DNA of 27,873 bases, from positions 1-27,873 of IMG/VR virus record IMGVR_UViG_3300031857_001075. The stretch is one strand, 5' to 3'. A program made the translations under genes and the position numbers. The notes beneath the pieces were generated by a model. The model worked only from the letters and a program-made list of their open reading frames with translations. It was not told the origin of the DNA and did not search any database. This DNA comes from a virus. This document shows, in pieces, positions 1 to 27,873 of the stretch; the first letter of the stretch is position 1; each line of letters opens with the position of its first letter.

Positions 1-2969
1 CCCTTTGTAGTTTCAACATCGGTTGGTTGAGGGCCGCCAAATTCTATTATTGATAAATTTGATGAAGGTATACCATAACACGCCATCAACGCATATATAC
101 CACGTCTGGTTCCTTTGTGTTTTAAAAGGTATGGTAAGTTATTTACTATTCTTCTCCAAACTTCATATGTTCTTTGTTTTACTGGATTAGTTTGTGTAGT
201 ATTTCCATCAGAATCCATTCCAAAAACCAATTTCCACAACTGCGCACTACTATCTAAATTTAACGCATCCCAATTAAATGATTTTAAAGTATCATATAAT
301 AGTTTATCCGATATTCCGTTTTTTGATTTATATCCTAACCCTCTACTCCTTTCTATTGCTTTTGTATAAAAGTATATATTATCAAAATGATGTCCAATCA
401 TTGATAAGAATAGCAAGTAAGTTTCATTTTCACTATAATCGGAAATATATGCAGGTACATTATTTAAAACATAGTTGTAATTTGTTGTATCATATACATC
501 CGCCAATTCCACAATGGTATTATACCAATTTTCTACAACACCATCTGTGTTTAATCGCCTATCACTACCATTATATGGCCAACTGAAAGATGATGATTCG
601 TATAAGAATGATTCGAATCCATCAAACCCCTGTATTACTTTTCTCTTTTTTGCAATATTTTTTTCTCTCTCTTGTATTGCGGATAACGTCGTTGTATGAC
701 TTCCACCACCATGATAGGATGATGATATTGCACTTTCATATGCTTCTATTAATTCTACCTTATATCTAAAATTAATAACTCTTTCTTTTGCAGAACTGAA
801 ATGTACAAAGTTATCCCATAATACGGATCCTGTGTTTATATTTGAACCACTTGTATATTGTACGTTTAAATTTGATGTATCAAATACAGAGGAACTTAAA
901 TAATTTTGAATAAGTTCAGATGAACTAGATACTGATGCGCTCAGTATTAAGTCATCAAGAGATTCAAAATTAGTTGATTTACCTTTTACATAATCAATAT
1001 CAATTCCAAAATTTGGACCTTTTAAAGGAGGACAGGATAGTACATCCTGATCATTTAAAATAACAGTCTCTATTAATGGATTTGCCATCAATTTAGTAAT
1101 CCAAAAAGTTGAATTATCTAAAACATCGGCCGGGAGTGGATTGTATAATTTTAATATTACAGATTTTACTTCATTGGTAACTGTTATATTTCCAAACTCA
1201 TCTTCTTTTTTATCCGATAGAGTCCAATTATCTTGTTCCCATGATGAAATTAATATTTGTTCATCATTTCCAAAATTTGCAAGATGTGTTAAATATTTAC
1301 TTTCTTTTTGTGGTTCCGAAAATGGAATCGTACTTACAAACGCATCATATATTGATTTTCGTATAGAATCTTCATCTAACTTTATCGTTGGTAATATTAG
1401 TTTTGTCTGTATTTCGTATATGTTACCAACCAACTCCTTTGCTCCGCCTGTGTTGATTGGTGTAAGTATCAATGTAATATTATCACTTCCATTCCAATTT
1501 GGAAACGATTTAGCCAAGTCTCTTAAATTTATTTTAAAGAAACTATTTGGTGCTAAATTTTTAAATAAAGAAATTTTTGTTTTATCTTTTTGTAATAATT
1601 CAACATTTACATGCGTAGATGCAAAAGTATTATATGTTACCTCATAATCAATATTATAATCCGAAAAGCTTGGTATATCTATTTCATTTGGAAATATTAT
1701 TTGAGTAACAGATGGAAAATCGTTTATAGAAATAAAATTAATCATTACTTCTACTTTATCCCCCGTTCCATACTTTTCACTTTCTGAAACTAAAATAACC
1801 TTTTTAAGTCCGTATACTTTTAAAAAATCTTTTACAAAAAATAACTCAACAACTCCAGATATAGCATCTACTCTAACATATGAATCGGTGGATATATATG
1901 CTCTAACGTAATCGGCGTTCTCTGTATTGAATTGTAATCTAACAACCCTTTCATCATCGGATTCTTTTACTTCAACATCGTATCTATCCTTTGATATCGT
2001 TATTTTAGGTCTTTCAGATGGAATAAGTTTTTCCAGTTCAGCGAATACAACAACGCCATTCAATAATTCTTTTGAAGATATTCTAAATGATTCCGTAACT
2101 TTATTCCACTTTGTAAAATCGTTTATATTACTTTCTGCGGTTGTTTTGTTTGCCCAATAGATTGATGAGTATAATGTATTCTTTGGTAATACCCCATCTA
2201 TTTCAAAAACAATATAACCTGTATCTAAAATTGATTTTTTTATTTGTTTACCATCTGTAGAACCTTCCGATAATAATATAATATCCTCATCAACTATATC
2301 ATTTGTATCAGTCGATAACTTATACTTCAATGATAACACATCGCCTAATTCTGAATTAAAATTACTTGAAAATACTATTTCATATCCAAGCGTAGTATCA
2401 TCCTGTGGGGTTGATATTGGAGGATCCGGCTCTGGGTTTAATGTGACAATGGGCCTAGCTTTGGATTCAAATAAAAATTGTAAATCTATTGTACCGGATG
2501 TACTATTAAATTCTCGAACATTTGTCAGTACATAATTTGCATTTGTAGAATCATATAAATATTCTTCTACAAACAATTGGTCCGAATCTAAAAATCTTCC
2601 TGTTATACTTTGTGTAGATTTTACCGATACAATAAAATAATTTAAAGTTCGTTTACCATCTATTTCGGCATTATATGTTCTCGAATTACCAAATGTAAGC
2701 GATGGAGAATAGGTTAATTTAACAGATGTACCAATTCCTACATCTACTTTATTTTCTAAAAATCTAGCAGCATCGACGGATTGTAATAATATGTTTAATG
2801 TTCCATCATTTCCAGATGTAGGAACCCAGGTGCCCCCACCTCCTCCACCTACACCTATTAGTGTATCGCTCGTGCCTGTTGTAGTTACGGTTGTACCATC
2901 GAGAAGTGATTGGTTATTTGTAGTAACGTCTCCTCCAAAAAGATTTTCAGTTGGTGATTCTAATCCCAT
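1..2969 (-). CDS. large phage tail/baseplate structural protein (3' end outside window)
   Basis: The frame starts at ATG 2969 and stays open to base 1, so at least 989 residues are present and the C-terminus lies outside the window. The first 50 residues are Thr/Ser/Gly-rich and include a six-glycine run. A long stretch of mixed beta-rich sequence without an obvious enzymatic motif follows. Near residues 950-970 is the segment HKGTRRGIYALMACYGIP, then FGGP. I associate this pattern with very large structural proteins of marine T4-like phages, from memory and without a search. It is the last visible gene of the baseplate block, so a baseplate-wedge or tail-periphery role is inferred. An ATATTTATA box lies about 9 bases upstream of the ATG, and no Shine-Dalgarno site is seen. 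I cannot equate it with a particular T4 gene product; gp7 or gp10-type wedge proteins are possible counterparts. Confidence 0.8.
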   Translation of the reverse strand, partial: MGLESPTENLFGGDVTTNNQSLLDGTTVTTTGTSDTLIGVGGGGGGTWVPTSGNDGTLNILLQSVDAARFLENKVDVGIGTSVKLTYSPSLTFGNSRTYNAEIDGKRTLNYFIVSVKSTQSITGRFLDSDQLFVEEYLYDSTNANYVLTNVREFNSTSGTIDLQFLFESKARPIVTLNPEPDPPISTPQDDTTLGYEIVFSSNFNSELGDVLSLKYKLSTDTNDIVDEDIILLSEGSTDGKQIKKSILDTGYIVFEIDGVLPKNTLYSSIYWANKTTAESNINDFTKWNKVTESFRISSKELLNGVVVFAELEKLIPSERPKITISKDRYDVEVKESDDERVVRLQFNTENADYVRAYISTDSYVRVDAISGVVELFFVKDFLKVYGLKKVILVSESEKYGTGDKVEVMINFISINDFPSVTQIIFPNEIDIPSFSDYNIDYEVTYNTFASTHVNVELLQKDKTKISLFKNLAPNSFFKINLRDLAKSFPNWNGSDNITLILTPINTGGAKELVGNIYEIQTKLILPTIKLDEDSIRKSIYDAFVSTIPFSEPQKESKYLTHLANFGNDEQILISSWEQDNWTLSDKKEDEFGNITVTNEVKSVILKLYNPLPADVLDNSTFWITKLMANPLIETVILNDQDVLSCPPLKGPNFGIDIDYVKGKSTNFESLDDLILSASVSSSSELIQNYLSSSVFDTSNLNVQYTSGSNINTGSVLWDNFVHFSSAKERVINFRYKVELIEAYESAISSSYHGGGSHTTTLSAIQEREKNIAKKRKVIQGFDGFESFLYESSSFSWPYNGSDRRLNTDGVVENWYNTIVELADVYDTTNYNYVLNNVPAYISDYSENETYLLFLSMIGHHFDNIYFYTKAIERSRGLGYKSKNGISDKLLYDTLKSFNWDALNLDSSAQLWKLVFGMDSDGNTTQTNPVKQRTYEVWRRIVNNLPYLLKHKGTRRGIYALMACYGIPSSNLSIIEFGGPQPTDVETTK

Positions 2970-2977
2970 TCTTTTTA

Positions 2978-2986
2978 TATAAATAT
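2978..2986 (-). promoter_or_regulatory. ATATTTATA box before the large structural gene
   Basis: On the minus strand an ATATTTATA box ends 9 bases before the ATG at 2969. The same box precedes the gene starting at 9519 and the plus-strand gene at 17997. On the opposite strand it reads as the T4 late-promoter consensus TATAAATA, so its orientation as a promoter is ambiguous. In sequence this AT-rich some copies are expected by chance. Confidence 0.3.
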
Positions 2987-2987
2987 T

Positions 2988-4283
2988 TTATTCTATAAAT
3001 AATCTTGGTTGGTTAATTGTAAACCAATCCCCCGTTGTTCCACCCGATTCATCTCTAACCATCCCACCACCTCCACCACCGGTGGAACCACCACTACCAA
3101 TGATTGGTGTAGGATCTTCTGCAGGTAAAGGGTCTCTAATTATTGGTTCATCTTCAGCAATTTGTGGAGGTGCAATAATATCTTCTGTTGGCGGAGTCAA
3201 AATAGGATCCGCCGGGCCCGGATCTAATATTATTAATTCTGAAGAATTTTTTGGTATGGTATCATCAAATTTAAAATTAACTTCGGATGGTTTGTATACG
3301 TTTACCTTCTCAACAACAGGAGTTGGAAACGAATCTGTTATATTTTGTATTTGCTTCTCTAATTCTATAATTTTAAATTCTTCAGGTATAGATTCTATTT
3401 TTACATTTCTTCTTTTTAAAAATGAAGAATTATATTCTATACAATTATATAAAGAATCTTCAACTCCCTTTAGTATATCCGAAAAGTTATATCTTTCACA
3501 ATCTTCAAATCTTATATCAGATGGTGTTCCAAAATTTGATTCGGTTATTTTATAATTTTTGTTCGTTAAATAATAATTAACGGATGTTTTAAAATCATCA
3601 AATATTTTTTTTCTAAAATTATCAAATCTACTTAATCCAAAATCTTTTTTTAAAATATTAAAAAAATCTTTACCATATTTTGATTCCAAATAATCATCAA
3701 CTTTATTTAAAAAATTATTTTCAAAAGAATTCAATGTATCTAAAAGTGTTTTCTTATAATAAGAAAAATCTTTATTTAAATTATTTAAATTAGAAAATTC
3801 TTTTTTATTTAATTCTGTTATTTTTGAATCTGATGTTTTTAATGGTATAATCCTAACTTCTTCTCTTGATGGGGATATTTCATGTATCCAAACCCTATTT
3901 AAAATATCATCGGAACCGACACTGTTTCTTACAAAATTTATATTAACCTTCAATATACCATTGGTGAATCCTAAATCTTCTAATAATTTTTCAATATTAA
4001 TTGCAAATTCTTTTAGGCCTGTTACATTTGTTATATTGTATAGGTAGTTTTTAATATCATTTGTTTTTATGTATGCTACATTCCTACCTGACTTATGGGG
4101 TAATAGATTGTTGTTTATATCATAAACAGCAACCTCCATAATATCATATTTACACTCACCAAATTCAGTACCCTCAATCTCATTTTTGGTAACAATAAAA
4201 ATATCTTCTTTATTCAGAAATTTTCCTTCGTTTTCTGTTTTAAGATTTATATTTTCAAAATTTGTATATTTTTTAATACTCAT
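2988..4283 (-). CDS. phage structural protein with Gly-rich C-terminus
   Basis: This is a 431-aa protein in the baseplate/tail block. Residues 20-150 form a compact N-terminal region ending in WIHEISPSREEVRIIPL (about 132-148), a motif I have seen in structural proteins of marine T4-like phages. Residues 150-310 are Lys/Asn/Asp-rich and largely helical in character. The C-terminal 110 residues are rich in Pro and acidic residues, then Gly-rich (SGGSTGGGGGGM), which looks like a flexible linker or tip. There is no signal peptide, membrane segment or enzymatic motif. It starts 5 bases after the double stop of the coiled-coil gene upstream and ends 18 bases before the next ATG. The exact role is unknown; a wedge or fibre-attachment part is an inference from position. 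Confidence 0.75.
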   Translation of the reverse strand: MSIKKYTNFENINLKTENEGKFLNKEDIFIVTKNEIEGTEFGECKYDIMEVAVYDINNNLLPHKSGRNVAYIKTNDIKNYLYNITNVTGLKEFAINIEKLLEDLGFTNGILKVNINFVRNSVGSDDILNRVWIHEISPSREEVRIIPLKTSDSKITELNKKEFSNLNNLNKDFSYYKKTLLDTLNSFENNFLNKVDDYLESKYGKDFFNILKKDFGLSRFDNFRKKIFDDFKTSVNYYLTNKNYKITESNFGTPSDIRFEDCERYNFSDILKGVEDSLYNCIEYNSSFLKRRNVKIESIPEEFKIIELEKQIQNITDSFPTPVVEKVNVYKPSEVNFKFDDTIPKNSSELIILDPGPADPILTPPTEDIIAPPQIAEDEPIIRDPLPAEDPTPIIGSGGSTGGGGGGMVRDESGGTTGDWFTINQPRLFIE

Positions 4284-4288
4284 AGTTA

Positions 4289-5458
4289 TTAGTTATATTC
4301 TGGATAGGATTTAGGGTGTGCCTTTATCATTCCTATTTTATAAAACTTTGATTTTTCCGTACCATCTATTCTTTTTATAGTAACTTTTAAATCATTACCA
4401 TTATAATCTTTAGATCCTGTATGTCCTCCAAAAAAACCTCCCTTCGGTTTGGAATCATAACTAGCAGCTGCACCTTCGTTAACCCTTAATTCAATTTCTT
4501 TTGTACCACCATTTGCTGCTAAACTAAAATTACTTTCATTAAAGTTGAACCATCTAGGATTTCCACCTGCAAAGTTTGCAACTATACTAACATCAACTGG
4601 ATTTTTATCATTATTAGTTAATATTAATGTTTGTCCATTTATCCACTTATGCCCTCCTCCGGATTGTAATATTGCAAATACTTCGGCCCTGTTTGGGTTT
4701 GACTTTATCTTTAATTTAGATACTACCACATCATTAATAACATCCGCACCAGCTGCCAATGCTTCCGCCTGTGTTCCTTGTACGATTGCCTGTTGCTGTT
4801 GTACTGCACCAAGTTGTGATTGTAATCCCTCTATTATTGAGTTTAATGTATCAATTTGTTTTATCAATGCTTTAATCTGTGCTTTAAAGCCTGTATTTTG
4901 TGCTTGTAATGAGGTTCTTAAAATTGACTCCTCTATTGATTTTTGTAATGCAGTAGATATTTGAATAGCAAAATCATCAATCGTTTTACTTAATGTATCT
5001 AATTGATTTACCAACGTATCATTTGATTGCTCAATAGATAATCGGTTATTTATTTCAGTTTGTAATTGTGATCGTACATTGGCAATATCTGATTGTAATT
5101 TTTCAGCTAAATCCGTTGCAGTTTTTAGTTGTTTTGTTAAATCATCATTTATTACTAATTGTTCATCGTATAGTGGTTTAGGAACTAAATCTTTTTTAGG
5201 TACTGGAATATTTGGTTTTAATTCTTTAACTTCAGTATCAACTGCTTTTAATAATTCTTCATTATCATACTTTGGTTTTACCAATGATTTGAATAATAAA
5301 GAGGAAGCAACACTTTCATCCGTTACATTTGTAACATTGTATTCATTTTTCACAGATGCAGCAGAACCATCCCTTGAAAGGATATTTTCTAAATCTTGCT
5401 TTCTTTTTTCTTGCAACTTTTGAGCAATTGCTTCTAATGATGTAAGTTCTCCACTCAT
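4289..5458 (-). CDS. coiled-coil phage structural protein
   Basis: This 389-aa protein has three parts. Residues 1-95 are charged and probably flexible. Residues 100-230 form a long heptad-rich coiled coil, Leu/Ile/Gln-rich and ending in an Ala/Gln tract. Residues 240-389 look like a beta-rich globular domain with Gly/Asn turns (GGFFGGHTG) and no catalytic motif. The architecture, trimeric coiled coil followed by a beta domain, suits a fibre or whisker-like tail appendage, but that is inference. Its ATG shares one base with the TAA stop of the upstream gene (TAATG), implying translational coupling, and it ends in tandem TAA TAA stops. No family is recognised. Confidence 0.75.
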   Translation of the reverse strand: MSGELTSLEAIAQKLQEKRKQDLENILSRDGSAASVKNEYNVTNVTDESVASSLLFKSLVKPKYDNEELLKAVDTEVKELKPNIPVPKKDLVPKPLYDEQLVINDDLTKQLKTATDLAEKLQSDIANVRSQLQTEINNRLSIEQSNDTLVNQLDTLSKTIDDFAIQISTALQKSIEESILRTSLQAQNTGFKAQIKALIKQIDTLNSIIEGLQSQLGAVQQQQAIVQGTQAEALAAGADVINDVVVSKLKIKSNPNRAEVFAILQSGGGHKWINGQTLILTNNDKNPVDVSIVANFAGGNPRWFNFNESNFSLAANGGTKEIELRVNEGAAASYDSKPKGGFFGGHTGSKDYNGNDLKVTIKRIDGTEKSKFYKIGMIKAHPKSYPEYN

Positions 5459-6552
5459 TATTCTACGATTTCAAACATAAATTTATTATCAATTATTGTT
5501 GATATACCACCCTCTACTACTTTTATTTTTACCAAATAGTTTCTTGTTATAGGTAATGTGGATAAATCCAATTTAAAATAATTACCATTACTATCACAAC
5601 TTACTTTTGAATATTCTCCAAATGGAACTATTACCTCTCTTGTAACATAATCCTCTAATTGATAATATGTTGATCCTGTTGGTAAATATTTTACTTGATC
5701 GTATTGGAATGTTGACCCAAACGATTTGGATGGGTACATATCTCTTCCCTTTAATCTTATCTTTACAACACTATCTTTTGGATATTTTGTTTTAAAATTA
5801 GTTAGAACCACTTTATAATCATCATCGTATAACGATCCTGTTACAGGCGATAATCCACTAACCACATATGAACTATCATTCCAAACTAGTTCTAATTTTG
5901 GTTCGTATATAGTATTAGTTTCTTTTGAGAAAAATTTAATAACCCCATAATCTAATGTATTATTGTACTCATTATTCAAACTATGGTGTATTATAAACCC
6001 ATTATTTGGTATGGTTCCACTAATCCATAAATTAACTATACCCGTAACATCCATTCTTAAATCCGATTCTTCATATGAAAAAGATTGTGATGATTCGGAT
6101 GCAGTGTACCACGTACCACCCTCCGCATTTGCAGAACCGGTAGTACCGGCGATATAAGTCGCAGATCCTCCCAATGTGATATCTTGCCACTTATTTATTC
6201 CATCTCTATATTTCCAACTTATACCATCGGTAGTAATATTATCAAATTTTGTACCAGTTCCCATTGTCCAACTTTGAGAAACTGCATTTGCATATAAAGT
6301 ATAATCCAACGGAATCTCTTCCGCTACAGAGGTTTTTAAATTCAAATAACATTTCCAACTTCCCGTTACACTATTATCATATAGTGATTGGGAAACCGGA
6401 TTCATATTAAATTTTATTAATGAACGGGCTATATCCTTTACATCGGAATAATATAGTTTACCAACTTCTAATAATCCATCTCTACCCGCATTTTGATCGG
6501 GTTGTTGGAGATATACACTTGCATCGTATGATGATGAAAATAATTTATGCAT
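5458..6552 (-). CDS. DNRLRE-like beta-sandwich virion protein
   Basis: The 364-aa protein begins with a pattern typical of DNRLRE/CBM96-like domains. Residues 10-50 contain DASVYLQQPDQNAG, then a strand ending ARSLIKFNM. Residues 168-226 contain VTGIVNLWISGT, PNNGFIIHH, then KFFSKET and PKLELVW, the characteristic end of the fold. The remaining C-terminal part (230-364) is a second beta-rich domain. DNRLRE domains occur in extracellular adhesins, carbohydrate-active proteins and phage tails, so binding or a purely structural role on the virion surface is plausible. The gene sits directly after the gp6-like wedge gene and shares one base with its stop. Domain identity is by eye, not by profile search. 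Confidence 0.75.
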   Translation of the reverse strand: MHKLFSSSYDASVYLQQPDQNAGRDGLLEVGKLYYSDVKDIARSLIKFNMNPVSQSLYDNSVTGSWKCYLNLKTSVAEEIPLDYTLYANAVSQSWTMGTGTKFDNITTDGISWKYRDGINKWQDITLGGSATYIAGTTGSANAEGGTWYTASESSQSFSYEESDLRMDVTGIVNLWISGTIPNNGFIIHHSLNNEYNNTLDYGVIKFFSKETNTIYEPKLELVWNDSSYVVSGLSPVTGSLYDDDYKVVLTNFKTKYPKDSVVKIRLKGRDMYPSKSFGSTFQYDQVKYLPTGSTYYQLEDYVTREVIVPFGEYSKVSCDSNGNYFKLDLSTLPITRNYLVKIKVVEGGISTIIDNKFMFEIVE

Positions 6553-8573
6553 TATAAGGCCCTCCCTTTTATATCTTTATTAGGATATTTAACTTCAAAT
6601 ACACAAGGGTCTAATGATGGATACACTATTTTACCCTGTGTAGCTTCTGCTATATTATACCTATTTGGTGAATAATTTCCTCCATCACTTGCACATAAAT
6701 TGTATATCTTAACAGATGGTACACTCATTACTCCTTCCACATTTGCTATTATTAATTCTATTTCTGAAACGTTAATTGGTTTATTAAACGTCCAATTATC
6801 GATATTAAAATAATCTTGTAGTTCAGTAAGACACTTTGTCAAAACTTCACTTTTATTATATTCAGAATACACTATTACTTCAAAATCACATCCTATGTTA
6901 ACAATAAATCCATCTATCATATTAACAGCATCCGTCACCATTCTATATTCACCTATGTATGTTTTTAAATTTTCCTTTACGGCTTGGTTTAGATTTGTTA
7001 ACTTTTTGTTAGAATCAAACCCCAATACATACATATTAATTGCAAACGGATTATTTACTTCGGAAAGGGATGTTTTCTTTTGAGTTAAATATTTTACCAA
7101 TTCTCTCTGTATATCCTGTCTGCTTTTATCTTTTAACCCCTCAACAATACCAACAAATTCTGCTATATTATTTGGTGAGGCCAGTATTGATGATGGTGAG
7201 TTGTTATCAATTTCTCCATCTGGACTAACATATACTTTAGCAACACTTCCATATCTTTCTGGCATAGATAATGCCCTTACTATATAATCTTCTCTGGTAA
7301 CTGCCCTATTTTGAGAACCAAATGTTGCTAATGCATTTTGTCTAATTTCTTCTATTGATTCAAACCCTCTTCCACCAACTGCAGATTCTTCATTTTCAAC
7401 TGCAATTGAATTTTTCATAGTTTGATACAATGGTAAATCATTATCAGATACGGATAATAAATCCTCATCAAATTCGATACGATTTATTGTAGTTAAATCT
7501 CCCTGATTTACATTGGATTCTACACCACCACCAACTAAATATTTTACTGTCAACGTTTTACCTGCAGGTGCAATTCCAAATGTATTTGTTTTTAAAAAGT
7601 TTGATGGATCTATAGATGAATTAACTCTTTTTATTGAACTTGCTAATCCTAATCCTAAATTTTTTGAATTTGGTAATATTATTTCATCGTTTATTGTAAC
7701 GTCACCACTTCCAAACTGCACAGTCGTAGTATTATCCGAATTAATCAATACAGAAAACCTTCTTGGAACTTTTTGTAATTCCAAAACGTAAGGAACTGTA
7801 TCCGAATATTCTGATAGACTTGTATTTATATCGGTATTTGGTTTTTCAACAAATATACTTTCTTGAGCCAAATATGGAACTTCATAGTATCTATTATTAT
7901 TTTCATCAGTTATAGAAACTATTTCAATTATATTAGAATCACCAATATTTACGGATGGATAATCCAAATCACCTGCAGCAACAAATATTGTTGTAGATAC
8001 TTCCCTTGCCGATATTGCTTTTACTTTTTTTGTTATTAAATAGAACGTAGGTTCTCCATTGGTGTTTCTTTCGTGTACAGATATTTCTCTATCGCTCGGA
8101 TTGGCAAAATCTACCGCATCGGTTGTTCTAAATATCACATTAGAATTGGTCGATGAAACAACTTGCATACCCTCACTTACCTTAAAATAAAAGGTATCAT
8201 CTGGTTCATAATTTGGAGAACCTTTTGATGGTACTAGTTGATATACGGTTAGGGTAGTAACGGCCGGTGTTGTTACTTTTGGTTTATATCCCATAGCTTG
8301 TGCCAACGCCATAACATTTTTCCTCTCTGTGGCGTATGCCAACATAGATTCTTTTAATTGTGTATCTTGATAGAATGATAAAACATCTCCAATCGCTGCA
8401 GCCTGTTCGATGAATACCATACCTGGCGATGCCTCATTAAAATCGGAATATGTATTTGGAAAATATGTTTTTGTATAATCTATTAAATTTTGCTTTAACG
8501 ATTCAAAATCCTTTCCGACATAATTTATGTCTTTATTTGTTCCCCAAGATTTTTTTACACTTTTTATTGCCAT
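6552..8573 (-). CDS. baseplate wedge protein, gp6-like (Baseplate J family)
   Basis: The 673-aa protein resembles T4 gp6, which forms the inner ring of the baseplate wedge. Residues 14-95 contain the family's N-terminal signature: YVGKDFESLKQNLIDYTKTY, then EASPGMVFIEQAAAIGDVLSFYQD, written here as adjoining motifs, and ATERKNVMALAQAMGYKP. Residues 398-450 contain the Baseplate-J core, with GGRGFESIEEIRQNA, AVTREDYIVRAL and the strand SVAKVYVSPDG. Length is close to T4 gp6 (about 660 residues). The gp25-like gene lies immediately upstream (2-base gap), as in many contractile-tail gene clusters. In the assembled virion it would hold the wedge together and trigger sheath contraction. This is one of the firmest calls in the window. 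Confidence 0.93.
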   Translation of the reverse strand: MAIKSVKKSWGTNKDINYVGKDFESLKQNLIDYTKTYFPNTYSDFNEASPGMVFIEQAAAIGDVLSFYQDTQLKESMLAYATERKNVMALAQAMGYKPKVTTPAVTTLTVYQLVPSKGSPNYEPDDTFYFKVSEGMQVVSSTNSNVIFRTTDAVDFANPSDREISVHERNTNGEPTFYLITKKVKAISAREVSTTIFVAAGDLDYPSVNIGDSNIIEIVSITDENNNRYYEVPYLAQESIFVEKPNTDINTSLSEYSDTVPYVLELQKVPRRFSVLINSDNTTTVQFGSGDVTINDEIILPNSKNLGLGLASSIKRVNSSIDPSNFLKTNTFGIAPAGKTLTVKYLVGGGVESNVNQGDLTTINRIEFDEDLLSVSDNDLPLYQTMKNSIAVENEESAVGGRGFESIEEIRQNALATFGSQNRAVTREDYIVRALSMPERYGSVAKVYVSPDGEIDNNSPSSILASPNNIAEFVGIVEGLKDKSRQDIQRELVKYLTQKKTSLSEVNNPFAINMYVLGFDSNKKLTNLNQAVKENLKTYIGEYRMVTDAVNMIDGFIVNIGCDFEVIVYSEYNKSEVLTKCLTELQDYFNIDNWTFNKPINVSEIELIIANVEGVMSVPSVKIYNLCASDGGNYSPNRYNIAEATQGKIVYPSLDPCVFEVKYPNKDIKGRAL

Positions 8574-8575
8574 TA

Positions 8576-9013
8576 TTAATTATTTAGTACGATTTTTACC
8601 GACTCTCTCAAATTTGGATTGGATGTTAACGAAAAGTTTATTTCCAAACCAATTCTGTTATTATCTTTTTGTTCATCATCATTATCAATGATTATTTGAT
8701 TAATGTTTAAATACGGTAACCAAGTATTTACGGCATCTATTATAGAATTTTCTATTAAAATATCCGTATCACCATCTACCGATGGTTCAAATAATACTCT
8801 CCAAATATCACAACCAAAATCAGGTTGCATTAACCTCTCTCCCTTTTGTGTCAATAGTAAATTAATAATATTACTTTTAGCTTGCGATAGTGTAGTGTAA
8901 TTGACAGCAAATATACCATCCACATCTGGACTTCTATTTATACCTATTCCAATTTTTTTATAATTGTTTTCGGTTAGATCGTTTACATTTACTTTACCTA
9001 ACTCAATTGCCAT
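8576..9013 (-). CDS. baseplate wedge protein, gp25-like
   Basis: The 145-aa protein matches the gp25/TssE-type wedge family in length and motifs. Residues 24-40 contain GINRSPDVDGIFAVNY, residues 56-67 contain QKGERLMQPDFG, and LFEP at 74-77 corresponds to the conserved EPR-like motif. A helix and a C-terminal beta strand pair follow (NRIGLEINFSL). In contractile tails this protein contacts the first sheath ring and is a core wedge component with gp6, whose homologue is encoded just downstream. Its ATG shares one base with the preceding stop. Despite the historical name gp25-like lysozyme, enzymatic activity is not expected. Confidence 0.92.
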   Translation of the reverse strand: MAIELGKVNVNDLTENNYKKIGIGINRSPDVDGIFAVNYTTLSQAKSNIINLLLTQKGERLMQPDFGCDIWRVLFEPSVDGDTDILIENSIIDAVNTWLPYLNINQIIIDNDDEQKDNNRIGLEINFSLTSNPNLRESVKIVLNN

Positions 9014-9519
9014 TATTTAAATCTCTTTACTAATTCTGAATAATCTCTTGTTAATGCCTTTATAGTAGCATCTTGTAACTCATCTCCAGTTGATTCGAAT
9101 TGAGGAGCACTTTGAGGAACATCTATATCCCTAAAATCCATTGTTTCCCATTCATCCGAATCCACTCTCAATTCGGGCTTAATCATATCTAACACACTGC
9201 CAACCGATTGAGCACCCTCTTTACGCTGCTCTGACGTAAATGGTTGTGTCATATTTAATATCTCATTTATCATCGGGTCTTTTGTAAATTCCTTTTTAAT
9301 TTGAGGTCTTTGTTGAACCGGTGCTACAACTTGCTTTTTAATTGGAGCAGTTTGTACTACCGCCTTCATTTCTCTCAATGATGGAGTTGTTGCTTTTTTT
9401 TGTGAGTTTAATGTAACTACGCCAGATTTAATCAACTTTGCCAATTCTTCTTTGACTTGTTGTTTAACTTCACGTTGAACAACTTCTTTGATTAATCCGA
9501 CTAATAATTTCGAATCCAT
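9013..9519 (-). CDS. hypothetical protein in the baseplate cluster
   Basis: The 168-aa protein has no recognised family. Residues 1-32 form a strongly charged amphipathic helix (KEVVQREVKQQVKEELAKL). A Gln/Pro/Lys-rich linker spans about 40-80, and the C-terminal half is acidic with short hydrophobic motifs (MINEILNMTQPF). This looks like an adaptor or scaffold with disordered segments rather than an enzyme. It is encoded between the 182-aa structural gene and the gp25-like gene and overlaps the latter by one base. An ATATTTATA box lies 15 bases upstream of its ATG, unlike its neighbours, so transcription may restart here. Confidence 0.7.
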   Translation of the reverse strand: MDSKLLVGLIKEVVQREVKQQVKEELAKLIKSGVVTLNSQKKATTPSLREMKAVVQTAPIKKQVVAPVQQRPQIKKEFTKDPMINEILNMTQPFTSEQRKEGAQSVGSVLDMIKPELRVDSDEWETMDFRDIDVPQSAPQFESTGDELQDATIKALTRDYSELVKRFK

Positions 9520-9533
9520 AATAATTGTTTTTA

Positions 9534-9542
9534 TATAAATAT
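9534..9542 (-). promoter_or_regulatory. ATATTTATA box upstream of the 168-aa gene
   Basis: Reading the minus strand, the box is followed by a short A-rich spacer and the ATG at 9519. It lies in one of the few gaps inside the baseplate block (9520-9555) and shares ATATTTATATAAAAA with the copy before the gene starting at 2969. A phage late promoter is the favoured reading, but this is unproven. Confidence 0.35.
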
Positions 9543-9555
9543 TGAAAGTTAAAAT

Positions 9556-10104
9556 TTAATCAGGTACAATGTACCCCGTCCATGGTAAAACACCCGGAGC
9601 CGGTGGTGCAGGTGGTGGATATTGTGCTAATACAACATACAATCCACTAATAGTAGATAAATGTATCTTTGCTGCAGTTACAAATGCATTTAAAAATACA
9701 TTTGAATCGTTATTTGGTGGTACGGGTATCGGACTCCATGTACCAGGATTAAGTACCGTACCCTGTGTTAATACTATGTTTGCAATTGCTCCCGGAGCAG
9801 GTATTAATGGTGGTATTGGTGCCATAGTACCTCCGGCCCAATATGATATTATTGCTGGTCCAATTATATCCAATAGTGTTGTTGCTTTTGACATTTGAGT
9901 TTGTCTTAAAAGTCCAATCAACTGAGCCTCCATTGCGGCAGTATTACCCTTTAATAACGGTATAGGATTTATAGTTTCCTTTCCACCCTTTATTGCAATA
10001 TCATATGATGTGGTAAATGTTTTAGCAAATCCATCAATATTGTTGCCAAACAAATTAGATTGCATGGCGGGTAACAAAGTAGATTTAAATGCACTCCACG
10101 ACAT
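9556..10104 (-). CDS. phage structural-cluster protein, Pro-rich C-terminus
   Basis: This 182-aa protein is unrecognised at family level. The first 95 residues are helical and mildly hydrophobic (SAFKSTLLPAMQSNLFG, then LLKGNTAAMEAQLIGLLRQ). The second half is Pro/Ala/Gly-rich with repeated PPLIPAPG and YPPPAPPAPG tracts. Residues about 105-175 still contain helix-forming sequence (FLNAFVTAAKIHLSTISG). There is no signal peptide. It shares one base with the stop of the gp5-like gene and is the next gene after it, so a hub-associated or tail-completion role is possible. I recall similar short proteins beside gp5-like genes in environmental T4-like phages, but cannot name a function. Confidence 0.7.
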   Translation of the reverse strand: MSWSAFKSTLLPAMQSNLFGNNIDGFAKTFTTSYDIAIKGGKETINPIPLLKGNTAAMEAQLIGLLRQTQMSKATTLLDIIGPAIISYWAGGTMAPIPPLIPAPGAIANIVLTQGTVLNPGTWSPIPVPPNNDSNVFLNAFVTAAKIHLSTISGLYVVLAQYPPPAPPAPGVLPWTGYIVPD

Positions 10105-11318
10105 TATTTAGATAAAAAGTTTGTACTCGATAAGAGTTTGTTTAATTTATTTTTTATTGAAGTAAACGTAGCACGATTAACTGGACCCGTTGCCGATGGT
10201 CCAGATGGAGTTAAATATTGTTGTTGGTTTATTGCATCAATTAATTCTTTCATTATTGCGACGAGTTCACCACCCAAAACCATCTTTTGTACATCTGCAC
10301 CATCATTACCCTCTCCTTTATTTTTTCCTAAATATATTTTACCATTTTCGGAATTTAAAAATATCTGATTATTTCCGGCAGAATGTATTGTTATTTTATT
10401 ATTGGAATGAACATATACTTCCTTTTCAGCATCTACTGAAAAATTTCCATCGGTTATTATTCCTGTATTTGTTTTTCCATATATTATGAATTCGTATGCT
10501 TTCGATGAAAGTAATACTCTATCCGAATTAATGAACACTTGATCCCCATCCAAATCTTTTGAATTTGGATAATTTTTAAATCCTACTTTTTGTTTTTTTA
10601 TTGTTTCCTTAAAAGGAATTTTTACTTTTCCGGAAGTTATATAAACCGATGAACCATCTTTGTTTATATCTTCCTCAACCAATTCACCTATCTTTTTATT
10701 ATCAAATTCTGGATTTTGTTTATTCCTAACAAATATAGATGGTGATGATGTTTTTTCATCAGCAGATAAGAAAAATTCAGAAAATCGTATTGTATTACCA
10801 ACTCTACCGGATACAATTGTATCACCCTCTTTTGGTTTTAAAAATTTTATTTTTTCTTTTATTTCGTAACTCTTCTTTTTTGAATCAGTTTGTGTGGGTT
10901 TATTATTAGGTGTTCCAGTTGATTTATTTTCTTTATATTGTTGATTTTTTGATGTATTATCTAAATTTTCAACTTCCTTTTCTTTGGAGGCCTCCGATAT
11001 TTTATAATCTTCTCTATAGTTTGGATATTGGACATTTGCAAAAGGCATCCAAAAATATTCTCTATTATTTACCAATATAAAAACAGTTTCACCAACAATG
11101 GGAAATGTCATATTGTTTTTATCAAATGGGAATGCATAGTTTTCTATTTTGTAAGATGAATCTCTTGCAAATTCTATTGCACCAAGAAATCTTGCATCTT
11201 TACCAAAAAAGTTTTTATTATTATTATAATACTTAACAAAATCGTTATTGGTATCTAATTCCCTAAAATCATTTTCGGTTAAATACACTTTTTTAACTGT
11301 TGCTAAAAATGCTTCCAT
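10104..11318 (-). CDS. baseplate hub/spike protein, gp5-like without lysozyme domain
   Basis: The 404-aa protein has the layout of a central tail spike. Residues 40-100 form an OB-like N-terminal domain (KDARFLGAIEF, FPIVGETVFILVN, WMPFANVQYPNY). Residues 105-150 are a Lys/Ser/Asn-rich linker, residues 155-285 a second beta domain (GRVGNTIRFSEFF), and residues 285-345 a repetitive beta-strand region (FSVDAEKEVYVHSNNKITIH, then IFLNSENGKIYLGK) like the gp5 beta-helix needle. A helical tail follows (ELVAIMKELIDAINQ). T4 gp5 carries a lysozyme domain between the OB and needle parts; here that position holds only the charged linker. The role as hub spike is inferred from architecture and from the gp25 and gp6 neighbours. 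Its ATG shares one base with the upstream stop. Confidence 0.8.
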   Translation of the reverse strand: MEAFLATVKKVYLTENDFRELDTNNDFVKYYNNNKNFFGKDARFLGAIEFARDSSYKIENYAFPFDKNNMTFPIVGETVFILVNNREYFWMPFANVQYPNYREDYKISEASKEKEVENLDNTSKNQQYKENKSTGTPNNKPTQTDSKKKSYEIKEKIKFLKPKEGDTIVSGRVGNTIRFSEFFLSADEKTSSPSIFVRNKQNPEFDNKKIGELVEEDINKDGSSVYITSGKVKIPFKETIKKQKVGFKNYPNSKDLDGDQVFINSDRVLLSSKAYEFIIYGKTNTGIITDGNFSVDAEKEVYVHSNNKITIHSAGNNQIFLNSENGKIYLGKNKGEGNDGADVQKMVLGGELVAIMKELIDAINQQQYLTPSGPSATGPVNRATFTSIKNKLNKLLSSTNFLSK

Positions 11319-11722
11319 TATGATTTTGTTTTTATTTCTTCTATTTCAATTTGAATATCCGTCATTCTTTCTTTTACACTTTCTTCTACTTGATTAATAG
11401 TATCCTCCATATCTTGGAATAATTGGGCTTTTTCACTATCACTCAACCAACCATCTTCACCAATACCTTTTGCTTCTGCAGATGCCAATCGTTGACCTAT
11501 CGTTGCAAGTTTAATTAAGTGGTCATCGTTCTTAACGGATACCTCAATTAAATCTTTTATGATTGGAGCAATAACAGTTGCTTCACCTACGTTCTTAATT
11601 AGTTTGCGTAATGATTCAATTAAATCAGAAATGTTTTTCTTTTTATTTAATTGATTTTCGTAAATATCTTTGAAAAGGGATGATAAGTTTTTACCATCAA
11701 AAAGTTGAAATTCTGAACCCAT
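11318..11722 (-). CDS. hypothetical helical protein, first gene of the baseplate block
   Basis: The 134-aa protein is predicted to be almost entirely helical, with an N-terminal segment FDGKNLSSLFKDIYENQLNK, a central stretch LIKDLIEVSVKNDDHLIKLA and a C-terminal amphipathic coiled coil (QVEESVKERMTDIQIEIEEI). There is no signal peptide or membrane segment. It is the first gene after the carbamoyltransferase, preceded by a T4-style TATAAATA box ten bases before the ATG, and is coupled to the gp5-like gene by a TAATG overlap. Position suggests a virion or tail-assembly chaperone component; function is otherwise unknown. Confidence 0.72.
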   Translation of the reverse strand: MGSEFQLFDGKNLSSLFKDIYENQLNKKKNISDLIESLRKLIKNVGEATVIAPIIKDLIEVSVKNDDHLIKLATIGQRLASAEAKGIGEDGWLSDSEKAQLFQDMEDTINQVEESVKERMTDIQIEIEEIKTKS

Positions 11723-11731
11723 AAAATTTAT

Positions 11732-11739
11732 TATTTATA
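11732..11739 (-). promoter_or_regulatory. putative late promoter, TATAAATA
   Basis: In the 24-base gap between the carbamoyltransferase stop and the ATG at 11722, the minus strand carries an exact TATAAATA, the consensus of T4 late promoters recognised by gp55. It is correctly oriented and sits ten bases before the first gene of the baseplate block, and a gp55-like sigma is encoded nearby (13453-14142). An 8-base AT motif can arise by chance in this composition. Confidence 0.45.
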
Positions 11740-11746
11740 CTAATAA

Positions 11747-13450
11747 TTATTTACTAATCAAAAAGTTACCCAATACCAAATAATCCATATCGGAATTTTT
11801 AAATGTCCATATTGCTTGTTCGGGTGTATTTACCATTGTATAGTCTTTTAAATTGAATGATGTATTCAATAAAATAGGTGTTCCTGTTATCTTTTCAAAC
11901 TCCTTTAGTAAATCATAGTAAAGTGGATTATCTTCTCTTTTTACCGTCTGTATTCTTGCCGAATTATCAACATGCGTTACCGATGGTATTGGTGTTTCTG
12001 AAATAACTTGTACAACCTGATTCATGTAGGGAACATCCTCTTCTGATTTGAAATATTTTTGATAATCTTCGTGTGTCACCGAAGGGGCAAATGGTCTAAA
12101 CATTTCTCTCTTTTTGACAACTCTATTGATTCTATCTCTAATATCACGAAGATGTGGATTGCCTAATATAGAACGATTGCCCAATGCTCTTGCACCAAAT
12201 TCGGTTCTACCCCTAAACCACCCAACTATATTACCATCTTTTATTAATTTTGCAACAGATGAACGTAGTTCCGATTCATCAGAGGTTACTAATATATTTA
12301 AATCATCGGTATTACCCAATGCAGTTAGTATTTCCATCTCCGTATATTCTGGACCTGTGAATGGTGATTGATTATCTCCACCAATTACTTTTGGATTACC
12401 CAATGTGATATGCCAATGCCACAAGCATGCACCAATTGCGGAACCAGCATCTGATGGTGCAAATGGAATCCAAACATTTTTGAAAGATGTATGTTGTTTT
12501 ATTTTACCATTGGCAGTTCCATTGTAGGCACAACCACCACCCAATATTACATTTTGACTATTCCAATTACTATTTACCCTATTTAGGATAAAGTAAAATT
12601 GTGATTCATACCAAGCTTGCAAAGACGCTGCTAAATCTTTATGGTGTTGCTCGATTGGTTCATCCTTAAATCTGGGAAGAAACCCAATCAAATCTATCAA
12701 TTTACTACTAAACATATCAGTTTCAGATGTACGATATGTGAAATATTTTTGATGTATGTTTACCAAATCCAAAGTTCTATCATGGAATGTGATTTTATCA
12801 AACACATATTCGTATTTCTTTTTATCACCATATGGTGCTAATCCCATTACTTTATATTCACCTTCATTTGGTTTGAATCCCAAATAAGCAGTTAATGCAG
12901 AATATACCATCCCCAAAGAATTTGGAAATTTTAAATTTGTAATATTATGAAAATTGTTATCTCGTATGTAACATGCTAAAAGTGTTTCATCCTCACCAAC
13001 GGCATCAACCGATACTCCTATTGCATCATCAAATGGTGATGTATAGTAAGAAAATGCCAAATGGGATAAATGATGTTTTGTATAAGTTATAATACCATCA
13101 TATCCGATTGAATTAAGTATATTTTTTATATTTCCTTCCTGTAAGTACCATCTTTGAGTAAACTTATTTCTTCTTCCTTTTCCTAATAAAAAATCCCTCC
13201 AATCACCAAATAATTCTTTACGAACTCTATTAAACTTTATTTCCGGAACTTCATACCAACAAACCATATCAACTTCATCTATTGTAATTTGTGCGTAGTT
13301 TAGAACCCATTGAATTGCTTTAAATGGAAAAGAACTATCATGCTTGATGCCAGATAGTTTCTCTTCTTCAATTGCTGCTATTACTTTTCCATCAATAACC
13401 AATGCTGCTGCGGAATCGTGGTAGAATCCTGATAATCCCAATTGTATCAT
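11747..13450 (-). CDS. carbamoyltransferase, NodU/CmcH family
   Basis: The 567-aa protein belongs to the family that transfers the carbamoyl group of carbamoyl phosphate, via carbamoyl-adenylate, to a hydroxyl on a sugar or other small molecule. Visible motifs: GLSGFYHDSAAALV (residues 5-18), the Kae1-like HHLSH metal motif (126-130), VSVDAVGED (147-153), GEYKVMGLAPYG, GGGCAYNGTANGK, APSDAGSAIGA, then the C-terminal domain with RGRTEFGARALGNRSIL and TGTPILLNTSFN. Length and motif order are complete. It is encoded between the late sigma factor and the baseplate block with 2-base and 24-base gaps. Family members occur in T4-like cyanophages. The substrate cannot be read from sequence; a surface glycan, a nucleotide or a virion sugar are candidates. 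Confidence 0.93.
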   Translation of the reverse strand: MIQLGLSGFYHDSAAALVIDGKVIAAIEEEKLSGIKHDSSFPFKAIQWVLNYAQITIDEVDMVCWYEVPEIKFNRVRKELFGDWRDFLLGKGRRNKFTQRWYLQEGNIKNILNSIGYDGIITYTKHHLSHLAFSYYTSPFDDAIGVSVDAVGEDETLLACYIRDNNFHNITNLKFPNSLGMVYSALTAYLGFKPNEGEYKVMGLAPYGDKKKYEYVFDKITFHDRTLDLVNIHQKYFTYRTSETDMFSSKLIDLIGFLPRFKDEPIEQHHKDLAASLQAWYESQFYFILNRVNSNWNSQNVILGGGCAYNGTANGKIKQHTSFKNVWIPFAPSDAGSAIGACLWHWHITLGNPKVIGGDNQSPFTGPEYTEMEILTALGNTDDLNILVTSDESELRSSVAKLIKDGNIVGWFRGRTEFGARALGNRSILGNPHLRDIRDRINRVVKKREMFRPFAPSVTHEDYQKYFKSEEDVPYMNQVVQVISETPIPSVTHVDNSARIQTVKREDNPLYYDLLKEFEKITGTPILLNTSFNLKDYTMVNTPEQAIWTFKNSDMDYLVLGNFLISK

Positions 13451-13452
13451 AA

Positions 13453-14142
13453 TTAAATTTTTATATCGCCGGTTACATCGAACTCACTATAAAGTTCCAT
13501 TTGCTTTTCTTTCATTTTATTAACAACCTTTGTTATATAGTGGGTGGGGTGTCCTGTCATTTCTCTGATAAGTAAATATAGAGATTTTTTATTAAAATTT
13601 TCTATATACTCCGCTCTGCGAAACAATTCTAAAACTGCATCTGCTATTTGCATATCTCTTTTTTTCGGAAAGAAATTTTCCAAATGCTTATCCCAATAAG
13701 TTAACATCAATTGATTAAAAACTCTATATTCATCATTACGAACCTCTTCTCTAAAATTATTTTCCTTATCCCAACTTTCGGGTAGATTAGATATTACATC
13801 CGTATCCTTATACCTTTTATAATTTGCATTGTTATTTAGAATAAGGTAATTACGAGCAACAATAGTAAAATAAGAAAATGCCTTACCCTTACCTGCTTTG
13901 TACATATGAATTTTTTCAATCATAAATGTAACAACCTCACCCATTACATCTTGCGGATCATCATCAAAATAGGTGAATTTCCATTTGTTATATACGATTT
14001 CGGCAAGTTTATCAAATGCCGATTTTATTCTTTCTCTATATATCTTATCCTTCACTAATTGATTATCTGTTAAATTATATTCAATTATAGCATCTTCCGT
14101 ATCTTTTGTAAAATACTGCTTACTTTTTGGTTTTCTAGGCAT
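13453..14142 (-). CDS. late-transcription sigma factor, gp55-like
   Basis: The 229-aa protein resembles the gp55-type sigma of T4-like phages, which directs host RNA polymerase to late promoters with the sliding clamp. The N-terminal MPRKPKSKQYFTKDTEDAI is followed by a helical region with DDPQDVMGEVVTFMIEKI and GKGKAFSYFTIVARNYLI (about residues 84-101). The latter is the sigma region-2-like helix with its aromatic pair. The C-terminal third could contain an HTH-like segment (LYLLIREMTGHPTHYITKVV) that might touch promoter DNA or polymerase. T4 gp55 is 185 aa, so this version is longer. It overlaps the upstream gene by 8 bases and is followed 2 bases later by the carbamoyltransferase. The TATAAATA box before the baseplate block supports the assignment. 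Confidence 0.8.
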   Translation of the reverse strand: MPRKPKSKQYFTKDTEDAIIEYNLTDNQLVKDKIYRERIKSAFDKLAEIVYNKWKFTYFDDDPQDVMGEVVTFMIEKIHMYKAGKGKAFSYFTIVARNYLILNNNANYKRYKDTDVISNLPESWDKENNFREEVRNDEYRVFNQLMLTYWDKHLENFFPKKRDMQIADAVLELFRRAEYIENFNKKSLYLLIREMTGHPTHYITKVVNKMKEKQMELYSEFDVTGDIKI

Positions 14143-14407
14143 TATTTTGGAATTTTTTATATCTTTCGATGGTTTCTTTTATTTGGTAAAATATAGAACC
14201 TACATCATCATCCTTCTCAAACATTTGACGCTGGTCAATTTGTCTTAATGCTTCCAGTAATGCTTCGTTTCTTTTTGTTTCTGCTTTTATAAAATCTTCA
14301 AAATTTTCGATACTATCTTCGTATTTTTCTAATTTTCTTAATAAATTAATTGATGCCCAACCGGTTCCAACTAATACTACAAATAAAAATATTATTATAA
14401 TTTCCAT
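14135..14407 (-). CDS. small membrane-anchored helical protein
   Basis: This 90-aa protein has one N-terminal membrane segment (residues 2-22, IIIIFLFVVLVGTGWASINLL) followed by a charged, largely helical cytoplasmic or periplasmic part (residues 24-88). A signal anchor rather than a cleaved signal is likely, since no cleavage site is obvious. It lies between peptide deformylase (2-base gap) and the late sigma gene (8-base overlap). Such a short anchor plus coiled-coil layout is common in phage proteins of unknown function; I do not recognise the family. Confidence 0.7.
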   Translation of the reverse strand: MEIIIIFLFVVLVGTGWASINLLRKLEKYEDSIENFEDFIKAETKRNEALLEALRQIDQRQMFEKDDDVGSIFYQIKETIERYKKFQNNA

Positions 14408-14409
14408 AA

Positions 14410-15045
14410 TTAAACTATTTCATATCCTTGTAAAAAATATTCGTTTGCTTTTTTGTATTTAACTTCAATCATATCACCATCTGGAGATTTCATGACAACT
14501 TTATCATTTCTACCATACGATTGTGATTTAACTATAGTTGTACTATAAACTCTATCTCTAATTGTAAATCCATCCAAATGGTCTATTTCATGTTGTACTA
14601 TAACATTCATCATTGTTTCTTTTGAAATCTGCTCGCCAGCCTTATCTCCATCTGGATTTATTTCAAAGGTTAGCTCTCCCAAATTATCCGTATCTACAAC
14701 TACTTTACAAGCTCTTATTGTACGAAGTGGTCTTTCAATCGTTCTTGGAATAGATAAACATCCTTCATAAAAAAGAAATCCTTCTTTAGATTTTTCTTTT
14801 ACTATTGGGTTTACTAAAAATAATTCTTCATCACCAAATTTTATAAAACAAGCTCTTTTTTTAATACCCAATTGGGTAGCAGATATTCCTAATCCAGGAT
14901 ATTGCTGCAATCCCAATTCTAATTGCTGCCTTAATTCATCTGCTTCATCTTGTGTCATCTCTGTTTTTGGACATGGGGTTTTGAGATATTCTCTGAATTC
15001 TTTAGTTTCAAATCCATTTCCATTTTTTTCAATTACTAATTTCAT
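14410..15045 (-). CDS. def: peptide deformylase
   Basis: The 211-aa protein removes the N-formyl group from nascent polypeptides. All three catalytic motifs are present: GLGISATQLG (residues 51-60, motif 1, with Ser-Ala-Thr in place of the usual Ala-Ala-Pro), EGCLSIP (94-100, metal-ligand Cys96), and QHEIDHLDG (151-159, metal ligands His152 and His156 and catalytic Glu153). Length is slightly above typical phage versions because of a C-terminal extension (residues 170-211). Peptide deformylases are frequent auxiliary genes in T4-like cyanophages. Its ATG overlaps the TGA stop of the DUF2061 gene (ATGA). It likely works on phage or host proteins during infection, as an addition to the host enzyme. 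Confidence 0.95.
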   Translation of the reverse strand: MKLVIEKNGNGFETKEFREYLKTPCPKTEMTQDEADELRQQLELGLQQYPGLGISATQLGIKKRACFIKFGDEELFLVNPIVKEKSKEGFLFYEGCLSIPRTIERPLRTIRACKVVVDTDNLGELTFEINPDGDKAGEQISKETMMNVIVQHEIDHLDGFTIRDRVYSTTIVKSQSYGRNDKVVMKSPDGDMIEVKYKKANEYFLQGYEIV

Positions 15046-15254
15046 TTTTCTTTTTTTAATCCGTATTTTATAAATTTATACCAAATTCTTTCATGTAGAA
15101 AGTAAATTATTGGTTTTATTATTAATTCCCCCAATCCTACCATTCCTGCCCATTTTATAGGAAGGCCGGCAAATAGAGTGAGAATAATTGTTGTTATAGT
15201 TCCAATAAATCTATAACTTACACTTTTAGCTATGTGTCGTTTTACCTCTGGCAT
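15042..15254 (-). CDS. DUF2061 membrane protein
   Basis: The 70-aa protein matches the DUF2061 pattern: a basic N-terminus with HIAKSVSYRFIGTITT, a first membrane helix (about 18-30), a short GLPIKWAG turn, and a second helix with GELIIKPIIYFLHERIWYK. It would sit in the inner membrane with two hydrophobic segments; its biochemical role is unknown in any organism I can name. The start lies 29 bases inside the nucleotidylyltransferase gene and the stop overlaps the deformylase ATG, so the three genes form a tightly packed unit. An AGGAG eight bases upstream of the ATG is within the nucleotidylyltransferase codons and may be coincidental. Confidence 0.85.
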   Translation of the reverse strand: MPEVKRHIAKSVSYRFIGTITTIILTLFAGLPIKWAGMVGLGELIIKPIIYFLHERIWYKFIKYGLKKEK

Positions 15255-15591
15255 CTATTTCTCCTTTTCTAATTTTAGTTCCACTTATTTCTGCAATCTC
15301 TGCTGGCGGTTCATGATACACAACATCATAACCAACCCCTCTACCATAGTTTACACTTTCAACATCAGGAATAATTGAAACAAATAATTTATCCCAGTTA
15401 TTTTGAAAGAATGGTTCATTTTGAAGCATTTTTAAAACTTCATTAGCCGATTTTGGATTGTTTTCATCTACTTCTACATCTCTAATCGCCACCCAAACAT
15501 TTTTTCCTTTATCCAATTGCTGACGTATTAACCATTCGTGTCCTGCGTGCCAATTTTGCCATCTTCCGATGTATAATGCGTATTTTTTCAT
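15226..15591 (-). CDS. cytidylyltransferase-like nucleotidylyltransferase
   Basis: The 121-aa protein has the two hallmark motifs of the HxGH nucleotidylyltransferase superfamily. GRWQNWHAGH is at residues 9-18, a variant of GRFxPxHxGH with His15 and His18. ISGTKIR is at 102-108, equivalent to the ISSTxIR loop that binds the nucleotide phosphates. Such enzymes join an NTP to a phosphorylated substrate (NMN, phosphopantetheine, glycerol phosphate or similar) and release pyrophosphate. At 121 residues it is a minimal domain, shorter than NMN adenylyltransferases (about 160-180). The substrate cannot be assigned; NadM-like or sugar-phosphate activities are possible. The 29-base overlap with the DUF2061 gene suggests co-inheritance. 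Confidence 0.82.
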   Translation of the reverse strand: MKKYALYIGRWQNWHAGHEWLIRQQLDKGKNVWVAIRDVEVDENNPKSANEVLKMLQNEPFFQNNWDKLFVSIIPDVESVNYGRGVGYDVVYHEPPAEIAEISGTKIRKGEIDARGKTTHS

Positions 15592-15605
15592 TTTTTAAAT
15601 TTAAT

Positions 15606-16550
15606 TTATAATGTATATGCTTCTACTGATTTTAATCCACTATATTCGCACATATTTTGTTTACCGATAAATGGTAATATTGCTAATTCCTTTGCTTTTG
15701 CTTCAACCATAATATCCACATCCAATTCGTATGTATTGGGGAGGGAATTAATATACAATGAGTGAGCTTGTGGTTTTTCTTTTGGGTTGTTTTCATGTAA
15801 TCGTTTTGATTCGGAATAGTGAACTTCTTGTGTAATTCCAATTGGCCAGGTTGTTGCTGCTAACTTAAGTGCCTGTTCTTCTGAAAGGTCGCCAGTACAA
15901 AATTGGTGGTGGTGGTAATCAAATACAATTGGAATACCGGTCTTTTTGTGAATATACATCAAATCCTTTACTGAATACATAGAACCCTTATCATCATTCT
16001 CAATTGTAAGCCGTTTTTTAACCGAATTAGAACATCTTTTGAAATTGGCGATAAATCTATCCATTGCACTCTGTTTATCTCCGTAAACCCCATTACAATG
16101 AATATTAATGTTATTGTATGGTGTTTTAGATAACCCCATCATATCAAATATCTTACCATGTAGTTCCAAATCTGCTATCGTATTACTAACAACCGTTTCA
16201 TTTGGTGAAGTAAGTACACAAAATGGGCCTGGATGGGAATTTATACGCATATTCCAAAATTTAGCGTAATCACCGGCTTTTTTTAGTTCTGCTTTAATTT
16301 CTTTGTAATCTTTTAATTGAGTTAAATCAATATGGTCACCCCATGGGATGATTGCTGATGATAATCGGAAAAAATAGATACCATTTAATCTATTCCATTC
16401 CAAAATCTTAATAATATCGGCTGAATTTTTAAGGGCAAGTTCAGAAACATAATCCAAACCCTTCGCATTAAAAGTTTTTTTAATCATAGCACGATTTGTT
16501 GTAACGTGCTTACCCATTGTCATATTAATACATGCATATCCTATCTTCAT
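15606..16550 (-). CDS. uvsE: UV damage endonuclease UvsE/UVDE
   Basis: The protein is a TIM-barrel endonuclease that nicks DNA 5' of UV photoproducts, starting an excision route independent of UvrABC. From ATG 16550 (314 aa) the motifs are: MKIGYACINMTM (1-12), metal-ligand His73 in WGDHIDL, RINSHPGPF (102-110, His106), NIHCNGVYGDK (149-159, His151), TIENDD (182-187, Glu184), VFDYHHHQF (209-217), HYSESK (244-249) and QAHSLY (261-266). All metal and catalytic positions appear present. A TTG at 16559 would add three residues (M-V-S). I prefer the ATG because MKIGY is the family's usual beginning and a promoter box lies just upstream at 16556-16563. UvsE occurs in other marine phages, probably to repair phage DNA in sunlit water. 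Confidence 0.93.
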   Translation of the reverse strand: MKIGYACINMTMGKHVTTNRAMIKKTFNAKGLDYVSELALKNSADIIKILEWNRLNGIYFFRLSSAIIPWGDHIDLTQLKDYKEIKAELKKAGDYAKFWNMRINSHPGPFCVLTSPNETVVSNTIADLELHGKIFDMMGLSKTPYNNINIHCNGVYGDKQSAMDRFIANFKRCSNSVKKRLTIENDDKGSMYSVKDLMYIHKKTGIPIVFDYHHHQFCTGDLSEEQALKLAATTWPIGITQEVHYSESKRLHENNPKEKPQAHSLYINSLPNTYELDVDIMVEAKAKELAILPFIGKQNMCEYSGLKSVEAYTL

Positions 16551-16555
16551 AGATA

Positions 16556-16587
16556 CCAATATACAAAAAATAATCTAAACTACCAAA
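16556..16587 (-). promoter_or_regulatory. Bacteroidota-type promoter before uvsE
   Basis: On the minus strand, TTTG (16584-16587) is followed 20 bases later by TATATTGG (16556-16563), one mismatch from the Bacteroidota -7 consensus TAnnTTTG. The spacing matches the known 19-23 base range. The box ends 5 bases before the ATG, so the transcript would have almost no leader. It falls in the gap after the membrane/coiled-coil gene stop. Confidence 0.55.
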
Positions 16588-16589
16588 TT

Positions 16590-17693
16590 TTAATAAATTT
16601 TGATATTATCATCTTGCGATTTTATTCTATTTAGTTCTCTAACTGTGCCATTCTTATTTGACATCCAGTATTGAACTGCTTTTGAATTATTTATCCACAA
16701 TTTTGTATTATTCCATGGGAAATCCGGGTGCATAAACTCTTCCCATTTTAAATTAAGAGCAGGTTCTTCGGGTGTTGGAATATTTTCCACTATAACGGAG
16801 TTTTCTTCCTCTTTTGGTAAATTTTTTCCACTATCTTCTTCATTTTCGAAAATATTTTCCACTATATCCTCTTTTTTATCACCATATAGTTCGTAATCTT
16901 TGTACTTTGCAATTGTATCGGATATTCCACCGTCATCAATGATAACATCAATACCATCTTCTTGTTTACGTTTTATAACCAATCCGTTGAAAGCAATAAT
17001 AAGTGCTACTGCTAATGGATCAAACACTATTACAATCAAAAATATGAAAAATTTTACAACATTTTTTAATTCTACACCAAATGCTTCAGCAACGAAACGA
17101 AATCCACCTACCTCTTTCTCTAAATCCAAATTTTGTAGTTTGATATCATTTATTTTTTCAGTATTTTTAGCGTTTTCATCTTGTAATTTCGATACTTTAT
17201 CATTGATTTTATCAATTTCTTTATCTCTGTTATCAATTGAACGAATGAGACGGGAGTTTACCTTACCACCATCAATTAATTTACCCGAATTCTGCTGTAA
17301 AACAGATATTTGTTCGGTAAATTGTATAATTTGTTGCTCATTTGTGGTAATTCGTGTTTGGTATACCGCAATTTCCCTATCTACTACTTGTAATTTTAGG
17401 GATTGGGCCTGGAAAGCATTTGATAGATATCCAAAAATACCGGCAGATGTAATTAACATCAATACTGCAACGGAAATTGTTAGATACCACTTATTGAATC
17501 CACCAATATCATTCCATTTTTGTTTAAGATAAGTTGCTGCAACTAATTTTGCAAGTTCTAATGCGGATGCCATTATCATCACCGAAAGTGATGCACCGGC
17601 AAATAACACCCCAAGTCCTGTTACGGAGAAGTATGCCGCACAACCTGCTATAATTAGTGCGGAAATTCCCACTAAAAATTTAAGCCAATTCAT
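16590..17693 (-). CDS. membrane protein with central coiled coil
   Basis: The 367-aa protein has hydrophobic segments at about residues 5-23, 25-50 and 71-90, a charged coiled-coil domain (95-196) with repeated Gln/Asn/Lys heptads, a fourth membrane helix (213-240), and a hydrophilic tail (241-367) rich in Asp/Glu. The tail ends with a Trp-rich segment (KWEEFMHPDFPWNN, then KLWINNSKAVQYWM). The topology suggests that the coiled coil and the C-terminal tail lie on opposite sides of the inner membrane or flank a hairpin. It is not a holin by length or topology. Proteins of this layout occur in other large environmental phages, but I know no function. It lies 9 bases after the 60-aa gene and just before the uvsE promoter. 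Confidence 0.78.
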   Translation of the reverse strand: MNWLKFLVGISALIIAGCAAYFSVTGLGVLFAGASLSVMIMASALELAKLVAATYLKQKWNDIGGFNKWYLTISVAVLMLITSAGIFGYLSNAFQAQSLKLQVVDREIAVYQTRITTNEQQIIQFTEQISVLQQNSGKLIDGGKVNSRLIRSIDNRDKEIDKINDKVSKLQDENAKNTEKINDIKLQNLDLEKEVGGFRFVAEAFGVELKNVVKFFIFLIVIVFDPLAVALIIAFNGLVIKRKQEDGIDVIIDDGGISDTIAKYKDYELYGDKKEDIVENIFENEEDSGKNLPKEEENSVIVENIPTPEEPALNLKWEEFMHPDFPWNNTKLWINNSKAVQYWMSNKNGTVRELNRIKSQDDNIKIY

Positions 17694-17702
17694 AATATAA
17701 TT

Positions 17703-17885
17703 TTATCTATTAATTGAAACTAACTCCGATACTCTCTCTACTATTTTTCTTGCATCTTCAATAGTAGTTGAAACCTCCGATGGAGTCAATTGCTGTGCAC
17801 CCATTGCTACATTTTGAATTATTTTCAATTTGCCATCAAGTGCAACCAATAATGTTTGTATTTTTTCATCGTATATCATAGACAT
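17703..17885 (-). CDS. small hypothetical protein (60 aa)
   Basis: The reading frame encodes 60 residues, nearly all in two amphipathic helices (YDEKIQTLLVALDGKLKIIQ and PSEVSTTIEDARKIVERVSE), with no membrane segment. It starts at ATG 17885, or at a second in-frame ATG at 17879. The first ATG is part of an ATATTTATG box, so if that box is a promoter, the second start is more likely. It follows a minus-strand terminator, making it the first gene of the next unit, and is 9 bases ahead of the membrane/coiled-coil gene. Function unknown. Confidence 0.62.
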   Translation of the reverse strand: MSMIYDEKIQTLLVALDGKLKIIQNVAMGAQQLTPSEVSTTIEDARKIVERVSELVSINR

Positions 17886-17899
17886 AAATATTTTATTTT

Positions 17900-17931
17900 A
17901 ATAAAAAAAGGTAAGAGTAAATCTTACCTTT
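17900..17931 (-). terminator. rho-independent terminator, minus strand
   Basis: Bases 17907-17916 (AAAGGTAAGA) pair perfectly with 17922-17931 (TCTTACCTTT) around a 5-base loop, giving a 10-bp stem. Read on the minus strand, the stem is followed by a run of seven T residues made up of the last three stem bases and 17903-17906, then ATTA. This is a good intrinsic terminator. It would end transcripts from the Hsp20/HD side before the gene at 17885. On the plus strand the T tract is poor, so stopping transcripts from that side is less likely. Confidence 0.8.
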
Positions 17932-17984
17932 ATTAAATATACAATAAATAACCGATTTTTCCAAATTTTTGAACGCGCATTTAG

Positions 17985-17993
17985 ATATTTATA
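17985..17993 (+). promoter_or_regulatory. ATATTTATA box upstream of plus-strand gene
   Basis: The box ends 3 bases before the ATG at 17997 on the plus strand. It shares the ATATTTATA core with boxes before the genes at 2969 and 9519. A TTTG at 17968-17971 lies 13 bases upstream, too close for a standard Bacteroidota promoter. Together with the small ORF it suggests independent plus-strand expression. Confidence 0.35.
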
Positions 17994-17996
17994 CTT

Positions 17997-18182
17997 ATGA
18001 AAACCCTACTACAGTCCATTAACACAGATGAACTTTTAGATATAGATTATTATATAGAAGCCATACAAAAGTTAATAAATCTATTACATATCATATCTCA
18101 AGATCCTATTGCTAAAATTGCAGTTGGTATTGTTCTTTTTATAACAATTTTAAGAATAATACTTAAATACCGAAAGAATTAA
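17997..18182 (+). CDS. small single-span membrane protein, only plus-strand gene
   Basis: The 61-aa protein has a hydrophilic N-terminal helix (residues 1-38, acidic at first) and one C-terminal membrane span (about 41-57, IAKIAVGIVLFITILRIIL) ending in a basic YRKN tail, so the N-terminus may be periplasmic. It is the only convincing plus-strand gene in the window. Support for its reality: no minus-strand gene occupies 17886-18178, a box sits just upstream of its ATG, and its stop overlaps the convergent Hsp20 stop in one TTAA palindrome, so coding ends exactly where coding on the other strand ends. A holin-like or membrane-signalling role is possible, but nothing proves it. Confidence 0.6.
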   Translation: MKTLLQSINTDELLDIDYYIEAIQKLINLLHIISQDPIAKIAVGIVLFITILRIILKYRKN

Positions 18183-18565
18183 GATACCTTTAAATTTAAT
18201 TTTTTAGGTTTAGATTCTTCTTTTCTTTCTACAACGATTGTCAAAATACCATTTTTGACTTCTGCTTTTGCATTTCTACCATCCAAATCTTTACCTAAAG
18301 TAATTCTCTCATCTATATTTGCAATAAGTTGATTAAACGGTACTTTTTCTTCACCTTTTTTTGCTTTAACTTCAATCTTATCTTCATAGCAAGATATTTC
18401 AATGTTATTTGGGTCATGCCCCAATACCGATAAGGCAATGTGGGCTTTATCATCTACAATATCTACTGCGAATTTAGATGGTACATAGGTTGTTGAATGA
18501 TTTTTCCAAGTAATTCTGTCATCAAAAAGAGAATCTACTAGTTTGTCAAAGTTTGTGTAATACAT
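18179..18565 (-). CDS. small heat shock protein, Hsp20 family
   Basis: The 128-aa protein contains an alpha-crystallin domain at about residues 32-113, with the signature A-x-V-x-N-GIL at 101-108 followed by TIVVER, and a short C-terminal tail with LNLKV (123-127) in the place of the IxI oligomerisation motif. Such proteins bind partly unfolded proteins and hold them for refolding; T4-like cyanophages often carry one. Length is at the lower end of the family because the N-terminal arm is only about 30 residues. It is transcribed convergently with the small plus-strand membrane protein gene, with overlapping stop codons. A weak promoter-like box lies upstream at 18587-18594. Confidence 0.9.
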   Translation of the reverse strand: MYYTNFDKLVDSLFDDRITWKNHSTTYVPSKFAVDIVDDKAHIALSVLGHDPNNIEISCYEDKIEVKAKKGEEKVPFNQLIANIDERITLGKDLDGRNAKAEVKNGILTIVVERKEESKPKKLNLKVS

Positions 18566-18586
18566 AGTTTTTAATTTTTTAGTTAA

Positions 18587-18594
18587 ACAATATA
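18587..18594 (-). promoter_or_regulatory. weak promoter -7 box before hsp20
   Basis: The minus strand reads TATATTGT, two mismatches from TAnnTTTG at its last bases, 21 bases before the Hsp20 ATG. TTG elements occur 23 and 28 bases upstream, so the spacing fits less well than for the other promoters listed. The 79-base gap (18566-18644) between Hsp20 and the HD gene holds no other convincing element. Confidence 0.3.
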
Positions 18595-18644
18595 CACATA
18601 ATATTCAACTATCATACCAATCCAAATTTTATGTAATAATGTCA

Positions 18645-19289
18645 TTACATTTTGACATCTTGTCTTTCAATTATAGTAGACATGTGGTCTGCCCAATGCA
18701 TTATGAACTGAAGTTTGTATCTCAATTGCTTTTTGATATCATGTCCTTTTAGGTATTTCTGATTATCCTCATCATACATACCATCGGTCAGTTTAATAGC
18801 AAAATACTCCTTCTCATTATAGGTAACACCATACTCATTGAGTGTGAAGAATGTTCTATCGGTTAGAGTCATATAAGAAATTTTATCATTTCTTTTAAAC
18901 ACATGTCCTCTTTTAATTTCCCAATCGGAATCATTTGGTAAATAATGCATTTCACCTGCAATACCCAATTTACCCAAATCATGATGTAAACAGGCAAATA
19001 CCAATTCTTCATCTGTAAAATCAATTTCACCTCCTGCATTAATAAACATTTCTTTCATTCTTAATGCATTCTTTGTAACATTAAAGATGTGGTCTATATA
19101 ACCACCAATATATGCATTGTGATATTGAACTGCGCCGGATGCCGGTGATAGGGTTAAACTTATTCCTAATTCTTTTTCGGAATACATATACAATAACTTA
19201 TCAAGTCTTTCACCTTTGAAATACTTTTTAAGGATAGCAATAAATTTTTCGTAATTTGCCTGTAATTCGGCTTCTGTTTTTTGTTTCAT
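18645..19289 (-). CDS. HD-domain metal-dependent phosphohydrolase
   Basis: The 214-aa protein shows the HD-domain ligand set: His67 in GGYIDHIFNV, the HHD triad at 102-104 in CLHHDLGKLG, and Asp201 in MHWADHMS. HD enzymes of this kind hydrolyse phosphoester bonds in nucleotides or related molecules. Similar genes occur in T4-like phages, where they may act on nucleotide pools or signalling nucleotides; the substrate is not readable from sequence. The first 60 residues are helical and Lys/Glu-rich. It has its own promoter-like element inside the 3' end of the upstream sulfotransferase gene. The stop codon lies in a weak AT-rich hairpin (18631-18650) without a T tract. Confidence 0.85.
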   Translation of the reverse strand: MKQKTEAELQANYEKFIAILKKYFKGERLDKLLYMYSEKELGISLTLSPASGAVQYHNAYIGGYIDHIFNVTKNALRMKEMFINAGGEIDFTDEELVFACLHHDLGKLGIAGEMHYLPNDSDWEIKRGHVFKRNDKISYMTLTDRTFFTLNEYGVTYNEKEYFAIKLTDGMYDEDNQKYLKGHDIKKQLRYKLQFIMHWADHMSTIIERQDVKM

Positions 19290-19299
19290 ATTTTAAAGT

Positions 19300-19923
19300 T
19301 TATATTACTCTAATATACGATTTTTTTTTGAATTTATCAAATAAATCATCTTCATTATATTCGGCAGTTTTTCTGTATCTGTTTTTGTTTGATAATACAT
19401 CGGTATATTTGAAATCATTAACTTTTAAAAGTTCCTTTAACTCATTAATAACACATTTGGTTTCATATATTCCTTCGTATGTTATTTGATTTACATTTAA
19501 TAATTTTAGAAATTCTTTATCTTTTTCAATATTTACAATACGTTTTTGAATTCCTTTATTTCTTTTTTCTAACCAACCATCCGTTATTCTATATTTGGTT
19601 TCACCCCACATTTCATTTTCATCTGCCCACGCTTTACTGATGGCTTGGTTCAATGTATTATCTCTTGTTAATACAAAAATAATATCCCAATTAAGGGATA
19701 TTAAATGATTAATACTTTTTATTCTGCCATCCCAAAACCATTCTCCTGTATTGTTTTCAAATATCAATTTAACTACTATATTATCCGCATCAAAAATATC
19801 ATTTATATTATGATTTGTGATATTAAATGGTTCATTTATCCATTTGAAATTGAGTTCACTACTTAACCATCTAGAAAAAACCGTACTACCTGTTCTAGGT
19901 TGTGCTATTATTAATATTCTCAT
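19300..19923 (-). CDS. sulfotransferase-like protein
   Basis: The 207-aa protein begins MRILIIAQPRTGSTVFSRWL. The beta-strand plus PRTGST loop at residues 9-14 matches the 5'-phosphosulfate-binding loop of PAPS-dependent sulfotransferases. The middle (VLTRDNTLNQAISKAW, about residues 83-98) resembles the 3'-phosphate-binding Arg/Ser helix. It is short for the family (usually 250 or more), so it may be a minimal version. It is the last gene of the modification cassette, 8 bases after the acidic 106-aa gene. The acceptor molecule is unknown. A kinase-like or other P-loop enzyme is a less likely alternative. Confidence 0.72.
   Translation of the reverse strand: MRILIIAQPRTGSTVFSRWLSSELNFKWINEPFNITNHNINDIFDADNIVVKLIFENNTGEWFWDGRIKSINHLISLNWDIIFVLTRDNTLNQAISKAWADENEMWGETKYRITDGWLEKRNKGIQKRIVNIEKDKEFLKLLNVNQITYEGIYETKCVINELKELLKVNDFKYTDVLSNKNRYRKTAEYNEDDLFDKFKKKSYIRVI
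19310..19341 (-). promoter_or_regulatory. Bacteroidota-type promoter before the HD gene
   Basis: Within the 3' end of the sulfotransferase gene, the minus strand reads TTTG (19338-19341), 20 bases, then TATATTAG (19310-19317), one base from TAnnTTTG. The ATG at 19289 is 20 bases further on. The spacing matches the elements before uvsE and the 99-aa gene. Confidence 0.5.
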
Positions 19924-19931
19924 TTAATTTA

Positions 19932-20252
19932 TTAGTTTTGAACTACTAAATTTTTTTTAGTTAAGATATTATATAGGATTTCAACTTCTTCTTCGGACAT
20001 TAATTCAGGCAAATCATCATCAAATAATCTCATTGTAAATATTCGATTACCTTTTTCATCTTCAAACTCATCGGATTCCGAACTAAATAATGCCGGTACG
20101 GATTCTATATCCATAAGTTCTTCTTCACCAACATCTATTAAAGGAATGATATAGTAAAAGTAATTATCTTCTTCATCGGTTACTTCTATTCTATGACACT
20201 TCCACTTTTCAAAACTAGCCTCTGTTATTTGCGTCTCGGGTACTATAATCAT
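19932..20252 (-). CDS. acidic hypothetical protein
   Basis: The 106-aa protein is strongly acidic with many Asp/Glu runs (EEDNYFYYIIPLIDVGEEEL and ESDEFEDEKGN). It lacks Cys, membrane segments and any motif I recognise. Aromatic strand-like segments in the first half suggest a small beta-containing fold. It is encoded 2 bases after the 2OG oxygenase gene and 8 bases before the sulfotransferase gene, so it belongs to the same operon. The acidity could indicate a DNA-mimic or an inhibitor, but there is no evidence for that. Confidence 0.68.
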   Translation of the reverse strand: MIIVPETQITEASFEKWKCHRIEVTDEEDNYFYYIIPLIDVGEEELMDIESVPALFSSESDEFEDEKGNRIFTMRLFDDDLPELMSEEEVEILYNILTKKNLVVQN

Positions 20253-20254
20253 AA

Positions 20255-20824
20255 CTAAATAAGTGTTTTTTTAAAATTTTCAATAGGCTTTAATGTAAAC
20301 CAACTTACCAATGAGTACCGTGTTCCACCGGTAACTGTATTAACTCTATGCCGTATATTTGATAAAAATACAAATAAATTTCCTTTTCCACATTCAAATG
20401 TTATAATATCATCATCCTCATTTTTTTGCATTTGTAATTCACCTCCCGTATACGAATTATTTAATTGAATTACTATTGAGCAATATCTTTTGGCCATATA
20501 CCCATCATCGATTGAGTCAACATGCCAGTTATAATATTCACCTTTTTCGTATTTTGTAAATTGATATGGTTGATTATCAAAATTAATTTCATGTCCTTTA
20601 ACATTCATATAGCCGGGCAATTGTTTCAATAACCTCTGTTTTATAAATGGGAATACGGAATCATAATTTGTTATAGATACCGATGACTTTCTCATTTTTT
20701 CATTATATATTGCCTCTGTACCAACCAACGCTTTAGTTAAATTTAAATTTTTTGTTGAATACCCAATTATCTCATCACATTCGGATTCGGTAAGGAGATT
20801 TTTTATTGTAAAATTTTCTACCAT
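20255..20824 (-). CDS. 2-oxoglutarate/Fe(II)-dependent oxygenase (prolyl hydroxylase-like)
   Basis: The 189-aa protein carries the full facial triad and co-substrate ligand of the 2OG-Fe(II) oxygenase family: His101 and Asp103 in NWHVDS, His159 in IRHRV, and Arg169 (or the Arg160 nearby) in GGTRYSLVSWF. The core is preceded by YQFTKYEKGEYYNW and followed by the double-stranded beta-helix strand GGELQMQK and GNLFVFLS. Such enzymes hydroxylate proteins, nucleotides or small molecules. T4-like marine phages often carry several. The location in a cassette with sulfotransferases and a glycosyltransferase makes modification of a surface polymer or of a peptide attractive, but the substrate is unknown. 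Confidence 0.88.
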   Translation of the reverse strand: MVENFTIKNLLTESECDEIIGYSTKNLNLTKALVGTEAIYNEKMRKSSVSITNYDSVFPFIKQRLLKQLPGYMNVKGHEINFDNQPYQFTKYEKGEYYNWHVDSIDDGYMAKRYCSIVIQLNNSYTGGELQMQKNEDDDIITFECGKGNLFVFLSNIRHRVNTVTGGTRYSLVSWFTLKPIENFKKTLI

Positions 20825-20834
20825 AACTTATTAT

Positions 20835-21290
20835 TTAATTTATATTATAATATCCTATATTTTTTATTATATCAATAATTGTAAAATTCCAATCCTCAAC
20901 TTCTACTTTAATTTTGTTACAACGGGTTAGTATGTGTTCTGTAACTTTTTTGTAAAACCAATACGCAGCATAGCCAGGTCTTTTTTCTTTTTTTGTTACA
21001 AATAAATTATAACCAAAGTATGTATCATCATCGGTTTGTTTGAAAAAGACATATCCAATTGGGTTACTTTTAAAGTATAAAATAAATAACTTTTCACCAT
21101 TTAAAATTCTATTCGCGACATCGACAATATTAAACATTTCATCCCAACTATATTCTTTATTGAAATGGGTAATTAAAGTATCCATATCCTCCTTTATAAT
21201 ATTACTAAATTCAGAATAATTACTTATTTCTTTTATATTAAATTGAGAATGAATTAATTTGTTATTTTTATTTATTTCAAATTTTAACAT
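20835..21290 (-). CDS. GNAT-family N-acetyltransferase (probable)
   Basis: The 151-aa protein has the order of GNAT elements. A strand-turn-strand (EKLFILYFKSNPIGYVFFKQ, residues 66-85) comes first. The acetyl-CoA-binding beta4/loop/helix follows as LFVTKKEKRPGYAAYWFYKK (96-115), with R-x-G-x-A resembling the pyrophosphate loop. The closing motif is VEDWNFTIIDIIKNIGYY (131-148), equivalent to the N...a..ly...GF end of the family. It would acetylate an amine on a sugar, a protein or an aminoacyl group; substrate unknown. It ends 10 bases before the 2OG oxygenase ATG and starts 1 base after the stop of the 427-aa gene. Confidence 0.68.
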   Translation of the reverse strand: MLKFEINKNNKLIHSQFNIKEISNYSEFSNIIKEDMDTLITHFNKEYSWDEMFNIVDVANRILNGEKLFILYFKSNPIGYVFFKQTDDDTYFGYNLFVTKKEKRPGYAAYWFYKKVTEHILTRCNKIKVEVEDWNFTIIDIIKNIGYYNIN

Positions 21291-21291
21291 C

Positions 21292-22575
21292 TTATAATAT
21301 GTTTCTATTTTTTTTATTTTTAGTAGAATCCAATCCAGTGATTACCATATCTAATAGTGAATTTTCATTATAGATTTTTTCCATAAATTTTTCATTAACT
21401 TTATATACCCAATCTTTACATAGTTTGTAATTTGTTTCATAATTTTCCATAAATTCTTTAACAAATTCTTTAAACTTATTTTGATTTCCTTTATAAATAA
21501 CCGCTTCACTATAGAATGGATGATTTTCAATTCCGGTTATTTCTCTTAAAATATCATATGGATAGGTATGCGTTGATATGAATGGTATTTTTGCAAGAAT
21601 AAATCCATATGTTTTTTCGGACAAATAATTTGACACATAATCGTTTGATAAATAATCCCATGATTCAGATAAAATATGCATTTTTGCCATTGGTAGTATT
21701 CTCATCATATATTCTAAATAATGTTCTACATTTTGTATATATGAAATATCATCCCAATTATCGGTTCCCCATTTATTTAAATGTACATTATTTACATTGA
21801 ATAATCTGGCTTTATTTACTTTATAATCCGCATTTATACAATTATCGGTTCTACTTAAGAATATTCTTGAATCATTTAATGAATCTAATTCTTCCATCAG
21901 TATCACACGATTAAGTTTATGATTTCTCATTGAGAAACATAATTTGTATGGTGGATTGATTTTATCAAAAATATTACCAAATTCATAATACCACCGAATT
22001 GATAGTAGTTCGTTCCATTGAAATATGGTATTTGTAAAAATAAAATTATGATTTGGGTATTGGACCGATTCTACAATTTTATTAAGAAAAAAATTATCAC
22101 TAAAAATATAATGATTTTTTAATCTTCTTATTTGATACTCCATATCTTTGACAGGATCAAATCGTATAAATTCGGAATCAATGAAACTTTTTTCTGTTCT
22201 CATTAATATAACTAACCATCCACTTCTATTTTCCAAATTATCTGCAATCCATTTCATTATAGGAATATCGTTGACGCCAAACGGGCCGCCACCCCTGTGT
22301 GCAGTTTCACCATGTTGTTTATTAATACAATCTATTTTGTAGTATTCACTACATTGGAACATCTGATAGTTTATTGATAAAAAATCAATTATGTGATATC
22401 CATCGGTTGCATCATTTAATTCAGGATTAAAAACTAATTCAATATTTTTTTCGTTGTATGTACATTGAACTATTCCAATATTATTAGAAATATTTAATTT
22501 TACATTTTTTGTATTTGCAAATAATTTTAAAAATAATGACCTTGAATATAAATGGTGTATATAAAATTTTATCAT
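21292..22575 (-). CDS. probable glycosyltransferase (GT-B/GT10-like C-terminus)
   Basis: The 427-aa protein is not a standard family member by eye. Its C-terminal half shows YLSEKTYGFILAKIPFIST (residues 317-335), similar to the TEKxxxALxAGxxPVV motif of fucosyltransferase-type (GT10) and other phage-borne GT-B enzymes. Before it comes FSMRNHKLNRVILMEEL (214-230), which resembles the R-x-H-x-x-x-R nucleotide-sugar segment of those proteins. The N-terminal 200 residues hold HGETAHRGGGPFG (88-100) and no motif I can name. Placement between a sulfotransferase (one-base overlap) and a GNAT gene fits synthesis of a decorated glycan. The alternative is an uncharacterised phage fold that shares only this motif. 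Confidence 0.6.
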   Translation of the reverse strand: MIKFYIHHLYSRSLFLKLFANTKNVKLNISNNIGIVQCTYNEKNIELVFNPELNDATDGYHIIDFLSINYQMFQCSEYYKIDCINKQHGETAHRGGGPFGVNDIPIMKWIADNLENRSGWLVILMRTEKSFIDSEFIRFDPVKDMEYQIRRLKNHYIFSDNFFLNKIVESVQYPNHNFIFTNTIFQWNELLSIRWYYEFGNIFDKINPPYKLCFSMRNHKLNRVILMEELDSLNDSRIFLSRTDNCINADYKVNKARLFNVNNVHLNKWGTDNWDDISYIQNVEHYLEYMMRILPMAKMHILSESWDYLSNDYVSNYLSEKTYGFILAKIPFISTHTYPYDILREITGIENHPFYSEAVIYKGNQNKFKEFVKEFMENYETNYKLCKDWVYKVNEKFMEKIYNENSLLDMVITGLDSTKNKKNRNIL

Positions 22576-23381
22576 TAAAATATTTTTTTTATATGATATT
22601 GCTTTTCAAACTTATTCCAAACCCAATCTTTTAATTTTTGATCTTCAATTATATTGATTCCTATTTTTTTGTAATTTGTTTGATTTTCTTTTTCAATTCT
22701 AATGGGTTCATTATATTTTTCTGAAATAAAATTTTCTAATTTATATAATTCATTTATATCAAATTCGTATGTTGGTTTGTATCCACTCTTCCAATGTTCT
22801 TGCGATAGAATTACTGTAAAATTTGTGTACATATCATCTGTTACTAAATTATTTAGTAATATAGATTTGTTATAATTACTGGAATAATTTTCTATTAATG
22901 GTTTTATTAATAAATTTTTTAATTTTTTATGAAATTCGACTATCCTATGTTTAGAATATGGTAATTGTAGTATTATATCAATGACTTCATCTGTAAAATG
23001 TTTATATATAAATTCATTCGTTATTACATTGGGTGTGTAATATATACCATAAGCCGTCGGAATCCACCACCCGAACAAATAATGAAAACAACTTATAAAT
23101 CGTTTAAAGAAATCTCTTTTTATTACGATTGTATTTACTTTTTGATTTAAAAAGGTATATATTTCAGATATTGATATGTGCCCATGTATTTTTATTTTTG
23201 AAAAATAATCGTTATTATTTATGAAATCAGGAAACTTTAGCCCACCTATAATTTCATTATTTGTTGGAACAATGAATGTAGGTTCTATTTTTAGATTTGT
23301 TTTTTCTAAAGCACTATGTATTGATATACTTGCACATTTTGGAGTTGAAACAAATACAATTTCATTTTCAATTAATATCAT
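22575..23381 (-). CDS. sulfotransferase family protein
   Basis: The 268-aa protein has both PAPS-binding signatures. IVFVSTPKCASISIHSAL (residues 8-25) contains the 5'-phosphosulfate loop (TPKCAS). VIKRDFFKRFISCFHYLFG (86-104) contains the 3'-phosphate-binding Arg/Ser helix. HGHIS at 66-70 may supply the catalytic base. This layout matches the Sulfotransfer_2-type carbohydrate sulfotransferases. It is the first gene of the six-gene modification operon, with a good Bacteroidota-type promoter whose -7 box lies just 3 bases before the ATG. Substrate probably a sugar hydroxyl or similar, but not determined. Confidence 0.8.
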   Translation of the reverse strand: MILIENEIVFVSTPKCASISIHSALEKTNLKIEPTFIVPTNNEIIGGLKFPDFINNNDYFSKIKIHGHISISEIYTFLNQKVNTIVIKRDFFKRFISCFHYLFGWWIPTAYGIYYTPNVITNEFIYKHFTDEVIDIILQLPYSKHRIVEFHKKLKNLLIKPLIENYSSNYNKSILLNNLVTDDMYTNFTVILSQEHWKSGYKPTYEFDINELYKLENFISEKYNEPIRIEKENQTNYKKIGINIIEDQKLKDWVWNKFEKQYHIKKIF

Positions 23382-23384
23382 AAC

Positions 23385-23415
23385 TAAATGTACAAAAAAT
23401 AAATGATTTTACAAA
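23385..23415 (-). promoter_or_regulatory. Bacteroidota-type promoter of the sulfotransferase/GT operon
   Basis: The minus strand shows TTTG (23412-23415), a 19-base spacer and TACATTTA (23385-23392, one base from TAnnTTTG). Only 3 bases separate the box from the ATG at 23381, so transcription would start at or next to the start codon, giving a leaderless mRNA. Confidence 0.5.
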
Positions 23416-23735
23416 AAAGTTTTTTTGCTTTTGAGTGTTGCATTAAATAATGCATCATCAACTTCTTTCCATTTTTTTAAAGGACATTCATTATGCTCTC
23501 TTGTGAATATTTTCTTTTTTAAAGGACAACCGCATGCATTACAAAATGGTTCACCTGTTATATCTCGCTTTTCTCTAAACTCCGGACATTGTATGCATAC
23601 GTTCCACCGAGCTTCGGCCAAATCTTTTTGCTCACTGGTCGGACTTGCTGCAGTAATCCACGCATCAGTTATTGTAATTATTTTTGCTGGATCTTTGACT
23701 ATCGAGCTGATAATTTTTTTTATACCCAAATTCAT
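23409..23735 (-). CDS. zinc-ribbon phage protein
   Basis: The 108-aa protein has six cysteines in its second half: CIQC (47-50), CNACGC (65-70) and CPLKKW (84-89), separated by charged loops (PEFREKRDITGEPF). This four-to-six-Cys arrangement, ending in CP-basic-W, matches a small zinc-ribbon family common in myoviruses that has no established role. The first 40 residues form a helix with a hydrophobic stretch (IISSIVKDPAKIITITDAWI). It is the last gene of the fibre operon, 21 bases after the 49-aa gene. Confidence 0.75.
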   Translation of the reverse strand: MNLGIKKIISSIVKDPAKIITITDAWITAASPTSEQKDLAEARWNVCIQCPEFREKRDITGEPFCNACGCPLKKKIFTREHNECPLKKWKEVDDALFNATLKSKKTFL

Positions 23736-23756
23736 AACATATTATTTAGTATTTAG

Positions 23757-23906
23757 TTACATATGTTTAGTTTTCAATGCTACTATAAATTGATTAACTA
23801 TAGTATTCATTGCACTTTTTTTTATTGGTTCTTCTACTTTTTTTCTTCTTCTTTTGGTTTGATCAGAAGATGTCCAAATTTTGTTTTTATTTATTTCAGT
23901 TCCCAT
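23757..23906 (-). CDS. basic 49-aa protein
   Basis: A short reading frame from ATG 23906 to TAA 23757 encodes 49 residues, beginning MGTEINKNKIWTSSDQTKRR. It contains a tract of arginines and lysines (TKRRRKKVEEPIKK, about residues 17-30) and a C-terminal amphipathic helix (NTIVNQFIVALKT). It starts 4 bases after the fibre stop and ends 21 bases before the zinc-ribbon ATG, filling a gap that would otherwise be the longest in this operon. The basic tract could bind nucleic acid or serve as a fibre-associated peptide. Unrecognised. Confidence 0.55.
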   Translation of the reverse strand: MGTEINKNKIWTSSDQTKRRRKKVEEPIKKSAMNTIVNQFIVALKTKHM

Positions 23907-23910
23907 ATGA

Positions 23911-25851
23911 TTAATTTATTTTTTTAAATTCTACATCTATTTTGTAATAATCAACAACTAACAATCCATTATCATCATGGGATAGTGCGTTTTCAAATTT
24001 AGTCCCAATTAGTTCATTACCAATTACACCTTCATATACCCCATCTTCATCTTTATAATTGAATTGATATATGTTGATTCCCATATTAGATACCCCAACT
24101 AATTTTATATTTTCTTTATAAGCTATATCGGATTTGTTGACGTTACAAAACCCCCCAGTTAAGCACGTAGCGACTCCGGAAAGAGGTCCCTGCGTTGGTG
24201 GTCCTGGACTACAACTTCCGAACCCAGAGGAACACGCGTTGACGAAATTGAATGCTGCGGCTGAACAAGATGGATATACACCACCACATCTACAACATCG
24301 AAGATTTGTATCATAGAAATAGGCCCCTCCACCACACTCACTACAATATATGCATGGTGCGGTAACTTCTTTACAATTGAAAGTATAATTGTGCGTAAGT
24401 AATCCATATCGATTACCCACTTCTTCTGCAGTTAGAAATAAATCCAATTGTTCAAAATTTACAGTATATACTTCAACTTTATCGTATGTGTATGTTATAT
24501 TTTCTATCTGCCTTTCTATTAGTGAATTTGTTTCAGAATCAAATAATATTAATGTATCATTTGGTTGCAATGAATCGTATTGTGCAAATTTAACAACATA
24601 GTTAATTTGATTTGCATCTTCTAATTCTTTTTTTAGAATTACGGCATGCGATACATCACTAAACTTTATTCCACCAGAACATTCTATATTAATTAAAAAT
24701 CCGGTCCAATCCGTAGTAGTAACCATATCGGTTAATGCGGAGGAACTTACCTCAAAATTGGCCATTAAATTCGTATATGAGCCCGACCATTCAATTACAC
24801 TATAAGTTTGTTCATCCATTGGCAAATCCGGTATCGTAATTGATTTTACTCTATCGTTTAATGTTAAAGATGATAATAAGGTCAATCCAGTATCAGGTAA
24901 AAATACTTTTGTTGTTGAATCGGCCGATAATTTTGGTTCTTTTTCATTATTATTGTATTTGTAAATATATTTAGGTCTTTCCCAAAATGGAAGTTGATTT
25001 GTATCATCGTAATCACATACCATATCCAATTCGAATGCATTTGAAAATTGAACATTCCAAAGGTTTAATGTATCCAACTCTGAACCATAGATTAAATCGA
25101 CACTTCTATAATGTGTCAATCTACCATCCAATAAATCCGAATCGTTTAAAACATATTCTTGTATATATTCATCGTATGATATATCAGTTTTTAATTGATT
25201 TAATTCTTGTATAGAATTTATTTTATATAATTTTGGGTAAATGTGATTATCCGTTGGTGTTATTCTTTTTTTAACTACATAATTTGGATGATTACCATTA
25301 TCTCTAACAGTATCTCCCAATGAATCAAACCCCAATTCTGCATCATTTATATATGTTTTAGGTATGGATGTTGGATTTGAATCGTACATTAATTTAAGAA
25401 ATTCCCAATTATCCCTTGCATATGTATCATCTATTAATGCAGTTACATCGTATGATATCCTAATAATTAGTTTATTTGGTGTATCTTCTATATATGGAAC
25501 TGTAACCGAATTATTATCCAATACAATGTTATTAAAAGTAATTCCACGATTTTGGCAGTAATGTTCTAATAATTGTCTTAAATTAGGATTTGGTAAGCCG
25601 GCCGAATTTGCAATAGATTCTGCGGAATCAGGAGTTAAATCTATTTCCGGTTGATAACCAGCTGCTAAAACTTTTTTATTAATGAAATGTATTTCATTAA
25701 TTGTACTTCCTGATACTATTTGATCCAATATATTTACATCAAAATAATACTTTAAACTAACACCCGGATGTATATTTGTGTTGGTTTCTATTGCTTTAAA
25801 GGAACCATCGGTATCTCTTACAAAATCTGTTCCGATTATTACTGCTCTCAT
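23911..25851 (-). CDS. composite tail fibre: ATP-grasp-like, Hint-like, Cys-rich and S74 chaperone regions
   Basis: The 646-aa protein has four parts. Residues 1-300 contain FVRDTDGSFKAIETNTN (10-26), reminiscent of the ATP-grasp metal loop, then NYVVKKR (190-196) and YDEYIQEYVL (226-235), reminiscent of its ATP-binding Lys and hinge. This order would be permuted. Residues 309-488 look like a Hint domain: STTKVFLPDTG and LTLNDRVKSI at the start, a block-B-like FSDVSHAVIL with His402, and VYTVNFEQLDLFL then GLLTHN ending at Asn488. Residues 493-569 hold 12 cysteines. Residues 574-646 are a classic S74 chaperone (KSDIAYKENIKLVG, then NIYQFNYK and VVDYYKI), which trimerises and may self-cleave from fibres. 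The S74 call is firm, Hint fairly so, ATP-grasp tentative. It follows the 99-aa gene with no gap. Confidence 0.85.
   Translation of the reverse strand: MRAVIIGTDFVRDTDGSFKAIETNTNIHPGVSLKYYFDVNILDQIVSGSTINEIHFINKKVLAAGYQPEIDLTPDSAESIANSAGLPNPNLRQLLEHYCQNRGITFNNIVLDNNSVTVPYIEDTPNKLIIRISYDVTALIDDTYARDNWEFLKLMYDSNPTSIPKTYINDAELGFDSLGDTVRDNGNHPNYVVKKRITPTDNHIYPKLYKINSIQELNQLKTDISYDEYIQEYVLNDSDLLDGRLTHYRSVDLIYGSELDTLNLWNVQFSNAFELDMVCDYDDTNQLPFWERPKYIYKYNNNEKEPKLSADSTTKVFLPDTGLTLLSSLTLNDRVKSITIPDLPMDEQTYSVIEWSGSYTNLMANFEVSSSALTDMVTTTDWTGFLINIECSGGIKFSDVSHAVILKKELEDANQINYVVKFAQYDSLQPNDTLILFDSETNSLIERQIENITYTYDKVEVYTVNFEQLDLFLTAEEVGNRYGLLTHNYTFNCKEVTAPCIYCSECGGGAYFYDTNLRCCRCGGVYPSCSAAAFNFVNACSSGFGSCSPGPPTQGPLSGVATCLTGGFCNVNKSDIAYKENIKLVGVSNMGINIYQFNYKDEDGVYEGVIGNELIGTKFENALSHDDNGLLVVDYYKIDVEFKKIN
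24141..24300 (-). other. GC-rich patch encoding the Cys-rich linker
   Basis: By hand count about 83 of 160 bases are G or C (52%), against roughly 30% for the window. The patch encodes most of the 12-cysteine segment of the fibre (residues about 518-570) and ends where the S74 domain begins. It suggests recent exchange of this segment or strong selection on Cys/Gly/Pro/Ala codons. Confidence 0.7.
24388..24927 (-). other. Hint (intein/hedgehog-like) domain within the fibre gene
   Basis: This covers residues 309-488 (180 aa). Ser309 stands five residues before the TKV of the N1 block, where inteins carry Cys or Ser. GxxxxSDVSH (block B) has His402. The C-terminal blocks are VYTVNFEQLDLFL and GLLTHN. 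The residue after the terminal Asn488 is Tyr489, not Cys, Ser or Thr, so canonical protein splicing is not expected and cleavage is more likely. No homing endonuclease motif is present. Confidence 0.6.
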
Positions 25852-26151
25852 TTATTTTAATTTGTTTATTATAAGTAGTGTTTTTTTACAATTTTCATAC
25901 ATCTCCAATTGGATAAACTTACTATAAATATAATCCATTAGAGGTTTATATTCATCTCTTTTTATAGTAACGTATGCTTTGATTTTTTTGAATTTAAATA
26001 GGATTATTTCCTTTGTAGATTTGTTTCCTTTAAAATTATCTATTATATCTACTATCTTTTCTAAATCCCGAACAGGGACTTTGTGTATATGTTCTTTCCA
26101 ATCCAATTTAACATAACCACTCTCTATCTTATCAAGTACTTTGATATTCAT
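25852..26151 (-). CDS. hypothetical basic protein preceding the fibre gene
   Basis: The 99-aa protein is Lys-rich with alternating strands and helices: GYVKLDWKEHIHKVPVRDLE (residues 12-31), then IILFKFKKIKAYVTIKRDEY (49-68), and a C-terminal helix (YSKFIQLEMYENCKKTLLII). There is no membrane segment and a single Cys. It abuts the fibre gene (TAA immediately followed by ATG) and has the best promoter in the window directly upstream, so it heads the fibre operon. A fibre-assembly chaperone is possible from position, but no family is recognised. Confidence 0.72.
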   Translation of the reverse strand: MNIKVLDKIESGYVKLDWKEHIHKVPVRDLEKIVDIIDNFKGNKSTKEIILFKFKKIKAYVTIKRDEYKPLMDYIYSKFIQLEMYENCKKTLLIINKLK

Positions 26152-26156
26152 AATTA

Positions 26157-26187
26157 CAAATATACAAAATTATTTTGAATTTGCAAA
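26157..26187 (-). promoter_or_regulatory. Bacteroidota-type promoter of the fibre operon
   Basis: The minus strand carries TTTG (26184-26187), a 19-base spacer and an exact TATATTTG (26157-26164), a perfect match to the Bacteroidota consensus TTTG-N19-TAnnTTTG. Only 5 bases separate the box from the ATG at 26151, so the mRNA would have a leader of about 0-3 bases. The element overlaps the end of the glycosyltransferase gene. Confidence 0.68.
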
Positions 26188-27489
26188 TCCTTTTCGTTTA
26201 AATTTATTCCATTTACCACGTATGTGTAGATATTGATTTGTATGAGATTTCAACATCCAATATAGATTTATAAAATGATATGATATCGGTTCTAATAGGA
26301 TTACAGGTAAAACCCTGCCCAATCCTATACTCTTTCCTTTGAATATTTTACGTTTTGCAAACCAAACCAAAGATAACATTGATATGTAATACATTGATAC
26401 AATAATGGTAATAGATAACCAAACAAGATTCCACTCAATCGGAATACCCATATAATAATAAATAAATAATTGTATTAAACCAAACAATTCAACCCATATA
26501 CCAAACACATCAGCAAACCAAAGAAATGGTAACATATAAAACCCAACAAACTTACTACGTTTCCTACTGAACAACATTCTCCAATACTTTATTAGATTCT
26601 GTAATCCACCTCTGTACCACCTTAATCTCTGCTTCGTAAGGTCCCTTAAATTTTCAGGTACTTCCGTCCATGCTAAAAATTCGGATATAAATTGTATCTT
26701 TCCTCCGTTCTTAATTATATTCATTGTTAACTCCATATCCTCACTTAAAAATCCCTCTTTATAACCACCCAATTCTAAAACAAAACTTCGTTTCATAAAG
26801 GAGTATGCACCGGGTAAAACTAATGTTGCATTGTGTTTATCATTTGCTGTTCTCCATAATAGGAAACATCGTATGTATTCTAACCATTGTATTCTTGCTA
26901 ACCAATTTTTTGGAATAGAATTTGTTTGTATTTTTCCATCTACGATTTTATTTTGATTTGCAACACCAATGAAACATGATACGGCATCGGTATCTTCTCT
27001 TAACAATTGGACAGTTCTAGTAATAGCATTTTTAATGAGTATAGTATCAGCATCAACATTTAGTACCCACTCACCTTTAGAAAGATGTAAGCCTGTATTT
27101 AATGCCGACCACTTGCCCCTATTTTCTGTTGTTACTACTTTTATATCCCATCCTCTCCACACACCATCTACATATCTTAAATTAAAGGTATCAATTATTT
27201 TTTGTAGGGTATTATCGGTTGAACCATCGTTTACAATTATTATCTCTCTGTTTGGATAATCCTGCATTGATATAGAACGAATCGATTCTACAATGGAAAC
27301 TTCTTCATTATATGCCGGTACTATTATAGATACCATTGGTTTATAGGATTCACCATTAACCACTTCGGGTTCTTTGTATCTAAACCATAATTTAATAGAT
27401 GTAATGAGATATACTCCCAATATAATAAGGGAATAAAATATATACATACCCGTTGCAAGGTATGCTATGTTTTGCATCAACTCTCCCAT
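26170..27489 (-). CDS. membrane GT2 glycosyltransferase
   Basis: The 439-aa protein has an N-terminal membrane helix (about 11-33), a GT-A catalytic domain and several C-terminal membrane helices (about 316-376 and beyond). Catalytic motifs: SIIVPAYNEE (54-63), IVNDGSTDNT (85-94), the DAD at 146-148 (WVLNVDADT), SEDMEL (249-254) with the acidic base, and QRLRWYRGG (287-295), the QxxRW motif of processive polysaccharide synthases. Length and layout resemble PgaC/IcaA or hyaluronan-type synthases that build and export a polymer from UDP-sugars. It is encoded 1 base after the outer-membrane protein gene, an operon layout typical of a bacterial polysaccharide locus rather than a phage structural cluster. 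Whether it serves superinfection exclusion or glycan modification is open. Confidence 0.9.
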   Translation of the reverse strand: MGELMQNIAYLATGMYIFYSLIILGVYLITSIKLWFRYKEPEVVNGESYKPMVSIIVPAYNEEVSIVESIRSISMQDYPNREIIIVNDGSTDNTLQKIIDTFNLRYVDGVWRGWDIKVVTTENRGKWSALNTGLHLSKGEWVLNVDADTILIKNAITRTVQLLREDTDAVSCFIGVANQNKIVDGKIQTNSIPKNWLARIQWLEYIRCFLLWRTANDKHNATLVLPGAYSFMKRSFVLELGGYKEGFLSEDMELTMNIIKNGGKIQFISEFLAWTEVPENLRDLTKQRLRWYRGGLQNLIKYWRMLFSRKRSKFVGFYMLPFLWFADVFGIWVELFGLIQLFIYYYMGIPIEWNLVWLSITIIVSMYYISMLSLVWFAKRKIFKGKSIGLGRVLPVILLEPISYHFINLYWMLKSHTNQYLHIRGKWNKFKRKGFANSK

Positions 27490-27490
27490 A

Positions 27491-27873
27491 TTATTTCAAT
27501 TTAAATCTATAGGATGCAGTTGAAATAAACCATGTGGTATTATTTGAAAAATATGGTGTAAAATTAGGTACGGATATCATTCCATATTGAAGTCCTACAC
27601 CAAATGTCCACTTACCAACATAACTATTTATTGTTGTTTGTGAACTAAACCAACTGGTCTTTTGCTTTCCATAGTTAAACTGAATTCCATTCCAATTCGA
27701 TACATACATTCGATTCTTTAAATCATAATGTAGACCGGAAGTAATCTGATTAAATTTGTTTCCTTTAAAATCGGTTCCGCTTACGGAGGAAAATGTTAAT
27801 GCTCTCCACTTTTCTTGTGAGAACGAATTGAGACTTGTTAATGCAATGCATAACAAAATTAAATAAACTTTTT
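27491..27873 (-). CDS. outer-membrane beta-barrel-like protein (5' end outside window)
   Basis: The frame is open to the right edge; the visible part begins KVYLILLCIALTSLNSFSQE, a signal-peptide hydrophobic core and cleavage site (SFSQ) of the Bacteroidota type. The true start lies outside the window, and a TTG at 27856 is not needed as a start. The mature part of about 109 residues consists of alternating aromatic/hydrophobic strands (LHYDLKNRMYVSNWNGIQFNY, with residues split by Tyr/Trp) and ends in YRFKLK, typical of an outer-membrane beta-strand close to the C-terminus. It precedes the GT2 gene by one base. A function in polymer export or adhesion is possible. Confidence 0.65.
   Translation of the reverse strand, partial: KVYLILLCIALTSLNSFSQEKWRALTFSSVSGTDFKGNKFNQITSGLHYDLKNRMYVSNWNGIQFNYGKQKTSWFSSQTTINSYVGKWTFGVGLQYGMISVPNFTPYFSNNTTWFISTASYRFKLK

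Follow-up and report, generated by a model that had tools for sequence, protein, structure and literature searches.

We describe a phage protein of 646 amino acids in which two predicted self-cutting domains, a Hint-fold domain and a C-terminal S74 domain, lie exactly at the two ends of a hypervariable, cysteine-rich segment (hereafter the cassette), behind an N-terminal domain that resembles the circularly permuted ATP-grasp ligases. The reading that we favour, at a probability of about 0.5, is that this protein is a self-processing precursor that frees or mounts the cassette, the cysteines of which would be paired in disulfides. The gene lies on a 27.9-kb virus fragment from IMG/VR with a G + C content of 30% (this whole stretch is called the window below), which also carries contractile-tail genes encoding baseplate wedge subunits. 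It starts at position 25851 and ends at 23911 on the minus strand, and the features referred to in the text are as follows.

23911..25851, minus strand: main ORF, 646 aa, with a permuted ATP-grasp-like domain, a Hint domain, a Cys-rich cassette and an S74 domain
24952..25851, minus strand: residues 1-300, predicted circularly permuted ATP-grasp-like ligase domain (Foldseek and a weak CP_ATPgrasp_1 match)
25780..25788, minus strand: residues E22-T-N24, predicted Mg-binding E-x-N motif (conservation; GSP_synth and CP_ATPgrasp_1 alignments)
24388..24927, minus strand: residues 309-488, predicted Hint-fold domain (AlphaFold2 model and Foldseek)
24388..24396, minus strand: T486-H487-N488, block G, with the predicted C-terminal cut after N488 (conservation)
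24133..24387, minus strand: residues 489-573, hypervariable Cys-rich cassette with 12 Cys and a CNxxK end (Cys parity and identity comparison)
23914..24132, minus strand: residues 574-646, S74 intramolecular chaperone/autoprotease with an S574/K579 dyad and a predicted cut at K573|S574 (profiles and conservation)
23757..23906, minus strand: 49-aa basic conserved protein (MGTEINKN...KTKHM), a previously unlisted gene directly downstream
23409..23735, minus strand: 108-aa Cys4 (zinc-ribbon-like) protein, PHROG 13558, the next gene
25922..25932, minus strand: TATATTTATAG element, upstream, about 72 bases from the gene start in the window

The protein family and its genomic neighbourhood

A first search of IMG/VR returned relatives at 18 loci (E 1e-132 to 0); in the same search, two other contigs carried an identical copy of the 646-aa protein and 15 more distinct relatives showed roughly 40-70% identity. 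Later scans added L020-L022, L023, L105-L107 and L112, and the family comprises 24 members in related phages, identical copies of the window protein being left out of the count. The cassettes of L021 and L022 are identical, and L112 is a distant member, with 24% identity across the first 480 residues. One member, L023, was found in a 3.7-kb contig of a Pelagibacterales MAG, which is most likely a phage contig binned into that MAG. Among the annotated phages of INPHARED, no relative of the full 646-aa protein was found at E values up to 0.01 and none of the N-terminal or Hint parts at E values up to 10; the S74 part alone gave matches there, weakly. Mean pairwise identity among the aligned members is 56% for the ATP-grasp-like part, 42% for the Hint domain and 49% for S74; the cassette, at 26%, varies more than any other part.

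Two genes follow the main gene as operon partners. In each of the 22 loci tested that have a cassette, the gene for the 49-aa protein begins 2-48 bases after the main gene, and it was not found behind L112, the member without a cassette; its product could be a cassette chaperone or a ligase substrate. The Cys4 protein is encoded in nearly all loci with downstream sequence. Further downstream the gene sets vary and include 2OG-Fe oxygenases, GNAT, sulfotransferase-like (by motif only), SGNH-like (by eye) and methyltransferase-like proteins, and a carbamoyltransferase is also present in the neighbourhood. A tryptophan halogenase (L017:8750-9988; Pfam E 2e-91) is encoded downstream of one family member, beside sulfotransferase-like genes, and a second copy of the same family lies in L016. 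Upstream of the family member in L011 (3028-3933), and also in L001, L002, L013 and L014, there is a lipoprotein-like protein with thrombospondin type 3 repeats and a reprolysin-type metallopeptidase domain. A 427-aa neighbour (window positions 21292-22575, minus strand) is conserved in most loci, and its copy in L005 matched the PhiKZ gp91 vertex-binding protein, though only weakly (E 0.0016, below the cut-off). No adjacent tail-fibre gene was found in the window, the nearest identified tail genes (baseplate wedge) being about 15 kb away.

An identical or similar TATATTTATAG element is located upstream of the gene in most loci, despite differing upstream genes, and its pattern TATA[TC]TTATA has a single match in the whole window. 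This element is possibly a promoter type of this phage group. The T4 late promoter TATAAATA was looked for directly upstream and was not found, TATATTTATAG being present there instead.

The predicted Hint and ATP-grasp-like domains

The first-pass annotation had placed a Hint domain at residues 309-488. Neither Pfam nor NCBIfam gave a Hint profile match for these residues or for the relatives, searches of the PDB sequences with either the full or the Hint profile returned no match, and hhalign to Hint_2 covered block A only (P 0.0024, probability 12%). The assignment stands instead on the predicted fold. In an AlphaFold2 model built from 19 relatives (pLDDT 53-91 over most of the Hint region), a Foldseek search against the PDB gave 45 matches at E < 0.001, every one a Hint or intein structure. 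The best was the BIL2 domain 6y75 (E 2.6e-7); the hedgehog Hint domain 1at0 and the BIL 2lwy were matched at target TM values of 0.81 and 0.79, and the ten best matches lay between 0.68 and 0.81, as values for a predicted rather than a solved structure. In addition, Hint-containing phage proteins were among the top matches in a viral library.

The conservation of the candidate catalytic residues is uneven along the domain. Alignment to Hint_2 makes Ser309 the first Hint residue; Lys/His307 had been considered for this position and was dropped, since the alignment of T314 to the conserved Thr of Hint_2 gives Ser309. This residue is Ser in 13 of the 19 aligned members, Asp in the remaining six and absent in L112, and His402 of block B is replaced by Gln in two members. 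L112, which has lost residue 1 and block B, keeps H487, N488, D470 and F472, so that selection throughout the family seems to bear on the C-terminal Hint residues alone. None of the 24 members lacks H487 or N488, and T486 is kept in 23, with Ile in its place in L112. The residue after N488 (+1) is Tyr or Phe in 19/19, Ile in L023 and Lys in L112, and never Cys, Ser or Thr.

Judged by the rules set out in PMC4031507, this pattern at residue 1 and +1 leaves asparagine cyclisation, with cleavage after N488, as the sole reaction that the domain seems to retain; in inteins, however, cyclisation of the asparagine is off-pathway when the upstream steps have not taken place (PMC4031507). We infer that the Hint domain would cleave after N488, and both splicing and N-terminal cleavage look lost. 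The proposal that it cuts and then rejoins peptide bonds is thus unlikely, and a full splicing intein is ruled out by residue 1 and the +1 residue. A class 3 intein, which would use the Cys of the Trp-Cys-Thr motif in block F, was also considered and set aside, as no block F Cys occurs in the aligned members. The domain resembles the BIL and hedgehog Hint domains in its predicted fold and its terminal His-Asn, and the BILs that lack a C-flanking nucleophile in having a +1 residue other than Cys, Ser or Thr. It differs from the BIL and hedgehog domains at residue 1, where no nucleophile is conserved (Ser, Asp or absent), and in block B, where Thr-x-x-His is degraded.

The first-pass annotation had overlooked the ATP-grasp-like character of the N-terminal part. 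Residues 1-311 were modelled separately (mean pLDDT 69, pTM 0.67). The nearest fold in Foldseek was E. coli YjfC, 7uk6 (E 1.3e-5, probability 1.00, but TM 0.39/0.32), followed by the glutathione synthetase-like effector 5oev (E 6e-3), and the full-length model matched yeast glutathione synthase 1m0t (E 2e-3); the N-terminal model is of low confidence in places, with TM below 0.5. No ATP-grasp family gave a sequence-profile match above its cut-off. The sole Pfam family listed for the N-terminal domain of the window protein was CP_ATPgrasp_1, described as 'a circularly permuted ATPgrasp', over residues 2-33 (E 0.16; 11.4 bits, well under the cut-off of 23.1). When the domain was aligned with bacterial GSP_synth sequences by hhalign, DFVRDTDGSFKAIETNTN was placed on DFAFDGNGPPKLLEYNAD, at an E value of 0.55 that carries no significance; this alignment and the CP_ATPgrasp_1 match cover the same stretch, on the E-x-N motif.

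E22 and N24 are invariant, the distant L112 included. The 19 aligned members agree fully at 28 of the 29 candidate ATP-grasp residues and have K/R at the remaining one; L112 keeps nine of these residues (D9, K19, E22, N24, R131, K194, Q231, E232 and R249). The order of the conserved motifs, with E-x-N coming first, at the N-terminus, and the Lys, Gln-Glu and Arg motifs after it, is as expected of a permuted ATP-grasp, their catalytic roles being predicted by analogy of motif and fold. The domain resembles the circularly permuted ATP-grasps (YjfC/GSP_synth, eukaryotic-type glutathione synthase and CP_ATPgrasp_1) in this order and is nearest to them by Foldseek, and it differs from them in having no significant sequence match and in being fused to Hint and S74. 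We consider it very probable that the N-terminal domain has an ATP-grasp-like fold and rather likely that it is active as a ligase. The term four-part fibre, which had been applied to the whole protein, is therefore wrong for the N-terminus, where the prediction is a permuted ATP-grasp ligase whose active-site set is invariant; neither a fibre shaft nor collagen-like repeats were seen in this part, which shows 56% pairwise identity and enzyme-like motifs. R2K/CDC123 proteins are ATP-grasp peptide ligases encoded by phages and predicted to modify proteins (PMC4431377). They share with the present domain its occurrence in phages, and they were rejected as its family because the fold search favoured YjfC and glutathione synthase; by both fold and profile they belong to another family, and fusion to Hint or S74 is not mentioned in PMC4431377.

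The S74 domain and the variable cassette

An S74 domain had also been read at residues 574-646, and this reading holds. The window protein itself scored a weak 12.5 bits against Pfam Peptidase_S74, which matched 10 of 16 relatives (best E 3e-5); in a direct search two homologues, at 26.9 and 22.5 bits, exceeded the curated cut-off of 22. PHROG 6121, 'virion structural protein', matched the C-terminal end (E 5e-8), and the PHROG virion and fibre labels are confined to this end of the protein. The motif SDxxxK, with Ser and Lys five residues apart, was found in 17/17 S74-bearing aligned sequences and in L112, L023 and L105-L107, so that the Ser/Lys dyad is present in every member having S74. In MYRF the dyad is S578/K583, with the same spacing as S574/K579, and the C-terminal product starts at S578 (PMC3742443). 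A weak alignment of our C-terminal profile with 3gud, 'Neck appendage protein' (E 0.083), places residue 1 of that chain on Ser574. The cut is therefore predicted at K573|S574.

S74 domains are typical of trimeric virion parts and occur in non-virion proteins too. The present domain is C-terminal and carries its Ser and Lys five apart, as in the S74 auto-cleavage systems of endosialidase tailspikes, 3gud and MYRF, which are cut just before the Ser and in which the domain usually follows a trimeric module. Unlike in these systems, the part in front of it is no beta-helix shaft but a short Cys-rich cassette of hypervariable sequence, itself preceded by a Hint domain. The S74 domain is also missing from two members, L007 and L018, which lie on different branches of the tree and have lost it independently. 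Another Cys-rich/S74 layout is found in other phages, where short proteins (L128:5479-6234 and L132:5404-6234) carry CTCNCNY repeats right before S74.

In 23 of the 24 members the Hint domain is followed by a hypervariable cassette with sharp borders, from THN488 to K573, that ends in a conserved CNxxK. The earlier count of 12 cysteines between Hint and S74 is exact for the window protein (Asn488 to Ser574). Across the family the number is 6, 8, 10 or 12, even in each of the 23 cassettes, and it has changed at least five times on the tree, each time by an even number; we used this tree count in place of parity by sequence clusters, which is weak with five clusters. The simplest explanation for an always even number is disulfides, which suggests that the cassette cysteines are paired.

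The cassette also looks exchanged between relatives. The close pair L003/L005 is 95% identical in Hint and 89% in S74, against 49% in the cassette, and identity also falls in the cassette in six other pairs. In these seven pairs dN, and mostly dS, is raised in the cassette; the raised dS in most pairs suggests exchange by recombination besides fast change.

Natural variants mark the same borders. L112 runs from Hint straight into S74 (...ILIHN-KW-SDIRLK...), without a cassette and with the nine ATP-grasp residues and the Hint residues named above and the S74 dyad kept. In L007 the last residue is K573 exactly, and downstream of the stop an out-of-frame remnant of the S74 tail, DYNGFGIKFLKLK, is left; in L018 a short proline-rich tail replaces S74 and the protein still reaches the CNxxK end; both fit a mature cassette that ends at K573. 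The L007 locus (2880-3130), where S74 is deleted, the ORF ends after YCNxxK and the last 13 S74 residues lie out of frame, could also be an assembly error.

Proposed self-processing and its alternatives

In the precursor reading, the C-terminal S74 domain would trimerise, help the cassette to fold and then cut itself off at K573|S574, as judged from the S74 family. A one-sided Hint domain, having lost its N-terminal acyl-shift chemistry and kept His-Asn, would cut after N488 by asparagine cyclisation. The product, freed or mounted, would be a disulfide-rich cassette, hypervariable and about 70-110 residues long, that most likely works extracellularly, binding a receptor or serving as a surface piece, and the permuted ATP-grasp ligase may activate a carboxylate and join it to an amine. 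The idea of two-step self-processing in the first-pass annotation survives as the most natural reading of Hint and S74 at the two cassette ends, with the restriction that only C-terminal Hint cleavage keeps its residues. Against it stand the lack of a Hint or ATP-grasp profile match above cut-off, the weak N-terminal model, the +1 residue of the Hint domain and the off-pathway character of such a cyclisation in inteins, as well as the absence of a fibre shaft and of an adjacent tail-fibre gene, the distance to the nearest identified tail genes and the occurrence of S74 in non-virion proteins. A cut after N488 would also detach the cassette, whose attachment to the virion is left unexplained; the S74 domain, by analogy, is the one feature that points to the virion. 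A further version, which we regard as decidedly unlikely, would have the S74 cut expose a carboxylate at CNxxK573 and the ATP-grasp domain ligate the cassette to an amine of a tail protein, the 49-aa partner or a surface polymer, with Hint freeing the other end; the variable binding head would then be mounted by ATP-driven amide ligation, not translated as a fusion.

A tentative alternative, which we think doubtful, is that S74 alone is active, the Hint and ATP-grasp-like parts being structural relics that form the base of a virion appendage; the mature protein would be residues 1-573, with a variable Cys-rich tip at its end. Such a C-terminal tip agrees with S74 biology, and the loss or change of Hint residue 1 and block B in several members, the dyad kept in every S74-bearing member and the nearly common end point of both S74-less members all fit this alternative. 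However, a relic is not expected to retain catalytic residues specifically, and 28 ATP-grasp-type residues are invariant in 19 members; nine of these residues, plus HN, also persist in L112 at 24% identity. That these domains are artefacts of modelling in an ordinary tail or baseplate fibre is highly improbable: the lack of a Hint or ATP-grasp profile match above cut-off and the low TM of the N-terminal model would favour it, but the exclusively Hint or intein PDB matches, the independent Hint matches in the viral library and the motif-level agreement at E-x-N and HN speak against it, and no fibre shaft is present in sequence or model.

The cassette might instead be a released disulfide-rich peptide, secreted or injected against the host or rivals in the style of polymorphic toxins and possibly modified by neighbouring enzymes, which we consider unlikely. 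A Hint domain directly before a variable C-terminal module, which it is predicted to release, is the layout of polymorphic toxins with HINT autopeptidases (PMC3482391), and candidate modifying enzymes are encoded nearby (2OG-Fe oxygenases, tryptophan halogenase, GNAT, carbamoyltransferase, and sulfotransferase-like and, by eye, SGNH-like proteins). Unlike those toxins, the phage protein has an N-terminal ATP-grasp-like domain, not a filament stalk, and its Cys-rich module is followed by S74, which belongs typically to trimeric virion parts; neither an immunity-like gene nor a secretion signal was identified, and the tailoring genes could instead decorate the virion or the host surface.

In the literature within our reach, which excludes most subscription papers, no paper joined a Hint domain, bacteriophage and S74, in line with the earlier impression that this combination is undescribed in phages, and none joined ATP-grasp, phage and a Hint domain. 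Each part is of a known kind; what is undescribed, as far as the searches reach, is that they are combined and that a variable cassette is so cleanly bracketed. If both cuts occur, the precursor would be a phage protein whose Hint and S74 domains flank a disulfide-rich module of hypervariable sequence, and whose ligase domain shares a chain with what may be its substrate. If true, the scheme would link asparagine cyclisation, Ser/Lys autoproteolysis and ATP-grasp ligation, would provide a naturally one-sided Hint cutter and would explain how the variable piece is swapped between phages with clean borders; the cassette borders, the cassette-less L112 and the two S74-less variants make it directly testable. 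That two predicted self-cutting domains sit exactly at the ends of the variable segment suggests a newly seen means by which phages could release a variable surface piece or mount it.
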